A stretch of DNA of 58,680 nt, from the IMG/VR virus record IMGVR_UViG_3300034683_000215, positions 1 to 58,680 of that record. One strand, written 5' to 3'. Each line of letters begins with the position of its first letter. The stretch's first letter is position 1. The notes beneath the pieces were generated by a model. It was not told the DNA's origin. It ran no database searches and saw only the letters and a list, made by a program, of their open reading frames with translations. The position numbers and the translations under genes are program-made. Origin of the DNA: a virus. Shown here one piece after another: positions 1 through 58,680 of this stretch.

Positions 1-117
1 GAGACTATGACACCTTGAGTGTACAACAAGTAGGCAACTTTGCCTGGATAGGCAGTGATAGCAATGTATTAGAAACAAAGGTTGCTGAAGCTGATAAATT
101 GGATGGTAAGCATGCCT
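1..117. repeat. Terminal direct repeat, left copy
   Basis: These 117 bases are identical to the last 117 bases of the window. The repeat lies inside a continuous tail-fibre reading frame, which argues for a circular or circularly permuted genome whose assembly overlaps itself rather than for a biological end. Confidence 0.95.
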
Positions 118-959
118 CTGATTTTGCGCTTAGTTCTCATACACACTCCAATTACACCCCATACGAAAGCAACACCCAAACTATACCAGCAAACACTGGA
201 AAATGGATAAGAATAGCAGAATCAGCCCATTTAAGTGTTGGTAGGAATGAAGGCTTATTTGAGGTAGAATATGTTGTAGGTGGCTACCACGGTAGGGTAT
301 CATTTAGAGCTTCATCACACTATAATAACTATTATAGTGTTAGAATTGTTAAAATTAACGGTTCTCATTATCATAATAGCTCTATTGGAGTTCAAACTGC
401 CAGAGTGGTGTTTAAAAGTGGCGTCTATAGTTATGAATATGCTTATGTTGAGTTATACGTTAAAAATTATAACACAACTTCAACGATGTATGTATATACT
501 AGAATGGTTGATGCAATTGGGTGGTCATTAACAACTGGGGATGGCTCAATACCAACTGGTTATACATCAAAAAATTTAAGTCTGATGCTTGGATACCCAA
601 TCTATAGCACTGATGATACTAGAACTGTTGTTACACCATCCAGTGGTTACCTAACAATTGACTGTAGGTATATGGGTAAAAATTCAGTGGCAACAATTAG
701 TAGCAATACCACATTGCAGATACAGAGAATACCAGATGGCTACAGTGGAATAATTATGGTATTTGTAACCGCAACGAGCAGTATTAGCATAGGTACTTGC
801 TCACGAGAGGACGGTAGTACCATTACCTACAAGTATAAGACTGGTAATTGGACTAACCTAAGTACTGGACATTACCTTATTGCCTACCAGTACCTACCAG
901 ATAGTAGCGGAACACACAAACTATATTTTTCAATATCAACAAATTACACAACAGCATAA
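1..959 (+). CDS. Tail fibre / receptor-binding protein, 3' part
   Basis: This is the C-terminal part of a gene that starts at 56508 and crosses the window ends; joined on the circle it encodes about 1,004 residues. The piece begins with the repeat LDGKHASDFALSSHTH, a histidine-rich motif of the kind seen in phage tail-fibre shafts. It continues as Ser/Thr/Tyr/Gly-rich beta-type sequence with no visible enzymatic motif. It ends in TAA just before the BACON-domain gene and the lysis genes. The role as host adhesin is inferred from the repeat type and from its place between capsid and lysis genes; the tip sequence itself is not recognised. Confidence 0.75.
   Translation, partial: DYDTLSVQQVGNFAWIGSDSNVLETKVAEADKLDGKHASDFALSSHTHSNYTPYESNTQTIPANTGKWIRIAESAHLSVGRNEGLFEVEYVVGGYHGRVSFRASSHYNNYYSVRIVKINGSHYHNSSIGVQTARVVFKSGVYSYEYAYVELYVKNYNTTSTMYVYTRMVDAIGWSLTTGDGSIPTGYTSKNLSLMLGYPIYSTDDTRTVVTPSSGYLTIDCRYMGKNSVATISSNTTLQIQRIPDGYSGIIMVFVTATSSISIGTCSREDGSTITYKYKTGNWTNLSTGHYLIAYQYLPDSSGTHKLYFSISTNYTTA
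100..127 (+). repeat. 28-bp direct repeat in tail-fibre gene, copy 2
   Basis: The sequence from TGGATGGTAAGC through GATTTTGC is identical to 58321-58348 and encodes the same LDGKHASDFA protein repeat, 342 bp apart on the circle. The adjoining HTH codons have diverged in third positions, so the exactly conserved block stands out. Confidence 0.85.
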
Positions 960-973
960 TATAATTATAAGAT

Positions 974-1294
974 ATGAGTACAATAGGATTTTGGCAAATG
1001 GCTGGAGCATTTGGTTTCCTATATGTGGAGCCACAAAGATTAACATTTGAATATGATGGAACACCTTTAATACCATTATCTGGTTCAATTACTATTAATA
1101 GTTCTGCCAACTGGAGTATTAGTTTGATGCCAACTTGGATGGATGTTTCTGCAACCAGTGGAGGTGCTGGTGTAACTATTGTCCATATATATCCACAACC
1201 CAATATGGAGACTAGTCAAAGAAATGGTTCGTTTACAGTATCCAATGGTAGTAACATAGTATTGGTGTATATAACACAGTATGGTATTGTCTAA
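974..1294 (+). CDS. BACON-domain protein
   Basis: The 106-residue protein is almost entirely one BACON-like domain. It has a short N-terminal lead, then YVEPQRLTFEY and a beta-rich core with the conserved tryptophans near residues 46 and 55. It closes with the N-G-S-F-T-V / VYITQYG pattern that usually ends this Ig-like fold. BACON domains are mostly found in Bacteroidota surface proteins and in tail proteins of gut phages, where glycan or mucin binding has been proposed. Here the domain stands alone between the tail fibre and a 90-aa gene, so a small accessory tail protein or fibre tip is a reasonable inference. Confidence 0.65.
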   Translation: MSTIGFWQMAGAFGFLYVEPQRLTFEYDGTPLIPLSGSITINSSANWSISLMPTWMDVSATSGGAGVTIVHIYPQPNMETSQRNGSFTVSNGSNIVLVYITQYGIV

Positions 1295-1317
1295 AGAATA
1301 ATAAAATAATAAGAATT

Positions 1318-1590
1318 ATGGCACTACAATTGGATTATTATGAGGCAAATTTAGAGGTTGATGTTCCAGAATGCTACTGGAAAATCACTAAATTAGATGG
1401 GAATAAACAACTGCTAAATGTCTATGTTGGGGTCTTTAAAAACAAAGATAAAGCAGATGCTAATTTTCCACCGATTAATGAGTTTTTATACCAATTTACT
1501 CCAGATTTAAGCTCATCGGATAATTTTCTGACTCAAGGTTATAACTATTTAAAGACTTTAGATGAATTTAAGGATGCAGTGGATGTTTAG
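1318..1590 (+). CDS. Hypothetical tail-region protein
   Basis: A soluble, aromatic-rich protein of 90 residues with no signal peptide or membrane segment. It has a charged middle (KNKDKADANFPP) and an acidic C-terminus. Its ATG lies 24 bases after the BACON gene stop, in the same transcription unit as the holin. The family is not recognised; its position suggests a minor virion or fibre-assembly role, but nothing in the sequence proves it. Confidence 0.6.
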   Translation: MALQLDYYEANLEVDVPECYWKITKLDGNKQLLNVYVGVFKNKDKADANFPPINEFLYQFTPDLSSSDNFLTQGYNYLKTLDEFKDAVDV

Positions 1591-1613
1591 TACTAACTTT
1601 AAAATTATATACT

Positions 1614-1847
1614 ATGAAATTAAGTGTTAACAATCTTAACAAACCTTCCAATAGGAAGTGGAAAAGGATTGCTGATTATTTACTTTATACAGCACTCCCA
1701 GCACTAAATGTGTTTTTTGTAGCAATACAGCCAGGTAGTGCTGAGATATCTTTATGGGGTAGTGCAGTAACTACCTTACTAATAACTTTATTCAAAGGTT
1801 TAACTAAATTTACTGCTGAAGATGATACACAGAATTTACAACAGTAA
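1614..1847 (+). CDS. Putative holin
   Basis: Seventy-seven residues with a basic N-terminus (NRKWKRIADYLL), two hydrophobic stretches at about residues 24-42 and 47-62, and a charged, Gln-rich tail. Size, topology and immediate linkage to the amidase gene fit a phage holin that permeabilises the inner membrane. The amidase start overlaps its last 26 bases. The call rests on topology and context rather than on a family signature. Confidence 0.6.
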   Translation: MKLSVNNLNKPSNRKWKRIADYLLYTALPALNVFFVAIQPGSAEISLWGSAVTTLLITLFKGLTKFTAEDDTQNLQQ

Positions 1848-2442
1848 AACTCATGTACTATTAGATAATGGGCATGGAATAGATACCCCAGGAAAAAGAA
1901 GTCCTGTATTTGCCGATGGTACACAGTTATTTGAGTATGAGTTTAATAGGGATATTGTTAGTAAAATATCTGGGTATCTTCAATTGTCTAAAATATCCCA
2001 TTCAATAGTGGTACCAGAGGAGAATGATATTCCTCTACCAGACAGGGTGGAAAGGATTAATAACTTTTGTAATGAGAATAAGAAGCAGTTTATATATCTT
2101 GTATCTATACATGGAAATGCTGCAAAAAATCCAAGTGCTAATGGTATAGAGGTTTGGACTTCTAAGGGTAATACTAAATCTGATGAGCTGGCTCCCTACT
2201 TCTATAATAGTCTTAAAAAGCTAGGATGGAAGATGAGACCAAATAACTCATTGGAGTTGGATAGAGAAGAAAACTTCTATATACTAAAGAAAACAGTGTG
2301 TCCAGCTATTCTAACAGAAAATGGGTTTTACACTAATTATAATGAGTGTAAACTAATGAATGAGTTTTATTGGAGACAGCAAATAGCGTTAGCACATGTA
2401 AGGGCTATCAACGAAATAGAGTTTGATTATGCGGTTAAGTAG
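1822..2442 (+). CDS. N-acetylmuramoyl-L-alanine amidase (endolysin)
   Basis: A 206-residue Amidase_3-type zinc hydrolase that cleaves the amide bond between the muramic-acid glycan and the stem peptide. Visible motifs are LLDNGHGID (residues about 13-21, zinc histidine), a glutamate in the EYEFNRDI stretch, VSIHGNA (second zinc histidine, about 93-99) and LTENGFYTN with the catalytic glutamate near residue 165. No signal peptide is seen, as expected for holin-dependent release. It sits between holin and spanin-like genes and overlaps both. Confidence 0.88.
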   Translation: MIHRIYNSKTHVLLDNGHGIDTPGKRSPVFADGTQLFEYEFNRDIVSKISGYLQLSKISHSIVVPEENDIPLPDRVERINNFCNENKKQFIYLVSIHGNAAKNPSANGIEVWTSKGNTKSDELAPYFYNSLKKLGWKMRPNNSLELDREENFYILKKTVCPAILTENGFYTNYNECKLMNEFYWRQQIALAHVRAINEIEFDYAVK

Positions 2443-2944
2443 TGTAATAATAGGAGTTTTTTTAGGAATACTATTAGGATATATATATACTGTAGTATTT
2501 CCAAAAACTATAACCTTAGTTAATGATAGAGTAGAGTATAAGTACGACACGGTTTACATACCCAAAGTTCATAAGGAGGTAGTAGTACAAACTACAATAG
2601 ATACATTTTTTCTAGTGGATACTTTACTTAGGATAGATACGGTTAAAATAATCGAGAAATGCAAAGAAGTCGTAACGGATTACTATACTAAAAGGGAGTA
2701 TTTGGATACAATTATGATACCTAATGGGAAAATTTATTTAAATAATTTGGTTTATACGAATAAAATTATTAACTTTGGGTATCGTTATGATATAACACAA
2801 AGCACTGGAGGACTTTATGCAGGCGGAATGGTAGGGGAAAAATCGTTAACCAGTGTGATAGCGTATCAAAGGGGAAAAGTGATATATCAAGGCATGATAG
2901 GCACCGACGGAATCAAATTAGGTTTAATCTATAAAATCGAGTAG
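2429..2944 (+). CDS. Spanin-like membrane protein of the lysis cluster
   Basis: The ATG at 2429 overlaps the end of the amidase gene. An N-terminal membrane anchor (VIIGVFLGILLGYIYTVVF) is followed by a mostly extracytoplasmic domain rich in Thr, Asp and Tyr, with repeated D-T-V type strands. Similar proteins often sit beside endolysins in Bacteroidota phages and are suspected i-spanin equivalents. A long coiled coil is not obvious, so the spanin role is inferred from topology and neighbours. Confidence 0.5.
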   Translation: MRLSSVIIGVFLGILLGYIYTVVFPKTITLVNDRVEYKYDTVYIPKVHKEVVVQTTIDTFFLVDTLLRIDTVKIIEKCKEVVTDYYTKREYLDTIMIPNGKIYLNNLVYTNKIINFGYRYDITQSTGGLYAGGMVGEKSLTSVIAYQRGKVIYQGMIGTDGIKLGLIYKIE

Positions 2945-2945
2945 T

Positions 2946-3206
2946 ATGAAAACAACGATTGGATTTCTCTACGTAAATTGGAAAACGATAGAGAAAATAT
3001 ATGACGGACTAGAGTTTGGTCGTGTAGTGGAATTAATTCCTGAAATGCAACGGCTAAAAGCAGCCGTAATAGAGTTTGATAAAAGAGATGATAAACGGGA
3101 GGCTTTTAATACAGAAATTAAAGCCAACCTGTTTACGAGGGCAGAGATAGAAGAAGCAATCAAGAAAAATTTAGTTAAGCCCAGCGAGGTTTTAGACCTG
3201 ATGTAG
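2946..3206 (+). CDS. Hypothetical protein, end of lysis operon
   Basis: Eighty-six residues, alpha-helical and charged, with no signal peptide. The second half (RAEIEEAIKKNLVKPSEVLDLM) looks like a small helical domain. It starts one base after the spanin-like stop and is the last gene before a strong terminator at 3227. Not recognised. Confidence 0.6.
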   Translation: MKTTIGFLYVNWKTIEKIYDGLEFGRVVELIPEMQRLKAAVIEFDKRDDKREAFNTEIKANLFTRAEIEEAIKKNLVKPSEVLDLM

Positions 3207-3226
3207 GAGTTTTAATCGGAATGTTA

Positions 3227-3256
3227 TAGCGAACGAAAGTTCGCTATTTTTTTTAT
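3227..3256 (+). terminator. Intrinsic terminator after lysis operon
   Basis: Nine-base stem ATAGCGAAC, loop GAAA, then GTTCGCTAT followed by a run of T. The T-run leads straight into the TATATTTG promoter at 3257. Confidence 0.85.
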
Positions 3257-3264
3257 ATATTTGT
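3257..3264 (+). promoter_or_regulatory. Bacteroidota-type -7 element TATATTTG
   Basis: It lies 16 bases before the start codon at 3281 and directly follows the terminator T-run, giving a very short leader for the connector operon. Confidence 0.7.
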
Positions 3265-3280
3265 TGTAAAATATGAGACG

Positions 3281-4009
3281 ATGAAATTACTAGACTACAG
3301 GTTAGCTTTAGATAGGTTGTTAAAACGGGAGCGACAGGGTTCAACCGTTTCGCCGAGCGATTTTAATCGCCTAATAGGTATAGCGTCAAGGCAAGAGTTT
3401 GAAGTATTGCGCCGACAATACGAGTTGAACAATGATATAGTTAACGATTTGCGCCCGTTTATTGTTAAACAATCCGTAAATTGCACAGCAGGAGTAATTA
3501 ATATTCCATCAGGATATGTAAAAACGGCCTCATTGTTGGATAGTAACGGCAACGTAATAGATGAGGTAACCCAGATGGAATATAGGGAAATCAAAAAGAG
3601 TTCGATCCTTGCCCCTACTACAGATGAAAAGGTTTATTATACAATAGAGAATGAAATACATGTTGATCCAGCAACAAGCGAAACGATGACAATGGTCTAT
3701 CTGAGAGAACCTGCTGAGCCGTATTTAGATTATTACGTTAACACAGCGGGCAACATTGTTTATTTAGGAGAGAGGGAAACGGTTGATGAATCTTTAATAG
3801 ATGCAGAATATAAAACATACGGTAAGGACGGCTCGCCAATTCAAATAGCCGGTGGTGTTTATACGTCTCAAACGACGGAATTAGAATGGATAACTGAAGG
3901 CTCTCATGTTAGAATATTTGCCCGTTTGTTAGCATTAGCAGGGCTGACTGTTCCTGATACATTAAGTATTCAATACGCATTAGGCTATGACACGAAGACA
4001 GTGGATTGA
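3281..4009 (+). CDS. Putative ring/connector protein 1
   Basis: A 242-residue soluble protein with a helical N-terminus (LALDRLLKRERQG.. ) and a beta-rich middle. It starts the operon that continues with two similar-sized proteins and the 1185-aa tail protein. In podovirus-like phages, and notably crAss-like ones, this position is filled by ring or adaptor proteins that join portal to tail. That role is inferred from context; no diagnostic motif is visible. Its last bases overlap the next gene. Confidence 0.5.
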   Translation: MKLLDYRLALDRLLKRERQGSTVSPSDFNRLIGIASRQEFEVLRRQYELNNDIVNDLRPFIVKQSVNCTAGVINIPSGYVKTASLLDSNGNVIDEVTQMEYREIKKSSILAPTTDEKVYYTIENEIHVDPATSETMTMVYLREPAEPYLDYYVNTAGNIVYLGERETVDESLIDAEYKTYGKDGSPIQIAGGVYTSQTTELEWITEGSHVRIFARLLALAGLTVPDTLSIQYALGYDTKTVD

Positions 4010-4616
4010 TTTAGTGAAAGCAGAGCTGGGCAAGTTAGACCCGGTTCGTAATTTCAGAACAGGCTTAGTCGATGGTATTCTTACTATCGTCTATGAGAAT
4101 TTGGTTTATAATGTTTACAAGAAAAAACCATACGAGTTAGACGATTTAGGGACTATTGAATACCTGACAGTTCAATACGATGATGTTCAAGATAAATATT
4201 ACGTTGAGTTCCCTTATACGCCTTTACAAATAGACAAGGTAGGTGGCGGAGTAATAGGTGTTTACTATCCAGATGATGATAGTATTGTTTTTGTCCCTAT
4301 GTATCTAAACGAGTTGAAGCACTATCTTCGTTCGGAAGCTAGTTTGCTAGATGGAGATATTGTATATACTGTGATAGGTGATAAAATATTTTTCTCTAAT
4401 CTTTCTGCCGACATGGCAGATGCTACACTCAAAGTGGCAGCCGTCAAGCCTTTTGATGCGTATGATATGGACGAAAAAGTAAAAATCCCTTCGGGGCAAA
4501 CGAATGCTCTAATTTCAGGAGCGATGCAGATGTTAGGAATTGCACAACCAGAAGCAACGTTGAACAATAACACCGATACAAGATATGGCACTACCAGGAT
4601 TGATAAGGCTGAGTGA
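3987..4616 (+). CDS. Putative ring/connector protein 2
   Basis: A 209-residue soluble beta-rich protein with many Tyr, Asp and Val, starting MTRRQWIDLVKAEL. It overlaps the upstream gene by 23 bases and the downstream gene by 32, indicating translational coupling of three connector candidates. Family not recognised; the structural role is inferred from its place upstream of the large tail protein. Confidence 0.5.
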   Translation: MTRRQWIDLVKAELGKLDPVRNFRTGLVDGILTIVYENLVYNVYKKKPYELDDLGTIEYLTVQYDDVQDKYYVEFPYTPLQIDKVGGGVIGVYYPDDDSIVFVPMYLNELKHYLRSEASLLDGDIVYTVIGDKIFFSNLSADMADATLKVAAVKPFDAYDMDEKVKIPSGQTNALISGAMQMLGIAQPEATLNNNTDTRYGTTRIDKAE

Positions 4617-5265
4617 TATAGCCCATGAAGCCCTATGGCTCTCTGGCAAAGACGATAATTACTACAAACGTTTTTTGCAGCATGCGTTAAACGGGTATAG
4701 GGAATTAAGCAAATATCATATAAAAGATTCTGTTAAAACGGTACGTATCATGCCCGATGCGAACCAAATTGTACCATTTCCTGAAGATATGGTTAATTGG
4801 CTAAAGCTATCGACCAATATAGAGGGGATGAAAGAAACGCTAACATATCGAGGGGATATGGTTAATACAACGACACTTAGCGGCGGGCAAGAAACACGAA
4901 GTGAGTATGGGGAGTTAGGAACATTGGGTGTCGGCGGAAATATGATGCCAGGTGGAATTGAAAACACAGTAGGCTATTTCACGGTGGACTATGACAACAG
5001 ACGTTTTCTGTTGTTTATGCCTACGCTAAAACCAGTGTATTTGGACTATGTTAGCGTTGGGGTGGATAGCGAAAGCGATTATGTTCCTGTTGTAGTTAAG
5101 GATTGTTTAGTGGCTTATATTATGTATAAGGATAGTTACTTCGATGTAAATTCCCCAATGAATGATAAGTTATTTAAGAAGAATGTTTATGAAGAAGAGG
5201 TGTCTAAATTGAGGAGTTGTTATACATTTAATTTAGACAGTTTGAGAGACGCTTTAAATTCTTAA
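4585..5265 (+). CDS. Putative ring/connector protein 3
   Basis: A 226-residue protein. The N-terminus (DIAHEALWLSGKDDNYY...HALNGYRELSKY) is helical, and the middle contains Gly-rich loops (GELGTLGVGGNMMPGG). The pattern of a helical start, a beta core and a final helical region resembles tail-adaptor proteins such as T7 gp11-type or crAss-like ring proteins. This is an inference from architecture and order. The next gene starts three bases after its stop. Confidence 0.5.
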   Translation: MALPGLIRLSDIAHEALWLSGKDDNYYKRFLQHALNGYRELSKYHIKDSVKTVRIMPDANQIVPFPEDMVNWLKLSTNIEGMKETLTYRGDMVNTTTLSGGQETRSEYGELGTLGVGGNMMPGGIENTVGYFTVDYDNRRFLLFMPTLKPVYLDYVSVGVDSESDYVPVVVKDCLVAYIMYKDSYFDVNSPMNDKLFKKNVYEEEVSKLRSCYTFNLDSLRDALNS

Positions 5266-5268
5266 TAG

Positions 5269-8200
5269 ATGGAAGTAAAAAGGATAGGTGTCGGCGGTGG
5301 TTTGGATTATGATAACCAGCCGTTTCTTGTAAATGAAGGTGATGGTAGAGAAAGGGCAGATATATCCATAAACGATAATGGGTATGTTGAGCCGATACTC
5401 GATTTTAGCATACAAGGTGGTTTTGTCGATATACAATTCATTGTAGAAGATTCCAATGTATTCTATATATGCGATAAAAGTGGAGGCAAGTATTACTTGT
5501 ATAAGTTTGACGGGTTTTTACACGGGGGTACTTTCTTTCCTGAGATTTTTAACACTAGCGAGGATTTGATAATTAACAAAGACGAAGCCACAGTTACGGC
5601 TTCTGATGGAAAAATATTAATCGTAGAACCCGAACGAGAGCCTATTTATATTGATGTTAATCATTATATAGACTTGAGCTCGTTAAGTGCTGACAAGGCG
5701 GAAATGGGCGATAATGGGACTAATTTAACATTTAGACTACCATATGACCCTCAGATTAATTTAGGTGATTATGTAACATTTTTAGCAACGCCAGAGAACA
5801 TCAATAAGCAATTTGGCGCACGTTTAGGGGGTCGAGCCAAAGTTTTAAGCGTAACAGCAGGAGATGGGTATTGGGAAGTAGAACTAGACCTTTTGTCAAA
5901 ATATTTAGGAGCTGATTATGTGGCAGCGAAAATAGATTTTTATTGGAATAGTGTAGATAAAATACCTTTACTATCGCCTTATTTATATTTAAACAGACCT
6001 ATACCCCACAGGGCGCCAAAGGTTTATATGGAAGCGGACACTTTTTACCATGGGAATAATTTTATCGATACTGTTTTTTCTTTTGGGTATTCATTCGTTT
6101 ATGTAGATGGGTATGAGACACCTGTCTCACCTATGTCAGAGATTGATTTAACATCTCAGAAACAAAAGCTTTTAGGACTAAATCTTAACAAAGCGGTTTT
6201 ATCAGTACGCCCATATAACGGCGTTTCAAAGGTTAAGTTTTATTGCAAGCGTAATAATGAGTCAAACGATTTAGAATTAATAGCAGAAAAAGAAGCATTC
6301 GCTATAACAACTTGCGAATATTACGGCGATTCAGTAATTGATGTATTAGACAATACAGAATATTTAAAATCAAGCCAAGCAATACCTTTGTCTCCAATCG
6401 TAGGGAAATTTTTGGATAATCGAGTTGTCTTAGGTGCAAAAACTAAAGCCTATGATAATGGTGAAGTTAAGTTTATAGGAACTAATTACACAACATGGGA
6501 GAAGGTTACCGGAACAACATTTGAAGCGTATGCAGAAAAAAGTGTAGGTGTATATAGCCCAAATATAGTTAGATTTAAATTTACTCCCCCATCTGAGATA
6601 AATTTTTCTCCTGACACAACGGTAGGATATTATTCTTTGTCCATTGCACAATTTTCTTATTTTAAACATGGAGGAGAACTAGCATGTTCGTATGAGTTGA
6701 AAGGCACTGGAAGTGTATTTTATTCCAATGAGAGTAAGCAGACTGTAGGCGATCGGTTAGCGCAGGAGATAAGCAAGAATTTAGAAATCAATTTTGAAAT
6801 AGCAGGTGTAGCTTGGTCTAAGTATTCATATCAAAGTCATACAATTTATTCGGATTCAACGGGTAGTATTATAGTAGATATTATAATTCCCACAATGGAC
6901 GAGTATCCATATACTGTAGGAACTGGTATAGGAGTAAATCAATTTTCAAATCGTGAAGGTGGAATATCATTCGATAAATCATTAAAATTAGACGAAAAAT
7001 ATCAACTTGGCGTGCAGTTCTTTGATGAGAGCGGTCGTACGGGCGGGGTTGTAACTAGTGATACATCTATCGATTATGAGACATTATCCTATTCCTTAGA
7101 TAGCGTTCAAATAATTAAACCAAGATGTTACTTGGGGAATCCTCCCAGTTGGGCTAAGTATTACCAATTTGCAGTAGCGAAGAGAGTTAACACTAATAGT
7201 CATCATTTTATCCCTTGTAAGAATACACCAGGGGCATGGGGAACGACAAGTAATGCTTATATAGAAGAAGCAAACTACACCTTATTGGCGTTAAATTTAA
7301 TGACCATAAAAAGGGAAGAAGCTGTATCTGGCTTAGCCTATTCTTATAAAGCTGGGGATTATTTAAAATATGTTAGACGATATGACACAAATGGTCAGTT
7401 TAGAACAATAGAATCCGAAAACGAATTAGCAGCGTGGGGGAAAGTAGTTGGCGTTGAATTGCGAAATGATATAGAATATGTTATAGTCGATGGTCTCCCT
7501 AGTTTACAAAGCCATTTTGATACAGGCGCATATATGCAGTTCGAGGTGAAGAATTTTACAGAGTCAAAAACTACGGGGGCATGGCAGTTAATAGGTGATA
7601 GGTATCCTGTAAACGAAATATCATATAGGTATTATCATCCAGACAGAGGTGGATATAGACATGATATTGATTGGGGCGATTATTTTGTTAGACCGGTTCA
7701 AGGGTTATTCTATGATGTAGATGTAGATACCAATCTATATGTAGAATCGAAGTATCTTAATGATAGCTCGTTTAATAAGCAATGTTTTTCGGCTAATAGG
7801 ATAGGCGTTGCGCAGCCCAAATTAGTTGGCGAGGTTTACTATCTGTGTGCTAGTCGTCCATATATCGATGGGACGAATACAAATGGGTACTGTGTTTTTG
7901 ACTACGAAAATGCGACGTACCTAACGGATAGCTTTGGTGGTCTATTTGGTTTTGAGAAAGTTGGTAATAGGTTAGCAGCATTTTTTGAGCGGGCGTTATA
8001 TGTGATGAATATTAATACTATTGAGGTTCAATCAGACAGCAGCAGCGATGCTATTTACGTATCTAGTTACTTTGGAAATGGGAAGTTTTTTGAAAAGTAC
8101 GGAATGAATACGTATAGGTTATCATGTACAGACGGAAATAGAGTTTACTACTACGACACGGAACGAAACACTATAAATTTAATATCTGATAATGGAATAT

Positions 8201-8826
8201 TCGATATATGCGGAGTAGAACAGCATGTAAACGGATTATCCAATAAATTTATGGCTTCTGAGTTCAAAACAAAACCTAAGGCTATCTTTTTTGACAAAAA
8301 GGAAAAACGTGTTTATGTATCGTTTAATGATTATATTTACATTTATGATACTAAGTTTGATAGGTGGATTTTAAAGAGAAATATTTCATTAGATTCTGTT
8401 GTTCACGGGTACGCGAAAATGTATAAAAGTGGGAGCATTCTACTCGTATCAGGAAGTGATTATAATGCTTTGATTGGTGAAACAGGTGTAATTAATACTG
8501 GTGTTTATGATGTCTTTGTCCCATTTGGTGAAGATGTTGATTTTCTTTCTTTGGTATGCTATTCTAACTTTAAACCAGAGGTTGATGTAAACGTTTACGG
8601 TCAAAACGGTTTAATGTTTAAGACCAAAATAAAGAAAGGCGCATGGACAAAAATTAATGACGGGTATTATTGCGATATACCGAAAGGTTGCTTAGCAGGA
8701 GAAACGTTAAGGACATATCATCTATACGAAGGATACGATATGGTTGGCAAAAGTATTCAGTTAAAGTTTTACATTGAAGGAAAATTCTATGGTGTAGAGG
8801 TGCGATACGAAAAAAGAAATTATTAG
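5269..8826 (+). CDS. Large tail protein (nozzle/muzzle-like)
   Basis: An 1185-residue, beta-rich protein with few charged clusters, starting MEVKRIGVGGGLDYDNQPF. It has many repeated aromatic and Gly-rich strands, and late in the protein the pattern (KRVYVSFNDYIYIYDTKFDRW) resembles a beta-propeller or tail-tube barrel. Its size and place after connector genes and before the ejected-protein genes match the tail nozzle of T7-like and crAss-like podoviruses. No enzymatic motif was found. Confidence 0.6.
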   Translation: MEVKRIGVGGGLDYDNQPFLVNEGDGRERADISINDNGYVEPILDFSIQGGFVDIQFIVEDSNVFYICDKSGGKYYLYKFDGFLHGGTFFPEIFNTSEDLIINKDEATVTASDGKILIVEPEREPIYIDVNHYIDLSSLSADKAEMGDNGTNLTFRLPYDPQINLGDYVTFLATPENINKQFGARLGGRAKVLSVTAGDGYWEVELDLLSKYLGADYVAAKIDFYWNSVDKIPLLSPYLYLNRPIPHRAPKVYMEADTFYHGNNFIDTVFSFGYSFVYVDGYETPVSPMSEIDLTSQKQKLLGLNLNKAVLSVRPYNGVSKVKFYCKRNNESNDLELIAEKEAFAITTCEYYGDSVIDVLDNTEYLKSSQAIPLSPIVGKFLDNRVVLGAKTKAYDNGEVKFIGTNYTTWEKVTGTTFEAYAEKSVGVYSPNIVRFKFTPPSEINFSPDTTVGYYSLSIAQFSYFKHGGELACSYELKGTGSVFYSNESKQTVGDRLAQEISKNLEINFEIAGVAWSKYSYQSHTIYSDSTGSIIVDIIIPTMDEYPYTVGTGIGVNQFSNREGGISFDKSLKLDEKYQLGVQFFDESGRTGGVVTSDTSIDYETLSYSLDSVQIIKPRCYLGNPPSWAKYYQFAVAKRVNTNSHHFIPCKNTPGAWGTTSNAYIEEANYTLLALNLMTIKREEAVSGLAYSYKAGDYLKYVRRYDTNGQFRTIESENELAAWGKVVGVELRNDIEYVIVDGLPSLQSHFDTGAYMQFEVKNFTESKTTGAWQLIGDRYPVNEISYRYYHPDRGGYRHDIDWGDYFVRPVQGLFYDVDVDTNLYVESKYLNDSSFNKQCFSANRIGVAQPKLVGEVYYLCASRPYIDGTNTNGYCVFDYENATYLTDSFGGLFGFEKVGNRLAAFFERALYVMNINTIEVQSDSSSDAIYVSSYFGNGKFFEKYGMNTYRLSCTDGNRVYYYDTERNTINLISDNGIFDICGVEQHVNGLSNKFMASEFKTKPKAIFFDKKEKRVYVSFNDYIYIYDTKFDRWILKRNISLDSVVHGYAKMYKSGSILLVSGSDYNALIGETGVINTGVYDVFVPFGEDVDFLSLVCYSNFKPEVDVNVYGQNGLMFKTKIKKGAWTKINDGYYCDIPKGCLAGETLRTYHLYEGYDMVGKSIQLKFYIEGKFYGVEVRYEKRNY

Positions 8827-8834
8827 TAACTTTG
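8827..8834 (+). promoter_or_regulatory. -7 element TAACTTTG before the ejection-protein genes
   Basis: Matches TAnnTTTG; the start codon follows 16 bases downstream at 8851. It overlaps the stop region of the nozzle-like gene (TAG at 8824-8826). Confidence 0.6.
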
Positions 8835-8850
8835 TAAAAAATAAAAGGAT

Positions 8851-9483
8851 ATGTCGTTACTTTTGACAGCAGGAATCATAGCAGGCGTAGGTGCGTTAAC
8901 CAAAACAGCCATAGGTGGATATAATCTTTGGAAAGGGCAAAAAGAGTACAATAAGTTACTCAGAAATGCACCGCGATACGATGCGTCTTTATCAGGAGCG
9001 TATGATACAGCAACGAATATTGCAGCCAGAGGTTATTACGAAGGCATAGATACAACCGATTTTGAAAGAGCCTTAGCGGGTGTTACGAGTAGTCAGATAA
9101 ATCAGTTTAGTAAATACGCAACATCATCTCAGCAGATGATGGGCGCAATTGAACAATCATACGCTAGACAGTTGGAAAGTTTAAATAAGTTATCTTTAGA
9201 CCAGATTCAGCGAAGAGATATGGCTAGGCAGATGTATATTGAGTCGCTGAAGAATAAAGCCGAAGCGGAAAGACAGGAAAAAACAAAAGCATTTGAATAT
9301 AATCAATGGATCCCATGGCAGACAAGGCTAAATGTAGCAGCAGGCAGAGTGCAGTCTGGGAGGGAAATGATATATGGTGGCATTTCTGATGCGTTCTCAA
9401 CGGCATCTAGTTTGGCGATGGCACAATACCAAAGTAATAATCTAACGAATTTGTTTAATCAGCCAGTCCCAAAGACTAAATAG
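8851..9483 (+). CDS. Putative small internal virion / ejection protein
   Basis: 210 residues. A Gly/Ala-rich hydrophobic N-terminus (LLLTAGIIAGVGALTKTAIGG) is followed by long amphipathic helices rich in Gln, Ala and Ser. This composition, together with its place in front of two larger helical proteins, resembles T7 gp14 and similar proteins ejected into the host envelope. A further 28 codons of protein-like sequence (…PWGLRYLEEYM…NPFGG) follow in the -1 frame directly after the stop at 9481 and run to TAA at 9567. The annotated C-terminus may therefore be shortened by a one-base change or an assembly error. Confidence 0.5.
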   Translation: MSLLLTAGIIAGVGALTKTAIGGYNLWKGQKEYNKLLRNAPRYDASLSGAYDTATNIAARGYYEGIDTTDFERALAGVTSSQINQFSKYATSSQQMMGAIEQSYARQLESLNKLSLDQIQRRDMARQMYIESLKNKAEAERQEKTKAFEYNQWIPWQTRLNVAAGRVQSGREMIYGGISDAFSTASSLAMAQYQSNNLTNLFNQPVPKTK

Positions 9484-9569
9484 GTTCTACGACCAATAGT
9501 CCTCAGTTATCACCATGGGGACTAAGATACTTGGAAGAATATATGAAAAACAACCCATTCGGAGGTTAA
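9483..9569 (+). other. Out-of-frame coding-like tail after the 210-aa gene
   Basis: The frame starting GGT TCT ACG reads 28 sense codons, ending KNNPFGG and then TAA, with normal amino-acid usage and no start codon. It is one frame away from the upstream gene and ends two bases before the next ATG, whose GGAGG ribosome site it contains. It looks like a displaced C-terminus. Confidence 0.35.
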
Positions 9570-9570
9570 T

Positions 9571-10839
9571 ATGGCTACAGTACTACATACAGGGCGAGAG
9601 CTTTACGGGGATGAAAAGATAGACTTTTCACCCAGCGAAGCCATTAGATCAGCGTCAAATCTTGAATTTCAATTAACCGATTATATCCAAAAGGTTAAGC
9701 AGCAAAGAGAGCAAGAGTTGCTTAAATTGATGGATGTAAATACGGATAATCTACTATTGGAACAATATCAGGTAGAAGCGCAAAAAATAGTAGATAGTTT
9801 CGTGGACGAGGCTAAAAATTTATGGAAAAACAAAGACGGATTTTTAAGTACAGAAGATAAATTAGCCTTGCTGAAAAAGAAAAATGAATTGACTAACAGG
9901 GTGGGGAGTTTTAGGGCTAAAGCAGCTGCATATTTACAAGCTAAAGAAGAATTTATACGGAGGAGACATCTGTACGATCCAGATGAAACAATGGAAAGTT
10001 TTAAGAATTTTCTAAACAACCCTATTGAAAACGATGTACCCTCTTTGGTCCCAGCTTATAAAAACCCAGATATAATAACAGTTGGTTATCTTAATAAAGT
10101 GCATCCTTGGTCGCCGCAATCATACGAGAAACAAATTGGAGATAGACGAGTTTATGCCAGATTTCGTGATAACATAGAGTCCGAAGAAGAAGGGAAAAGG
10201 GTATTGGCACAGGTGTTTGATTCAAATGAGGAAGTACAGCGGAGTATCATAAAAGAAATGAAAGAGTATGGAATAAAAGATAAAACTCCAAAAGATTATT
10301 ATATCGAAACTAGGTTGCAACTAACATTGCCAGATACGTTCTTTAAACCAGCGACTAGCAGCAGAGGTTATGGTGGCGGGCGTACATCGAAGGTACCGAT
10401 AGCGTTTGCTAATAACGCATTGAACTTTTCTAGCAAAGAGCCAATTACTTTAGCCGATGGGACAGTTGCTAGCATAAACGGAATGGCTTTTAAAGATAAT
10501 CAAGTGTTCGTTTCCATGTTGGCGGTTGACCCGAATACACAAGTGCCATTAAGTTTTGAAACGGAAGAAGATGCGCGTGCAGCCCTAGCTGCCATGCCAG
10601 GTTATTCGGTATCAAGAGGATCTGATGGGAAGTATTTCTTGGCAAAGAAATCGTATTATCCAATAGGGCAGGATATGTCGGAAGTTGACGATATAATTGA
10701 TGCCTTGTCGGCAAGGTATAGAAACAAATCGGATGTTATAAATGATTTACGTAAGTTCAGGCGGTTATATCAAACAAAGATAAATAGAACGCAAAAACCA
10801 GCAAAGCAAAAGAAAACAACAGGAATTAAATGGGGATAA
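9571..10839 (+). CDS. Putative internal virion / cargo protein
   Basis: A 422-residue protein with a long, highly charged coiled-coil-like first half (KQQREQELLKLM...LKKKNELTNRV...), a Gly/Ser linker near residues 267-275 and a basic, Lys/Gln-rich C-terminus. It is preceded by a clear GGAGG ribosome site five bases before the ATG, which is unusual in this genome. It lies between the membrane-active 210-aa protein and the 2128-aa protein, the usual order of ejected proteins in podoviruses. Function is inferred from composition and context. Confidence 0.5.
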   Translation: MATVLHTGRELYGDEKIDFSPSEAIRSASNLEFQLTDYIQKVKQQREQELLKLMDVNTDNLLLEQYQVEAQKIVDSFVDEAKNLWKNKDGFLSTEDKLALLKKKNELTNRVGSFRAKAAAYLQAKEEFIRRRHLYDPDETMESFKNFLNNPIENDVPSLVPAYKNPDIITVGYLNKVHPWSPQSYEKQIGDRRVYARFRDNIESEEEGKRVLAQVFDSNEEVQRSIIKEMKEYGIKDKTPKDYYIETRLQLTLPDTFFKPATSSRGYGGGRTSKVPIAFANNALNFSSKEPITLADGTVASINGMAFKDNQVFVSMLAVDPNTQVPLSFETEEDARAALAAMPGYSVSRGSDGKYFLAKKSYYPIGQDMSEVDDIIDALSARYRNKSDVINDLRKFRRLYQTKINRTQKPAKQKKTTGIKWG

Positions 10840-10851
10840 AAAGTAGAAGCG

Positions 10852-13800
10852 ATGAATGAGGAATTATATAAACTATGGCAAACATTAAAGGAAAACTATT
10901 CAGATATTCCTGAGTACGATGTTTTTGCCGAAAAATTTTTGAGCGACGAGACAATTGCAAGGCAGTTGCATAAAAATATGATGCAGGACTTTTCAGATGT
11001 TCCTGAAGATTTTAATACGTTTTATTCAACATTTAAAAAAAAAAGTCAATCCGAAGAAGTCTTATCTCAGCCATCTCAAGAGCCTGCTACAAAGCAGGAG
11101 ACTGGTTCGCCAAATATAGCCATTCCTATTAAGGCTTATTCGGAGCAAACTTTAGACGAACGAAAAAAGATTAATGAATACAATAGCCTACTGGCGGAAA
11201 TATCCGCTATGGGGGCTAATATGGAACAAGCTGAAAAATTCAAAGAATCTGGATTATCATTTCTAGAATTACCAGAAGAAGGCGAAGCGTTAGCAAGGAC
11301 AGAATTTAGCCAAAAATATTTACGTGCAAAAACACTATGGAATGAATTTAAAGAGAGCGGGATTGTAGATGGCGAAATGCGTTATATCGAAAATGACCCT
11401 GCTCGAGAGATGAGTGGTGCTAAGCAAGCTATAGTTCATACATCTAACGCTGTCAAGGACGCCCTGGAAGGTTCAGTTATAGGAAAGATTGCTAAGTTTT
11501 TAGGTGGAGCAGGAACGGATTACACAAGGGAAGAGTTTAGCTTTGCCCCTGATTTTGCGGAGCAAGTAGAAAAGGAAAAAGAGCAGATAGAAGAATTTGA
11601 GCAAAGAGACGTTGATTACAAGAAGATACATTTTGGAAAGTTAGAACAATACGCAACGTTAGCTGGTAGTTTTTTAGTTGATACGCCTCTGTTTATCGCC
11701 TTAGGTGGTAGCACAGGAGCATTGACCAGTAGGGCTACAGGAGCGTATGTAAACACAGTGGCTCGCTCTTTAATGAAGACTGGTATTGCTCCCGAAATGG
11801 CACAAGCAATAGCAGTAAACTCATTAAAAAATACAGTTAAAGGGCTAGCGGTAAAAGGAGCAGAAACGGCTGTTCAGAGTGGAGCTGTGCTAGGTACGTA
11901 CAATGCTATCAATACTTCGCTAGAACAGATACAGGATGCCGAAAAATTTTCAGACATATCCGCCACTGAAATACTTAACAGTTTTGGCCATGGTGCTATA
12001 TTAGGTGCAGGAGTAGGTTTGGTCAGCCCGCTGTGGGCTAAAGCTGCTGATATGGCTACATTAGGATTAGAAAATCAAATATTGAGAAAGGCTGTCAAGG
12101 CAGGAGTAAGCACCGCTGAATTTGGATCAGAGGCAACTATTTTCGCTGGCCTCAGTGCAGCAATGGACGAAAACCAAACCTTCGGCACGGATGCTATAGT
12201 AGAAAACGGATTAATGCTACTAGCGTTAAAGGGAGCCTCTTTGCCTACCAAACTGTTAGGTAAGGCTAAGAAAGTACAAGCAAAAGAAATGAAATTCACT
12301 GAACACGAGCTTAACCTATTAGGAGTTAAGGATAAGACACAGATTAAAAAACTTAGCCAAGATGAGTTAGTCAACCTAGCTGCTAATGAAAATATTCCAT
12401 TAGTAACCAAGTACAAGTTAATGACCGAAATTTCGGGCATTATTCCTATCGGCACGCTGAAGGCAGATGAGGTAGTAACCGAGGGGAACATTGTCAAACT
12501 ATATCGTGAATACAACGGGAAGAAAGAATTAGTTTCAGAATCTAAGTTTGACGATATAGCAGCTGCGAAAGATTATGCGCTTAAGGAAAAACAGGCTATC
12601 ATAGATAGGCAATACAAGACTGCTACTGATAAATTCACCGTCGAACAGCTAGCCGAATACGAAAAGAAGTTAAGTTCGGTAGAGGATGCAGATGCCATGA
12701 TGGATGCGGTGGACACACCAGTCGAGTTGAGGAACGCAAAACAAAAGAAACTGGCTAACAGGTGGTATAACTTAGTAGATGAAGTAACTAATAAGTTTGA
12801 AAAGATAGAGAAAAAAGAGGCTAAAATAAGCCCAAAAGAAGCCGAAATTTCAACGCAAAAAACGCCCCCTATAGAAACTATTAATGAAGGGGAGATCGTT
12901 CAAAAAACGGGCGAAAAACAGCCTAAAACAGAAATAAAAGGAGAGAAGAAAGATGCCAAAGCAATACGAAGCGATGAGGGACAAATTTTACAAGGAGAAC
13001 CTCAAAAAGGGAATGAGCAAGAAGGAAGCCTACGACAAGGCGCAGGAGAAGGCGGCGAAAATTTACAACAGTCGGCACAAAAGAAAACTCTCGCGCAAGA
13101 AGTAGGTACGCTAGATGAAGTTATCACCTTAGATGTGCCTAATAAGAGGCAGGTAATCGAAGAGTTTATTAAGGAAAAACGGGGGGAATTAAAAAACTTA
13201 GATGATAAGTTAATCCCCGTTTTTCTCAGGGAAGTTAATCGAGCAACCGAAAGAACGGCAGGCAGGGTTGTAGAAAGCCTAAAGAAAGCACTAGGTAACT
13301 CCCAGTATGCTCAAAGAATAATGGCTGCCAGCGAGGTGTCTAAATCATTGGAAAATAATATAAAAGGGCTAGACACAAAAGCCTTAAAAAAGATTAAGGT
13401 TGTAGGCAGGGTTACTCGCGATGGGAAGCAGGTTATTTCTAAGGTAAACGGAATCAAGGTAACGGAATTGCCTGATAACATTATAGACGATTACATTGAG
13501 GTAGCCAATAGATTAAATAAAAAAGTTGTAAAACCAGAGGATGTAAAGGCAGCCAATGAGTTTCTGGAAAACTACTCTACGGCCATCAAAGAGCGCAAGC
13601 TTATAGAAGATGCACCTGAATACAAAGTAGAAGAATTGCCTGCTGTAATGCAGGAAAGAGTGAGAGAAATAGACGAATTACTTAAAAGGGGAGAGGTCGA
13701 AGATGTAAAAGCAGCAGATGCCAAGTTGAGGACAGTCGAAAGATATTTACGAAGATATAAGAAAGACGGCATAATAGATACAGAATTAAATTATATTAAT

Positions 13801-16800
13801 GATATAGAGGGCAAGGTGCAGGTTCAAATGGAAGAAGTTATGCAGCGGCTTTCCTCATTAAAAATAGAAGCAAAAGACGCTGTTATAAAAGCCAATAAGG
13901 AGATACTGTCAGAAATAAAAATATCAGAGGAGAATGCTGTCAGCAACGGGGATTACTTAGAGGCTCAAAGAATTAAGCAAACAGTTGAAGAAATTAAAAA
14001 CATTCCTACTGCCCTATATCGGTTAAGGGATAGTGAAATAGCTGACCTAAAAGAATATTTAGATTACTATAACGAAACGGGTGTAATGCCTGTAGGAGCA
14101 TATCAGCTAAACGCAAGGTTGCGCACTATTTCTAGATATGGCAAGGTTGCAGAAAATGTTGTTCGCACAGTAGAAGAACAAATAAGGTCTAACCCCGAGT
14201 TGTCTAAGAAGTTAGACAAAAGTGTTACTGAGCTAAAGAAACTGCTTGCAACTAACCCGCATTCGGCTATTGGGCATCTTTTGAAATTTAAGGAATTTAT
14301 AGGAGAAACAGTTAATAATCCGTTTTACAACTACATACAAAACCCCGGCAGGGCTGCCATTAAGGAATATAGGACAATGCTAGAAAAGTTTATGAATCCT
14401 ATATACGAGGCGGCCAAAACGAGAAATTGGGTGCAAAAGAATATTTATGACACAGGTGGATATGACCGAAAGATGTCCTCTGTCGTGGGTATATTAATGC
14501 CACAGGTTAGGATGTATAACTTCCTACAAAAGCTTGAAAATAGGATAGTAGGCGTGGACGGGAAATACATGGTGGTTGACCCATTCGGGAATCCATATAA
14601 AGAAGGAGGAATAGAAAAAAGGTTTGCCACGAAGAATGAAGCCCTTGAATATGCCAAGAAAATTCCGATAGACAAGCTAGCAGACGGGAGACCTTTCGAC
14701 TTGTTTGATGTGCTGAATTATGAGTTAAAGGACGGTAAAAAGGTAGAAAGTACAAAACGTAGAGCTGCTGTAATAACGAACAATAGCCAAAGGAACAAGG
14801 CAGATTTAAAACTTTTCGACGAGGCGTACAAAGAACTTGTCAAACGGAACGGCGGAAAAGATTTATCAAACATAAAAACAGACGAGGACGCCCTGCGGTT
14901 ATTAAAGCCAGAGGAGCAAAAGCTTTATAAAACCATTAGGGAAAATCTAACTCTTACTGGCGATATGAATGAAACAATAGCGGGTAGGGAAGGGCAAGTA
15001 TTGGCTAAAGAAAACTATTATTATCCAATGCTAAGTAGGAGTTTACGAATGGGTGATGCTAATCCTGAAAGCCTGCTCGTAACCACAATGGAAAGCGGAA
15101 ATCTTAATGTAACAAATCATATTAAGCCGAAAACTATTAGTTTAAATTACATCGATTTCGATGCGGTTAGGACGATTGAACGTTACAATAGAGATGTTTT
15201 GCAATCATATTACGTTCTTCCTGTAGCAAGGGAACAGTTAGGCGCGCTAAAAATGATTAGACGTGAGGTTGAAAATAAAGCCATATACGACGCTATAGAA
15301 AAGGATATTCGAGATGGGTACAAAATGGAATTTACATCCAAAGGGATTTTTGGGCAGGCAGGTTTTGCTTTAGGGTCTAAGTATGTGGATATGTCTCGCT
15401 GGTTTAGGGGAGTGGTGCAAGCAGCAAGAAATTACACACTAGCAAAAGGGGAACGAATAATACTAGATACCACTGCGAACATCCTAAAAGCAGGCCGTCT
15501 ATATACAGGCGATATGTCTAAATGGGATGTGTTTTTCAATAAATACTATCAGGGTTCAGCAGCTCCGAGTTCAGAAGGTGATGTAGGTTTTGGTAGGCAC
15601 GCTGTAGAATACTCAGGATTTCAAAGGAAGGCTAAATTACAAAAAATTACGGACGAATACGTAGCCGTAGGAGACACATTGCCTGGACGTAGAATATGGG
15701 TTGATAAGTTTAAAGAAGCATTTAAGAAACTATACAAGAAAGATTTCGATGTAGAAAAGTTTACCAGTTCTAAGGAGTATAGGTTAGAGGTGATGTCTAA
15801 TCCGAATTGGGAACAGGCCATTGGGATTGCAGATTCGAACTACGAGCAGGTGATGGTCCCAAGCACTAAATATTCAAACATCAAGGAGTTGTCCTACTTC
15901 TTATTCTCATTACGTAGCAACACCAGAGCATTTCAGTATAATGCATCAATGGCCTCTTATGCAATGAATGAGAGTGCGCAGGCAGCAGCTTTGTTTCAAA
16001 ATACAGATGGGAATGTAAACGCAGCGGCCAGGCGTTTATTCCGCTATCTTATTTCAAATATGACGTTTAATGCTTTAACCCAGTTAGGCATAAACACAAC
16101 ACAGTACTTAGGAGGCGTTATTGCAGATGACGAGCGGGCAAAGTATGATGCGTTGATGCGAATGAAATCTTTAACAGACCCAGAACAGGTGCTAGCAAAT
16201 GGGGCTGTTAGCATGGTAAACCTGACCATTGGTAAGTATGCGAATGTAGGGAGGTTGGCCAGCGGTGCTATCTTCACTGGTATATCTAGCGCTTTAAAAT
16301 CGGGCATGAATAAGGCAGAAAAATATAAGTACGAAAACATTGAAAAGAATCTTATAACTAATTTGGGGATAAACCGTGTGCTTTCAACAGATTTTGACCC
16401 TACCAAAACGTATACTAGTTGGAAAGATGTAACTACCATATTTGGCGGCTGGTATGGCAAGGGCGTGTTGGATTACGGTGAAGATTTGGTTAAGTTTCCA
16501 GAGCAAGTATATAACTATGTAGAAAATAAAACATCAGAGGACGAGCTACTAAATGAGCCGTTTAGCTTTGCTCAGATGACAAATGGTCTTTCAGCGTGGT
16601 TAGCGGGGATTATTCCAGGAATGCCAAATGTTAAGTATGCTACTCGAGCCATTACGAGCAACTACATAGGCGCAGTACCAGATAAATATATTAGAGATGT
16701 GGCATCCTTTAAAACGTTTACGCTAACAGCCCTTGATGCAAACGAAGTATTTCAGGAAAAATATAAGCAGGTCAAGGAATATGGAAAGAAAAGAGGCGAG

Positions 16801-17238
16801 GGCGAATCGTTATCCGTAAAGTTAGATAAGGAAGCCAGGACGAAGTGGGACCAGCCGAGCGGCGACTTAACTACCGATGCATGGAGTGCTGCCCAGCGAA
16901 TGACAGAACAATACATAAAAGCAGAGGGTTTGGAAAATGTTTACAAATTCTTTAACTTACCTGTTATAAAAGATAATATCGTTATAGTCGATGAGTTTAT
17001 CAACGAGATTATGAAAGATAAGACGTTAAGCGTAAAAGAGAGGGAGCAAGCATTTGAGTTGATTAAGGTTGAGGCAGATAGGTTGGAATACGCATTTAAT
17101 AAATTTGAAAACGGCGAAAACGTCGGCTATGTTGTTTCCCCAGAGCTAATGAACCACAAAATAATGAAAAAGATTTTAAAGATGAAAGAAAAGATTTTGA
17201 AAAACTATGGAAAAATGACAATCCTTTTCGGCGAATAA
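10852..17238 (+). CDS. Giant internal virion / ejection protein (2128 aa)
   Basis: The largest gene of the phage. Residues 1-80 are acidic and helical. A Gly/Ala-rich hydrophobic part at about residues 270-460 (LAGSFLVDTPLFIALGGSTG... and following) could insert into or span membranes. Residues about 650-750 are a low-complexity Glu/Lys/Gln/Gly linker that also encodes a separate small frame (12953-13105). The second half is helical and basic, with another hydrophobic Gly/Ala-rich stretch around 1780-1830. Nothing resembling the DxDxD motif of phage RNA polymerases was seen. Size, order and composition fit a T7 gp16-like or cargo protein released into the cell on infection. The linker suggests fusion of two ancestral proteins. 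Confidence 0.6.
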   Translation: MNEELYKLWQTLKENYSDIPEYDVFAEKFLSDETIARQLHKNMMQDFSDVPEDFNTFYSTFKKKSQSEEVLSQPSQEPATKQETGSPNIAIPIKAYSEQTLDERKKINEYNSLLAEISAMGANMEQAEKFKESGLSFLELPEEGEALARTEFSQKYLRAKTLWNEFKESGIVDGEMRYIENDPAREMSGAKQAIVHTSNAVKDALEGSVIGKIAKFLGGAGTDYTREEFSFAPDFAEQVEKEKEQIEEFEQRDVDYKKIHFGKLEQYATLAGSFLVDTPLFIALGGSTGALTSRATGAYVNTVARSLMKTGIAPEMAQAIAVNSLKNTVKGLAVKGAETAVQSGAVLGTYNAINTSLEQIQDAEKFSDISATEILNSFGHGAILGAGVGLVSPLWAKAADMATLGLENQILRKAVKAGVSTAEFGSEATIFAGLSAAMDENQTFGTDAIVENGLMLLALKGASLPTKLLGKAKKVQAKEMKFTEHELNLLGVKDKTQIKKLSQDELVNLAANENIPLVTKYKLMTEISGIIPIGTLKADEVVTEGNIVKLYREYNGKKELVSESKFDDIAAAKDYALKEKQAIIDRQYKTATDKFTVEQLAEYEKKLSSVEDADAMMDAVDTPVELRNAKQKKLANRWYNLVDEVTNKFEKIEKKEAKISPKEAEISTQKTPPIETINEGEIVQKTGEKQPKTEIKGEKKDAKAIRSDEGQILQGEPQKGNEQEGSLRQGAGEGGENLQQSAQKKTLAQEVGTLDEVITLDVPNKRQVIEEFIKEKRGELKNLDDKLIPVFLREVNRATERTAGRVVESLKKALGNSQYAQRIMAASEVSKSLENNIKGLDTKALKKIKVVGRVTRDGKQVISKVNGIKVTELPDNIIDDYIEVANRLNKKVVKPEDVKAANEFLENYSTAIKERKLIEDAPEYKVEELPAVMQERVREIDELLKRGEVEDVKAADAKLRTVERYLRRYKKDGIIDTELNYINDIEGKVQVQMEEVMQRLSSLKIEAKDAVIKANKEILSEIKISEENAVSNGDYLEAQRIKQTVEEIKNIPTALYRLRDSEIADLKEYLDYYNETGVMPVGAYQLNARLRTISRYGKVAENVVRTVEEQIRSNPELSKKLDKSVTELKKLLATNPHSAIGHLLKFKEFIGETVNNPFYNYIQNPGRAAIKEYRTMLEKFMNPIYEAAKTRNWVQKNIYDTGGYDRKMSSVVGILMPQVRMYNFLQKLENRIVGVDGKYMVVDPFGNPYKEGGIEKRFATKNEALEYAKKIPIDKLADGRPFDLFDVLNYELKDGKKVESTKRRAAVITNNSQRNKADLKLFDEAYKELVKRNGGKDLSNIKTDEDALRLLKPEEQKLYKTIRENLTLTGDMNETIAGREGQVLAKENYYYPMLSRSLRMGDANPESLLVTTMESGNLNVTNHIKPKTISLNYIDFDAVRTIERYNRDVLQSYYVLPVAREQLGALKMIRREVENKAIYDAIEKDIRDGYKMEFTSKGIFGQAGFALGSKYVDMSRWFRGVVQAARNYTLAKGERIILDTTANILKAGRLYTGDMSKWDVFFNKYYQGSAAPSSEGDVGFGRHAVEYSGFQRKAKLQKITDEYVAVGDTLPGRRIWVDKFKEAFKKLYKKDFDVEKFTSSKEYRLEVMSNPNWEQAIGIADSNYEQVMVPSTKYSNIKELSYFLFSLRSNTRAFQYNASMASYAMNESAQAAALFQNTDGNVNAAARRLFRYLISNMTFNALTQLGINTTQYLGGVIADDERAKYDALMRMKSLTDPEQVLANGAVSMVNLTIGKYANVGRLASGAIFTGISSALKSGMNKAEKYKYENIEKNLITNLGINRVLSTDFDPTKTYTSWKDVTTIFGGWYGKGVLDYGEDLVKFPEQVYNYVENKTSEDELLNEPFSFAQMTNGLSAWLAGIIPGMPNVKYATRAITSNYIGAVPDKYIRDVASFKTFTLTALDANEVFQEKYKQVKEYGKKRGEGESLSVKLDKEARTKWDQPSGDLTTDAWSAAQRMTEQYIKAEGLENVYKFFNLPVIKDNIVIVDEFINEIMKDKTLSVKEREQAFELIKVEADRLEYAFNKFENGENVGYVVSPELMNHKIMKKILKMKEKILKNYGKMTILFGE
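12953..13105 (+). CDS. Nested 50-aa basic protein inside the giant gene
   Basis: In the +1 frame relative to the host gene, an ATG preceded by AAGGAGAG (8 bases upstream) opens 50 codons ending in TAG. The product is lysine-rich and helical (for example KGMSKKEAYDKAQEKAAKIY, then NSRHKRKLSRKK). This resembles small phage proteins with an alanine-rich AA-K/R-I-x-N signature. In the same bases the main frame reads only as a low-complexity linker. The two frames therefore differ sharply in quality, and the nested one looks the more protein-like. Expression is unproven. Confidence 0.5.
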   Translation: MPKQYEAMRDKFYKENLKKGMSKKEAYDKAQEKAAKIYNSRHKRKLSRKK

Positions 17239-17239
17239 A

Positions 17240-17266
17240 GGGGCTACTAGAAAGCCCCTTTTTTTT
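17240..17266 (+). terminator. Terminator after the giant virion gene
   Basis: GGGGCT, loop ACTAGAA, AGCCCC, then eight T. It ends the virion transcription unit just before the duplicated promoter at 17277. Confidence 0.85.
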
Positions 17267-17276
17267 ATTAAAACTA

Positions 17277-17345
17277 TTAGCTAAAAAATTTGCATTTCTC
17301 AAAAAAAGTTCGTATCTTTGTAGTGTCGTAATAATTGTTTTAGCG
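17277..17345 (+). promoter_or_regulatory. Duplicated 70-bp promoter, plus-strand copy
   Basis: It contains TTTG (17289-17292), a 20-base spacer and TATCTTTG (17313-17320), a textbook Bacteroidota promoter. From TTAGCT to TTTTAGCG it matches the reverse complement of 35570-35639 at 69 of 70 positions, the only difference being one A in a homopolymer. The identity stops exactly after TTTTAGCG. It heads the plus-strand small-gene array. Confidence 0.85.
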
Positions 17346-17399
17346 GTCGAGTGTATGGCAAGTGCCTACACAGAACGTAAATAATAAACGCAGTTTAAC

Positions 17400-17606
17400 A
17401 TGAAAGATAATATGAGTGATAATTTTGATATAAACGTAAAAATGCCAGTTTGGAAGAGCATAAAATTGCGTTTATTTAGTGTTGGCAACCAAAGGGAACT
17501 GTTATTAGATTTTCTTTATTGGAGAGAAAAAGAAATACACCCAGCAGACGCTAACAAAATAATAAATAACTATTTAGAGCAGAAAAAATCTAATAATAGT
17601 TGCTAA
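17400..17606 (+). CDS. Hypothetical small protein, first gene of plus-strand array
   Basis: 68 residues, basic and helical, with no signal or membrane segment; an in-frame ATG at 17412 is an alternative start. It is about 80 bases downstream of the TATCTTTG promoter and is followed by GTTGCTAAC, one form of the boundary motif that punctuates this array. Not recognised. Confidence 0.6.
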   Translation: MKDNMSDNFDINVKMPVWKSIKLRLFSVGNQRELLLDFLYWREKEIHPADANKIINNYLEQKKSNNSC

Positions 17607-17635
17607 CTTAAATAATAACACTAAAGATTGAAATT

Positions 17636-18040
17636 ATGACAAAAGAAAACAAAAAAGACGAACGGGCATTTGCTATACACGGTGTTATGCCCCGTTATTT
17701 TTATCCAAATGGTGATGAGGTAAAAGAAAATGATATTGTGTTTTACTCCGAGAGCAAAAGCGCAGGTGATGACTTCCATTATGCAGACAGTATAAACCTA
17801 ATAGTAAAGCGAGGTAATGAATTAAAAGCAAAAGCTTTTGTGATTACGATGGATAACGCACAAACATTCCAAGATTATGAAGAACCTGAACACAATATGG
17901 TTTCTTTGGAATACGGACAGAATATGTTCAACAAAAATGGTGTGCTACCTGACTTTGAGAAAATAGGTGAATATCCAAAAGATAAAGAAATGTTGACTGC
18001 AAAATATGCCCAAGACCATTTTTGTTTTAATGGGGCATAA
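17636..18040 (+). CDS. Hypothetical array protein (134 aa), possible chimera
   Basis: A 134-residue soluble acidic protein. Near residue 13 the codons for AIHGVMP contain TATACACGGTGTTATGC, the same signature found at 18886 and at several element ends, so the N-terminus may have been joined at such a site. The stop TAA is the TAA of GCATAACGG, the left end of the palindromic element at 18035. No known domain. Confidence 0.6.
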   Translation: MTKENKKDERAFAIHGVMPRYFYPNGDEVKENDIVFYSESKSAGDDFHYADSINLIVKRGNELKAKAFVITMDNAQTFQDYEEPEHNMVSLEYGQNMFNKNGVLPDFEKIGEYPKDKEMLTAKYAQDHFCFNGA

Positions 18041-18097
18041 CGGTAAATATAAGAAGCGTGGAGCGTAGCGGAATGATTTTTATATATTGTTAGCTGG
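18035..18097 (+). repeat. attC-like palindromic element (63 bp)
   Basis: The left end GCATAACGGTAAATATAAGAA pairs with the right end TTTTATATATTGTTAGC, and an imperfect inner part lies around AAGCGTGGAGCGTAGCGG. The left end holds the stop codon of the upstream gene. Integron attC sites have a comparable plan (RYYYAAC ... GTTRRRY), but the match to that consensus is only partial. Confidence 0.55.
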
Positions 18098-18133
18098 CGA
18101 AGCGTACTGTTTAAAAATTTAAAACGAAATATT

Positions 18134-18352
18134 ATGTTGAAAAACTATTTACAAGATTTAGAAGAAATGAGCGAGCGTAATGCAGAATTTAGCGAGTATT
18201 ACCATATGTTATTAAATGGCATTGATGATCTTGAAGGCAATGACAAACCACTATTTGTTTATAGCCTGATGAACGCCATTAGAGATATTGGCTATGAGAA
18301 CGGAAAGCGAGCGGCAAACGAAGCAATGAAGAAATTTTTAAATTGCAGCTAA
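18134..18352 (+). CDS. Hypothetical array protein (72 aa)
   Basis: 72 residues, acidic and helical. It has a short leader ending AAAACGAAATATT before ATG, and its stop TAA is part of GCTAACGG at 18348, the left boundary motif of the next element. No known family. Confidence 0.65.
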   Translation: MLKNYLQDLEEMSERNAEFSEYYHMLLNGIDDLEGNDKPLFVYSLMNAIRDIGYENGKRAANEAMKKFLNCS

Positions 18353-18389
18353 CGGACAGGTATATGAGCCGTGCGGATTAACCTACTAA
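18348..18389 (+). repeat. Partial boundary element after the 72-aa gene
   Basis: It begins GCTAACGG (with the gene's stop codon inside), followed by a weak AGGT...ACCT pairing. A right-hand TGTTAGC is absent, so this looks like a degenerate copy. Confidence 0.35.
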
Positions 18390-18434
18390 CAATTGAACGA
18401 GGTACACAGTAATAATTTTAAAATATTTTTAGGG

Positions 18435-18611
18435 ATGGAAAAAATAAAAGTAAAAATACCAGAAAAATGTAAAGATTGTGTTTACGTGAATAAAAAAGGA
18501 AATTGTTGGGCTTTGAAAGATAAATGCAACCCAAACAGTATGAATTGTGATTATAGGAAAGATGAAGAGGCGAGCTACAAACGCAAGCATGGCTTATATA
18601 CCATGTTGTAG
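18435..18611 (+). CDS. Small Cys-rich protein (58 aa)
   Basis: The ATG at 18435 is chosen because it is preceded by ATTTTTAGGG, the same leader found before the adenine-methyltransferase start at 33147. The product has six cysteines in a CKDC...CWAL..KC...NC pattern, suggesting a small zinc-binding fold, and is otherwise basic. The stop TAG lies in the 9-bp inverted repeat GTTGTAGCA/TGCTACAAC. Function unknown. Confidence 0.6.
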   Translation: MEKIKVKIPEKCKDCVYVNKKGNCWALKDKCNPNSMNCDYRKDEEASYKRKHGLYTML

Positions 18612-18633
18612 CATTGTTTTAATGTGCTACAAC
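18605..18633 (+). repeat. Hairpin GTTGTAGCA / TGCTACAAC
   Basis: A perfect 9-bp inverted repeat with an 11-base loop that overlaps the stop of the 58-aa gene. It lacks a T-run, so a terminator is less likely than another boundary element of this array. Confidence 0.6.
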
Positions 18634-18730
18634 GTAAAAGTGTATGGTGTCGGTTGCACTTCAAAAACCTACTGACCTACGAACGAGTGATAAACCTCCA
18701 CGTTTACGAGCGTGGCAAAACTTAAATAAA

Positions 18731-18997
18731 ATGAGAAGACATACACAAACGATTGAAGAATGTGAACACTGTGGAAAAGTATTTGAAGCAGGAGAAGATT
18801 ACTGGAAAGATGCACATAATAAATGCTACTGTGTTGATAATGCGTGTGGGTGGGAAGATGACGATACGAGTGACAGCAACTGCACTATACACGGTGTTAG
18901 CAATCCGTTAAGTTGCGATGGTTGCAAATACAACGGTACGACTAATGACGACCTTTGCGTAACTTGCGGAGATACATATAAAAACAAAGCAACTTAA
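18731..18997 (+). CDS. Cys-rich array protein, probable chimera (88 aa)
   Basis: The ATG at 18731 follows an AT-rich leader and opens MRRHTQTIEECEHCGK. The N-terminal half has CxxC and CxC pairs like a zinc ribbon. Around residue 58 it reads SNCTIHGVSN over TATACACGGTGTTAGCA, and it then continues with a second Cys-rich part (CDGC, CVTC). The SNC.I..VSN junction and the following Cys-rich part recur at the end of the 100-aa protein at 30550-30852, which has a different N-terminus. This suggests shuffling of gene ends. Function unknown. Confidence 0.6.
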   Translation: MRRHTQTIEECEHCGKVFEAGEDYWKDAHNKCYCVDNACGWEDDDTSDSNCTIHGVSNPLSCDGCKYNGTTNDDLCVTCGDTYKNKAT

Positions 18998-19002
18998 TTG
19001 TT

Positions 19003-19100
19003 GGTAACGTTTTGCGTATATACGAGGTACGCCAAACGATAAATTTAAAATTATAAACAAATGCTTGTAGGCGTATCTTGTATATACGCTGTTAGCACCA
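19003..19100 (+). repeat. attC-like palindromic element (98 bp)
   Basis: GCGTATATACGAGGTACGCC (19014-19033) pairs with the reverse complement of 19070-19089 at 17 of 20 positions, across an AT-rich loop. The outer ends are GGTAACG and CTGTTAGCACC. This is the clearest large palindrome of the plus-strand array. Confidence 0.75.
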
Positions 19101-19104
19101 ATAC
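19092..19104 (+). repeat. 13-bp inverted repeat flanking a small gene, left
   Basis: TTAGCACCAATAC is the exact reverse complement of 19343-19355. The pair encloses the gene at 19113-19355, and the right copy contains its stop codon. Confidence 0.75.
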
Positions 19105-19112
19105 GGATTATT

Positions 19113-19355
19113 ATGGAAGATTTTAGATTTACAACAATAGAACCGCTTTTAACAAATGCAGACGCAATGGATTGGTTTTTAAATGAACATTTTTATGAAG
19201 TGTTTGATGAAGATGCAATTTTTCTGAATTACAATGATGGTTATGCAGAAGTGATTGATGGTAAAGGACAAAAATGGGGATTACACGCAAGTGGTGATGG
19301 TGATTTTGTTAGTCACAGAATTAGATTTGAAGCACTAACGAAGTATTGGTGCTAA
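19113..19355 (+). CDS. Hypothetical acidic protein in a 13-bp inverted-repeat frame (80 aa)
   Basis: 80 residues, strongly acidic and aromatic (EDFRFTTIEPLLTNADAMDWF...). Small acidic phage proteins are sometimes DNA mimics or inhibitors, but that is only a possibility here. The gene is flanked by a perfect 13-bp inverted repeat and lies between two boundary elements, so it looks like a discrete insertable unit. Confidence 0.6.
   Translation: MEDFRFTTIEPLLTNADAMDWFLNEHFYEVFDEDAIFLNYNDGYAEVIDGKGQKWGLHASGDGDFVSHRIRFEALTKYWC
19343..19355 (+). repeat. 13-bp inverted repeat flanking a small gene, right
   Basis: GTATTGGTGCTAA, the exact reverse complement of 19092-19104. The final TAA is the stop codon of the enclosed gene. 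Confidence 0.75.
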
Positions 19356-19374
19356 AGAAAAAATAAATATAAAA

Positions 19375-19725
19375 ATGAGTTTAACTGTACGATTAATAGA
19401 AAATAATAAATGCCTCTTTGAGGCAAATATTACACATAATTTAATCCCCATGGCTAAAAAAGTAGGTGTTTACGAAGCATGTTGGCGACCCTACAAAATA
19501 TACGATATAGAAGATGATTTAGAAGATTCGGTTGAAGTAAAAGCCAGAGATATTATATATTTTCTGGTAAGAGGTGTGGTAAAATTAAAGCGTTCTCCCG
19601 AAACTTTCAGAAAATACGATTCCCCTAATGGCTGGGGAACATATGATAATTTTCTACCCTGGTTGGAAAGTTATCTAGCTGCTTGTGAAAAACACCCTAA
19701 TGCAATAATCAAAGTTTATAGATAA
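19375..19725 (+). CDS. Conserved phage protein of unknown function (116 aa)
   Basis: It contains NITHNLIPMAKKVGVYEACWRP and SPNGWGTYDNFLPWLESYLAAC, two blocks I recognise from a phage protein family found next to recombination or replication genes in many phages; no function is known to me. Its stop overlaps the ATG of the exonuclease gene, so it belongs to the recombination operon rather than to the cassette-like array. Confidence 0.65.
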   Translation: MSLTVRLIENNKCLFEANITHNLIPMAKKVGVYEACWRPYKIYDIEDDLEDSVEVKARDIIYFLVRGVVKLKRSPETFRKYDSPNGWGTYDNFLPWLESYLAACEKHPNAIIKVYR

Positions 19726-20609
19726 TGGATATAAAAAAAACAAGAAAAGGTAACCTAGGGTCCAGCGACGCCAAGATGGTTGCCAAAATAGCAAAACTTG
19801 GAAAAATTTCTAAATCTGATAAATTTAGAATAGCAGAAGTATTGGGCTTGTACGAAACGCCAAATGTTTATACATCTGCTATGAGGGAGGGACACGAGGT
19901 TGAGGAGTTGTTTTATCAGGCCATCTTGCAAAATTTTAGCGGGGCCAAAAGCAATCCTATTTTTGTCAGCGTAATAAAGCCAAAGCATTTCAATATAATC
20001 AACCACATAGATGTAGAAGTTGAGAAAGAAGATAAGGTGCTTTGGTTTGAGCATAAGGCTACAAAGCACCAATCAATTGATGAGGTAGAAGAGGAATATA
20101 AGTGGCAGCTCCAATGGCATATGATGCTCTTGAAAGAACGTGCTTGTGAGAAAGGCTACTCATTAAAATTAGCATGGTTTAACACCACGACGAAAGAGTT
20201 TTCTTATAAGGAAATTCAAGAAGTCCCCGAAATGATAGAGCATCTTAAGAAGGGGATTGAAATAATCGACCAAGCGTGCGAAAAATTTGAATGGGAAAAG
20301 CCTGAGGAATTACCAGTTGAATATTTGGCAGCCCCTGTGCAGAAAAAGGTGGAAGAGGTAGCGTCAGCGTTGAGGGAGATAGATAATCTCAACAAAAAAG
20401 TAGAAGAATTCAAGAAAAAATTATTAGATATTATGTTGTCTAATAATATAAAATCAATCAAAAATGATTATATCTCGATAACACTAGTTCCAGAGAGCGA
20501 AACGGTTACATTTGACGCTAAAAAATTCAAAGCCGAGAATAAAGAATTATCGGAGAAATACAGCAAGGTAGTAAAGAAAAAACCATACATCATGATCAAA
20601 ACGAAATGA
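19725..20609 (+). CDS. YqaJ / lambda-exonuclease-like recombination nuclease
   Basis: A 294-residue PD-(D/E)XK nuclease. GNLGSSDAKMVAKI (about 9-22) is the usual N-terminal motif. The catalytic core is NHIDVEV (Asp about 96) then WFEHKAT (Glu 109, Lys 111) and a following glutamine helix (WQLQWHM). A Lys-rich coiled C-terminus follows. It overlaps the downstream recT by 4 bases. This is the classic exonuclease/annealase pair, in which the nuclease resects double-stranded ends for RecT-mediated annealing during phage recombination and replication. Confidence 0.8.
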   Translation: MDIKKTRKGNLGSSDAKMVAKIAKLGKISKSDKFRIAEVLGLYETPNVYTSAMREGHEVEELFYQAILQNFSGAKSNPIFVSVIKPKHFNIINHIDVEVEKEDKVLWFEHKATKHQSIDEVEEEYKWQLQWHMMLLKERACEKGYSLKLAWFNTTTKEFSYKEIQEVPEMIEHLKKGIEIIDQACEKFEWEKPEELPVEYLAAPVQKKVEEVASALREIDNLNKKVEEFKKKLLDIMLSNNIKSIKNDYISITLVPESETVTFDAKKFKAENKELSEKYSKVVKKKPYIMIKTK

Positions 20610-21358
20610 ACGAGATAAAGAAATTCTTTAAGCAGGACGAGGTGGAAGAAAAGTTTCGCCTTCTGTTAGGCGAAAGGGCACCTCAATTTTTGACCTCGGT
20701 TATGCAAGCCGTGTCGGAAAACTATGATTTGCAATATGTGGACCCTAAGTCCATTTATGGTGCAGCAGTAACAGCAGCCCTTATTAACCTGCCAATCAAC
20801 AAAAATTTGGGATTTGCCCATATAGTTCCATATAAAGGTGTGGCACAATTCCAAATGGGTTGGAAGGGTTTTGTTCAGTTGGCTCATAGGACTAATCAAT
20901 TTGTAAGGATAAACCCTACGGATGTGATGGAAGGAGAGATAATCGAGCGAGATCGGCTAACGGGTGATATGAAATTTAAGTGGCTGCCCGATTCGGAAAG
21001 AAAAGGGCTTGAACCGATAGGGTATGTTTCATATTTTCGACTGGTCAATGGGTTTGAAAGCACCTTCTATATGACTTCAGAAGAGCTCGATGCTCATGCT
21101 AAAAAATATTCAGAGGCTTATAGAAATAACAATGGACCTTGGGTGAATGATAAACCCGCCATGTGCAGGAAAACCGTTATTAAATTAAACCTAAGCAAGA
21201 ACGCACCTCTATCTTTGGATATGCAAAGAGCAATAATGTTCGACCAAGGAGTAACGTTCGACGGAGAAACGGTGGAATACGTGGATAATCCTGAAATAGA
21301 GATTATCGACGAGAAACAAAAAGCCATCGCTGAGAAACTGAATGGCATATTAGATTAA
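20606..21358 (+). CDS. recT: RecT-family single-strand annealing protein
   Basis: 250 residues. The RecT signature is clear: YDLQYVDPKSIYGAAVTAA (about 36-55), LPINKNLGFAHIVPY (about 59-73) and FQMGWKGFVQLAHRT (about 78-92), then a C-terminal acidic tail. It anneals complementary single strands exposed by the adjacent nuclease. The gene is translationally coupled to that nuclease (ATGA overlap). Confidence 0.9.
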   Translation: MNEIKKFFKQDEVEEKFRLLLGERAPQFLTSVMQAVSENYDLQYVDPKSIYGAAVTAALINLPINKNLGFAHIVPYKGVAQFQMGWKGFVQLAHRTNQFVRINPTDVMEGEIIERDRLTGDMKFKWLPDSERKGLEPIGYVSYFRLVNGFESTFYMTSEELDAHAKKYSEAYRNNNGPWVNDKPAMCRKTVIKLNLSKNAPLSLDMQRAIMFDQGVTFDGETVEYVDNPEIEIIDEKQKAIAEKLNGILD

Positions 21359-21378
21359 CTTTTCTCAAGATTTATTCG

Positions 21379-21386
21379 TATTTTTG
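21379..21386 (+). promoter_or_regulatory. -7 element TATTTTTG
   Basis: It resembles the duplicated promoter (…TTCTCAAGA…TTCGTATTTTTGTAGT), with the start codon about 20 bases downstream, and probably drives the small genes and primase up to 24442. Confidence 0.6.
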
Positions 21387-21399
21387 TAGTATAAAAATA

Positions 21400-21687
21400 A
21401 TGGTTATGGAAATCACATTAAACAAAGATGAGTTAAGGTACATCAGAGAAGGGCTTGATCTATTAGATAAAAAGCCCATAAAAATAAATAAGCATTTGTC
21501 GATGATGTACAATTTTGACCAGGAAAATTTTTGCTATTCGTTCTTTATCGGAATGGATTGTGTAGATGAACTAATATCAGGTGACGTATTATTATACGTA
21601 AACGAGCTCATTGAGGCTATTTTTAGCCCAAATAAGCCTCGAATTTCTAATTTAGGTAGTTATCATAGATCAGTAAATTTTAAGTGA
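21400..21687 (+). CDS. Hypothetical protein (95 aa)
   Basis: Acidic and helical, with no membrane segment; an alternative ATG at 21406 would remove two residues. First gene after the TATTTTTG promoter, in a run of small overlapping genes that ends with the primase. Not recognised. Confidence 0.6.
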   Translation: MVMEITLNKDELRYIREGLDLLDKKPIKINKHLSMMYNFDQENFCYSFFIGMDCVDELISGDVLLYVNELIEAIFSPNKPRISNLGSYHRSVNFK

Positions 21688-21691
21688 AAAT

Positions 21692-21862
21692 ATGGAAGAA
21701 AAAAGGCTAAAAGAAGAAATAATTAAGTTGCTATATGAATACGGACAAGCAACATTAGTAACCAAGGCATTCGTCCCGGAAATAGATTTTGTCCCTTTAG
21801 CAGATGATTTAGTAAATCTTTTTAAATTATTTAAAGAAAATGAACAAAAAGATTCTCTATAA
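21692..21862 (+). CDS. Hypothetical small protein (56 aa)
   Basis: ATG at 21692 directly after the previous stop; 56 codons ending TAA at 21860, overlapping the next gene by 23 bases. The product is amphipathic and helical (MEEKRLKEEIIKLLYEYG...), charged at both ends. The tight spacing in a continuous operon supports it as a real gene; function unknown. Confidence 0.6.
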   Translation: MEEKRLKEEIIKLLYEYGQATLVTKAFVPEIDFVPLADDLVNLFKLFKENEQKDSL

Positions 21863-22139
21863 GTTAGCCGAGGCAATAGCCGATAGTAGCTTTCCTGACG
21901 GGACGTATGAATATGAGGTGGGAAGATTATTATTTCGAGTTACGTTAGATGTTGACGTAATCGTAATTGACCCAGGAAGTTATTACACACCTCCTGAATA
22001 TCAAGCAGCCATTTCGGTGAGAGAAGTTGAGTGTTATATCGGTGGGCATCTAGTCGAATTGGATTATTATGTGGCAGAGGCATTAGAATACATTCTTGTT
22101 AAGGATTATGGTTGTACATACTTAATCGATGAATTATGA
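21840..22139 (+). CDS. Hypothetical acidic protein (99 aa)
   Basis: 99 residues, acidic, with alternating hydrophobic and Tyr-rich strands (VDVIVIDPGSYYTPPEY). Overlaps both neighbours in an operon of small genes. No recognised domain. Confidence 0.6.
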   Translation: MNKKILYKLAEAIADSSFPDGTYEYEVGRLLFRVTLDVDVIVIDPGSYYTPPEYQAAISVREVECYIGGHLVELDYYVAEALEYILVKDYGCTYLIDEL

Positions 22140-22438
22140 AAATATATTTAGAGCAGCCCGATTTAGAGGTTATGTCAGAATCTGCCGTTAAGCAGTTATT
22201 TGGGTTAGAAAAATTCGTAACTATAACAGTTTCATCTGATGACCTCGTAATCGACCTGTGGTTATATGTGAACCCAAATGTCAGTATAGATGACGAAGAA
22301 TCCAAGTATCTTTTCATGGGTTATAGCGCCTATATTGCTTATGTCGAAGTTGATGTAAGTAATATAGACGACTTATTCAATTTAATCGTAAATAAGATAT
22401 GGGAAAGTTCAAACGAGGAGATAGAGTGGCCGTGCTAG
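22136..22438 (+). CDS. Hypothetical acidic protein (100 aa)
   Basis: 100 residues, acidic, with a beta-rich middle. ATGA overlap with the preceding gene indicates coupled translation. Similar in size and acidity to its upstream neighbour, but I see no clear homology between them. Confidence 0.6.
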   Translation: MKIYLEQPDLEVMSESAVKQLFGLEKFVTITVSSDDLVIDLWLYVNPNVSIDDEESKYLFMGYSAYIAYVEVDVSNIDDLFNLIVNKIWESSNEEIEWPC

Positions 22439-22656
22439 AGGGCTGCTCATCATGGATGAAGAAACACGACCTTTGGATGAGAGAAATGGGAAAATCTATC
22501 GATTTCATGGAAGGGGAAGTTGTCGTAGATGCATCTCATTTAAAGGGTGATGATGCTTATTATGGCGTCGATCTAGGTTTTAAGTTTTTAGTTGGTATAA
22601 ATCCTAAATTTCTAAAATTATGTTCACCAGAAGAAAAGTCAAAAGAGAACTTGTAG
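22399..22656 (+). CDS. Hypothetical protein (85 aa)
   Basis: It begins MGKFKRGDRVAVLEGCSSWM, which resembles the start of a small SH3-like or KOW-type beta barrel (KRGDRVAV). Overlaps its neighbours on both sides. Function unknown. Confidence 0.55.
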   Translation: MGKFKRGDRVAVLEGCSSWMKKHDLWMREMGKSIDFMEGEVVVDASHLKGDDAYYGVDLGFKFLVGINPKFLKLCSPEEKSKENL

Positions 22657-22937
22657 GCCGTCTAAAAAATAAAGGCTACCAAGTGGTTATCGTGTCTCAT
22701 ATTTACAAGACTGTAGATGTAATAGCCTATAACACCTATCGGGACCTTTACCTAAAGGTGAAAATAGGTCGATTAAAGAAAAGAGACATTCAGTTTTATT
22801 TGAAAATGCGAGCAGAGGGGAAATATTTTTCTTATATCCGCTGCTTGGATGATATTGAAAAGGTTATAAGGCACAATGTTATCCCATTAAGGGACGACCA
22901 TGAAAGGCAAATAAAACGTTTTATAAATAACTTGTAA
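22620..22937 (+). CDS. Hypothetical basic protein (105 aa)
   Basis: Strongly basic (RRKVKRELVGRLKNKGYQVVIVSHIYK...), suggesting nucleic-acid contact. The alpha/beta pattern with D/T-V-D-V-I-A-Y resembles a small nuclease-like core, but no full catalytic set can be pointed out. It belongs to the run of overlapping genes that ends with the primase. Confidence 0.55.
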   Translation: MFTRRKVKRELVGRLKNKGYQVVIVSHIYKTVDVIAYNTYRDLYLKVKIGRLKKRDIQFYLKMRAEGKYFSYIRCLDDIEKVIRHNVIPLRDDHERQIKRFINNL

Positions 22938-22940
22938 ATC

Positions 22941-23390
22941 ATGATAAGAGAAATTGCTTTAACGGATGATAATCCGCTGGAATATCTATCTATAAATATA
23001 TTTCAGCTGCCTAAGTCCGATTATAAGGTGGTCGGATATTTAGGGGAAGTTTTAAACTTCGTAAATAGAAAGTCAGCAGCAAAAAGTTATTTCGATTTGC
23101 TTTTTGCTTCGGAGGCCGAAAAAAGATTTATATTCGATTATTTGGAAAGGTTACGCTTAATCGAAAGGATAGGGGAGGAATATAGCGTAACAAAAGAAGG
23201 GAATGAGTTAATAAATGCGCTTAACGAGTTATACATTCGGCATGTAGGTATTTGCTCCTCCTGCAATGAAAAACTTGGGCCAATTAGGTTTAACGAGTAC
23301 CTATCAACGCATGAAGCCGTGTATGAGTTTATGTGCGACGAATGCGCCGATATGTATGAGGAATTACTGTATGGCTGGACGAGCGTTTAA
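22941..23390 (+). CDS. Winged-helix and zinc-ribbon-like protein (149 aa)
   Basis: The first 90 residues look like a winged helix (FDYLERLRLIERIGEEYSVTKEGNELINAL). The C-terminal part carries CSSCNEKLG and CDECADM, two CxxC pairs able to hold one zinc. The plan suggests a small DNA-binding regulator or a replication accessory factor. Its last 20 bases overlap the HNH gene. Confidence 0.55.
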   Translation: MIREIALTDDNPLEYLSINIFQLPKSDYKVVGYLGEVLNFVNRKSAAKSYFDLLFASEAEKRFIFDYLERLRLIERIGEEYSVTKEGNELINALNELYIRHVGICSSCNEKLGPIRFNEYLSTHEAVYEFMCDECADMYEELLYGWTSV

Positions 23391-23718
23391 CTTTACCTAC
23401 TTGAGAAGCGTATTAAGGAGAGCCTGGATGCGCTCACCTGAGCGAGGAATTGCCTTACAAAGGGCATTCGTAGAAAAACGCCCAAATGAAAAAGGTCGCT
23501 TGGTAAAGATGTACATGTGCGCATATTGCGGTAAAGTATTACCAGCCAAAGATGTGCAGATAGATCATATTAAAAATGTGGGGACGCTAAAAGATTTTGA
23601 TGACCTGCCCGATTTTGTCAGAAATTTATTCTGCGATGCTTCGGAATTGCAGGTGTTATGCAAGGAGTGCCATAAAGAAAAGACAAAAAAAGAGAGATAT
23701 GGTAAACGTAGCTCTTGA
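23371..23718 (+). CDS. HNH endonuclease-like protein
   Basis: The start ATG at 23371 (MAGRAFNFTYLRSVLRRAW) is preferred over upstream ATGs, which would overlap the previous gene by 125 bases. The zinc-finger HNH core reads CAYCGKVLPAKDVQIDHI ... LQVLCKECHKEKT, with two CxxC/H pairs and the Asp-His of the metal finger. Proteins of this size near phage primases may cut DNA nonspecifically or at nicks. The gene overlaps the primase start by 20 bases. Confidence 0.75.
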   Translation: MAGRAFNFTYLRSVLRRAWMRSPERGIALQRAFVEKRPNEKGRLVKMYMCAYCGKVLPAKDVQIDHIKNVGTLKDFDDLPDFVRNLFCDASELQVLCKECHKEKTKKERYGKRSS

Positions 23719-24442
23719 ATACATGTTACACGGTTTAAAGCCGATACCATGCAAGGATAAAATTCCGATGATAAAAGGATGGCCCGATAAATACATTGCG
23801 CCTATTGAATTTACATACCCAGAAATAGCCATACAAACAGAGATTAATGGAATTGAGGTCATTGACATTGACAATAAGTCAGACAAAACCAAAAAAATTT
23901 TGAGCGCCTTATGGTCTTTCGGCACTGTTGTAAGCAAGACAAGAAGCGGAGGTTATCACTTAATTTATCGAACTGATTATCCTGAAAAGAATCAAAAACT
24001 AGCAAGAACCGCCGACGGATTAACCATTATCGAAACACGAGGTAAAAACGGGATAATCATCACGGAGCCAACGCCAGGATATGAGGTTATAAGGGGAAGT
24101 CTATTTAACATTCCTTATATTCCGCAATGCATCCGAGATGAAATGTTCGAGCTGTCGAAGTCCTTTAATGAGTACACGAGTAAACCCATCCAAACGTATT
24201 CGTTCGACGAAGAAAAGGAGCAGGATTACGAAGGGGCATTGCGTTTGCTTCTCGCCCACGGGTGGACGTTAACCGAATCAAATCGATTAAGAAGGCCTGG
24301 TAAAACTCGGGGATCATCCGCAACATGGGGTTTTACACCGATCCCTTTCGTTTTTTATGTTTTTTCGAGCAATGCGGCGCCTTTCGAAGCAAATAGAGCC
24401 TACTGCCCTAATCAGATTTTTAGCTTGCTCAATCATAGATAA
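23699..24442 (+). CDS. Prim-pol domain primase, short form
   Basis: The start at 23699 (MVNVALEYML) overlaps the HNH stop. The archaeo-eukaryotic-type primase/polymerase core is visible: GLKPIPCKDKIPMIKGWP, the metal-binding DID at about 56-58, SGGYHLIY with its histidine near 87, and the third-acid region. The C-terminus keeps the SATW...FYVFSSNAAPF pattern found just before the helicase domain in larger relatives, but the protein stops there at 247 residues. It probably makes primers or short strands; the helicase partner would have to come from the host. Confidence 0.75.
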   Translation: MVNVALEYMLHGLKPIPCKDKIPMIKGWPDKYIAPIEFTYPEIAIQTEINGIEVIDIDNKSDKTKKILSALWSFGTVVSKTRSGGYHLIYRTDYPEKNQKLARTADGLTIIETRGKNGIIITEPTPGYEVIRGSLFNIPYIPQCIRDEMFELSKSFNEYTSKPIQTYSFDEEKEQDYEGALRLLLAHGWTLTESNRLRRPGKTRGSSATWGFTPIPFVFYVFSSNAAPFEANRAYCPNQIFSLLNHR

Positions 24443-24509
24443 CCAAAATTAGCCCAAAAACAGGCCAATTTTTAAACGATCATCAATTAGCTAATGGTTT
24501 ATATTGAAT

Positions 24510-24539
24510 AAAAAAAAATAAGGGCTAAAATAGCCCTTA
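24510..24539 (-). terminator. Terminator between convergent operons
   Basis: TAAGGGCTA/TAGCCCTTA stem with a 3-base loop. Read on the minus strand it is followed by eight or more T. It closes the leftward transcript at 24560 and may also block the rightward one. Confidence 0.8.
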
Positions 24540-24559
24540 AAATTCAAAATTTAAGCTTT

Positions 24560-24820
24560 TTACTTTTGTTTAGATAATCTGTTCGAAACATAACTGACTA
24601 AAAAACCTCCAAAAAATGGTACTATAGGATAAAAGCATCCTGTTATAGCTAACAGGATGTAAGCTATTCGCTCCCGCTTGTCATTTTGATAAAACAAGCA
24701 TGATGGGAGCAACAAAAAAAGATACATTAGTGCGGGTATTTCACGAAATCCCAACAATATCAGAGCATTTAAAGAAAAAAACATTTCTGTAATTTTTGTT
24801 ATTTCATTAAGCAAATTCAA
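24560..24820 (-). CDS. Small membrane protein (86 aa)
   Basis: About three hydrophobic segments (LNALILLGF, ALMYLFLLLPSCLFY, IAYILLAITGCFYPIVPFFGGFLV) and a basic C-terminus. Last gene of the leftward transcript. Possibly involved in envelope modification or exclusion, but no family is recognised. Confidence 0.6.
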   Translation of the reverse strand: MNLLNEITKITEMFFSLNALILLGFREIPALMYLFLLLPSCLFYQNDKRERIAYILLAITGCFYPIVPFFGGFLVSYVSNRLSKQK

Positions 24821-24822
24821 AT

Positions 24823-24855
24823 AGCCTAGCCGCTTTTTTTTCCTGCGGCTAGGCT
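24823..24855 (-). terminator. Strong hairpin AGCCTAGCCGC / GCGGCTAGGCT
   Basis: A perfect 11-bp stem between two minus-strand genes. The T-run lies in the loop rather than after the stem, so it could be a pausing or RNA-processing hairpin instead of a standard terminator. Confidence 0.6.
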
Positions 24856-24862
24856 GGTAAAG

Positions 24863-25027
24863 TTACTTCTCAGGGGATAATATCCGTAAAATTTCAGCTG
24901 TTACCTTGGGAATCATAATTTGGTTTATTTCATCGTACAGCCCGACGATGTTTTCTGTATGGTCAACCTCTTTAACTGTTGTATAGTGGCAACCTGGTAA
25001 TGGTTTCCGATGGCAAAAATCGGACAT
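24863..25027 (-). CDS. Possible overlapping small protein (54 aa)
   Basis: ATG at 25027 opens 54 codons (MSDFCHRKPLPGCHYTT... ending ILRILSPEK) that extend past the end of the 147-aa frame and overlap its last 103 bases. The part beyond the overlap has normal protein composition. Either this is a separate small gene, or a frameshift has split it from the upstream frame. Confidence 0.4.
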   Translation of the reverse strand: MSDFCHRKPLPGCHYTTVKEVDHTENIVGLYDEINQIMIPKVTAEILRILSPEK

Positions 25028-25368
25028 TTTCCGTAATAAATAGAATTGTTTAAATAATTTACCGATGATAAAAGAGGTGTGTCATATATATTATGGATAA
25101 AATCAGTTTTTAAACTTTTTTCATTTGGATCGTAATATTCGATCCTACCAATAAAAGATGTGTCGATATGCGTATGCGAGTCAATATCTTTAGCTTTTTC
25201 GGGCCACCGATTGCCTTCATACGTTTCAACGTACCCAAAGCCCCAATACCAACCGCCATTCCATGATGGTGCTTCGAGCCAGTATCTTTTGCCATTTTTG
25301 TATTCCCCTAATAGGTATACATCTTTGCCAAAAAAATGGCTTTTCTGTTTCTTGATTTGTGTTTTCAT
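24925..25368 (-). CDS. Hypothetical protein (147 aa)
   Basis: A Trp/Tyr/Gly-rich stretch (YWLEAPSWNGGWYWGFGYVE) and Lys-rich ends; no signal peptide. Its C-terminal 34 codons overlap another open frame, so the exact end is uncertain. Same operon as the 53-aa gene upstream. Similar aromatic-rich proteins are common in Bacteroidota phages without known function. Confidence 0.55.
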   Translation of the reverse strand: MKTQIKKQKSHFFGKDVYLLGEYKNGKRYWLEAPSWNGGWYWGFGYVETYEGNRWPEKAKDIDSHTHIDTSFIGRIEYYDPNEKSLKTDFIHNIYDTPLLSSVNYLNNSIYYGKCPIFAIGNHYQVATIQQLKRLTIQKTSSGCTMK

Positions 25369-25370
25369 TG

Positions 25371-25532
25371 TTAGTAATTTTTACGGTTTTTTAGAATTTC
25401 CAGTTGCGTTTGCATCGGTAAAAAATCCAACGCGTTGGTATTGTAAACCTCACTAGTGAAATATTCATGGAGGTCTTTCATTTTGGTTCTGTCAACCCTA
25501 TTTCTACTTTTCTTTGCTTTCTTTGTTTTCAT
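25371..25532 (-). CDS. Small basic protein (53 aa)
   Basis: ATG at 25532, 53 codons. A Lys/Arg-rich N-terminus (MKTKKAKKSRNRVDRTKMK) is followed by an acidic-aromatic part. It fits exactly between two genes with 2 to 12 base gaps, which supports it as real. Possibly nucleic-acid binding; no family known. Confidence 0.6.
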   Translation of the reverse strand: MKTKKAKKSRNRVDRTKMKDLHEYFTSEVYNTNALDFLPMQTQLEILKNRKNY

Positions 25533-25544
25533 TTTTCAAATTGT

Positions 25545-26735
25545 TTAGATGAATTTTTTAACATAGTTAATACAGTCAGCATTTTTCTTTGAAATAACCC
25601 AACCGGGTTTTTTACCTCCCTCAAAATTCAAAAATGGATTGAACTTTGCTTTAAATTCCTTGAGCTTTCCCTTGTGTTTTTTAGTTTCGCCAAAAATCGC
25701 GAAACTTTTTTCTGAGTAATCAATTAAAACAAGTTCCTTTTTAGTAGGCAAATCAACCTCTTTAGTTGATTTTTTTGGTTGTTTTGTTTCTTGTTTCTTT
25801 GTTTCTTGTTGTTTTGTTTCCTGCTGTTTTTTTGTTTCCATATTTGTAAAGTTTAAAGGTTCAAACAAAAAAGGTTTTTCATATTCATCAAAATAAATAG
25901 TATCGACTTTACACTTTTTAAGCAAATCGAGCGAAATTCCAATACGCTCTTCAGGCCCGATGATAGGCATTATTACACCTAGTAACTCTTCGGTTATATT
26001 TACCTCCTCTACCTTAATCGGTAACGTTTCTGTATGATCTGAATTTTGCAGGTAGCACTCTTTTTTATAAATATCGTAGTAAACGACATTGAACTTTCCT
26101 ATAGATTTTAGTTCGTTTGCCCTTTTTATAATTTGCTTGATAGGCAAGGTTATTTTTTGTTTATAATATTTCGATTTTGACAAATAGGAGTCATAAACTG
26201 GCATTTTTACGCCTTGTTCATAGCACGAAAAAACAATTTCATTTAACTTAAGAAAAATACGTTTTTCGGTTTTAAAAATTTCCACCTCCTTATCAATAGG
26301 AAGCTTTAAAAAGCTTTTCAGTTCGTCTATATGAACCGAAAATTCATCGGCGAACTGACAACCCTCCCGAACCACTAAAACAGATGAATTTGTAATTAAT
26401 ATCGTACCTTCTTTGAATAAGATTGAATAATATAAAGTTTTTAGGCTTTTTGTGTTGCTAATACTAGAATAATACTCAATAAACTTTAAATCATTAGTTG
26501 TTAAGACGCCTAATTTTTTGGCGTCTGAGGGCAATAGGTTTAATTCCGGGTATTCATCAACCGAAAAGTTTAATTTTACTCCGGCAGAGAAAACGCCCTC
26601 CTCCGTGGAGGACGTTTTTTGGTAAACTTGATAGCCTAATGTATCAACGTAAACGTAACCGTTTTTTATACAATAGGTATTATCAAGCAAAGGTAAATTC
26701 TTGTTTCTCTTGCAAAGTTTTTTGATTGTTTCCAT
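25545..26735 (-). CDS. Large protein with possible sliding-clamp-like part and C-terminal conserved domain
   Basis: 396 residues. Residues 1-300 have an all-beta/alpha pattern ending GISLDLLKKC...EYEKPFLFEPLNF, which recalls the last domain of bacterial clamps. I rate this as a weak likeness. A Gln/Lys linker of ETKKQ-type repeats follows (about 300-330). The last 60 residues (YSEKSFAIFGETKKHKGKLK... ending PGWVISKK) match a small domain I know from Bacteroidota phage and plasmid proteins of unknown role. The genome already has a better DnaN at 42781. Confidence 0.5.
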   Translation of the reverse strand: METIKKLCKRNKNLPLLDNTYCIKNGYVYVDTLGYQVYQKTSSTEEGVFSAGVKLNFSVDEYPELNLLPSDAKKLGVLTTNDLKFIEYYSSISNTKSLKTLYYSILFKEGTILITNSSVLVVREGCQFADEFSVHIDELKSFLKLPIDKEVEIFKTEKRIFLKLNEIVFSCYEQGVKMPVYDSYLSKSKYYKQKITLPIKQIIKRANELKSIGKFNVVYYDIYKKECYLQNSDHTETLPIKVEEVNITEELLGVIMPIIGPEERIGISLDLLKKCKVDTIYFDEYEKPFLFEPLNFTNMETKKQQETKQQETKKQETKQPKKSTKEVDLPTKKELVLIDYSEKSFAIFGETKKHKGKLKEFKAKFNPFLNFEGGKKPGWVISKKNADCINYVKKFI

Positions 26736-26763
26736 GATTGTAAATTTTAATGGTTAATAAAAT

Positions 26764-26785
26764 AGCCGGTTTTTCGGCACCGGCT
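26764..26785 (-). terminator. Hairpin AGCCGGT / ACCGGCT
   Basis: A perfect 7-bp stem with an 8-base loop downstream of the 116-aa gene on the minus strand, followed by ATTTTATT. Probable weak terminator or attenuator before the clamp-like gene. Confidence 0.55.
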
Positions 26786-26801
26786 AGGCCGTATTATTGC
26801 T

Positions 26802-27152
26802 TTAAAGTTCGCATTTCTCCACGTATTTCAGGAGTTCTTTATAATGATCGTACAGGTTTAAACTACCTATTTCATTCATTACTCGATCCTTCCATGCGTC
26901 GAACTCCCTCGGGTCAGTCCGACGTTCAATCTCTAAGAGCATTTGCTCCACGATGTTAATAAGCCTTATGCAATCGTCCCACCAATCGACGTCATCCATC
27001 GTATCAAGGGCGTAATAGTACTCGTCGTCGTAATATATTCCGTTTACGCCGTGGTTTCCTAATAGATCTCTAGTATAATCTAACATACTACGTGGATCGA
27101 TCGCGTTGGTAATTGTTTCCAGCCTCCCGGTTTCTTTACAATATACTTTCAT
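26802..27152 (-). CDS. Hypothetical acidic protein (116 aa)
   Basis: 116 residues, very rich in Asp, Tyr and Trp (GIYYDDEYYYALDTMDDVDWWDD in part). Strong acidity and aromatic residues would suit a DNA-mimic or inhibitor role, which is speculative. It has an AT-rich leader without a ribosome site, like its neighbours. Confidence 0.55.
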   Translation of the reverse strand: MKVYCKETGRLETITNAIDPRSMLDYTRDLLGNHGVNGIYYDDEYYYALDTMDDVDWWDDCIRLINIVEQMLLEIERRTDPREFDAWKDRVMNEIGSLNLYDHYKELLKYVEKCEL

Positions 27153-27164
27153 AGTTGTAATATT

Positions 27165-27395
27165 TTAAAGTTTTAGAATTATTTGAGCTTCTAACCACTC
27201 TTGCAGCTCGTTCAGGAGATCGTTATCGTCGATCCCCTCCGCTTCTAGAATTTCAGCGCAATAATAGCGTGTGTCCGAAAATTCATAGTTCTGAGGTAAT
27301 CCCCCCGGATAATCCTCGTTTAATTCGCTCACGTAATCAGTTATGATAGCCAACAGCTGGCCTTCATGTTTCTGAATAATTTCATTTAGTTTCAT
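27165..27395 (-). CDS. Hypothetical acidic protein (76 aa)
   Basis: 76 residues, highly acidic (about one residue in four is Asp or Glu) and helical; not recognised. Co-directional with the 116-aa and 64-aa genes, spaced by 4 to 12 bases, so probably one transcript from the promoter near 28020. Confidence 0.55.
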   Translation of the reverse strand: MKLNEIIQKHEGQLLAIITDYVSELNEDYPGGLPQNYEFSDTRYYCAEILEAEGIDDNDLLNELQEWLEAQIILKL

Positions 27396-27399
27396 AGTT

Positions 27400-27594
27400 T
27401 TAAAATTTAGGGTTAAACAATTTTGATTCTTTGCTTGCCGCTATATAGCAGCAAGCTGTCAACAATAGCGAAAGGATTAGACCAATACCCGGAAATTTTT
27501 CGCCTTTGTATAGCAATTTGTCCTTAAGTACAGGTAATAAATAATTATACTCGTCTTTTGTTAATCTATAAGATTTTAGTGAATACATTCCCAT
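27400..27594 (-). CDS. Small membrane protein (64 aa)
   Basis: A basic, Tyr-rich N-terminus and one hydrophobic segment (GIGLILSLLLTACCYIAAS) near residues 36-54. Probably a single-pass inner-membrane protein. Function unknown. Confidence 0.5.
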   Translation of the reverse strand: MGMYSLKSYRLTKDEYNYLLPVLKDKLLYKGEKFPGIGLILSLLLTACCYIAASKESKLFNPKF

Positions 27595-27638
27595 TTTCGT
27601 TTTGTTTTTTTAAACCGCGTAAAATTTAATGGTTAACA

Positions 27639-27682
27639 ATAAGAAAACGACTATTTACCGAAAATTTCGGCTAAATAGTCGT
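27639..27682 (-). terminator. Terminator overlapping the 3' end of the 110-aa gene
   Basis: ACGACTATTTA pairs perfectly with TAAATAGTCGT around an inner CCGA..TCGG helix; on the minus strand the stem is followed by TTTTCTTATT. The stop codon of the gene ending at 27651 lies inside the stem. Confidence 0.75.
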
Positions 27683-27983
27683 CTATATTTTCAAGTTTTT
27701 CCTTAAGGATCTCCTGCAGTAACAAAGTGGCCAACACTTCGCTGTTGAGGTCAGCGATAGCATAGCCTAATGCTTCGGCTATTTCGAGGGAAGCGTAAAG
27801 CGATGGATCGTATTCGCTTAAAAAAGCTATTGCATTATTGTAGTAAATTATTTCAGTTTCATCTATACGACCGTATAGATAACTGATAAGGTCCTCTCTG
27901 TCAAGTTCGTTAATATTTGCGATCTTATTATCCTCGATATATTCGAGGATGTAATCCTTCAAAAATTCGTTTGTTGTTTTCAT
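27651..27983 (-). CDS. Hypothetical acidic protein (110 aa)
   Basis: 110 residues, acidic and helical (Asp/Glu/Ile/Leu-rich), resembling the 116-aa and 76-aa acidic neighbours in composition but not clearly in sequence. First gene behind the TAACTTTG promoter at 28015. Not recognised. Confidence 0.6.
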   Translation of the reverse strand: MKTTNEFLKDYILEYIEDNKIANINELDREDLISYLYGRIDETEIIYYNNAIAFLSEYDPSLYASLEIAEALGYAIADLNSEVLATLLLQEILKEKLENIDDYLAEIFGK

Positions 27984-28014
27984 AGCAATTATTTTAATTG
28001 TTAATATGATAGTT

Positions 28015-28022
28015 CAAAGTTA
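28015..28022 (-). promoter_or_regulatory. -7 element TAACTTTG (minus strand)
   Basis: On the minus strand CTTGCA lies 20 bases upstream of TAACTTTG, a complete Bacteroidota promoter for the 110-aa gene. Confidence 0.7.
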
Positions 28023-28091
28023 CAACGATAATAATCGAAATGCAAGTTTTTTTCAAAAAATTTTTGGCGAAAACTTAAATTTAGAAACTTT

Positions 28092-28460
28092 CTAAATAAG
28101 CGCGTCTAAAATTTTTCGGGCTTTTGCAGTTAGCTTGTTACTCTTATCTATATAACCTAACTGCCTTAACTCGTATAACCGTTGATGTAGTATCCTACTA
28201 GATAGATACGAGACAAGACTATAAGGATCAACCCCCATGCTGATTATTAACATTAATATAAGATGATACATAGCTATATTATTACTATATATTATTCCGT
28301 ATATCTTCGACAGCATTATTAAAGCATCTTGTGAGTAACTGTCATTATTTCCTGACAAATTGGCCGAATGTATTACAACGTTAATAATTTCCTTACTCAG
28401 CAGCTGTTTTGTTGTCAACGAACGCGGCGCGTCTATTCTTTTTTTACCCTTTTTTGTCAT
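28092..28460 (-). CDS. Possible winged-helix regulator (122 aa)
   Basis: A Lys-rich N-terminus (MTKKGKKRIDAPRSLTTKQL) and a helical body that ends in RLYELRQLGYIDKSNKLTAKAR, which looks like the recognition helix and wing of a winged helix. It has its own TATCTTTG promoter. A transcriptional regulator of this region is a plausible inference. Confidence 0.5.
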   Translation of the reverse strand: MTKKGKKRIDAPRSLTTKQLLSKEIINVVIHSANLSGNNDSYSQDALIMLSKIYGIIYSNNIAMYHLILMLIISMGVDPYSLVSYLSSRILHQRLYELRQLGYIDKSNKLTAKARKILDALI

Positions 28461-28516
28461 TTTTTAGCCCTTATTTTGAACGATTCTAAATAAGCGGTAT
28501 AATACCACTACCTGGA

Positions 28517-28524
28517 CAAAGATA
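28517..28524 (-). promoter_or_regulatory. -7 element TATCTTTG (minus strand)
   Basis: It directly follows the T-run of the terminator at 28525-28548, so one transcript ends where the next begins. Confidence 0.65.
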
Positions 28525-28548
28525 CAAAAAAAAGCCCTAAAAGGGCTT
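28525..28548 (-). terminator. Terminator AAGCCCT / AGGGCTT
   Basis: 7-bp stem, 3-base loop and a run of T on the minus strand, ending the transcript of the 114-aa gene. Confidence 0.8.
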
Positions 28549-28576
28549 AAAAACGATATTTTTTATGGTTAAAAAA

Positions 28577-28921
28577 TTATTGTTCTAGTATTGAGCCGCG
28601 CTCTATATACTCTAATTGTCGGCTCCAGTTGCTCCAAATTTCATTAGGCTCAATTCGTTTCCCTAATGAATAAATCTTAATATTTGGATCCATATCAAAC
28701 AAAATTTCAAAAAAACGTCCTATTGCGTAATAGGAAGGAAAAGGGATTTTACGCCCTGAGTGGCTAACCCTACTACCAGGGCGGCCGCTAATGGACTTGA
28801 GCCTAATGTTTACCCACTTACCCCGCTGCGAGGTAAGAATCGTGAAGTTGTTTTCTTTGTACTCCTTGTTTAGGCGTCGAAGAGCCCTTTGGAGTTGTTT
28901 TTCTGTTGCATTCGTTCTCAT
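28577..28921 (-). CDS. Hypothetical basic protein (114 aa)
   Basis: 114 residues, basic. The N-terminus (ATEKQLQRALRRLNKEYKE) is a long amphipathic helix, and the next part includes RGKWVNIRLKSISGRPGSR. This suggests nucleic-acid binding. It is co-transcribed with the membrane protein upstream, from the promoter at 29122. Not recognised. Confidence 0.55.
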   Translation of the reverse strand: MRTNATEKQLQRALRRLNKEYKENNFTILTSQRGKWVNIRLKSISGRPGSRVSHSGRKIPFPSYYAIGRFFEILFDMDPNIKIYSLGKRIEPNEIWSNWSRQLEYIERGSILEQ

Positions 28922-28926
28922 TGCTC

Positions 28927-29094
28927 TTATTTTTGTTGATCGTTATCGATTAATTCTGCAACTGAATATGCCAAGAGGAACATGCTAATTATAGCACCGA
29001 TTAGCCCAAACCATCCAAAAAATGATGGTTCGTCGTGTATCAATGCAACCACAAAACAAATTACGAAGGTTGCCAAATAGAATACAGGTTTCAT
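28927..29094 (-). CDS. Small membrane protein (55 aa)
   Basis: ATG at 29094, 55 codons. Two hydrophobic stretches (VFYLATFVICFVVALI and FFGWFGLIGAIISMFLLAY) and a polar tail. Five bases separate it from the downstream gene. It is too short for routine gene calling, but the start, promoter and composition all agree. Confidence 0.6.
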   Translation of the reverse strand: MKPVFYLATFVICFVVALIHDEPSFFGWFGLIGAIISMFLLAYSVAELIDNDQQK

Positions 29095-29121
29095 GATTTT
29101 AATTTTAATTGGTTAACGATA

Positions 29122-29129
29122 CAAATATA
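29122..29129 (-). promoter_or_regulatory. -7 element TATATTTG (minus strand)
   Basis: CTTG lies 20 bases upstream (29150-29153) on the minus strand; drives the 55-aa and 114-aa genes. Confidence 0.7.
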
Positions 29130-29217
29130 AAAAAACAATTTACGCAACACAAGTTTTTTTCAATCTTTTTTTCCTTTATCCTTGTTATTTATATTTAGTC
29201 TAAATAGCCCAAGCAAG

Positions 29218-29250
29218 AAAGGCAAGGCCTAAAATTTAGGCCTTGCCTTT
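29218..29250 (-). terminator. Bidirectional terminator at the distal end of the minus-strand array
   Basis: A 33-base palindrome, AAAGGCAAGGCCTAAA and its complement around one central base, with T on the exit side for both directions. It marks the end of the small-gene array. Confidence 0.85.
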
Positions 29251-29510
29251 TTGCTAACAACATTATCAACCGCCATGGCGCGGTTAATGGCTTTATATCA
29301 TACTTTTGCGCCGCCCTTTTTCGTCCTGGACTTTTTGAGGTGGGTGGGGTTTTGGGATTTTGACAGCCCCCGAGCAAACACCCCCCACTAAAAACACGGT
29401 AATACCCCCGATTGTTTATGTTTACAAATTTGTCGATGTAATTGTGATAAAATGTTTTATTTGATTTTAAGTTTAAAGTGTTTTGTTGTTATTTGGATGT
29501 TAGCCACAAT
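29251..29510 (-). other. Non-coding end of the array
   Basis: About 260 bases without a convincing gene. GCTAACA (29253) and TGTTAGC (29498) face each other near the two ends, the AACCGC/GCGGTT hairpin lies at about 29268-29287, and G/C-tracts that could pair (GTGGGGTTTTGGG with CCCCC runs) lie in between. It could be a long, degenerate boundary element. Confidence 0.45.
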
Positions 29511-30389
29511 TTAAAAAAGATGCGGCATTACTTCTTTGATACGGTTAATCGTAAAAAATGAAAGTCGTTTAAAATCAATTGTTGGATTTTTGAACTCTTT
29601 TACAAAGTTCCAGCTTTCTTCTTTTACAAGGCAGTAAAAAACAGTATTCAAAAGTCGTGGGATCTGTTTACTACTCCAACCGTTTTCAGTCTCAATTTTT
29701 GCCAATTCCTTTTCAATTAAAGCCTTTGTTACAAACTTATTTACTATTTCTTCTTCAATAATTTTGTTTTCTTTAATCTCAGTTACATCGCATTTGGCGT
29801 GTTTTGCCTTAAATTCGTTTTTAACAATCTTTGCCCAAACTACACGCCCAAATCTGTTTTTGTAATTGTAGTTTTTAATTACAATACCTTCGCCAGTTCC
29901 TTGTCCATCTTCAATTAAGTACACATTCTTTTCTAATTGGTTTACTAATATTTCGTATGTAGGGTTCTCAATCTTGCAAATTGGCGGGATGTATTCAATA
30001 CCAAATTCATCGAGCATTACTTTATATGCCTCGTAAGGCAAATAGTTTTCGCCATCCATTACGTCAAACACATAAAAGTTATTCCAAGCCGTTTTTTGGT
30101 AAGTTTTAAGCGTATGCGGCACAAGCCATTCGCCAAATAATCGCAAGTTTGGGTATTTAGCAAAAAATAAGTAAAACATTTCTTGCTGTAAAGCCCAATT
30201 ATAAAAACCTGCATTATCGTTCTCAACTTCTAATTGCCTGTTTCGGCTACCAGCCCGTAAGCCATTTTCAAACCATAATTGAGAATTTGTTCCGTCAATT
30301 TTTGGGAATATGTAGCACATACCCATTTCAATTCCGTTTGTTTCAGTAGTTCCTAATCGTTCTACGTGTTGATACTTTGTAAATTCCAT
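29511..30389 (-). CDS. RNA ligase (nucleotidyltransferase superfamily)
   Basis: 292 residues with all core motifs of the ligase/capping superfamily: motif I KIDG (Lys30, the adenylation lysine), SRNRQ (about 48-52), FGEWL (85-89), FYVFDVMDG (105-113), GEGIVIK (motif IV, 166-172) and WAKIVK (motif V, 185-190). It probably seals RNA ends, for example host tRNA broken by defence nucleases. It lies inside the small-gene array and is bounded by attC-like elements on both sides. Confidence 0.82.
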   Translation of the reverse strand: MEFTKYQHVERLGTTETNGIEMGMCYIFPKIDGTNSQLWFENGLRAGSRNRQLEVENDNAGFYNWALQQEMFYLFFAKYPNLRLFGEWLVPHTLKTYQKTAWNNFYVFDVMDGENYLPYEAYKVMLDEFGIEYIPPICKIENPTYEILVNQLEKNVYLIEDGQGTGEGIVIKNYNYKNRFGRVVWAKIVKNEFKAKHAKCDVTEIKENKIIEEEIVNKFVTKALIEKELAKIETENGWSSKQIPRLLNTVFYCLVKEESWNFVKEFKNPTIDFKRLSFFTINRIKEVMPHLF

Positions 30390-30425
30390 ATTTATCTGAT
30401 TTTGTGATTAATAAAATAAAAACTG

Positions 30426-30557
30426 TGGCTAACAATGTGTATAATTAATTGGGGTTGTAGTGCAGTTTTCAGCGTCCAACCTCGCCCCAGCGTTCGTGTA
30501 TTTTGATTGGTTCGTGCCACGTAATCCCCAACTAATCATACACGTAACGTTAGCAAT
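30426..30557 (-). repeat. attC-like palindromic element (about 130 bp)
   Basis: GCTAACAATGTGTATAATTA..GGGG (30428-30454) pairs with CCCCAACTAATC..GTTAGC (30526-30554), with only a few mismatches. A second, inner stretch of about 70 bases contains GC-rich segments. This is the longest and most integron-like boundary of the array. Confidence 0.75.
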
Positions 30558-30852
30558 CAGTGTCTTGCTCACAATTTTTATAAGCTGGATTACATTCTTC
30601 ACATTTATACTCCCATTTAGCATACTGCCACTTACAATTTCCGCAATCCACCACCGCTTCGCTATTGCTAACATGCTGTATATTGCAGTTGCTATCCGTG
30701 TCGGAAGTCAACCCGGCCCACAATTCTAACATACGAACATCATATTTTAGTCGTTCAACTTCATCTCTGTTTCCAGAAGCCCTGTTTTCCATCAGCGTAA
30801 CTGTATCACGTAAATCTTTTATTACATTAATAATACTTCTCATATCTGCCAT
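30550..30852 (-). CDS. Array protein with Cys-rich end, probable chimera (100 aa)
   Basis: The N-terminal 55 residues form a coiled-coil-like helix (INVIKDLRDTVTLMENRA...). Then DSNCNIQHVSN, encoded over TATACAGCATGTTAGCA, leads into CGNCKW..YKCEEC. The latter half matches the end of the plus-strand gene at 18731 in layout (SNC.I..VSN, CxxC pairs). A helical module thus seems joined to a zinc-ribbon-like module at a TGTTAGCA site. Function unknown. Confidence 0.6.
   Translation of the reverse strand: MADMRSIINVIKDLRDTVTLMENRASGNRDEVERLKYDVRMLELWAGLTSDTDSNCNIQHVSNSEAVVDCGNCKWQYAKWEYKCEECNPAYKNCEQDTDC
30666..30682 (-). repeat. TGTTAGCA junction motif inside a gene
   Basis: On the minus strand TATACAGCATGTTAGCA, matching 18886-18902 (TATACACGGTGTTAGCA) and 33859-33876 in position and reading frame (IQHVSN/IHGVSN). 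Confidence 0.65.
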
Positions 30853-30943
30853 CGCACGTCTAATTTTTAAAGTTTATACTGTTATTTAAATTTGTGCTGT
30901 TTCTGTCGGCAACCGACAACATACAGCTACGACGTAGTTGTAA

Positions 30944-31207
30944 TTAAAAACTTTTCAGCATATTTTCAGCATCATCTCTGGTATTCCAACTAACTTCGCC
31001 ATTATCAAACTCTTCCACTAACTTAGAAAGAAAAGTTTTTAAATGTTCGCTTCGCCAACTAACAGCAGGTATATTCAAATTTTTTACTTGCTGTTGTGCA
31101 AAATAATCAGCTAACTCTTTATACTGAGATTGCTTTAATTTTATTCTTGTTATTGACATTTCGCCAAACTCAAAAATATGGTTTTCCCCTTCTTTGTAAT
31201 GTTTCAT
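30944..31207 (-). CDS. Hypothetical array protein (87 aa)
   Basis: Charged and helical, 87 residues. Just beyond its stop the minus strand reads GTATGTTGTCGGTTGC, also found at 18641-18656 in the plus-strand array, followed by a GTCGG/CCGAC hairpin. Not recognised. Confidence 0.6.
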   Translation of the reverse strand: MKHYKEGENHIFEFGEMSITRIKLKQSQYKELADYFAQQQVKNLNIPAVSWRSEHLKTFLSKLVEEFDNGEVSWNTRDDAENMLKSF

Positions 31208-31266
31208 ATCGTTTGTGTTTTAAATTCGTAAAAAATCAAAATATACCTGCGCTACGTTGGGGGCAA

Positions 31267-31497
31267 TTAAAGCACTTCGCAATCACGCAAATAAAATGAT
31301 TTATGGTTATTTACACCTTCCAAATCAACAATGCAACCATTATCTTCCCATCTTGCGTAATATGCAGCTAATTGTCCATAATCAAACATTAATTTAGCAA
31401 TAATGCCATTTGGTAATTTTAATTTACTTGTTTCGTAATAAATTTTATTTCCTCTTACATCTTTTTCGCCAGTGTACAATCCTTTTACATTTTCCAT
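31267..31497 (-). CDS. YopX-like small protein (76 aa)
   Basis: It starts MENVKGLYTGEKDVRGNKIY, the usual entry of YopX-family phage proteins (GLYTGxKDxxGxxIYEGD), but is about half the family length. It ends TTAATTGCCCCCAACG, a sequence repeated after the gene at 32061. Role unknown even in the full-length family. Confidence 0.55.
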   Translation of the reverse strand: MENVKGLYTGEKDVRGNKIYYETSKLKLPNGIIAKLMFDYGQLAAYYARWEDNGCIVDLEGVNNHKSFYLRDCEVL

Positions 31498-31500
31498 TTT

Positions 31501-31686
31501 TCAATCAATTAAAAGTGCATAACAATGTATAAAATTAATGCGCTTGGTTATGTTAGTGCTTAATTCAAAGTTTACTGTTTCCTTTTGTACCTCAACATCA
31601 TTGATGTATGATTTACCATTTCTCTCTGAATAATAACCATACACCCACTTACCTTGTTTGTCTAGTCCTTTGTAACTTGTTAGCAT
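31501..31686 (-). CDS. Truncated YopX-like protein (61 aa)
   Basis: MLTSYKGLDKQGKWVYGYYSE resembles the GKWVYGYY motif of YopX-type proteins. The end (INFIHCYALLID) is encoded by the boundary sequence itself (ATTAATTTTATACATTGTTATGCAC), so the natural C-terminus appears to have been replaced by an element arm. Overlaps the 85-aa gene by 38 bases. Confidence 0.5.
   Translation of the reverse strand: MLTSYKGLDKQGKWVYGYYSERNGKSYINDVEVQKETVNFELSTNITKRINFIHCYALLID
31516..31560 (-). repeat. Boundary-element arm inside a gene end
   Basis: On the minus strand AGCACTAACATAAC ... TTATACATTGTTATGCAC, matching the arms at 30428 and 33541 (ATTAATTATA(T/C)ACATTGTT). Confidence 0.6.
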
Positions 31687-31906
31687 TTTTTCTAGATTTA
31701 AGGTTAATAATTGGTTTGTCTATTCCTTTGGCTCTTAATGCTGCTTGTATTTCCAGAGCCTCTTTAATGCTATCTGTATATAGTCCAGCAATATAAAATC
31801 TGTATTTAGAAGGTGGTAAATACTTTAAACTAATAAGATACACCACAAAGCAAATAAATAGGACTAATGGCAGCATATACATAATTAATATTAATATATC
31901 TAACAT
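31649..31906 (-). CDS. Small membrane protein (85 aa)
   Basis: One or two N-terminal membrane segments (ILILIMYMLPLVLFICFVVYLISL), then a basic domain with IYG-like repeats and Lys/Arg/Thr-rich end. GGGAGGG precedes the ATG. Its last codons overlap the start of the next gene at a GCTAACA motif, so the C-terminus may be fused. Confidence 0.55.
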   Translation of the reverse strand: MLDILILIMYMLPLVLFICFVVYLISLKYLPPSKYRFYIAGLYTDSIKEALEIQAALRAKGIDKPIINLKSRKNANKLQRTRQTR

Positions 31907-31919
31907 ACTTTAGCCCTCC

Positions 31920-32000
31920 CTAAATTTGTTTTCTAATGTTAAATAACCATTCCTGACATTCATAGGTTGTATCTCCTACTTGATAGCTGAATTTTCCCAT
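31920..32000 (-). CDS. Very small protein (26 aa)
   Basis: ATG at 32000, 26 codons (MGKFSYQVGDTTYECQEW..., TAG). It sits alone between the 61-aa gene end and the membrane protein. Composition is protein-like, but length limits certainty. Possible remnant or microprotein of the array. Confidence 0.35.
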   Translation of the reverse strand: MGKFSYQVGDTTYECQEWLFNIRKQI

Positions 32001-32060
32001 TTTATTAATGTTTTTTGTTATTAAATCGCACTAAATATATCTGCATCCCGTTGGGGGCAA

Positions 32061-32243
32061 TTAATAGTACTCGATAACCACCACATTTATGGTGATATAA
32101 TCTTCTGAAGAGTTTGCATCCCATAATTCAGTTTTTCTAACTGTATAGGCTTTCATGTAGTCAAACTCTCCGCGCTGCTGAATAAAAACCTCTTTTTCTG
32201 GGTCTTGTTTTTTCAGCTCTTCGATTAGTTCTTTTACTTTCAT
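32061..32243 (-). CDS. Array protein with shared N-terminus (60 aa)
   Basis: The start at 32243 gives MKVKELIEELKKQDPEKE, identical over these first 18 residues to the protein at 33773-33988, after which the two differ completely. The stop is in TTAATTGCCCCCAACG, shared with the gene at 31267. Small helical N-terminal modules of this type (MKVKELIEELKKQDPEKEV) precede short beta domains in many Bacteroidota phage proteins. Confidence 0.6.
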   Translation of the reverse strand: MKVKELIEELKKQDPEKEVFIQQRGEFDYMKAYTVRKTELWDANSSEDYITINVVVIEYY

Positions 32244-32263
32244 ATGGTTATAAATTGTTGTTA
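32189..32263 (-). repeat. 75-bp direct repeat, copy 1
   Basis: Matches 33934-34008 at 74 of 75 positions. Covers the leader TAACAACAATTT(A/T)TAACCAT and the first codons of the gene. Confidence 0.9.
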
Positions 32264-32352
32264 TCAACAAGCGGAAGAACATTCGAGCATTTAATCAAGG
32301 TTAGTACGCAACGCACCATAATAAATAATTTTGCCCACCCGCTTTTGGTTTT

Positions 32353-33147
32353 TCAAACCAATTCGGGTATTTGCTCTCGTAAATATTTGTAAATTTTCCA
32401 CGTTTGTATTTTTGGTGCACTAATGCAAGGGTATAAATTTTTCCAATCTGTGTTTTTCATTAATTGCATCACTTTGGCTTTATACGTTTGGTTGTTCACC
32501 TTAATGTAAATTTCCTGTGCAAATTGTCCTACAAAGTCAACTTCTTTTCCAACATTGCCCCAAGCACACATTCCAAAATCGTAATCGGTAGGTATTGGGT
32601 AAGTTCCGTTTCTTCTATACTCCATTACTGTAACATCATTAAGCTTATAGTCAATCGGCTTGGTGTTAAGTCCTTTTTCAGGTCGCTTATAAATATTAAA
32701 GCTGCATTGTAATTTCACACCACAATATTCCACTATCGGCAGTAGTTCGCTGTAAATCATATCAAACTCATACATTTGTTGGTTGTTGTTGTACTGGCTT
32801 GCAGGTAGTATAAATGCAATGTAGTCGCCTTGCTTTACAGCTTTCTTATAAAACTTAACACTTAGTGTGTTTCGTGTTCCAAATGGTGGGTTTCCAATAA
32901 CACATCTACCTTTAAAGTATGGTAAATCTAATTCAAGGTAGTTTGCTTGCTCAATGTTTTCTGCTTCGGGTTCAATATCAAATGCAAGGTAGTTATCATC
33001 CAAGTAAGGTAAAAACGCACCCGCTCCTGCACTTGGTTCAAGCCATTCAGTTATATTTTCTTCTCCAATTACTTCTTTTGTTTTCTTCACACAATATTCT
33101 GCTAAATCGGCAGGTGTGTAGTATTTATCTAAATTTATTTTTGCCAT
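32353..33147 (-). CDS. Adenine-specific DNA methyltransferase (array cargo 1)
   Basis: 264 residues. Motif I LEPSAGAGAF (37-46, AdoMet binding), an acidic DIEPE after strand 2 and the catalytic GNPPFG (85-90) identify an N6-adenine methyltransferase of the type that protects phage DNA or modifies host sites. No restriction nuclease is adjacent. The leader ATTTTTAGGGATGG is shared with the Cys-rich gene at 18435. Confidence 0.8.
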   Translation of the reverse strand: MAKINLDKYYTPADLAEYCVKKTKEVIGEENITEWLEPSAGAGAFLPYLDDNYLAFDIEPEAENIEQANYLELDLPYFKGRCVIGNPPFGTRNTLSVKFYKKAVKQGDYIAFILPASQYNNNQQMYEFDMIYSELLPIVEYCGVKLQCSFNIYKRPEKGLNTKPIDYKLNDVTVMEYRRNGTYPIPTDYDFGMCAWGNVGKEVDFVGQFAQEIYIKVNNQTYKAKVMQLMKNTDWKNLYPCISAPKIQTWKIYKYLREQIPELV

Positions 33148-33206
33148 CCCTAAAAATTATTTATTATTACTTCTGTTCATTTAATCAAGTTCCGTGCTGC
33201 CGCCAG

Positions 33207-33307
33207 TTGGTAACAAGTGGTATAAAACAAAACCTCTGGTTGCTTAGTCTCATTGTTCGGGCTATGGTGGTGTCGGTTTCGATTTCATACCACAAGCCCG
33301 TTATGGT
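33207..33307 (-). repeat. attC-like palindromic element (about 100 bp)
   Basis: Minus strand: CATAACGGGCTTGTGGTATGAAA pairs with TTTTATACCACTTGTTACC. An inner hairpin CGGGCT..GTGGT / ACCAC..AGCCCG is also possible. Confidence 0.65.
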
Positions 33308-33416
33308 TATTATTAATTTCAGTTGTCAAGTAATCCTTTACAACTGCTTTTTTATCCGCTTCAATTCTTATACGTGGAACGTTGTGTGTAATAAAAATGC
33401 TCGTCTCTCCGAGCCG
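33285..33416 (-). pseudogene. Relic of a small array gene
   Basis: Forty-three sense codons with no ATG (…IFITHNVPRIRIEADKKAVV…, then NNNHNGLVV) lie between the elements at 33207 and 33426 and end in the left arm CATAACGG. Composition is protein-like; a start codon has been lost or displaced. Confidence 0.3.
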
Positions 33417-33425
33417 TCACACCTA

Positions 33426-33495
33426 AGCTAACTGGTACTACATACCATAGGCGGCATTGGTTATCTCCGTTCATCCTACAGTATCACCGTTATGC
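33426..33495 (-). repeat. attC-like palindromic element (70 bp)
   Basis: Minus strand: GCATAACGGTGATACTGTAGG pairs imperfectly with CTATGGTATGTAGTACCAGTTAGC, with a central loop of about 25 bases. The outer ends are again TAACGG and GTTAGC. Confidence 0.6.
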
Positions 33496-33540
33496 GTGCC
33501 TCCCTGTGTCCCACACGCTCATCTTCTGCCACCGCATTTT

Positions 33541-33580
33541 TACATACACACAACAATGTATATAATTAATAGCGGTGTTA
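33541..33580 (-). repeat. Boundary-element arm near 33.54 kb
   Basis: Minus strand: TTGCACTAACACCGC then ATTAATTATATACATTGTTG, the same arm type as 30428 and 31516. Confidence 0.6.
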
Positions 33581-33619
33581 GTGCAATATTTTAAAGAACT
33601 ACTTTTTGTAAACTTTATG

Positions 33620-33627
33620 CAAATATA
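33620..33627 (-). promoter_or_regulatory. Internal -7 element TATATTTG (minus strand)
   Basis: TATATTTGC just after the 40-aa gene, within the array. It could drive the methyltransferase at 33147 and genes beyond. Confidence 0.5.
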
Positions 33628-33633
33628 TGAAAT

Positions 33634-33756
33634 TCATAGCATTAAATCTGCTACTGTTCGCAAGTAGTAATAACTCGTTTCTGTGTCACCAGTTAGGTGC
33701 ATTGCTACCCACCGCTTTTTACCTTTATGTTCTTTGAGTCTTACCCACTTATACAT
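33634..33756 (-). CDS. Very small basic protein (40 aa)
   Basis: ATG at 33756, 40 codons (MYKWVRLKEHKGKKRWVAMH..., TGA). Basic and Trp/Tyr-rich, with good protein-like composition. It follows the 71-aa gene by 16 bases, separated by TTGCTAATAC, a degenerate boundary motif. Possibly a microprotein cassette; function unknown. Confidence 0.4.
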   Translation of the reverse strand: MYKWVRLKEHKGKKRWVAMHLTGDTETSYYYLRTVADLML

Positions 33757-33772
33757 GTATTAGCAATCATTG

Positions 33773-33988
33773 CTATAAATCAATATCAATTTTAGGCTTG
33801 TATTTACTAATATGAAAAGTTACAGGAATTGTTTTACCATCAAGGTCAAGCAACGAATTGCTAACATGCTGTAATACGGCATTATTTTTTACTACCTTTT
33901 CCTGTTCACATTCATTCCATACTTTTATTAAAGCCTCTTTTTCTGGGTCTTGTTTTTTCAGCTCTTCGATTAGTTCTTTTACTTTCAT
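33773..33988 (-). CDS. Array protein with shared N-terminus, probable chimera (71 aa)
   Basis: The first 18 residues (MKVKELIEELKKQDPEKE) equal those of the protein at 32061. The middle contains NAVLQHVSN encoded over TGTTAGCA, the junction seen at 30666. The end is unrelated (GKTIPVTFHISKYKPKIDI). It thus combines one end known from one array gene with a junction known from another. Function unknown. Confidence 0.6.
   Translation of the reverse strand: MKVKELIEELKKQDPEKEALIKVWNECEQEKVVKNNAVLQHVSNSLLDLDGKTIPVTFHISKYKPKIDIDL
33859..33876 (-). repeat. TGTTAGCA junction motif inside a gene (second copy)
   Basis: Minus strand TATTACAGCATGTTAGCA, in the same reading frame (LQHVSN) as the copy at 30666-30682. 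Confidence 0.65.
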
Positions 33989-34008
33989 ATGGTTAAAAAT
34001 TGTTGTTA
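33934..34008 (-). repeat. 75-bp direct repeat, copy 2
   Basis: Matches 32189-32263 at 74 of 75 positions, 1.75 kb away, including leader and 5' codons. Confidence 0.9.
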
Positions 34009-34021
34009 GGCACAATAAAAA

Positions 34022-34165
34022 TTACTTACGTTCTCGTTCCAATATTTCATTCTGTTTTTCTAGCAAAGTATTTCTATACTTCAACTCTATCTGTATATTT
34101 ATTAGCAAAATGCTAATCAATATTCCAAAAACAAGCATTGTCATAAAAATAAAAAATGTTCCCAT
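34022..34165 (-). CDS. Small membrane protein with coiled tail (47 aa)
   Basis: The start at 34165 (MGTFFIFMTMLVFGILISILL) is preferred over an upstream ATG that overlaps the previous gene through the boundary motif CGCTAACGG. One membrane segment, then a charged coiled coil (KYRNTLLEKQNEILERERK). Topology resembles small i-spanins or membrane anchors, but the early-type location argues against lysis. Confidence 0.5.
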   Translation of the reverse strand: MGTFFIFMTMLVFGILISILLINIQIELKYRNTLLEKQNEILERERK

Positions 34166-34180
34166 AAATCGTAATTTTAA

Positions 34181-34212
34181 AAGCGTACTAACCTTATACT
34201 TTGCCGTTAGCG
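34181..34212 (-). repeat. Short boundary element TAACGG ... GGTTAGTACGC
   Basis: Minus strand CGCTAACGGCAAAGTATAAGG then TTAGTACGC; the stop of the 88-aa gene is the TAA of TAACGG. It lacks the long inner palindrome, so it is probably a minimal copy. Confidence 0.45.
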
Positions 34213-34473
34213 GTAATTTTCCATAAACCACTTAACACCTGCTATAAATGCTTCCTGTTTGTCGTACCAATTTACGACAACTTCCATAGTATCTTCGTTT
34301 GTGTTATCATCATTAGATTTATCGCTATAATTTATAGCAGCAGTTTCAATTTCATTTTCGGAAGGAAAACTACCGCTAACAGCAAATAAATCCAATAACT
34401 CACTTTCTGCATCATTGAAAGATAAATCACCAGATTTAATTCTATTTAGTATTTGTTTAATTTTTTCTTTCAT
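34207..34473 (-). CDS. Conserved Bacteroidota phage protein of unknown function (88 aa)
   Basis: It has the ESELLDLFAVSGSFPSENEIE and AFIAGVKWFMENYR blocks found in short proteins of many Bacteroidota phages and prophages; no function is known. GTTAGC occurs in the VSG codons. Stop TAA lies within the boundary motif TAACGG. Overlaps the upstream gene by 4 bases. Confidence 0.6.
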   Translation of the reverse strand: MKEKIKQILNRIKSGDLSFNDAESELLDLFAVSGSFPSENEIETAAINYSDKSNDDNTNEDTMEVVVNWYDKQEAFIAGVKWFMENYR

Positions 34474-34820
34474 ATCGTTGCTGTATTTATTTGCGTTCCG
34501 TTAAGTATTTCGTATGCTATAGCCGAAATTTTTGTAATGGTTAAGAAGTTTTTAGCCATGATGTTATAAGTTTGGTTTGCTATGTTGACATAGTCTATTT
34601 TAGCGTCTGGGTTAATGATGCCGAAAAAATCTAGGATGGCGTTAACTTCATTAAGGGATAGTAGGAATTTTTTTGCTTCATCGGTTGATTTAAACCTGTC
34701 TTTCTTTATGTGGACATAAAGATATAAAATTGCCTCATGTGCTTTAAACTCTTGGAAAGAGTTTATTCTATTTAATCTGATATAATCGGTCAGTAAGTTT
34801 GTAATATCTTGTTTAATCAT
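34470..34820 (-). CDS. Hypothetical helical protein (116 aa)
   Basis: 116 residues, Ile/Lys/Asn-rich and helical, with no motifs. ATGA overlap with the downstream gene, so the two may form one cassette. Not recognised. Confidence 0.55.
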   Translation of the reverse strand: MIKQDITNLLTDYIRLNRINSFQEFKAHEAILYLYVHIKKDRFKSTDEAKKFLLSLNEVNAILDFFGIINPDAKIDYVNIANQTYNIMAKNFLTITKISAIAYEILNGTQINTATI

Positions 34821-34850
34821 GTGGAGTATTTTTTTTGTGGTTTTCGTCTA

Positions 34851-35543
34851 TTAGTTAAACCATTTGATTATAGTATCGCCCTTGAAACCTTTTTCCCAAA
34901 TAAACCAAGCATATGCAACTGCACTACCACCGCCCGCAATCATTTCATCAAATCGTGCATTTTTTGCACATAATAATCTACTACTTGATACATAGATTGT
35001 TTTAGGTGGATTAGATAAAAATAATTTTTTACGTTCTTTACCCTCTAAAAATTGGATTTTTAAAAACATTGCGATTTTATTACCTTCGGGTATAATATTT
35101 AATGCTTTTTCAATAAATTGTTTAGCATATTTATATGGTGGATTTGTGATAATATCACCATTCCAAAAAGTAATATCATCGCTAAGAAAATCAACACCAC
35201 CTTCACCAAATCCTCTATAAATTAGATCGGTACTTTTTACAGTATAACCAGCCTTTTCAAAAACTTTACTTAAATGACCTTCACCACAAGCACATTCCCA
35301 TATGTTTTGGGAGAATGTTTCAAGTTCTAACAATAATTCACCCGCTTTAGGGTCAGTTGCGTAAAAATCGTGTATGTCTCTATGCTCTTTAGACAACTTT
35401 TGTTTTTCAATTCTCCATTCCGCATACTGATCTGCGAAATCATCCATTGCTATACGAATAGAATCGTAAAGCTTAGGATTTTTACTCTTTATGTCGTATA
35501 CTGGAATCCCCGCATTTTCTAAAATCATATCTGGAGTTTTCAT
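34851..35543 (-). CDS. Adenine-specific DNA methyltransferase (array cargo 2)
   Basis: 230 residues. Motif I IWECACGEGHLSKVF (81-95), DLIYRGFGEGGVDFL around the AdoMet acidic loop, and NPPY (134-137) catalytic. Resembles phage DNA N6-adenine methyltransferases without a target-recognition extension. First gene of the minus-strand array, just downstream of the duplicated promoter. Confidence 0.78.
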   Translation of the reverse strand: MKTPDMILENAGIPVYDIKSKNPKLYDSIRIAMDDFADQYAEWRIEKQKLSKEHRDIHDFYATDPKAGELLLELETFSQNIWECACGEGHLSKVFEKAGYTVKSTDLIYRGFGEGGVDFLSDDITFWNGDIITNPPYKYAKQFIEKALNIIPEGNKIAMFLKIQFLEGKERKKLFLSNPPKTIYVSSSRLLCAKNARFDEMIAGGGSAVAYAWFIWEKGFKGDTIIKWFN

Positions 35544-35569
35544 TGCGTTAGGATTTGTTGTTATTTATT

Positions 35570-35639
35570 CGCTAAAACAATTATTACGACACTACAAAGA
35601 TACGAACTTTTTTTGAGAAATGCAAATTTTTTTAGCTAA
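35570..35639 (-). promoter_or_regulatory. Duplicated 70-bp promoter, minus-strand copy
   Basis: Minus-strand TATCTTTG (35595-35602) with TTTG 20 bases upstream. Reverse-complement twin of 17277-17345; the identity ends at TTTTAGCG, after which the arrays differ. It begins a few bases after the dUTPase stop. Confidence 0.85.
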
Positions 35640-35643
35640 AAAT

Positions 35644-36072
35644 TTATATTCCAGTAGATCCAAAGCCTCCTCTGGAATCATTATTCAAGTTATCAACCAT
35701 TTCAAACTTAACATTCGGCTGATTTTTGATAATTCTGAATTGCAAGATGCGCTCGTATTTTTTTATGAATGTTTCCCCTGTTAAACAAAAAAGGTATCCA
35801 CCCCAAATATCATCATCGCCGCGGTAGGAGTTATCAATTATCCCTATTGAGTTGGCAAGAATCAACCCGTGCCTCTTGAACAAGCTGCTTCGGGGAGCGA
35901 TTATGGCTTCGTACCCAGCTGGCAGTTCCATTGAAACACCTAAAGATATTTGTAAAATGTCTCCCTGTCTGATATGCCAACCATCACCTGTGAACCTGTC
36001 TGGTAGGTTAACAATATCCACCAAGTATAAATCAACCCAATCGCCGTTATCTAGTTTAACTAGTCTCGGCAT
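35644..36072 (-). CDS. dut: dUTP diphosphatase
   Basis: 142 residues with the usual trimeric dUTPase motifs: GVSMELPAGY (45-54), APRSS (59-63), GIIDNSYRGD (77-86), YERILQF (106-112) and the C-terminal RGGFGSTG (134-141). It converts dUTP to dUMP and pyrophosphate, keeping uracil out of phage DNA. It is the last gene of the replication block before the array promoter. Confidence 0.92.
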   Translation of the reverse strand: MPRLVKLDNGDWVDLYLVDIVNLPDRFTGDGWHIRQGDILQISLGVSMELPAGYEAIIAPRSSLFKRHGLILANSIGIIDNSYRGDDDIWGGYLFCLTGETFIKKYERILQFRIIKNQPNVKFEMVDNLNNDSRGGFGSTGI

Positions 36073-36195
36073 GTTTTTGTCGTGATATTTTACTCTTATT
36101 ATAGATTGTGTTTTTAGGGCTATTTTAAGCCGAAATTTTAATTCAAAAATACTAGTGATTAATTATACTACTTACAAGTAGTTCGTTTAAATGTA

Positions 36196-36211
36196 AGCCT
36201 AAAAATAGGCT
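36196..36211 (-). terminator. Hairpin AGCCTA / TAGGCT after the C5-methyltransferase
   Basis: 6-bp stem with a 4-base loop downstream of the gene ending at 36222; only a modest T-run follows, so termination may be weak. Confidence 0.45.
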
Positions 36212-36221
36212 AAAACGGGCT

Positions 36222-37199
36222 TTAAACAGTTTTGATTATCGCTTTAAAAATTTGATATGCAACCTGGGGGACTATGGCGTTACCGTATGCTTTTAATGAC
36301 TCTTTTCTCCATTTAGAAAAGGTAATTCCGTCCAGTCTGTCGGAAAGCCCATCATCTCCGCTACAAACCGGGGGTTGAGTTGGGAAGTTTTGCCAGGAGT
36401 CTGTGCGAAGCAATGGGCAAAGGTTGCATTCTGTAATTTCGGATTTTTCCTTACCGCGCCGCTCTTGCAGCAACTCACTACTGGCGTTGGTAGAAGCGTT
36501 TTTGCTATTACCTCCTCTAGGTTGCCCTTGTTTCTGTTGGCTAACTTTACATTGCCCACAAGGTTGGAACCATTCACTTCGTTGGCTCTCGGGGTTGGTA
36601 ATAATCGGTTGTAAATAAATCCAGTTGCAACCTCCTGTGCAAGTGTGCCGCTGTTGCCCATCCGTTGTTCCTTCTTGTTTAGATTTTCCGAAATGGCATC
36701 CATTGCGCTTGGTGTTTTTAGCAACAATCCAGACCCTATCCCTTCTGTGCGGCGCGTTGACACCTGCAGCTGGAAGTATAACCGTTTGAACCTCGTAGCC
36801 TTCATTTTCCAAATCAGAAAGCACCTGCTCGAATACCACTCCCCCTCCCGAACTAAGTAGCCCAGAAACGTTTTCGCCCACGACGAATAACGGGGAAGTT
36901 TCTCTAATTGCTCTAAGCATTTCCGGCCAGAGGTATCGGTCATCTTCATTGCCTTTTCGCTTCCCGGCAACGCTGAATGGCTGGCATGGGAATCCCCCTG
37001 TGAGGATGTCAACATTTCCTCGATGTATAGTGAAGTCTGTTTTTCTGATGTCCTCATAACTAATTGTATTAGGCCAGTAGTAATTAAGCACCTTTCGGCA
37101 GAATGGGTCTATTTCGCAGTTAAATATGTTATTCCACCCCATCCATTCGGCGGCTAAATCAAAGCCACCTATCCCGCTGAATAAACTTGCATGATTCAT
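36222..37199 (-). CDS. DNA (cytosine-5) methyltransferase
   Basis: 325 residues. Motif I SLFSGIGGFDLA (5-16), motif IV GGFPCQPFS with catalytic Cys72, motif VI ENV (109-111), motif VIII PHRRDRVW (150-157) and motif X YGNAIVP (about 305-311). The region between VIII and X (target recognition) is long and low in hydrophobic residues, and its other frame is also open (36293-37057). It methylates cytosine C5, probably to protect phage DNA from restriction. It starts one base after the DnaA-like gene stop. Confidence 0.9.
   Translation of the reverse strand: MNHASLFSGIGGFDLAAEWMGWNNIFNCEIDPFCRKVLNYYWPNTISYEDIRKTDFTIHRGNVDILTGGFPCQPFSVAGKRKGNEDDRYLWPEMLRAIRETSPLFVVGENVSGLLSSGGGVVFEQVLSDLENEGYEVQTVILPAAGVNAPHRRDRVWIVAKNTKRNGCHFGKSKQEGTTDGQQRHTCTGGCNWIYLQPIITNPESQRSEWFQPCGQCKVSQQKQGQPRGGNSKNASTNASSELLQERRGKEKSEITECNLCPLLRTDSWQNFPTQPPVCSGDDGLSDRLDGITFSKWRKESLKAYGNAIVPQVAYQIFKAIIKTV
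36293..37057 (-). CDS. Overlapping 254-aa frame inside the methyltransferase gene
   Basis: A 765-base open frame lies wholly inside the methyltransferase gene, one frame away. It reads as normal protein (WAKTFLGYLVREGEW..., LLPTPRANEVNGSN..., LNPRFVAEMMGFPTDWTEL). The last block is like one I recall from methyltransferase-associated proteins in Bacteroidota phages and prophages. An ATG near 37057 is available. It may be a real overprinted gene or the product of frame conservation; the length without stops is hard to explain by chance in an AT-rich genome. Confidence 0.5.
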   Translation of the reverse strand: MRTSEKQTSLYIEEMLTSSQGDSHASHSALPGSEKAMKMTDTSGRKCLEQLEKLPRYSSWAKTFLGYLVREGEWYSSRCFLIWKMKATRFKRLYFQLQVSTRRTEGIGSGLLLKTPSAMDAISENLNKKEQRMGNSGTLAQEVATGFIYNRLLPTPRANEVNGSNLVGNVKLANRNKGNLEEVIAKTLLPTPVVSCCKSGAVRKNPKLQNATFAHCFAQTPGKTSQLNPRFVAEMMGFPTDWTELPFLNGEKSH

Positions 37200-37642
37200 T
37201 AAACTATTGATTTGCTTTCTCCGGTTACAGCATTGTAATAAGCCAAAAATTTTTCGGCTTGCTCCATGTAGTAGTAAGCGTCATTTCTATCTTTAAGATA
37301 GTTCTCAATATTATCTTCTATTTGTTTAATAGTAGTGTAAATTGTAACTGGCATTTTAGTTTCCATAATATCTGACACCACATTTAGGCTATTTAAAATA
37401 GTAGCATGAGCCTTCCTGTTCGTTAAATTGGCTATCTGCTCAAGTGTTAAAGATGTATATTTAAAAGCGAAATATTGAAATATTTGACGTTTATAGCGTA
37501 TGTTATCTACCCTGGAATCAATAGAAATCATATCCAAATCAAAACCAATAATAGCCGTCAAAACGTCAACAGGAATAAGTTTCTCGCTCTTTTTAAACAC
37601 TCTCCCATTAGAAACGATTGTTGATGCGCAATGATTATTCAT
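37199..37642 (-). CDS. DnaA domain-IV-like protein
   Basis: 147 residues. The middle (RYKRQIFQYFAFKYTSLTLEQIANLTNRKAHATIL) matches the DnaA-box-binding helix-turn-helix of DnaA domain IV, including the R/K-A/D-H-A/T-T-I/V core. There is no ATPase domain. It could bind an origin on the phage circle or compete with host DnaA. It is the neighbour of the methyltransferase gene in the replication block. Confidence 0.7.
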   Translation of the reverse strand: MNNHCASTIVSNGRVFKKSEKLIPVDVLTAIIGFDLDMISIDSRVDNIRYKRQIFQYFAFKYTSLTLEQIANLTNRKAHATILNSLNVVSDIMETKMPVTIYTTIKQIEDNIENYLKDRNDAYYYMEQAEKFLAYYNAVTGESKSIV

Positions 37643-37653
37643 AGTCTTAAAAA

Positions 37654-38214
37654 TTAAAATGGTACTTCATCTTCCACTTGTGGTAAGTCCAACGGTTGCG
37701 TTGATTGTTTCTTATCCTCAAATGGTTTATACAAATCAAAATAATCCTCGTTAGTTAAAACAATTTCTTCATCTATGCGATGGACGCTTCTTATGTAATT
37801 CTCCCAGTAGTAGCTATATATATATCCCCCTACTGTCGGCTCTGCTCGCTCAACCTCTCGGCGCCCGATAACTGCTTTAAATTTAGGTCGAGTGGATAAA
37901 CGCTCCCTTAGATGTTCCAAAAAATGTTCATTAAGTGTCGTTGTAAACCTATCATACCAATTCTCCTTTGGGTCGTCGAGCAAAGTAGGGATATGAAATA
38001 ATTTAATCTTACCGTAAGATACCGCTTCTTTAGCGTATGGATGATATTCAGGTCTTTTCCATAGCTCGACATACAGGTATCTTTTCATTTTACCAACGCG
38101 CCACTCGCACTTGGTGCATTTTAAAACATGAACGCCGCAGGGAATAAGAGGCTTACCCCATTGCTTAGTAGGGAGAAACATCCTATTTAACGTATCTCGC
38201 CAATTAGCGTCCAT
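37654..38214 (-). CDS. Protein with SSB-like acidic tip (186 aa)
   Basis: 186 residues. It has one CTKCEWRVGK cysteine pair and a basic middle, and ends QVEDEVPF, the acidic-hydrophobic tail by which SSB recruits repair enzymes. The body does not look like a plain OB fold. A DNA-binding role in the replication block is inferred. Confidence 0.5.
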   Translation of the reverse strand: MDANWRDTLNRMFLPTKQWGKPLIPCGVHVLKCTKCEWRVGKMKRYLYVELWKRPEYHPYAKEAVSYGKIKLFHIPTLLDDPKENWYDRFTTTLNEHFLEHLRERLSTRPKFKAVIGRREVERAEPTVGGYIYSYYWENYIRSVHRIDEEIVLTNEDYFDLYKPFEDKKQSTQPLDLPQVEDEVPF

Positions 38215-38216
38215 AA

Positions 38217-38435
38217 CTACTCATTATCCTCGATTAGCTTGGTTAACGAAATGTATCCAAAACTATTCTCATATAGGCAGTTTAAATAATTGCTAACCGC
38301 CTCATCGTTTCCTTGCATCAAGAAATAATTAGCTGTTCTCGGGTCCAGCGGGAATATTTCTCCCGTCTCCGTTTCGTAGTAATGATACTTACCAGTATCT
38401 ATATACCGTCCGTCTTTAAATTTTACTATTTCCAT
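38217..38435 (-). CDS. Hypothetical acidic protein (72 aa)
   Basis: 72 residues, Tyr/Asn/Glu-rich, beginning MEIVKFKDGRYIDTGKYHYYETETG. Overlaps the NinG gene by 20 bases and ends two bases before the next start, so it is part of the same operon. Not recognised. Confidence 0.55.
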   Translation of the reverse strand: MEIVKFKDGRYIDTGKYHYYETETGEIFPLDPRTANYFLMQGNDEAVSNYLNCLYENSFGYISLTKLIEDNE

Positions 38436-38802
38436 TTATCTTAGCTTTAAAATGGTTAATCATTTCTTCCAACTCAGAGAGCGAAAATTTTTTTGGTTGC
38501 CTAGCCAATCTTTTAAGCTCATCAACATCAACATCGGTTACTCTAAGGTAAAACTCATAAATATCAGGTTTTCCGTCGAATAGCCTATTACACTCTCTGC
38601 ACTGAGGAAACGCGTTTTGTTCATTCCAACGTATCGAGTGGTGTCTCCTTGACAAAAAATGTCCGCAGTCTAAATCTTCCACCCGAAAAGGATGGTTGCA
38701 GGTAAAGCATCTATTCCACCCATTAACCGCTCCTCTATTTCTTATGTACTTGCTGAACACTTTGTCCAGCTCTTTCTCCAACTGGCTTCTCGACTTCTTC
38801 AT
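38416..38802 (-). CDS. ninG: NinG/Rap-like recombination protein
   Basis: 128 residues with a NinG-type zinc region: CFTCNHPFRV (33-42), then DCGHFLSRRHHSIRW and FPQCRECNRLFDG. Members cut Holliday-junction-like structures and are typical of phage recombination modules. Overlaps the neighbours at both ends. Confidence 0.8.
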   Translation of the reverse strand: MKKSRSQLEKELDKVFSKYIRNRGAVNGWNRCFTCNHPFRVEDLDCGHFLSRRHHSIRWNEQNAFPQCRECNRLFDGKPDIYEFYLRVTDVDVDELKRLARQPKKFSLSELEEMINHFKAKINGNSKI

Positions 38803-38941
38803 CTATTAAACAACCTTTACTGCGTAAATAGTTAAAATATTTCTCTGAGCTCCAAAAAATCTGATAGTCATCATCTGGTAATTTTACCCTCGCAGGTGTT
38901 GAATCTAAAACATAAAAAGTAAATCCCTTTACACTCGTCAT
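38735..38941 (-). CDS. Hypothetical protein overlapping ninG (68 aa)
   Basis: 68 residues; its last 68 bases overlap the start of ninG and its first bases overlap the 225-aa gene. The first 50 residues (SVKGFTFYVLDSTPARVKLPDDD) look protein-like. Coupled operon position supports it. Confidence 0.5.
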   Translation of the reverse strand: MTSVKGFTFYVLDSTPARVKLPDDDYQIFWSSEKYFNYLRSKGCLIDEEVEKPVGERAGQSVQQVHKK

Positions 38942-39615
38942 ACAAGCATGAAATTTATCATCTTATCGCATCTTATCCGACAAGATAAGCACTGGTTAAA
39001 ATTCGGTGAATACTCTTTCGATTCCTTATAGAGTCTTATTAATTCTTTTGCCTCGCTAAATCTAACCTTACTAGGGGCGTATATAATATCCTCAATGTGT
39101 CCGTGATAATCAACCAATCTATGGACGTAGTAAATATTACCCCTAAATTTTTCTAAATTCTTAGGCATGTCGTTAGTGTAATTGTTAAGAATATACACTG
39201 CCACATTTGCCTGATTCTGAATGCTAACATAATAGTTTCCATACGACTTCTTTATCCTGTTGCTTATCGATGAACATACTTCAAAGTTAACTCCACAAAC
39301 AAACCTACGGCCGTTAGCATTCACAACCTCGGGGAATGAATGAAAATAATTTCCTGCCCCTTCTGTTTCCAACCATACATAATTCACTCCTGCAATCCGT
39401 TTTTTTGCCTCATCGGCTGCTGCATCAATCTTCTTCTGCTCAGCCGTAGGTTTTCCAGTTTTAGTTAACTTAAACGTTTCTACGATTTCACCATCTGGTG
39501 TTGATCCGAATAATTTGGTTAAAAAATAATTCTGGCGCAACTCATCCTCATAGTCGTCGATATACGACTTACAATTAAGCTCATCTATCTTATTTGCTAA
39601 TTTGGGAATAAGCAT
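38938..39615 (-). CDS. Hypothetical replication-block protein (225 aa)
   Basis: A mixed alpha/beta protein with two C-terminal cysteine pairs (CLSCRIRCDKM) that may bind zinc. The central part is rich in Asn and Tyr. No known family. Genes overlap on both sides in the replication block. Confidence 0.55.
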   Translation of the reverse strand: MLIPKLANKIDELNCKSYIDDYEDELRQNYFLTKLFGSTPDGEIVETFKLTKTGKPTAEQKKIDAAADEAKKRIAGVNYVWLETEGAGNYFHSFPEVVNANGRRFVCGVNFEVCSSISNRIKKSYGNYYVSIQNQANVAVYILNNYTNDMPKNLEKFRGNIYYVHRLVDYHGHIEDIIYAPSKVRFSEAKELIRLYKESKEYSPNFNQCLSCRIRCDKMINFMLV

Positions 39616-39844
39616 CTATTGTATCGTAAAACGTTTTTAAAAACAGTTCTTTGTTTCTCGTGGCAACATAAACTCTAGTGGCATTCTCGAGGGCTACATC
39701 AGCCCAACCTCTCGGGGCTTTTTCAAGTCCAACATTGTAATGCTTCTCTACAGCCTTTAGGTAAGGGATGAGGTCATCGATAGTTGACGCTTCGATTATA
39801 TGCCCTTCGATTAGTGCCTCAACACACTTTACTATTGCTTTCAT
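39590..39844 (-). CDS. Hypothetical helical protein (84 aa)
   Basis: 84 residues, helical (KCVEALIEGHIIEASTIDDLIPYLKAVEKHY). Overlaps its neighbours by 26 and 4 bases. Not recognised. Confidence 0.55.
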   Translation of the reverse strand: MKAIVKCVEALIEGHIIEASTIDDLIPYLKAVEKHYNVGLEKAPRGWADVALENATRVYVATRNKELFLKTFYDTIDAYSQISK

Positions 39845-40251
39845 TCCTTAGCGAATAAAAAGTTTGCCTTCCTGCCATTAGACCTAAACAGTATAGACCC
39901 CCTGCCCGGATAAGACAATTGCGATTTGTTAACTCTTACGCTATACGGAACGAAAGGCATCAGCACATCGTAAAAAGCATCATCATCAAAAACTATCTGT
40001 ACAGCGATTATTATATTATTCTCATCGGCTCCGATTCTAATTTCCTCGTTATTGTATTCCCTTTTATAAATTCTCTCCGTACCGAAGCCCACTTTAAACG
40101 GAATAATTGTGTCTGGCTTAGCCCAGAAAATACTATCAGCTGTTTCCGCTGGTTTCCCGAATAGCCCAAAATATTTCGCTGCAATCATATTAGTTTGACT
40201 GTAAGCAGCTAGGCTAAACATCATTGTAATCAGTAATAACATTCTTTTCAT
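39841..40251 (-). CDS. Secreted or periplasmic protein (136 aa)
   Basis: Signal peptide MKRMLLLITMMFSLAAYSQT with a likely cleavage after AYS, then a soluble beta-rich domain of about 116 residues. Lies between replication genes but is exported, so it may alter the periplasm or block superinfection; unknown family. Overlaps the next gene by 4 bases. Confidence 0.6.
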   Translation of the reverse strand: MKRMLLLITMMFSLAAYSQTNMIAAKYFGLFGKPAETADSIFWAKPDTIIPFKVGFGTERIYKREYNNEEIRIGADENNIIIAVQIVFDDDAFYDVLMPFVPYSVRVNKSQLSYPGRGSILFRSNGRKANFLFAKE

Positions 40252-40528
40252 GGCGCTCTTTAAATTTAGTTCTTAATTTATTTTTATAAAAATTAACTAA
40301 CTTACCGATTTCGTTTATTACAAACTTAATCTCTCTTTTGTTTTGTACGTTACGTTCGACTCCATGGTTGCCTACAATCTTAATGTTTTTATAAAAACCA
40401 ACTCGAACATAAAGTTTTTCGTTTTCGTTTTCCACATCTACGATTACTCCGTCGTATGGAACAAAGTTCAAATAGACTTCGAGCAACCGTTTCAGGTATA
40501 ACAATTTAATTTCTTGGCTCCTTTTCAT
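40214..40528 (-). CDS. Hypothetical basic protein (104 aa)
   Basis: 104 residues, Lys/Arg/Asn-rich, with beta strands in the middle (NEKLYVRVGFYKNIKIVGNHG). Overlaps both neighbours (signal-peptide gene and Cpn10-like gene). Not recognised. Confidence 0.55.
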   Translation of the reverse strand: MKRSQEIKLLYLKRLLEVYLNFVPYDGVIVDVENENEKLYVRVGFYKNIKIVGNHGVERNVQNKREIKFVINEIGKLVNFYKNKLRTKFKERHEKNVITDYNDV

Positions 40529-41150
40529 AAACTCCTTCTATGTTAAAGATAGAAACAAACCTGTACTTGTTGCCGTCTAAAAACAAATGCAAATCATTCT
40601 CGAGGAATATTATAGGCTGTCTCGTAATAATCCTATCTCCCACTTTAACAGGTGCAGCTTTCTTATGCTTATGCTCAACCACCTGTCCTACATATTTAAC
40701 AATTGCTTCTTTTGCGTCAACATATTCCTCCTCATAACCAAGGGCAGACTTTTTCTTAATTACAGGTTCGCACAATACTTTCCCATTCAGCGGATAAATT
40801 TCATCCCCACGTTTTCGGACTATCAACGACGCATAGTCGAGGAGGTAATAGTAACATTTTCCGATTTCAAATAGCGTAGCAGTCATTCCTGAGTGGAAGT
40901 CAAACCACACCAAATCACCTACCTCGACTTCAATATGCGCCGTAATGTTTTCCGACAGACTTAAACCAGAGGATTTTAAAACTACCTCGCCATATCTTAT
41001 AGCATGATCGACAGGCTGATACCTTCTTTTTTCGGTATGTACGCTTTCAATATCGCCAAGCATAAGATTTCCAACTTTAAGGTATTCATCTGGGAATACC
41101 CTAATCAACACCTTCCCATTTAAAATCCTCTGGGGAAGTTTTTCTAACAT
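40506..41150 (-). CDS. Tandem GroES/Cpn10-like protein (214 aa)
   Basis: The start MLEKLPQ at 41150, five bases after the SSB stop, is preferred over an ATG further upstream. Two copies of a Cpn10-like pattern are visible: NGKVLIRVF...EVGDLVWFD then LNGKVLCEPV...VKVGDRIITR with a final KYRFVSIFNIEGV. GroES caps GroEL; T4 gp31 is a single-domain phage version. A fused pair with an extra loop is unusual. Whether it works with host GroEL is inferred. Confidence 0.6.
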   Translation of the reverse strand: MLEKLPQRILNGKVLIRVFPDEYLKVGNLMLGDIESVHTEKRRYQPVDHAIRYGEVVLKSSGLSLSENITAHIEVEVGDLVWFDFHSGMTATLFEIGKCYYYLLDYASLIVRKRGDEIYPLNGKVLCEPVIKKKSALGYEEEYVDAKEAIVKYVGQVVEHKHKKAAPVKVGDRIITRQPIIFLENDLHLFLDGNKYRFVSIFNIEGVYEKEPRN

Positions 41151-41154
41151 TATG

Positions 41155-41457
41155 CTAGAACGGTAATCCGTCATCATCTTTCTTTTGGCTTGATGCTTTT
41201 TCTACTATGGTTAAATTTTCAACAACCAATGAAGTATAATATTTTTCTTTATACTCCCTACAGTTGATTTTAAAATCAACCGTTAAAACATCGCCTATTT
41301 GGGCTTCGGAAAGCAATTCTGCGTGCTGGTTCCATGCGTCAAAACAGAATAGCCTATCTTTAACGCTGATGACAAACTGGGCTACTTTCCATTGTCCGTT
41401 CTTTCCCTCGCCTGAACGAGTTTCAAGTTTTTTTGCTAGTTTTCCTTTTACTTCCAT
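41155..41457 (-). CDS. SSB-like protein (DUF3127 type)
   Basis: 100 residues. The OB-fold-like body (MEVKGKLAKK..., FCFDAWN, VDFKINCREYKEKYY) is of the DUF3127 kind, and the C-terminus is the classic SSB tip DDDGLPF. Probably the single-strand-binding partner of the RecT and replication proteins. Overlaps the upstream gene by 10 bases and is followed by the Cpn10-like gene. Confidence 0.75.
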   Translation of the reverse strand: MEVKGKLAKKLETRSGEGKNGQWKVAQFVISVKDRLFCFDAWNQHAELLSEAQIGDVLTVDFKINCREYKEKYYTSLVVENLTIVEKASSQKKDDDGLPF

Positions 41458-41675
41458 ATTAACACTTTTTTAAACATTTCGGTTATTTGAAATTCATCAC
41501 TCTCTATTATTTCAACAGGATACTCATAAACTTCCCGAGGTCCTGCCACGAATATACTCTTGACTTTATACGTATAAAACTGTTCCTTTGTAGGGTCTAT
41601 TTGCACAATATCAAATATTGTCATTACTGGCGTTTTGCCAGACGGCATTTTACTGTAAGTCGCTATCGGCTTCAT
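41448..41675 (-). CDS. Hypothetical protein (75 aa)
   Basis: 75 residues with a beta-rich middle (MTIFDIVQIDPTKEQFYTYKVKS). Overlaps the genes on both sides of the SSB operon. Unknown. Confidence 0.5.
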   Translation of the reverse strand: MKPIATYSKMPSGKTPVMTIFDIVQIDPTKEQFYTYKVKSIFVAGPREVYEYPVEIIESDEFQITEMFKKVLIWK

Positions 41676-41847
41676 CCGTAAACGTTTTTACAAATACATC
41701 AATAAATTCTTTTTCTTCATCCGAAAGGTCGAGGCTTTTAACAAAACCAGGCTTTGAAAAATGACTTGAAATTTTCAAAAGAATGCCAACTAGCATTTGC
41801 AATTCTTCAGCCTCAAAATCTATTCGATACCTGTAATTAACAATCAT
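41650..41847 (-). CDS. Hypothetical acidic protein (65 aa)
   Basis: 65 residues, acidic and helical, overlapping its neighbours by 4 and 26 bases. The start is YRYRIDFEAEELQMLVGILLK-like and the C-terminus DEEKEFIDVFVK. Unknown. Confidence 0.5.
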   Translation of the reverse strand: MIVNYRYRIDFEAEELQMLVGILLKISSHFSKPGFVKSLDLSDEEKEFIDVFVKTFTDEADSDLQ

Positions 41848-42194
41848 AAATTCAAATACTTTTTAATTTGTAATATTTTTTCACTGTCAGGAACGCGGCT
41901 TTCGATTATTCTAACTATCTTGATAAACGCCTTATCATCAAGCACTCTCTCAAATAGATAATAATAGTTTAGTGTTTTCATTAACGACTTCTTTTCCATC
42001 GATAATTCAGACACTTTCTGCTCTAATTTCTTTGCTTTTACTTGAGCGTTCTCCTGGACTGCACGGATAAGACCATACTTAGTGGCAACAAATCTTTCTC
42101 CATCTGGAGAAACATACGCTCCATCTCGTGGTTTTAAATCGTTATACCACGCTATATAAGCGATTGCTTTCGCTAAAAGTTCTTTGCTTTTCAT
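41844..42194 (-). CDS. Hypothetical coiled-coil protein (116 aa)
   Basis: 116 residues with a heptad-like helix in the middle (ENAQVKAKKLEQKVSELSME). Overlaps the NYN gene and the 65-aa gene by 4 bases each. Possibly a structural or scaffolding factor of the replication operon. Confidence 0.5.
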   Translation of the reverse strand: MKSKELLAKAIAYIAWYNDLKPRDGAYVSPDGERFVATKYGLIRAVQENAQVKAKKLEQKVSELSMEKKSLMKTLNYYYLFERVLDDKAFIKIVRIIESRVPDSEKILQIKKYLNL

Positions 42195-42778
42195 CTGAAA
42201 AGAATGCTATCTAGAGTTGCCTCATCATTATCTAATATATCGCCAAGTTCAATTGTACATGAAGCGTCTCGCTTCAATATCGCCGACGTATAAATTCCCC
42301 ACCTATCTATTGCTACAACATAAGTAATTACACCTAAGTTGTTTAAATGTTTTACCAGTGGGCCATAGTCAGTGTCAGACACAAAAAGTACAGCTACTTG
42401 GAACTCGTTGTTCATCGCTCCCCGAATTGCATCGCAGGCTAAATCAACGTCCACCCCTCTTTCCATCATATCATCATCTTTTGGATACATAGGGGTTATA
42501 GATAAATCATACCCTAGAGACCACACAACTTCCATTGACAGACGATCATACTTTATTGCATCTTCCTCCAAAGATCGAGTAGGCTTCGCCCCTACAAAGA
42601 ATTTTGCTCCGCAAAAGATTGTTTCTTCTGATGAGCCAATCCTTTCGTTTTTAATCACTTCGTCTGAAATGAATGAGACTAATTTACCAAGATTCAACCC
42701 ATGGCCAGTTTTCTTTTTTACAGCGTCAAATAAGGCCATATATACTCTGTGTTGTACGAACAATTTTATCTTTTTCAT
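42191..42778 (-). CDS. NYN/PIN-like domain protein (195 aa)
   Basis: ERGVDVDLACDAIRGA and VAVLFVSDTDYGPLVKHL are the two acidic strands of an NYN (LabA/PIN-like) ribonuclease fold. The first acidic strand usually seen at the N-terminus (hhhDxxN) reads KLFVQHRVYMALFDA here, without the Asp. Catalysis may therefore be altered. It is the gene next to the clamp. Confidence 0.6.
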   Translation of the reverse strand: MKKIKLFVQHRVYMALFDAVKKKTGHGLNLGKLVSFISDEVIKNERIGSSEETIFCGAKFFVGAKPTRSLEEDAIKYDRLSMEVVWSLGYDLSITPMYPKDDDMMERGVDVDLACDAIRGAMNNEFQVAVLFVSDTDYGPLVKHLNNLGVITYVVAIDRWGIYTSAILKRDASCTIELGDILDNDEATLDSILFR

Positions 42779-42780
42779 TT

Positions 42781-43791
42781 TTATTCAACCATTAAAGGCA
42801 TTAAGTAAGTTTTTTTATTCCCATTCTGAAACAAAACAATCTTGTTTGAACCCCAAAAAGACATTGTAATATCATCTGCATATTCAAATACAGAAAGGAT
42901 TTCAAGCAAGTATCTTCCCGATAACCCAACATTAACATCTGCTTTAATCCCAGTGTCAATCAGACACGATACATTAAAATCGAGATCAACAGCGGATATT
43001 TTTAAGGTATCATCTGAAAAGAATTTAATGGTATGCGTGTTAGCGTTAGCGTAAACTAAAGCCTGATTAATAACAGACTTCAAATTACCAACGTTAAACT
43101 GTGCTATGGATAATGGAGATTCCTTAGGAAGCATCGCTGCAAAATTAGGATAATTACCTTCCACAAGCCTAGATTGCACTTTGACATGGTCATTGTCAAA
43201 TGTTATTGATTGATTCCCAATAGTAACCCTACCTGGGCTACTTGGGGCCAATCTAGGTAAGGAAGGGTTAATTATTACTGAAAAATTTCCGACTGGTTCA
43301 TTAATTTTCGTATGGAACAACCTATGAGCATCTGATGAATAAATACTGATACCGTCCCCACCTTCAATATAAATACCAGATAGATAAGGTCTCAACTCAT
43401 CTTTTGAAACAAAGGTAGATGCCGATTTAATGGCGTTAATAAAATCCTCATCAACATCAAACGATATTACCTCATCATCGATTAATGGGATAGGATAATC
43501 CTCGGCAGGCAGATGCGGAAGAGTAAATTTCCCAGTCTTGGTTTTGATGATTACATTCTTGTCATCTGTAATGATTTCATAATCAGAATCTCCCAACACG
43601 GAGATTGTTTTATTAAACCTGCCGTACTCGACGCATACAGGATTAAATGCAAATGGAGCTTTAACCGTTATATGCGTCTCGAGGTCTGTTCCCTCGATTT
43701 TTTCTGCGCCTATAACCACATACTCAAGTATAGGTATAGGGGACTTTTTAATTAGCCCAGAAAAGGGCTTTAATAGGTCTTTAATGTTCAT
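42781..43791 (-). CDS. dnaN: DNA polymerase III beta-clamp-like protein
   Basis: 336 residues in the length range of bacterial clamps. The three-domain beta-clamp pattern can be followed, including the strand LPHLPAEDYP, SSDAHRLFH (about 174-182) and the closing GRYLLEILSVFEYA ... KKTYLMPLMVE, close to the end of DnaN proteins. It probably tethers polymerase to DNA. The phage has no recognisable polymerase, so host Pol III or a host translesion polymerase is the likely client. It has its own promoter at 43820. Confidence 0.8.
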   Translation of the reverse strand: MNIKDLLKPFSGLIKKSPIPILEYVVIGAEKIEGTDLETHITVKAPFAFNPVCVEYGRFNKTISVLGDSDYEIITDDKNVIIKTKTGKFTLPHLPAEDYPIPLIDDEVISFDVDEDFINAIKSASTFVSKDELRPYLSGIYIEGGDGISIYSSDAHRLFHTKINEPVGNFSVIINPSLPRLAPSSPGRVTIGNQSITFDNDHVKVQSRLVEGNYPNFAAMLPKESPLSIAQFNVGNLKSVINQALVYANANTHTIKFFSDDTLKISAVDLDFNVSCLIDTGIKADVNVGLSGRYLLEILSVFEYADDITMSFWGSNKIVLFQNGNKKTYLMPLMVE

Positions 43792-43819
43792 AGATTTTAT
43801 TTTTTTTAAAATAACATTG

Positions 43820-43827
43820 CAAAGATA
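43820..43827 (-). promoter_or_regulatory. -7 element TATCTTTG (minus strand)
   Basis: With TTTG 20 bases upstream (minus strand). Drives the clamp and the replication operon to 35644 or beyond. Confidence 0.75.
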
Positions 43828-43868
43828 CGAATAATTTTTAACAATTCCAAATTTTTTAACAGAAAAGA

Positions 43869-44282
43869 TTAAGAAATATTTATCTCCACTATATTCCTTT
43901 TATATTTATTTACCTTATTTTTATACTTAATTGTGGCAGTTTTTTTATGCCCTTTTGGGCCGCCATTCCATATCCTTACATCGTTGCCATAAATATCCAA
44001 ATAACGCTTAAAAACCGTTATAGCTTTTAATGGATTATACATTTCTTCAAGTTTATAATTAGTGCCATAATAATAGTTTATATCATCTATAACGCACTGC
44101 CTAACTTGAAGAAGTCCAACGGCGTTTTCCGCAGGGTTGTATGCTTTCATGTCCCCCGCTGATTCTACCATTACGACTCCCCACAATATGGATAAAAATT
44201 CATCATGGTTTATCTCATATGAAAATCCAGGAGCGTAACATTTAATAGGAATGAACAATGCAAAAAAGAGTAACTTTCTCAT
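43869..44282 (-). CDS. Lytic transglycosylase-like protein (137 aa)
   Basis: A signal-peptide-like N-terminus (MRKLLFFALFIPIKCYA), then VVMVESAGDMKAYNPAENAVGLLQV, the catalytic glutamate (Glu40) and the AVGLLQ motif of lysozyme-like transglycosylases. It makes local cuts in peptidoglycan. Its place in the early block rather than with the holin suggests a role in host surface remodelling or infection rather than final lysis. Promoter at 44334. Confidence 0.7.
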   Translation of the reverse strand: MRKLLFFALFIPIKCYAPGFSYEINHDEFLSILWGVVMVESAGDMKAYNPAENAVGLLQVRQCVIDDINYYYGTNYKLEEMYNPLKAITVFKRYLDIYGNDVRIWNGGPKGHKKTATIKYKNKVNKYKRNIVEINIS

Positions 44283-44333
44283 AATTAATTTTTTTTGTTA
44301 TCGGCAAAAATAGCATTTTAAATTTTAACGGCA

Positions 44334-44341
44334 CAAATGTA
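44334..44341 (-). promoter_or_regulatory. -7 element TACATTTG (minus strand)
   Basis: TACATTTG, with TTGG about 20 bases upstream on the minus strand, before the transglycosylase gene. Confidence 0.6.
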
Positions 44342-44444
44342 CGAAAAAATTTTGAGAAATCCAATTTTTTTTAAGCAAAAAAATACCATGCCTCTAATTT
44401 TGCATTTTAAGGTATCAAATTTCAACGTTCTTCGTTCGGGAGTA

Positions 44445-44452
44445 CAAATATA
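44445..44452 (-). promoter_or_regulatory. Possible -7 element TATATTTG (minus strand)
   Basis: TATATTTGTACTCCC on the minus strand, about 165 bases upstream of the transglycosylase gene. No gene lies between it and that gene, so it may be a second start for the same transcript or drive a short RNA. Confidence 0.4.
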
Positions 44453-44552
44453 CCACTTAGGGGTAGAACGCTTAAATATGAGCCTAAAAATGCCCTTAAA
44501 TGGCTTTCTATTAATCGAGATTAAATCGAGTTGAGTTATGATTAACTTTTTT

Positions 44553-44574
44553 GGGGGGGGACTATAGGGGGGGG
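44553..44574 (+). repeat. Paired G8 tracts
   Basis: Two runs of eight G separated by ACTATA, marking the start of the AT-rich desert. A possible intramolecular or G-rich structural element, or a polymerase-slippage hotspot. Confidence 0.7.
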
Positions 44575-44576
44575 TA

Positions 44577-44588
44577 TAGTAAGTAATA
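44577..44588 (+). repeat. Iteron-like TAGTAAGTAATA, copy 1
   Basis: Direct repeat with copies at 44702-44713 and (with C at position 3) 44779-44790. Confidence 0.6.
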
Positions 44589-44676
44589 TTAGTTATTCTA
44601 TATCGATTCTTATAGTATATCTAGTATGTATTAAACATCTTTTAGCATTCCTTACATTCTGTTAGTTTACTTATAT

Positions 44677-44689
44677 TGGTTTATCTATA
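44677..44689 (+). repeat. Repeat TGGTTTATCTATA, copy 1
   Basis: Identical to 44792-44804. Confidence 0.6.
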
Positions 44690-44701
44690 ATACTATTCTT
44701 T

Positions 44702-44713
44702 TAGTAAGTAATA
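44702..44713 (+). repeat. Iteron-like TAGTAAGTAATA, copy 2
   Basis: Identical to the copy at 44577-44588; followed by ATGGTTATAAATATAG. Confidence 0.6.
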
Positions 44714-44791
44714 ATGGTTATAAATATAGTTTAAGCCGCTTGTGTTATTTAGTATATTATAGTAAATACTATTGGTTATACTAAGTAATAG

Positions 44792-44804
44792 TGGTTTATC
44801 TATA
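44792..44804 (+). repeat. Repeat TGGTTTATCTATA, copy 2
   Basis: Second copy of the 13-bp repeat, preceded by the variant iteron TACTAAGTAATAG. Confidence 0.6.
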
Positions 44805-44973
44805 TACTAACATATATGTTTTATACATAAACATTCTTTGTATATATTATATATAAGCATTGTTCTATATTATATATTATATATTATATATATATATTAT
44901 ATATTATTATATATAGTATATTATATATAAGTAAGTAAAGTAATTAGTATATAAGGGGGGTATGGGGGGGAAA

Positions 44974-45873
44974 TTATCTGAGCAAGTTTTTCTTTGTGAG
45001 CTTTTTGATGTTGTTGTGTCGTCCTCTAGAAACATGTCCGCAATCTTTGCATCTGTAAGAGCTGTAAACGCCAGCAGGTGTAAAATATTCGCCAATTTCT
45101 TTTACATTGTAAGAACCACATCTGGGGCATGCTGAATCTATTGCTTCTGTTAAAATAGCCATATTTGGGTGGGTTTTTATCCAAGGTCTTATTTCCACGT
45201 ATGCTTCTTCAAGAAGTCTAACATCGTTATCGCAATATTCTGCCATATAGGTTAGAGCTTCTTCATCTCCTTTGATACATTTCTCCCAAAGTTCAATGTC
45301 GGTTTGTATTTTTTCTTTATTGAACATTAGTTGAGAAACATAGTTTAGACTTGAACGAGTAAAAGCGAATCGGCTTTTGACGGTTTTATATAAATCAATT
45401 GAAGCAAAATTTTTAGGCGGTGGCATTTTATGTAGTAGAAATCTGGTGTTCAATCTTTTAATATCAAATTTATCTCCGTTATAAGTTACAATGGCATCAG
45501 CCTGGTTTATTAAATTATAAATTTCTTCTGCTATTCTTTTGTCATCTTCATTAATAGCCTCATCAGGTGTTTGCACGGCTGAAAAAATTTCTGGCTCAAA
45601 AAGCCATTTAGCAGACCAACATATCATATGCCATTCCCGTAAAATTTTATCCGTGCTAAATACAGGCTGAAAAATATTAAAAGCCATACAAACCATAGGG
45701 GATATTTCAATATCAAGCAAAAGAATCTTAGGAATCCTGAATTTAATTTCTTTTGCGAAATTTATATATCTAACCAACGATGCTGGTCGTAGATTGTAAT
45801 GTACTAGAGTTGCATTAAAACCGTGTATCTCGAGATATTCCATGATCTCGATTAGTTTACTATCGCTAATCAT
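44974..45873 (-). CDS. DEDD-family 3'-5' exonuclease with zinc ribbon (299 aa)
   Basis: A small helical N-terminal part, then LLLDIEIS (Asp54, Glu56), TYNGDKFDIKRL (Asp at about 134) and EYCDNDVRLLEEAY (final Asp near 222), the DEDDy exonuclease set of RNase H-like folds. The C-terminus has CPRCGSYNV ... YRCKDCGH, a zinc ribbon. Likely a DNA/RNA trimming enzyme of the replication block; ends at the AT-rich desert. Confidence 0.78.
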   Translation of the reverse strand: MISDSKLIEIMEYLEIHGFNATLVHYNLRPASLVRYINFAKEIKFRIPKILLLDIEISPMVCMAFNIFQPVFSTDKILREWHMICWSAKWLFEPEIFSAVQTPDEAINEDDKRIAEEIYNLINQADAIVTYNGDKFDIKRLNTRFLLHKMPPPKNFASIDLYKTVKSRFAFTRSSLNYVSQLMFNKEKIQTDIELWEKCIKGDEEALTYMAEYCDNDVRLLEEAYVEIRPWIKTHPNMAILTEAIDSACPRCGSYNVKEIGEYFTPAGVYSSYRCKDCGHVSRGRHNNIKKLTKKNLLR

Positions 45874-45879
45874 GGTTAT

Positions 45880-46149
45880 TTATTTTTCGTCAAGGAGTAA
45901 TTCTTTTTGCACAAGTTCTTCTAGCTTACTCCCCGAATATCCCATACGTGAATATTTTTCTATCAATAACTCTAATTCAGACTCACGTCTATGTAATTGT
46001 CTTTGGCTGAAGCCTTTTAATTTCTTGTTGACGTGTTCTCTTTTATTCCAGCCACGAATCCAAGCCTGTTGTAATTCATCTCTTAGAATCTTAACAGCGG
46101 TTTTATCATCCAATGTCCGAATGAGTTCAACCAATTCTTGTGTTGTCAT
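45880..46149 (-). CDS. Hypothetical helical protein (89 aa)
   Basis: 89 residues, charged, with a heptad-like Leu/Arg/Lys/Glu helix (RQLHRRESELELLIEKYSRM). First gene of the leftward transcript; its promoter at 46174 faces the rightward one. Possibly a regulator or DNA-binding protein. Not recognised. Confidence 0.55.
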   Translation of the reverse strand: MTTQELVELIRTLDDKTAVKILRDELQQAWIRGWNKREHVNKKLKGFSQRQLHRRESELELLIEKYSRMGYSGSKLEELVQKELLLDEK

Positions 46150-46173
46150 AACATGTTAATATTTTATTACACA

Positions 46174-46181
46174 CAAATATA
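46174..46181 (-). promoter_or_regulatory. Divergent -7 element TATATTTG, leftward
   Basis: Minus-strand TATATTTGTG, 25 bases upstream of the 89-aa gene start; paired with the rightward element at 46225. Confidence 0.7.
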
Positions 46182-46224
46182 ATAAATTTATTATCAATAA
46201 CATAATAAATAATAAAAAAATTAT

Positions 46225-46232
46225 TATATTTG
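46225..46232 (+). promoter_or_regulatory. Divergent -7 element TATATTTG, rightward
   Basis: TATATTTGAAC ends 18 bases before the ATG at 46251, so the transcript leader would be very short. The TTG inside the element is in frame with the gene but is unlikely to be its start. Confidence 0.75.
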
Positions 46233-46250
46233 AACAAAATTTTATTGACA

Positions 46251-46910
46251 ATGGCTAAGAAAAAACAAACTAATAATTTACCCTATGAGGTAGGGATGAT
46301 GTATGATCCGAATAAAACTTTATCGGACTTAATTTTGTATGATGAATTTAGGGTTGATTTTGGAATAGATAAAGAGAAATTTTTAAAATTTGTTGTTTTG
46401 GTTTATGATATAAATTCTCCCATGCGAAATATGTATGTTGATTTGTGGGAGCGCAAGAGAGCAACAGCGATAATGGTAGGTTTCAAAGTTGATGAGAGCG
46501 GTAAATTTGAAGGGGATGTTGAAGCTATGCTTGTTGGTGAAAATATGGAATGTAATAAGGCCATTTCTAAATATGTTGTTGTGCAGGGTATCCCTGAATA
46601 CACGGCTCTTGTAGCATTGCAAACCTCATTGCATTGCGAAATGTTAAAAGTTCAAAAAGGCATAGCAAATCAAAATGTAACTAAAAATATTATTTTGCTG
46701 CAAAACAACATAAAATCTAATACAGAGTATTTATTCGGTGGGGAAGAGCCCTTGAATTTAAGACAGGCTCTTTATGGAATAATTGAGAAAGATAGATTTC
46801 CTTTACCTGATGAGGTTGTAAGGCGAATTGCTGAGGGTGATAAGCTAGATGATTATAACCCTTATGGGGACTATAGCGTAGATGAATTAAAATTTATTGG
46901 CGATGAGTAA
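46251..46910 (+). CDS. Putative small terminase-like protein
   Basis: The ATG at 46251 (MAKKKQTNNLPYEVGMMYD) is chosen over an in-frame TTG that belongs to the promoter. About 219 residues, helical, with NSPMRNMYVDLWERKRATAIMVGF resembling the small protein that precedes TerL in several Bacteroidota podoviruses. A DNA-binding small terminase is inferred. Its end overlaps terL. Confidence 0.5.
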   Translation: MAKKKQTNNLPYEVGMMYDPNKTLSDLILYDEFRVDFGIDKEKFLKFVVLVYDINSPMRNMYVDLWERKRATAIMVGFKVDESGKFEGDVEAMLVGENMECNKAISKYVVVQGIPEYTALVALQTSLHCEMLKVQKGIANQNVTKNIILLQNNIKSNTEYLFGGEEPLNLRQALYGIIEKDRFPLPDEVVRRIAEGDKLDDYNPYGDYSVDELKFIGDE

Positions 46911-49185
46911 ATATGAGTATTTACCAGCCGATGATAGTTTTTTGATGAATGATGATCCGTCATTAACACCAATACGGATTTCATTACCTAAGCCACCACC
47001 ATTAGAATTAATAGATGGATATGGGTTACCACCTGAAGAGCAACGGTTTGAGAGAGAAGTTGTTCCTCAGCGTTTGGTAAATTTATATGAGCATGTGAAG
47101 TCAGTTCTTCAAAATAAAGAATCAAAAGTAAGCAATTATAAAATGACGTTTTTTAGGCTGCAAAAAGAATTTTGGGAGAAATTAAAAAAAGATGAAAAAC
47201 ATTATAAAAAAGAAATAGAATGGTTAAAAAAAGTTTGGTGGCATAGGATAAATGGCTATTGGTTTTTTAATTATGGGAAGCCTACATATATTTGCGGTTG
47301 GCATTATATGTATTTAAACTTTTGGTATTTTCCTGAAAGCAAAAAAAAATCTGGGCATTTTCCTGAGTATAGAGATAGGGATAGGCGGTGGTTTTTATTT
47401 CAGTGGTATATCTATAAAACAACTGAAACCTTTGCGGATTATGATGAAAAAGGTCGGCCAATAAAAGTGGATGGGAAGTATAGGATGATTGATATTGGCC
47501 GAAAAACATTTTATGGAACAATTAATACTAAGCAAAGACGGGCAGGAGAAACACACAAATCGTTATGTATAGGGAATGAAATTGTATCATTGTCAGAAGG
47601 TAGTATAGGCGGTATAATATCTTACAATAAAAAGAATTCAGAGGATCATTTCAGAAAGAAACTATCCATAGCATGGCAGCATTTTCCAATCTATTTTATG
47701 CCATACTATGATGGGAGTTTTTCGCCACAAACAACAATAAACTACAGAACACCTGGGACAGAAACAGGGGAAACAGGTTTGAACTCAGTAATAGACTATG
47801 CCGAAAGCGGAGAGGGTACTGCTTATGATGGGCAAAGGCTTGTGTTTATTCTTTGCGATGAGGAAGGTAAGACGGAAGGAATTGATATATTAAACCGTTG
47901 GTACCAGTTGGCAGAATGTATGTCAACGGGTAATGGTATGGATATAATTGGCCATGCTATACATCCAACTACAGTGGAAGAAATGAGCTCTGGTGAGAAC
48001 GTAGAGCGTTTTAAGATGCTTGTTGAGCAAAGCGATTTTTACGAGCGTGATAGGTTAACAGGGCGAACGATAAGCGGGTTATGCAGATTTTTTATTCCAA
48101 CAGACGACGGAGCCGAAGGATTTATTGACAGTTATGGGTATTCTGTAAAAGATGAATTAAAAGATTACCAAAAGAAAGAGGGGTTTCGATATACAGCCAC
48201 AGAATTTTACAGAAATGAAAGGAAGGCCTTATTAGCTAAGGGTACACCAGACGCGTTAGAAAAATATCGTTCATTATGTAGGAAGTATCCACTAGAGTAT
48301 GCTGACAGTTGGATAAGCACATCTTCAGGGATAGGGTGGGATATAACTAAAATTGAAAAACGTTTAGCAGAATTGGACTTATATCCTGCCAAGAAGCCAC
48401 GACGTGGTAATTTTGTAGGTACCATAGAGACAGGCTATAGGTTTGTAGATGACCCTGAAGGGCGGTGGTACGTTTCGTATTTACCACCCGCATTAGAAGC
48501 AAACCAGTACAAGACAATAAATGGCATAGATTCCCTGACGGGAAAAAGCAAGCAAATGTATGCTCCGTTAAAAAGGGATAGGTTTACGCTAGGCGTGGAC
48601 CCAATCAAGGAGATAGGACGAGGAAAGTCTAGAAATAAGTTGTCCAATTTCGGCGGTGCTATTTTTATGCATCACGATAGCCGAATTGATTACAGTGGGA
48701 TACCCGACGAAAAGCGGATAACGAATAGGTTTGTTGCAACCTATTGCTATCGACCAGACGTTACAGAAGATGCCTATAAGGATATGATAGCCGCAGCAAT
48801 TTATTACGGTGCGATGATTTACCCCGAGGTGAATGTCAGCGGATTTTGGGAGTACATAGAGGAGAAAGGGCTAGGTGGATATTTGAAGTATGACTATGAT
48901 ATAGTTCATAATAAAATTAAAGATAAGCCAGGAGTTTATACCAGTCCGCAAACAAAGCAGGATATGTATAATGCTTTTAGAGATTATATAGCCATTGAAG
49001 TTGAGCGTGAAGTACATGATGACCTACTAAGGCAAGCGAGAGATATTCGTAATTTGGACCAGCTAACAGATTTTGACTTACTAATGGCAGCAATGATTGC
49101 TTATAGAGGCGCAACATCAAAAGTGAATGATGTGTTAGTCGAGGAAGTTGAGTTGGATATATCTAAGTTGAGAGGTATATTCTAA
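46903..49185 (+). CDS. terL: Terminase large subunit
   Basis: The ATG at 46903 (MSKYEYLPADDS) gives 760 residues. INGYWFFNYGKPTYICGWHYMYLNFWYF is the region typical of crAss-like and related TerL proteins. The Walker A-like motif is degenerate (QRRAGETHKS, about 211-220) and Walker B is LVFILCDE (about 313-320). The nuclease domain shows LGVDP (Asp about 566), an acidic residue near 650 and FDLLMAA with the last Asp near 725. It packages DNA into the capsid and cuts it. Confidence 0.88.
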   Translation: MSKYEYLPADDSFLMNDDPSLTPIRISLPKPPPLELIDGYGLPPEEQRFEREVVPQRLVNLYEHVKSVLQNKESKVSNYKMTFFRLQKEFWEKLKKDEKHYKKEIEWLKKVWWHRINGYWFFNYGKPTYICGWHYMYLNFWYFPESKKKSGHFPEYRDRDRRWFLFQWYIYKTTETFADYDEKGRPIKVDGKYRMIDIGRKTFYGTINTKQRRAGETHKSLCIGNEIVSLSEGSIGGIISYNKKNSEDHFRKKLSIAWQHFPIYFMPYYDGSFSPQTTINYRTPGTETGETGLNSVIDYAESGEGTAYDGQRLVFILCDEEGKTEGIDILNRWYQLAECMSTGNGMDIIGHAIHPTTVEEMSSGENVERFKMLVEQSDFYERDRLTGRTISGLCRFFIPTDDGAEGFIDSYGYSVKDELKDYQKKEGFRYTATEFYRNERKALLAKGTPDALEKYRSLCRKYPLEYADSWISTSSGIGWDITKIEKRLAELDLYPAKKPRRGNFVGTIETGYRFVDDPEGRWYVSYLPPALEANQYKTINGIDSLTGKSKQMYAPLKRDRFTLGVDPIKEIGRGKSRNKLSNFGGAIFMHHDSRIDYSGIPDEKRITNRFVATYCYRPDVTEDAYKDMIAAAIYYGAMIYPEVNVSGFWEYIEEKGLGGYLKYDYDIVHNKIKDKPGVYTSPQTKQDMYNAFRDYIAIEVEREVHDDLLRQARDIRNLDQLTDFDLLMAAMIAYRGATSKVNDVLVEEVELDISKLRGIF

Positions 49186-49191
49186 ATTTTA

Positions 49192-49199
49192 TATATTTG
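49192..49199 (+). promoter_or_regulatory. -7 element TATATTTG before the portal
   Basis: TATATTTGC, 13 bases before the portal ATG at 49213. Overlaps the short gap after terL. Confidence 0.65.
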
Positions 49200-49212
49200 C
49201 AAAAAGAACGAT

Positions 49213-51465
49213 ATGATACCAGATAAATTAGTAGAGGATTACCAGGTTGAATTTCCGTATGGAGATCCAGATGAAGAATTTGCATTGAGGTATGCAAAGG
49301 CCGCATGGTCAGCTTTTTCTCGTGGCTCATCAGGTGTTGATTATAGTTTCCTAAAAGGGTGGAATACTTGGCGTCTTTATGGGGCTGGGAAACAACCATC
49401 GTTTATTTACGAAACGTGGGCAAAAAACACGAAGGCAATTTCTACAAAAATAAATGAATCGCCAAACCAATACAATATAGACAGTAAGAAAATAAATAAC
49501 TATTTAAGAAAGGCATGGAAGAATGTAGACTTTACTGTTATATCGTTTATACCCAAAATAAAATCAATAATAAAGGGTGCATTAGAAAATGCTGATTATA
49601 ATGTAAAAGTTTACGCAATTGACAGTTTTAGTAGAGATTCCGAAGAGGAACAGAAATGGAAGTTTTATGTAGAAAACGTTGAGAGAGAATTTCTAGATGG
49701 AGTAAGAGAACTGATAGGGCTACAAGCCCCAGATATGCCAGTTAAAATAGATTCAATAAAAGAGTTACAATTACTATCAGATGCTGAAGGATTCAAAGTG
49801 AATTGGGCTATTGCGCTAGAAAAAATATGCAGGTTTTCGTTTGAGATGTCAGGTTATAAAGAGCAGCGCGATATGCTAATAGATGACTTGCTAGACGGAG
49901 GCATGGCTGTTGTTAAAGACGACGTGGTAAATGGATTCATTCAGCATAAGTACGTTGACCCGGAAATGTTTATTATTCAATTTTCTAATAGAAGTGATTA
50001 TGCTGATGCACAGTATGCTGGCCATTTGGAATACGTTCCTTTAAGCGAAATAGCATCCAAAGTAGGACACGATGCAGCCAAAAATATAGTCAGCTTTTAC
50101 AATGAAAATCAAGTAATTCCAGAAAGCGAATGGGGAAGACCTGGCGTGATGACAGGTAGTAACGGATTAAACGACTACATAGGGAAAGTACTAGTTTTGA
50201 ATTTATCTTTTATCGCAAATGAATATGATTATTATAGAGAGATAAATTATTGGGGGAGAACCAAGATAAAGAGAGTTGACAAAAACTATAAAAAGAAGGG
50301 CGATTCAAAAATAGTTAAGTATCCACGTCCCATGCTATTTGAGGTAAAATGGGTTGTAGGTACAGATTGTGTTTATGAATTTGGGCCTGTATTTAATCAG
50401 CCAAAAGATAGAAATAATAACGTAAGGCTTAATTATCATGTTTACGCATTGCCTGTTACCAGTTTGGTACAGCAATTAATACCGTTAGAAGATGAGTATA
50501 TGAAGGGCTGGTTGCTATATCAGGCAGGCGTTAACGGCGGGTTTAAGTCAGGAATTGCGTTAAATACAGCAATGCTAAAAAATGTTACATTAGATGGCCA
50601 AGCCGCAGATCCAATAGAGTTGATAGCGTTTTATAAAGAGGAGCGAGTTATGCCATATGGGCAGTCTCATACAGGAGAGTATAGGGGAGGAGCAGTAAGT
50701 CCAGTCGTTCCGATTCAAGGTATTTCAGAAATGGTGATCAATGAAGCTGTAAATAGGAAGCGTTATGTTAGCGAAATGGTTTATGATATTGTTGGAATAG
50801 ATGTTTTGAGGCAGCCGATAGTTAATGGACAAAATGTGGGTATGGATGAAATTAGGCTAGAGTCTGTTCAGCTGGTTGTTAAGCCGATAGTCCATGCATT
50901 GTTAAACATAAAAGATAGCCTTGCAAAAAATATGGCCTTAAGGGTTCAAAATCTTGTAGCGTATGATGAAGAATTTGCTAAGAGATATTCTGGGATTTTG
51001 AATAATAGCGAGGTAGAAATGCTTAAGTTGGCTGAAAAATCAGATGTTATATATTCTGTCGTACTCAAGGCTAAACCTACTCGTGATGATGTAATGTCAA
51101 TGATGCAGTCGGTACAAGCATCTTACTCTCAAGGTCTCCTTGATCCACATGATTATATGTATATCATGGAGCAAATTCTAAACGATGTTGAACTTGGGAA
51201 GATAAGACAGTTTGTAGCGTATAAGATAGAGAAGAGAAGGCAAGAAATGCAACAACAACAGATGGCTGCTATTGATAGGCAAAATCAAGGTTTGGCAATG
51301 GTTAACCAGTCCAGCATGGAGCAACAAATGGCTCTATTAGATAAGAAGATACAAGGAAAGATTGAAGAAGTAACGGCTAAGTATCAAGGCGAATTGGTTA
51401 AAGAAAGAGAAATAACTAACCGAGAGCTTGAAAAGGTAATTAGAAAAATAATGGCCAATGGATGA
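49213..51465 (+). CDS. Portal protein
   Basis: 750 residues. A mostly alpha/beta body with aromatic-rich segments and a long Gln-rich, Met-rich coiled-coil C-terminus (MQQQQMAAIDRQNQG...). Position directly after TerL and before the scaffold-like and capsid genes, together with size, identify the dodecameric portal that forms the DNA channel. Stop overlaps the next gene start. Confidence 0.78.
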   Translation: MIPDKLVEDYQVEFPYGDPDEEFALRYAKAAWSAFSRGSSGVDYSFLKGWNTWRLYGAGKQPSFIYETWAKNTKAISTKINESPNQYNIDSKKINNYLRKAWKNVDFTVISFIPKIKSIIKGALENADYNVKVYAIDSFSRDSEEEQKWKFYVENVEREFLDGVRELIGLQAPDMPVKIDSIKELQLLSDAEGFKVNWAIALEKICRFSFEMSGYKEQRDMLIDDLLDGGMAVVKDDVVNGFIQHKYVDPEMFIIQFSNRSDYADAQYAGHLEYVPLSEIASKVGHDAAKNIVSFYNENQVIPESEWGRPGVMTGSNGLNDYIGKVLVLNLSFIANEYDYYREINYWGRTKIKRVDKNYKKKGDSKIVKYPRPMLFEVKWVVGTDCVYEFGPVFNQPKDRNNNVRLNYHVYALPVTSLVQQLIPLEDEYMKGWLLYQAGVNGGFKSGIALNTAMLKNVTLDGQAADPIELIAFYKEERVMPYGQSHTGEYRGGAVSPVVPIQGISEMVINEAVNRKRYVSEMVYDIVGIDVLRQPIVNGQNVGMDEIRLESVQLVVKPIVHALLNIKDSLAKNMALRVQNLVAYDEEFAKRYSGILNNSEVEMLKLAEKSDVIYSVVLKAKPTRDDVMSMMQSVQASYSQGLLDPHDYMYIMEQILNDVELGKIRQFVAYKIEKRRQEMQQQQMAAIDRQNQGLAMVNQSSMEQQMALLDKKIQGKIEEVTAKYQGELVKEREITNRELEKVIRKIMANG

Positions 51466-52705
51466 GAAAAAAGAATGGTTTTTGAACCAGATAGAACAGT
51501 TGTATCTTAACCACAGCATCACAGCTGAGGAAAAGGAGGCATATATACAGCAATACGACTATTACGAAAAAAATAAAACAGATGAAGAGCAATATGTAAA
51601 AGCGTTGGCCAATGACCCAGAAGCATATTACGACGGGGAAAATAAATATTACGCGCTAGCTGCCAGAAACGCAGCAGCAGGCGATGTTGTTCGGACAGAT
51701 TTAATTTACCTTTTTGGGAAGCAAATATACGAAGCAGCCCAGCAAGGGCATATTATTGTTTTGCCTAAGCATTTTAATTTTAACGATTTTAATACGGGAT
51801 ATACAAGGAGAATTACAAATGTTGCCTATACTGTTCCTCAATTAAAAATGGAAGAAAAAACGGGGATGAAAGATCCAATGCACCTTAGTGGGGACTCGAT
51901 GAAACAAAAAGTAAATCAACCAGCATTACATAATTATGTGGCTAATATGTCTCGTTTTGCTAATACAAAAACATTAATTAATTTCTTTTCGATACAAAAT
52001 GAGAACTCTTTAGTATATAAACAGGGTGGCGAAAAATTATTATTAGACCACGAGCCAATTGATTTCAAGGTTGGGAAAATTATGTATGATATTAGCATTA
52101 AGGTAAAGAACAGTAAATTATTTATAAAAACATTTGGGAATAAGCCATTTGAACTAGGTTTTAACCAGAAGCGTGAAGAAATTGAAATAATGAGAGCTTT
52201 AGCTGTTACTGTAAGAGACGGTACGGAAAGGTATATGGATAACTATGTAAAAAGTTATCGGACTGTTGGCGATTTTGCAATTAAATTTGATGATAAAAAT
52301 AGTGAGTATTCACAAGAAATTTACGAAAAGATTAAGGGCTATCCTGGCGACGGAATTTATGCCAAGATGAGTTCAATGATAAAAGAAATTAATAATGAGG
52401 GAGTTGTTTCACCCGAAGATGTAAAACGAAAAATAGAGGAAAAAATAGGAATGAGTTTACCTAAAACTTATTTAGATATTATTAGTAAAGATGAATTAAA
52501 TAAACGGGCTAGAAATATTGGACTAACAAAATATCCGATGATAACTGGTCAAAGGTATTATAATTTATCACCAATCGAGCCTGTTTATGATTTATCTCAA
52601 AATGGAGTAGTTCACGAAAAGTTAAATTTGCAAAGAGTTATTGATACTGATGAGGAGACAAATTTAGGCTCAAATAACGTAGAATCTGAACAAATTAGAA
52701 AGTAA
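51458..52705 (+). CDS. Virion-module protein of unknown function (415 aa)
   Basis: 415 residues, acidic N-terminus with Tyr/Asn-rich stretches, helical; includes KTFGNKPFELGFNQKREEIEI. Sits between portal and scaffold-like gene. A head-morphogenesis protein or capsid-maturation protein is likely by position, but no protease motif is visible. Confidence 0.5.
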   Translation: MDEKKEWFLNQIEQLYLNHSITAEEKEAYIQQYDYYEKNKTDEEQYVKALANDPEAYYDGENKYYALAARNAAAGDVVRTDLIYLFGKQIYEAAQQGHIIVLPKHFNFNDFNTGYTRRITNVAYTVPQLKMEEKTGMKDPMHLSGDSMKQKVNQPALHNYVANMSRFANTKTLINFFSIQNENSLVYKQGGEKLLLDHEPIDFKVGKIMYDISIKVKNSKLFIKTFGNKPFELGFNQKREEIEIMRALAVTVRDGTERYMDNYVKSYRTVGDFAIKFDDKNSEYSQEIYEKIKGYPGDGIYAKMSSMIKEINNEGVVSPEDVKRKIEEKIGMSLPKTYLDIISKDELNKRARNIGLTKYPMITGQRYYNLSPIEPVYDLSQNGVVHEKLNLQRVIDTDEETNLGSNNVESEQIRK

Positions 52706-52717
52706 ATTTATTTTTTA

Positions 52718-52725
52718 TATATTTG
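52718..52725 (+). promoter_or_regulatory. -7 element TATATTTG before the scaffold-like gene
   Basis: TATATTTGC, 17 bases before ATG 52743; separates capsid genes from the terminase-portal part. Confidence 0.65.
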
Positions 52726-52742
52726 CATAAAATGAATAGTCT

Positions 52743-53834
52743 ATGGAACGAATAGAAGATGTTTTAAAGGGGATAAAAGAAAAATACAGTCCTCAAGGTA
52801 ATCCTGAGCAGGAAGAAAATGTTGAACAAACGCCACCAGTTGAAGAAAAATCGACAGAAGCAGAGGTGGTAGAGGAGCAACAGACCGAAGAAAAAGAGGT
52901 GAATACTAGCGGTGAAGCCGTAGTAGAAGATGATAAAGCCTCTGCTGTTAATGTACCTGATGAACGATATTTGGAGATTGAAAAAGAAAATGAGGAGTTG
53001 CGAAAAAAACTCGAAGAGTTAAAGGAATATTTTGAAAAAGTCTCTGACCCTACTGCGTATTTTTCAAGTGAAGAAGCTTTTAAGGCAGAGCAATTGAAGA
53101 AAGTAAGAAAGGATTTGCCAGATGAGGTAGCCAAAGCTGCAGTAGGTGATATTGACAAGTTGGGCTTGACTGACCTGTTGGTTTATGATATTTTGATGGA
53201 CGTACCAAACATCGAAGGGGGAGTCGAGGGGGCAATGGAATTATTGATGGAGAAATACGGGATAGACAGTTTTGAAGATATACCCCGTATAGTAAAGAAC
53301 AAGATGTTGGTAGATGCCAATCGTTCTAAACAAAGGCTGTTAGAGTTAAGGAATAGCATTCCCCAAGTGGAGCGTCCAAAGGTTTTAGACGAGGTGTTTA
53401 GCAACATAAACAACACCAAAGAGCAGGTTGTAAAGTTGGAACAAGAATGGCAAACCAATGTGCCAACGGTTGATAAGATAGTTATCAAACCTAATGACGG
53501 CACAGCTGAGTTTCAATTCGCAATAGATTCAGAGTTTCTTGAAAAGGCTAAGCAGGATTTACCAAAGCTGATGGCAGCCTATGGGCTTGACCCTAAATCG
53601 CCTGAGGCCGTAGAGCGAGCAAAGGCTGAAATAAAAGTTGCGTACTTGGCAAGCAATTTCGAGCGAATTGCAGAGGAGTATGCAAACTATAGGGTTACTC
53701 AAGCTTTGGATAAGTTTAGGCGTGAAAATGCCGGAATGGTATCAAAGCCTAAAGAAGGACAGCCTGTAAATCAAGAAACAGATTTGGTTAATAGTGCAAT
53801 TAGCGCAGCTAAGAAAGCAGGATTAAGAATATAA
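52743..53834 (+). CDS. Putative scaffolding protein (363 aa)
   Basis: A highly charged, Glu/Val/Thr-rich low-complexity N-terminus (about 1-90) and a long coiled-coil-like region (YLEIEKENEELRKKLEEL) followed by a helical C-terminus. This is the usual composition of capsid scaffolding proteins, and it lies immediately upstream of the major capsid gene. Confidence 0.6.
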   Translation: MERIEDVLKGIKEKYSPQGNPEQEENVEQTPPVEEKSTEAEVVEEQQTEEKEVNTSGEAVVEDDKASAVNVPDERYLEIEKENEELRKKLEELKEYFEKVSDPTAYFSSEEAFKAEQLKKVRKDLPDEVAKAAVGDIDKLGLTDLLVYDILMDVPNIEGGVEGAMELLMEKYGIDSFEDIPRIVKNKMLVDANRSKQRLLELRNSIPQVERPKVLDEVFSNINNTKEQVVKLEQEWQTNVPTVDKIVIKPNDGTAEFQFAIDSEFLEKAKQDLPKLMAAYGLDPKSPEAVERAKAEIKVAYLASNFERIAEEYANYRVTQALDKFRRENAGMVSKPKEGQPVNQETDLVNSAISAAKKAGLRI

Positions 53835-53861
53835 AAACAACGCAAAAAAAATATTACATAA

Positions 53862-55361
53862 ATGGCAAACACAAAAACACCAGCATCTGTACCCGTAACT
53901 GGGTATGTAGGTAATTACGGTCAAAGTTATATTGACCTAGTCTCCTTAGCAGGAGCAGTTCCTGAAATTAAGGAGCAAGTATTAGCAAAACTTTACAGGC
54001 AAGAGGGAGATGGCGCTAAGTTATTAGACTTGCTTCGTATCGTAGGTAATGAGTTTTTCGTAAAAGGCGAAAGGCTGACAGCGTTTGAAGAAATAGGCGT
54101 GAAGGGTACTGTAACTGTAGCAGCAGCTGGTCCAGCAGCCATAGGACATACAGCAGGAGATCCTATTTACTTTCAGTTAAGTTCATCTGATTACAGCGCA
54201 TCTGGAAGTTTACCTTTAAGGGTTGCTGAAACTGTATATTTACCAGGTACACTGTTTAACAAGGATTATCCTGTAGCAGCTCAGGTTATTACTAGCTACA
54301 CCAGTGGTTCCTACGGTGGTTTGACAGCAGGGTCTGGTGCATCAAGGGTATGGGAAGTTAAAATACTTGAAGGCGTTAAGTTGCAGTCAGACATAACTGC
54401 GTCCACTATCCTTTCTATTGGTGCAACCTTGTTTGGCCGTGGGGCAGGACAGCCTGAACCAAAAAACTATCTGAACTATCAAAGGGATTTCTATACTGGT
54501 ATTTCAAAAGAGACAGTAGAAATCGAAGGTGGTGTTCAAGCGATGGAGCGTCAAGTAGCATTTGATATTGATGGTCAGATGCGAGTTTGGGACGCTGGGT
54601 TAGCACGCGCAGAGTTTTCGCTTGACAAGCAGATTGAACATCAGCTCTGGGTTGGTAACCTCAACACTGGTGATGTAACATTAAACAACACCGAAAGCGG
54701 TGCGCCAACTAAGACTAAGTCAACTAAAGGGCTATTACCTACCGTAGCAGACAGTGCTTCTCGTTTAGTACTAGACAGCGGTCTTTTCAATGGGCTGGAA
54801 GATTTTGATGACATTCGAGACCTTCAGTTGGCAAACAATGTTATTGCCGATATTAATCTTTTCATTACTAACCCCGCGCTGTACACACAGGTTGAGAATA
54901 CTGTCCTAACAGCTTCTGATAACGGGGCTGCTACATTGTACGACAAGGAGATGCAGATGTTTGGTATTCCTTTCAAGCGCGTAATGAAGAACAATCGTAT
55001 CTACTACTTGGTTGAACTTTCTACCCTTGCTAACCCAAGAGGCTTAGGTGCTACAACCTTAGGTACTGGTCCTAATGGATTCGTAATTCCGCTTGAAAAC
55101 GTTGCTACCAATGTTTCAAATGAGATTACATTCGGTAATGTTACCTATGGTCCAATGAGCGGTAAGGTTACTATTCCTAATATTGCTGTTGGATACCTGA
55201 ATAATAACGGTGAAAACCGTAGGAAGATTATTCAGCCAGTAGCAGGTGTAAACGGAATGGGCTTACCAGCCAGCAATCAGTACGATAGCATTAAAGGTTT
55301 CTTGTTAAGTGAATACATGCTGACAGTGATGACACCAAACAAGATTGTTTGGATTAAGTGA
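53862..55361 (+). CDS. Major capsid protein
   Basis: 499 residues, HK97-type length, with an N-terminal helix-rich part (KEQVLAKLYRQEGDGAKLLD) and a beta-rich body with Gly/Ala stretches (VAAAGPAAIGHTAGDP). Position after the scaffold and before a strong terminator, plus length similar to capsid proteins of crAss-like phages, supports the call. No peptide-level proof. Confidence 0.72.
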   Translation: MANTKTPASVPVTGYVGNYGQSYIDLVSLAGAVPEIKEQVLAKLYRQEGDGAKLLDLLRIVGNEFFVKGERLTAFEEIGVKGTVTVAAAGPAAIGHTAGDPIYFQLSSSDYSASGSLPLRVAETVYLPGTLFNKDYPVAAQVITSYTSGSYGGLTAGSGASRVWEVKILEGVKLQSDITASTILSIGATLFGRGAGQPEPKNYLNYQRDFYTGISKETVEIEGGVQAMERQVAFDIDGQMRVWDAGLARAEFSLDKQIEHQLWVGNLNTGDVTLNNTESGAPTKTKSTKGLLPTVADSASRLVLDSGLFNGLEDFDDIRDLQLANNVIADINLFITNPALYTQVENTVLTASDNGAATLYDKEMQMFGIPFKRVMKNNRIYYLVELSTLANPRGLGATTLGTGPNGFVIPLENVATNVSNEITFGNVTYGPMSGKVTIPNIAVGYLNNNGENRRKIIQPVAGVNGMGLPASNQYDSIKGFLLSEYMLTVMTPNKIVWIK

Positions 55362-55367
55362 TGATTT

Positions 55368-55396
55368 GGGCGGGTTTTTGCCCCGCCCTTATTTTT
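55368..55396 (+). terminator. Terminator after the major capsid gene
   Basis: GGGCGGG, loop, CCCGCCC and then TTATTTTT; a very strong hairpin that partly separates capsid and tail transcripts. Confidence 0.85.
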
Positions 55397-55416
55397 AAAA
55401 CTAAAATCTAAAAACG

Positions 55417-56433
55417 ATGATATACGTAAACGGAACATTACTAGACATTACACAAGACACGCCATATGTAAAGGAGTATTTGAGCAAGAGAGAAGAACTC
55501 CTTAAGAATTATGAGTTTCCTATGGTATTTACTACAAGGCGTGAACCAATAATCAATCCGAGTGGGGTTGCTGAGCCACCTAAAATTATAATAATCCCAG
55601 CTGCCTCAGTAGTGCAGGAAGAATTTGGGACGGTTGAGTGGCGTTACACTAATTCTATCTCAAGAAACGGGCGTTACTCTCCACGCTCGATAATGATAAA
55701 TGGAGAGATAGCAGTTGGGAAGGAAGATTTAGATTTGGCTTTTTTTCTTTTGTACAAGTCCCAGCACGGGCCGAAGTCAGGTTTACTTTACCTGAAAGAC
55801 GCTAAGAGAGAGGCTGACGAGTACGTAAGTAAGAAAGCAGCCCTAAGCGGATTGACATATATCCTATATGATGAAGATTCTCCTTTATCTGACGAGGATG
55901 TTAGAACTATTGCTCTAGCCTTAGGTATTTCAAATGCTGATGACAAGAAGTACACAACCAACCAGGTTAAATTGATGATAGAGCAGGAGGTTATAAAAGG
56001 CGAAACATCAGGCGATACTTTCTGTAACTATAAAACATTTAAGGAGTTTAGCCGCGTAAACGATTGGGTTAAACTTTTGGCACGCATACAAAAACTGTAC
56101 GATAAGAAAGTTATCGAGTATGATTATGTTGACGGCTGTTTCTACTTAATCAACCAAGAAGGTCAGAGAATTAATAGGTTGTACAAGATTTCTGCGTCTG
56201 ATTATGCTCAAAAAGATAGGCTATTAGCACGAAAGTTGATGGAGGACAAAGTAATGCTTTCCTTGCTGAATGAGCATGCGGGCGAAAAAGTTGATGGCGA
56301 CTTAGATATACTAACCGAAGAAGAACTAAGCGAACTCTCAATGGACGCATTACGTGGACTTGCTAAGCGCAAAGGGATTAAGTCCTTTGGCATATCAAAA
56401 GAGGAACTTATAAAGCAATTAGCAGGCGGATAA
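55417..56433 (+). CDS. Virion protein with C-terminal SAP/Rho-N-like domain (338 aa)
   Basis: 338 residues. The N-terminal 250 residues are alpha/beta with aromatic-rich loops; the C-terminal 35 residues (LSMDALRGLAKRKGIKSF... ELIKQLAGG) resemble a SAP or Rho N-terminal helix-loop-helix often used to bind nucleic acid. Located after the capsid gene; possibly a head-tail connection or capsid-stabilising protein. Confidence 0.5.
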   Translation: MIYVNGTLLDITQDTPYVKEYLSKREELLKNYEFPMVFTTRREPIINPSGVAEPPKIIIIPAASVVQEEFGTVEWRYTNSISRNGRYSPRSIMINGEIAVGKEDLDLAFFLLYKSQHGPKSGLLYLKDAKREADEYVSKKAALSGLTYILYDEDSPLSDEDVRTIALALGISNADDKKYTTNQVKLMIEQEVIKGETSGDTFCNYKTFKEFSRVNDWVKLLARIQKLYDKKVIEYDYVDGCFYLINQEGQRINRLYKISASDYAQKDRLLARKLMEDKVMLSLLNEHAGEKVDGDLDILTEEELSELSMDALRGLAKRKGIKSFGISKEELIKQLAGG

Positions 56434-56450
56434 ATGCTTAGCCTATGGGA

Positions 56451-56483
56451 AAAAACCCAGACGAAAGTCTGGGTTTTTTTTAT
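56451..56483 (+). terminator. Terminator before the tail-fibre gene
   Basis: AAAACCCAGAC, loop GAAA, GTCTGGGTTTT and a T-run. The T-run runs into TATATTTG, as at 3227. Confidence 0.85.
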
Positions 56484-56491
56484 TATATTTG
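56484..56491 (+). promoter_or_regulatory. -7 element TATATTTG of the tail-fibre gene
   Basis: Follows the terminator immediately; ATG at 56508 is 16 bases further. Confidence 0.7.
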
Positions 56492-56507
56492 TGTCAAATA
56501 AAAGGTT

Positions 56508-58680
56508 ATGGTAAATGATATACAGTTAAGATTTGTTTGTCGTACAGACAGCGGGGTGGATAACAAGCTGTACATAACAGACACATCGACATATTCGGGG
56601 GAAACCGTACAAATCAAAATAGAAATAATTGTAGATGGTACGGTTTATTATGTAGATAATTCGTACTCTCATCCACAGGGCGGCGAAAAGTCGTATAATG
56701 TGCCTATTTATGAAAGCAAGATTAAGAACGGCACGTATGCCATAACAGCCTATTTCAAGGAAGGGGTTAATGAAACTACTGTAACCAAGAGTCTAGTATT
56801 AGATTACAATCCTCCATTAATAACGCCCAAGTTGATAGTGGACGGCATGGCATCCATAATTTATGGGCAGGATGACACGACCACGCCTTATCAGCACGTT
56901 AAGTCATACAAACATACAAAGCCAGACGGGAGTTATGTAATTTTTAGCGATAACTATAACATAACACCAATACAATCGGGGACACATAGACTTGATATAT
57001 ATCATGATATTACGGTAACCAATATTAATTACGAATTAAGAGATTATATAAGTGGATATACAGAAGTAGTAGCGTATAAGCTAAACGAAACAGATATATA
57101 TTCTCAACTTGTTTCCTACAAGAGAGCATATGCACAGGAAGCCAATCCGAGCGTAAGGCGCAATATGTTAAAAGTGATAAATCAACTTGATAGATACGAA
57201 GATGATTATTTCATGTCTAAGCGCATAAAAGATTCATTAACTGCCTATGATGCTTTAAAAAATATATATTTAACGTTAAACGAAGCCCCAGTAGTAAATG
57301 TAGAAGATATACCAGTTTGGAGTCCGTCAGAAGGAGGTGTAACGGCACACGACCAACTCACAGAGGAGAGCCGCAACTTGTCAGACCAGCACCCGATAGC
57401 GGCGATAACTGGACTACAGGACGCTTTGGACACCAAGCTTGATGAGTCGGAGTTTTCGGCTGGTAATATTTTAAGTAAGTTATTGACGGTTGATGGACAT
57501 GGCAGCGGATTAGATGCAGATACAATCGATGGGTATCACGCTTCAGATATAGTGTTTCAAGGAGTACCAACGGGGCAAGTTGATGTTGGGTACGTACCAT
57601 TCATTTCAAATACAAACTGGGATTTATATTCGACAACGATATTTTGCGAAACTACCGCAGGTGGGGCTGTAAGCCGTTATTTTATAGGGGATGATACCTT
57701 AGCAGATGGTAAACATGGTATGTTTTGGATTGCTGCAAAATCTGATGATAACATAATTCTAAGATTAGGTAATAGTTTTGCAAAGCACGAAGACCCTATA
57801 GTAAATGCGCTGGATGTAGTGCTTGTTTCAGAGGAAAGCGATGTAACAAGTTCTGCTGAACTAACGGGTATAAATACGGATGTAACAATGGTTAATTATT
57901 CCGGCTACGACCCAAGTTATCCGGCGTATCTATATGGGCATAAAATATCAACACTGATAAATAGCCGAACAGCGGGCTTTGATGGAATTGTTGCAGAGCA
58001 GAAATGTTTAGATATTAAATATGGACATGATAGTATAAATGCAAGCAGCTCTCCTACTAGTACGGCAGCGTATGGGATATTCATAACTCCCTATGCGAAG
58101 AAGGGTACTATAACGAATGCTTACGATATTTATCTTGATGCAGAGCAAACAGGAGGGACAGTAACCAATGGTTTTTCTATTTACCAAGCAAACACGAAGG
58201 AAAATTATTTCAAGGGTAATATAATAACAGAAAAACAACTTATATCGTCCATTGCCACTGGAACTTCGCCGTTACAGGTTACATCAACTACTGTTGTAAC
58301 AAATCTAAATTCTGATATGCTGGATGGTAAGCATGCCTCTGATTTTGCTTTGAGTAGTCATACTCATACTGAATCTGAAATAACTGATTTCAACCATACA
58401 CATGGCAATTTGACAAATGATGGTAAGATTGGCATACAAAGTGGAAAAGTTATAACCACAGGAGTTGGTGGTATTTTACAAGCCAGTGATGTGGATAGCC
58501 TAACCATTGGTAATGCTGACAGGGCTTGGAAACTACAGTATGAGACACCAGGCCAACAGTGGGGAGACTATGACACCTTGAGTGTACAACAAGTAGGCAA
58601 CTTTGCCTGGATAGGCAGTGATAGCAATGTATTAGAAACAAAGGTTGCTGAAGCTGATAAATTGGATGGTAAGCATGCCT
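56508..58680 (+). CDS. Tail fibre / receptor-binding protein, 5' part
   Basis: The ATG at 56508 (MVNDIQLRFVCRTDSG) opens a frame that continues through the end of the window into base 1 and stops at 959. The N-terminal 200 residues are Ig/fibronectin-like beta sequence with repeated G-x-Y and D-G-T patterns (IIVDGTVYYVDNSYS...), a fit for a tail-attachment domain. Later come LDADTIDGYHASD and LDGKHASDFALSSHTHTES, HTH-type shaft repeats. The distal half probably carries receptor specificity. Total about 1,004 residues. Confidence 0.75.
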   Translation, partial: MVNDIQLRFVCRTDSGVDNKLYITDTSTYSGETVQIKIEIIVDGTVYYVDNSYSHPQGGEKSYNVPIYESKIKNGTYAITAYFKEGVNETTVTKSLVLDYNPPLITPKLIVDGMASIIYGQDDTTTPYQHVKSYKHTKPDGSYVIFSDNYNITPIQSGTHRLDIYHDITVTNINYELRDYISGYTEVVAYKLNETDIYSQLVSYKRAYAQEANPSVRRNMLKVINQLDRYEDDYFMSKRIKDSLTAYDALKNIYLTLNEAPVVNVEDIPVWSPSEGGVTAHDQLTEESRNLSDQHPIAAITGLQDALDTKLDESEFSAGNILSKLLTVDGHGSGLDADTIDGYHASDIVFQGVPTGQVDVGYVPFISNTNWDLYSTTIFCETTAGGAVSRYFIGDDTLADGKHGMFWIAAKSDDNIILRLGNSFAKHEDPIVNALDVVLVSEESDVTSSAELTGINTDVTMVNYSGYDPSYPAYLYGHKISTLINSRTAGFDGIVAEQKCLDIKYGHDSINASSSPTSTAAYGIFITPYAKKGTITNAYDIYLDAEQTGGTVTNGFSIYQANTKENYFKGNIITEKQLISSIATGTSPLQVTSTTVVTNLNSDMLDGKHASDFALSSHTHTESEITDFNHTHGNLTNDGKIGIQSGKVITTGVGGILQASDVDSLTIGNADRAWKLQYETPGQQWGDYDTLSVQQVGNFAWIGSDSNVLETKVAEADKLDGKHA
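58321..58348 (+). repeat. 28-bp direct repeat in tail-fibre gene, copy 1
   Basis: Identical to 100-127 and encodes the same LDGKHASDFA shaft repeat. Confidence 0.85.
58564..58680. repeat. Terminal direct repeat, right copy
   Basis: Exact copy of bases 1-117. Removing one copy gives a circle of 58,563 bp in which the tail-fibre frame stays open across the join. Confidence 0.95.

Follow-up and report, generated by a model that had tools for sequence, protein, structure and literature searches.

Inverted copies of a promoter-like element at the heads of two integrase-less cassette arrays in a phage genome

The window, by which we mean the whole 58.7-kb IMG/VR virus record analyzed here, carries two cassette arrays headed by inverted, near-identical copies of one 70-bp element, and we consider it likely that this element is a duplicated host-type promoter that serves two CALINs in the manner of an integron Pc, and not an attI module. 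The element would comprise a sigma-ABfr promoter and the initial ~20 nt of the leader, and it was probably duplicated recently, within the phage, by general recombination. Downstream of a late-gene terminator, copy 1 would open a rightward operon in which array 1 is followed by RecE/RecT and further genes, and copy 2 would open the leftward array 2 behind a dUTPase gene. The host RNA polymerase is expected to transcribe the largely promoterless cassettes from both copies, and with transcription beginning at two head sites, these would act functionally like an integron Pc, the cassettes themselves presumably joining at G|TT within attC sites further downstream and not at the repeat. To our knowledge, CALINs have been reported in phages with little on how their cassettes are expressed. 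Here, it seems that the phage has twice provided the array promoter that was missing, by copying one of its own promoters or one of its host's.

The repeat pair and its promoter motif

The two copies and the signals related to them are located as follows:

17237–17266 (+): intrinsic terminator (1 found vs. 0.1 expected in shuffles)
17277–17345 (+): promoter copy 1 (putative), 69 nt, matched against copy 2; by motif, −33 TTTG at 17289–17292 and −7 TATCTTTG at 17313–17320
35570–35639 (−): promoter copy 2 (putative), inverted, 70 nt, beginning 5 nt past the dUTPase stop codon; by motif, −33 at 35626–35623 and −7 at 35602–35595
43814–43858 (−): paralogous promoter (putative), 80% identity over 45 nt, adjoining no array
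44333–44371 (−): paralogous promoter (putative), 79% identity over 39 nt, adjoining no array

An earlier note on this DNA had described the inverted repeat with its sharp shared end, had read it as a true duplication heading two arrays, and had pointed to a Bacteroidota promoter motif inside it, all of which was confirmed. Copy 1 and the reverse complement of copy 2 match at 69/70 positions, the sole difference being one A in an A-run (A6/A7), and the exact run common to both is 63 nt long. As the longest exact inverted repeat arising by chance in 12 Markov-resampled windows was 15–19 nt, chance is excluded as the source of the pair; no other inverted pair of at least 30 nt in the window was above 87% identity. 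In both copies the identity begins at TTAGCTAAAA and stops at TTTTAGCG, and the 60-nt flanks are identical at 25% (upstream) and 23% (downstream) of positions, i.e., at the random level. Each copy reads into a block of small ORFs, and the dUTPase beside copy 2 was recognized by its match to phrog_135. The record also carries a 117-nt end repeat, which is consistent with a complete circular map.

The promoter consensus of Flavobacterium johnsoniae consists of a −33 TTTG and a −7 TANNTTTG, with transcription starting 4–5 nt past the −7 element (PMC6847099). Both copies contain TTTG-N20-TATCTTTG, which agrees with this consensus in the two elements and in the spacing of ~20 nt, and, judged by this motif, both are probably sigma-ABfr-type promoters. 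From the published spacing, the start in copy 1 is predicted at ~17325, followed by ~20 nt of shared leader that ends in TTTTAGCG, so that the repeat would cover roughly −45 to +20. Motif, spacing, and AT-rich context are those of the sigma-ABfr promoters of Bacteroidota (PMC6847099), and while the core is the same, the duplication and the placement are unusual. A strong terminator (17237–17266) lies just upstream of copy 1 and closes the late operon, which includes a 2128-aa late ORF.

Both paralogues of the promoter sit upstream of non-array genes. In addition, the 70-mer has weak matches in phage records (76–80% over ~50 nt, E 0.04–6), located in unannotated stretches and mostly in Bacteroidota phages, with one further weak match in the phage record of contig L124. 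These matches indicate that the promoter core is generic, and it is the near-identity over 70 nt that requires a duplication. The earlier note had conceded that the element would lose its special role if it were a common host promoter without a link to arrays; this applies to the core, which is a generic Bacteroidota promoter, but not to the whole 70-mer, which is confined to the heads of the two arrays. An ORF-less "promoter cassette" was also considered, but the left end (CTATTAGC, TTTTTAGC) does not show G|TT and the interior has no attC stem, and the idea was rejected on these grounds. Single-strand folds of the 70-bp head were no better than those of shuffles, and the RNA family search returned nothing above threshold.

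Anatomy of the two cassette arrays

The arrays, their attC sites, and the neighboring genes are the following:

17346–19362 (+): array 1 (CALIN), with cassette boundaries at 17685, 18090, 18606, 18897, and 19092; stops before the RecE/RecT operon
17339–17690 (+): first attC of array 1, its 5' half abutting promoter copy 1; 11-nt pairing with one G/A mismatch
19001–19098 (+): canonical short attC of array 1
19725–20609 (+): RecE-like exonuclease, phrog match (phrog_434 and phrog_148 for the RecE/RecT pair)
20606–21358 (+): RecT-like annealing protein, downstream of array 1 and within the potentially invertible segment
29260–35569 (−): array 2, with two leading ORFs followed by CALIN cassettes from 34379 to ~29260
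35543–34851 (−): methyltransferase (MTase) ORF of array 2, phrog_799
34820–34470 (−): 116-aa ORF of array 2, between the MTase ORF and the first cassette
34207–34379 (−): first hallmark cassette of array 2, its start TTAGCGGTA complementary to its own R'' TACCGCTAA
30427–30556 (−): canonical short attC of array 2, GCTAACGTTACGTGTATG...CATTGTTAGC
30432–29500 (−): RNA ligase cassette, the last of array 2

Both arrays are integron-type CALINs, i.e., cassettes without an integrase. Neighboring attC sites (at least two) with paired R''/L''...L'/R' arms are present, and no integrase gene lies nearby, a search of the 58.7-kb record for the tyrosine recombinase/phage integrase domain PF00589 having given no match. 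The integron analogy drawn previously is therefore upheld for the arrays themselves, as attC sites and cassettes occur in both. In the orientation of the arrays, two paired sets of attC arms were found in array 1 and two in array 2 (vs. 0 and 0.13 expected in shuffles), and none in the reverse orientation. Furthermore, the bases following G|TT are complementary to the cassette's own R'' in three cassettes of array 1 (17685–18040, 18090–18352, and 18606–18632, + strand) and four of array 2 (34379–34207, 33553–33382, 30671–30550, and 30432–29500, − strand). In bulk, this cassette-end test, strand-symmetric by construction, exceeds shuffles only ~3-fold in array 1 and 2.6-fold in array 2, so that single pairs need an attC context, which each of the listed cassettes has. 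The attC calls are based on the paired-arm and cassette-end tests, the anchored-stem scan being too noisy for use. A host integron integrase would be required for any exchange of cassettes, as the phage has no tyrosine recombinase; in scans of genome contigs, no host integron with these attC sites or with a cassette protein turned up.

CALINs are known from virulent phages, namely Polaribacter phage P12002L, Tetrasphaera phage TJE1, and Pseudoalteromonas phage PH101 (PMC9892861). These resemble the window in being integrase-less attC arrays accompanied by methyltransferase genes within or close to them, one of them in a Flavobacteriia phage. They are not known to have an inverted duplicated promoter head, and the attC sites of the window differ in including long ones with ORFs in the loop. 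The same study reports a Shewanella prophage, M16-3, in which an integron and a CALIN both begin with the same attI (PMC9892861), and there too one head sequence opens two arrays in a single phage genome; that head, however, is an attI proper, with an integrase linked to it, while the one in the window is a putative promoter without an integrase. With the Pc of class 1 and chromosomal integrons, the element would share the driving of promoterless cassettes from the array head, and it differs in its sigma-ABfr type, in its two copies, and in not being linked to attI or intI.

The same attC family was found in other IMG/VR phage contigs (L122, L123, L124, L127/L131, L128, L129, and L178). Its mark is a conserved mismatch, a G in the 5' arm facing a T in the 3' arm (C vs. 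A on the bottom strand), observed at a similar place at 18039, 18351, 18631, 19006, 30551, and 33303 of the window as well as in L124, L127, L128, L129, and L131, and it is perhaps a strand-discrimination feature of the family.

An 89-bp repeat (93%) within array 2 (32182–32270 and 33927–34015) covers the starts of two ORFs with differing 3' parts, and the otherwise identical contig of another record (L005/L042) stops at 33934, inside this repeat, which may point to a break in the assembly or to variation of the array. Different phages share a cassette leader, GTAATAATT...TTTTTAGGGATGG (18409–18440 and 33176–33134 in the window; 2790–2815 and 3525–3555 in L124). The last 18 nt of the head (GTAATAATTGTTTTAGCG) weakly resemble this leader, a resemblance that carries little weight because AT-rich DNA often contains the 9-mer.

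The end of the repeat as an insertion site

The integron integrase cuts G|TT, and the bases to the right of the cut belong to the incoming cassette. Part of the earlier interpretation was a fixed promoter-plus-insertion-point (Pc/attI) unit, with an attI-like site at TTTTAGCG and cassettes inserted directly after the repeat. A sequence that is constant and then breaks off sharply, with different genes beyond, would fit such a site, but we regard it as very improbable and rejected it on the core sequence, the side of the cut, and the place where the cassettes first begin. Its core, GTTTTAGC, departs from GTTRRRY, and the eight bases right of the G (TTTTAGCG) are common to both arrays although their first genes differ, which places shared bases on the cassette side of G|TT. 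The first bona fide cassette boundaries lie well downstream, at 17684/17685 in array 1 (340 bp) and at 34380/34379 in array 2 (1190 bp). At the repeat, the hallmark pairing between the start of a cassette and a downstream R'' was not found: array 1 has no R'' complementary to TTTTAGCG, and the sole CGCTAAAA in array 2 is located within an ORF and not in an attC. Of the components of an attI/Pc module, the G|TTRRRY core with an adjoining cassette and a linked intI are missing, the phage having no integrase, and a promoter that, judging by its motif, would read into the array is present.

The end of copy 1 may nevertheless be non-random, given that an attC 5' half adjoins it exactly and that the same relation recurs in contig L123, and this speaks against the reading as a mere duplicated promoter. 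The first attC of array 1 consists of a 5' half, TTTTAGCG-GTCGA-GTGTATGGCAA, in which the last bases of copy 1 occupy the expected place of R'', and a 3' half, TTGCTATACAC...G|TTATGC, 340 bp further on; none of 2000 resampled regions paired as well, and the G/A mismatch in the pairing is that of the attC family. In L123, a putative promoter is followed by TTTGACGTTTAGTGTATGG, with the partner half 279 bp on (p 0.0075). These two layouts would be expected if the promoter and a resident, phage-owned attC formed a capture platform, with a host integrase inserting cassettes at the G|TT of this attC (17684/17685) and the head supplying transcription, and in part also translation, of the inserted cassettes. 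The loop of the attC holds ORF 17400–17606 and the start of ORF 17636–18040, and the latter, which begins before the 17684/17685 junction and crosses it in frame, would also agree with such a platform. We consider this reading rather unlikely, however, as a promoter beside a resident attC was seen in only two examples (array 1 and L123) and is not common to both copies in the window. The array 2 copy has no convincing attC half (the best non-signature match reaches p ~0.01–0.02 before correction) and is separated from its first cassette by two non-cassette genes, and the phage arrays of L128 and L129 have no promoter at their heads. Its extension, a landing platform on which captured cassettes become C-terminal extensions of the loop ORF and yield new fusion proteins in two arrays, we likewise judge improbable.

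Apart from the reading as a duplicated promoter, which we prefer, the long attC sites deserve a description of their own. Their loops (~200–340 nt) often hold an ORF start, and the ORF runs over G|TT into the next cassette, as observed in the window at 17342–17684, 18631–18896, 30940–30672, 31262–31062, 33866, and 34380, and in other contigs at L122 4764, L123 5925 and 8028, L124 2038, L131 639 and 290, and L178 4513. In 13 of 15 crossing ORFs from a hand-picked list of sites, G|TT provides a Val codon (phase 0). The C-terminal parts of these ORFs are varied, several being zinc-ribbon-like. Fused cassettes described in the literature come from attC loss (PMC4670013), which differs from the crossing by loop ORFs found here. 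Given loop ORFs that stay in frame over the junction, the shuffling of cassettes in Bacteroidota phages may rearrange protein modules in addition to whole genes.

Orientation of the bracketed segment and related contigs

The inverted copies bracket ~18.2 kb that include the RecE/RecT genes, and inversion of this segment is conceivable. A switch in which recombination between the copies flips the 18.2 kb, for instance by RecT annealing, could draw on a 70-bp near-perfect inverted repeat with RecE/RecT inside the segment, and each array would keep a promoter after the flip, for which reason considerations of expression by themselves would hardly reveal an inversion. We consider such a switch very unlikely, though, as no flipped contig was seen and the PF00589 search of the record revealed no tyrosine invertase. 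Only one other contig has a copy (L042, 24.6 kb); it is 100% identical to the window over the 11.3 kb aligned, and its junction between dUTPase and array 2 has the window's orientation at copy 2.

A 19-mer of the head matched only the near-identical contig in IMG/VR, the whole array 1 region matched no phage record, and no relatives carrying the repeat region were found, which counts against the explanation by a duplicated promoter. The closest RecT relatives are ≤ 48% identical, the next relative of the C5-type DNA MTase is 57% identical, and a query with the terminal part of the large late protein retrieved no relatives. Matches to the portal were found only in the near-identical L138 and in L139, the latter with 94–96% DNA identity and covering structural genes only where compared.

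Some observations on these and other contigs may be added. In the record of L124 (L141, 33496–36540), the 70-mer has a promoter-like match next to a tmRNA-like start, GGGGTTGACTGGTTTTGACAGC, where ARAGORN reports no gene. L124 itself encodes a 271-aa tyrosine recombinase (6436–7251) beside its cassette array, with XerA/XerC and integron integrase models as best matches, all below curated cut-offs. Finally, positions 44540–44980 of the window are noncoding and of low complexity (TA-rich with C-runs), and the related contig L139 also starts there (44543), making this stretch a possible origin or assembly break.
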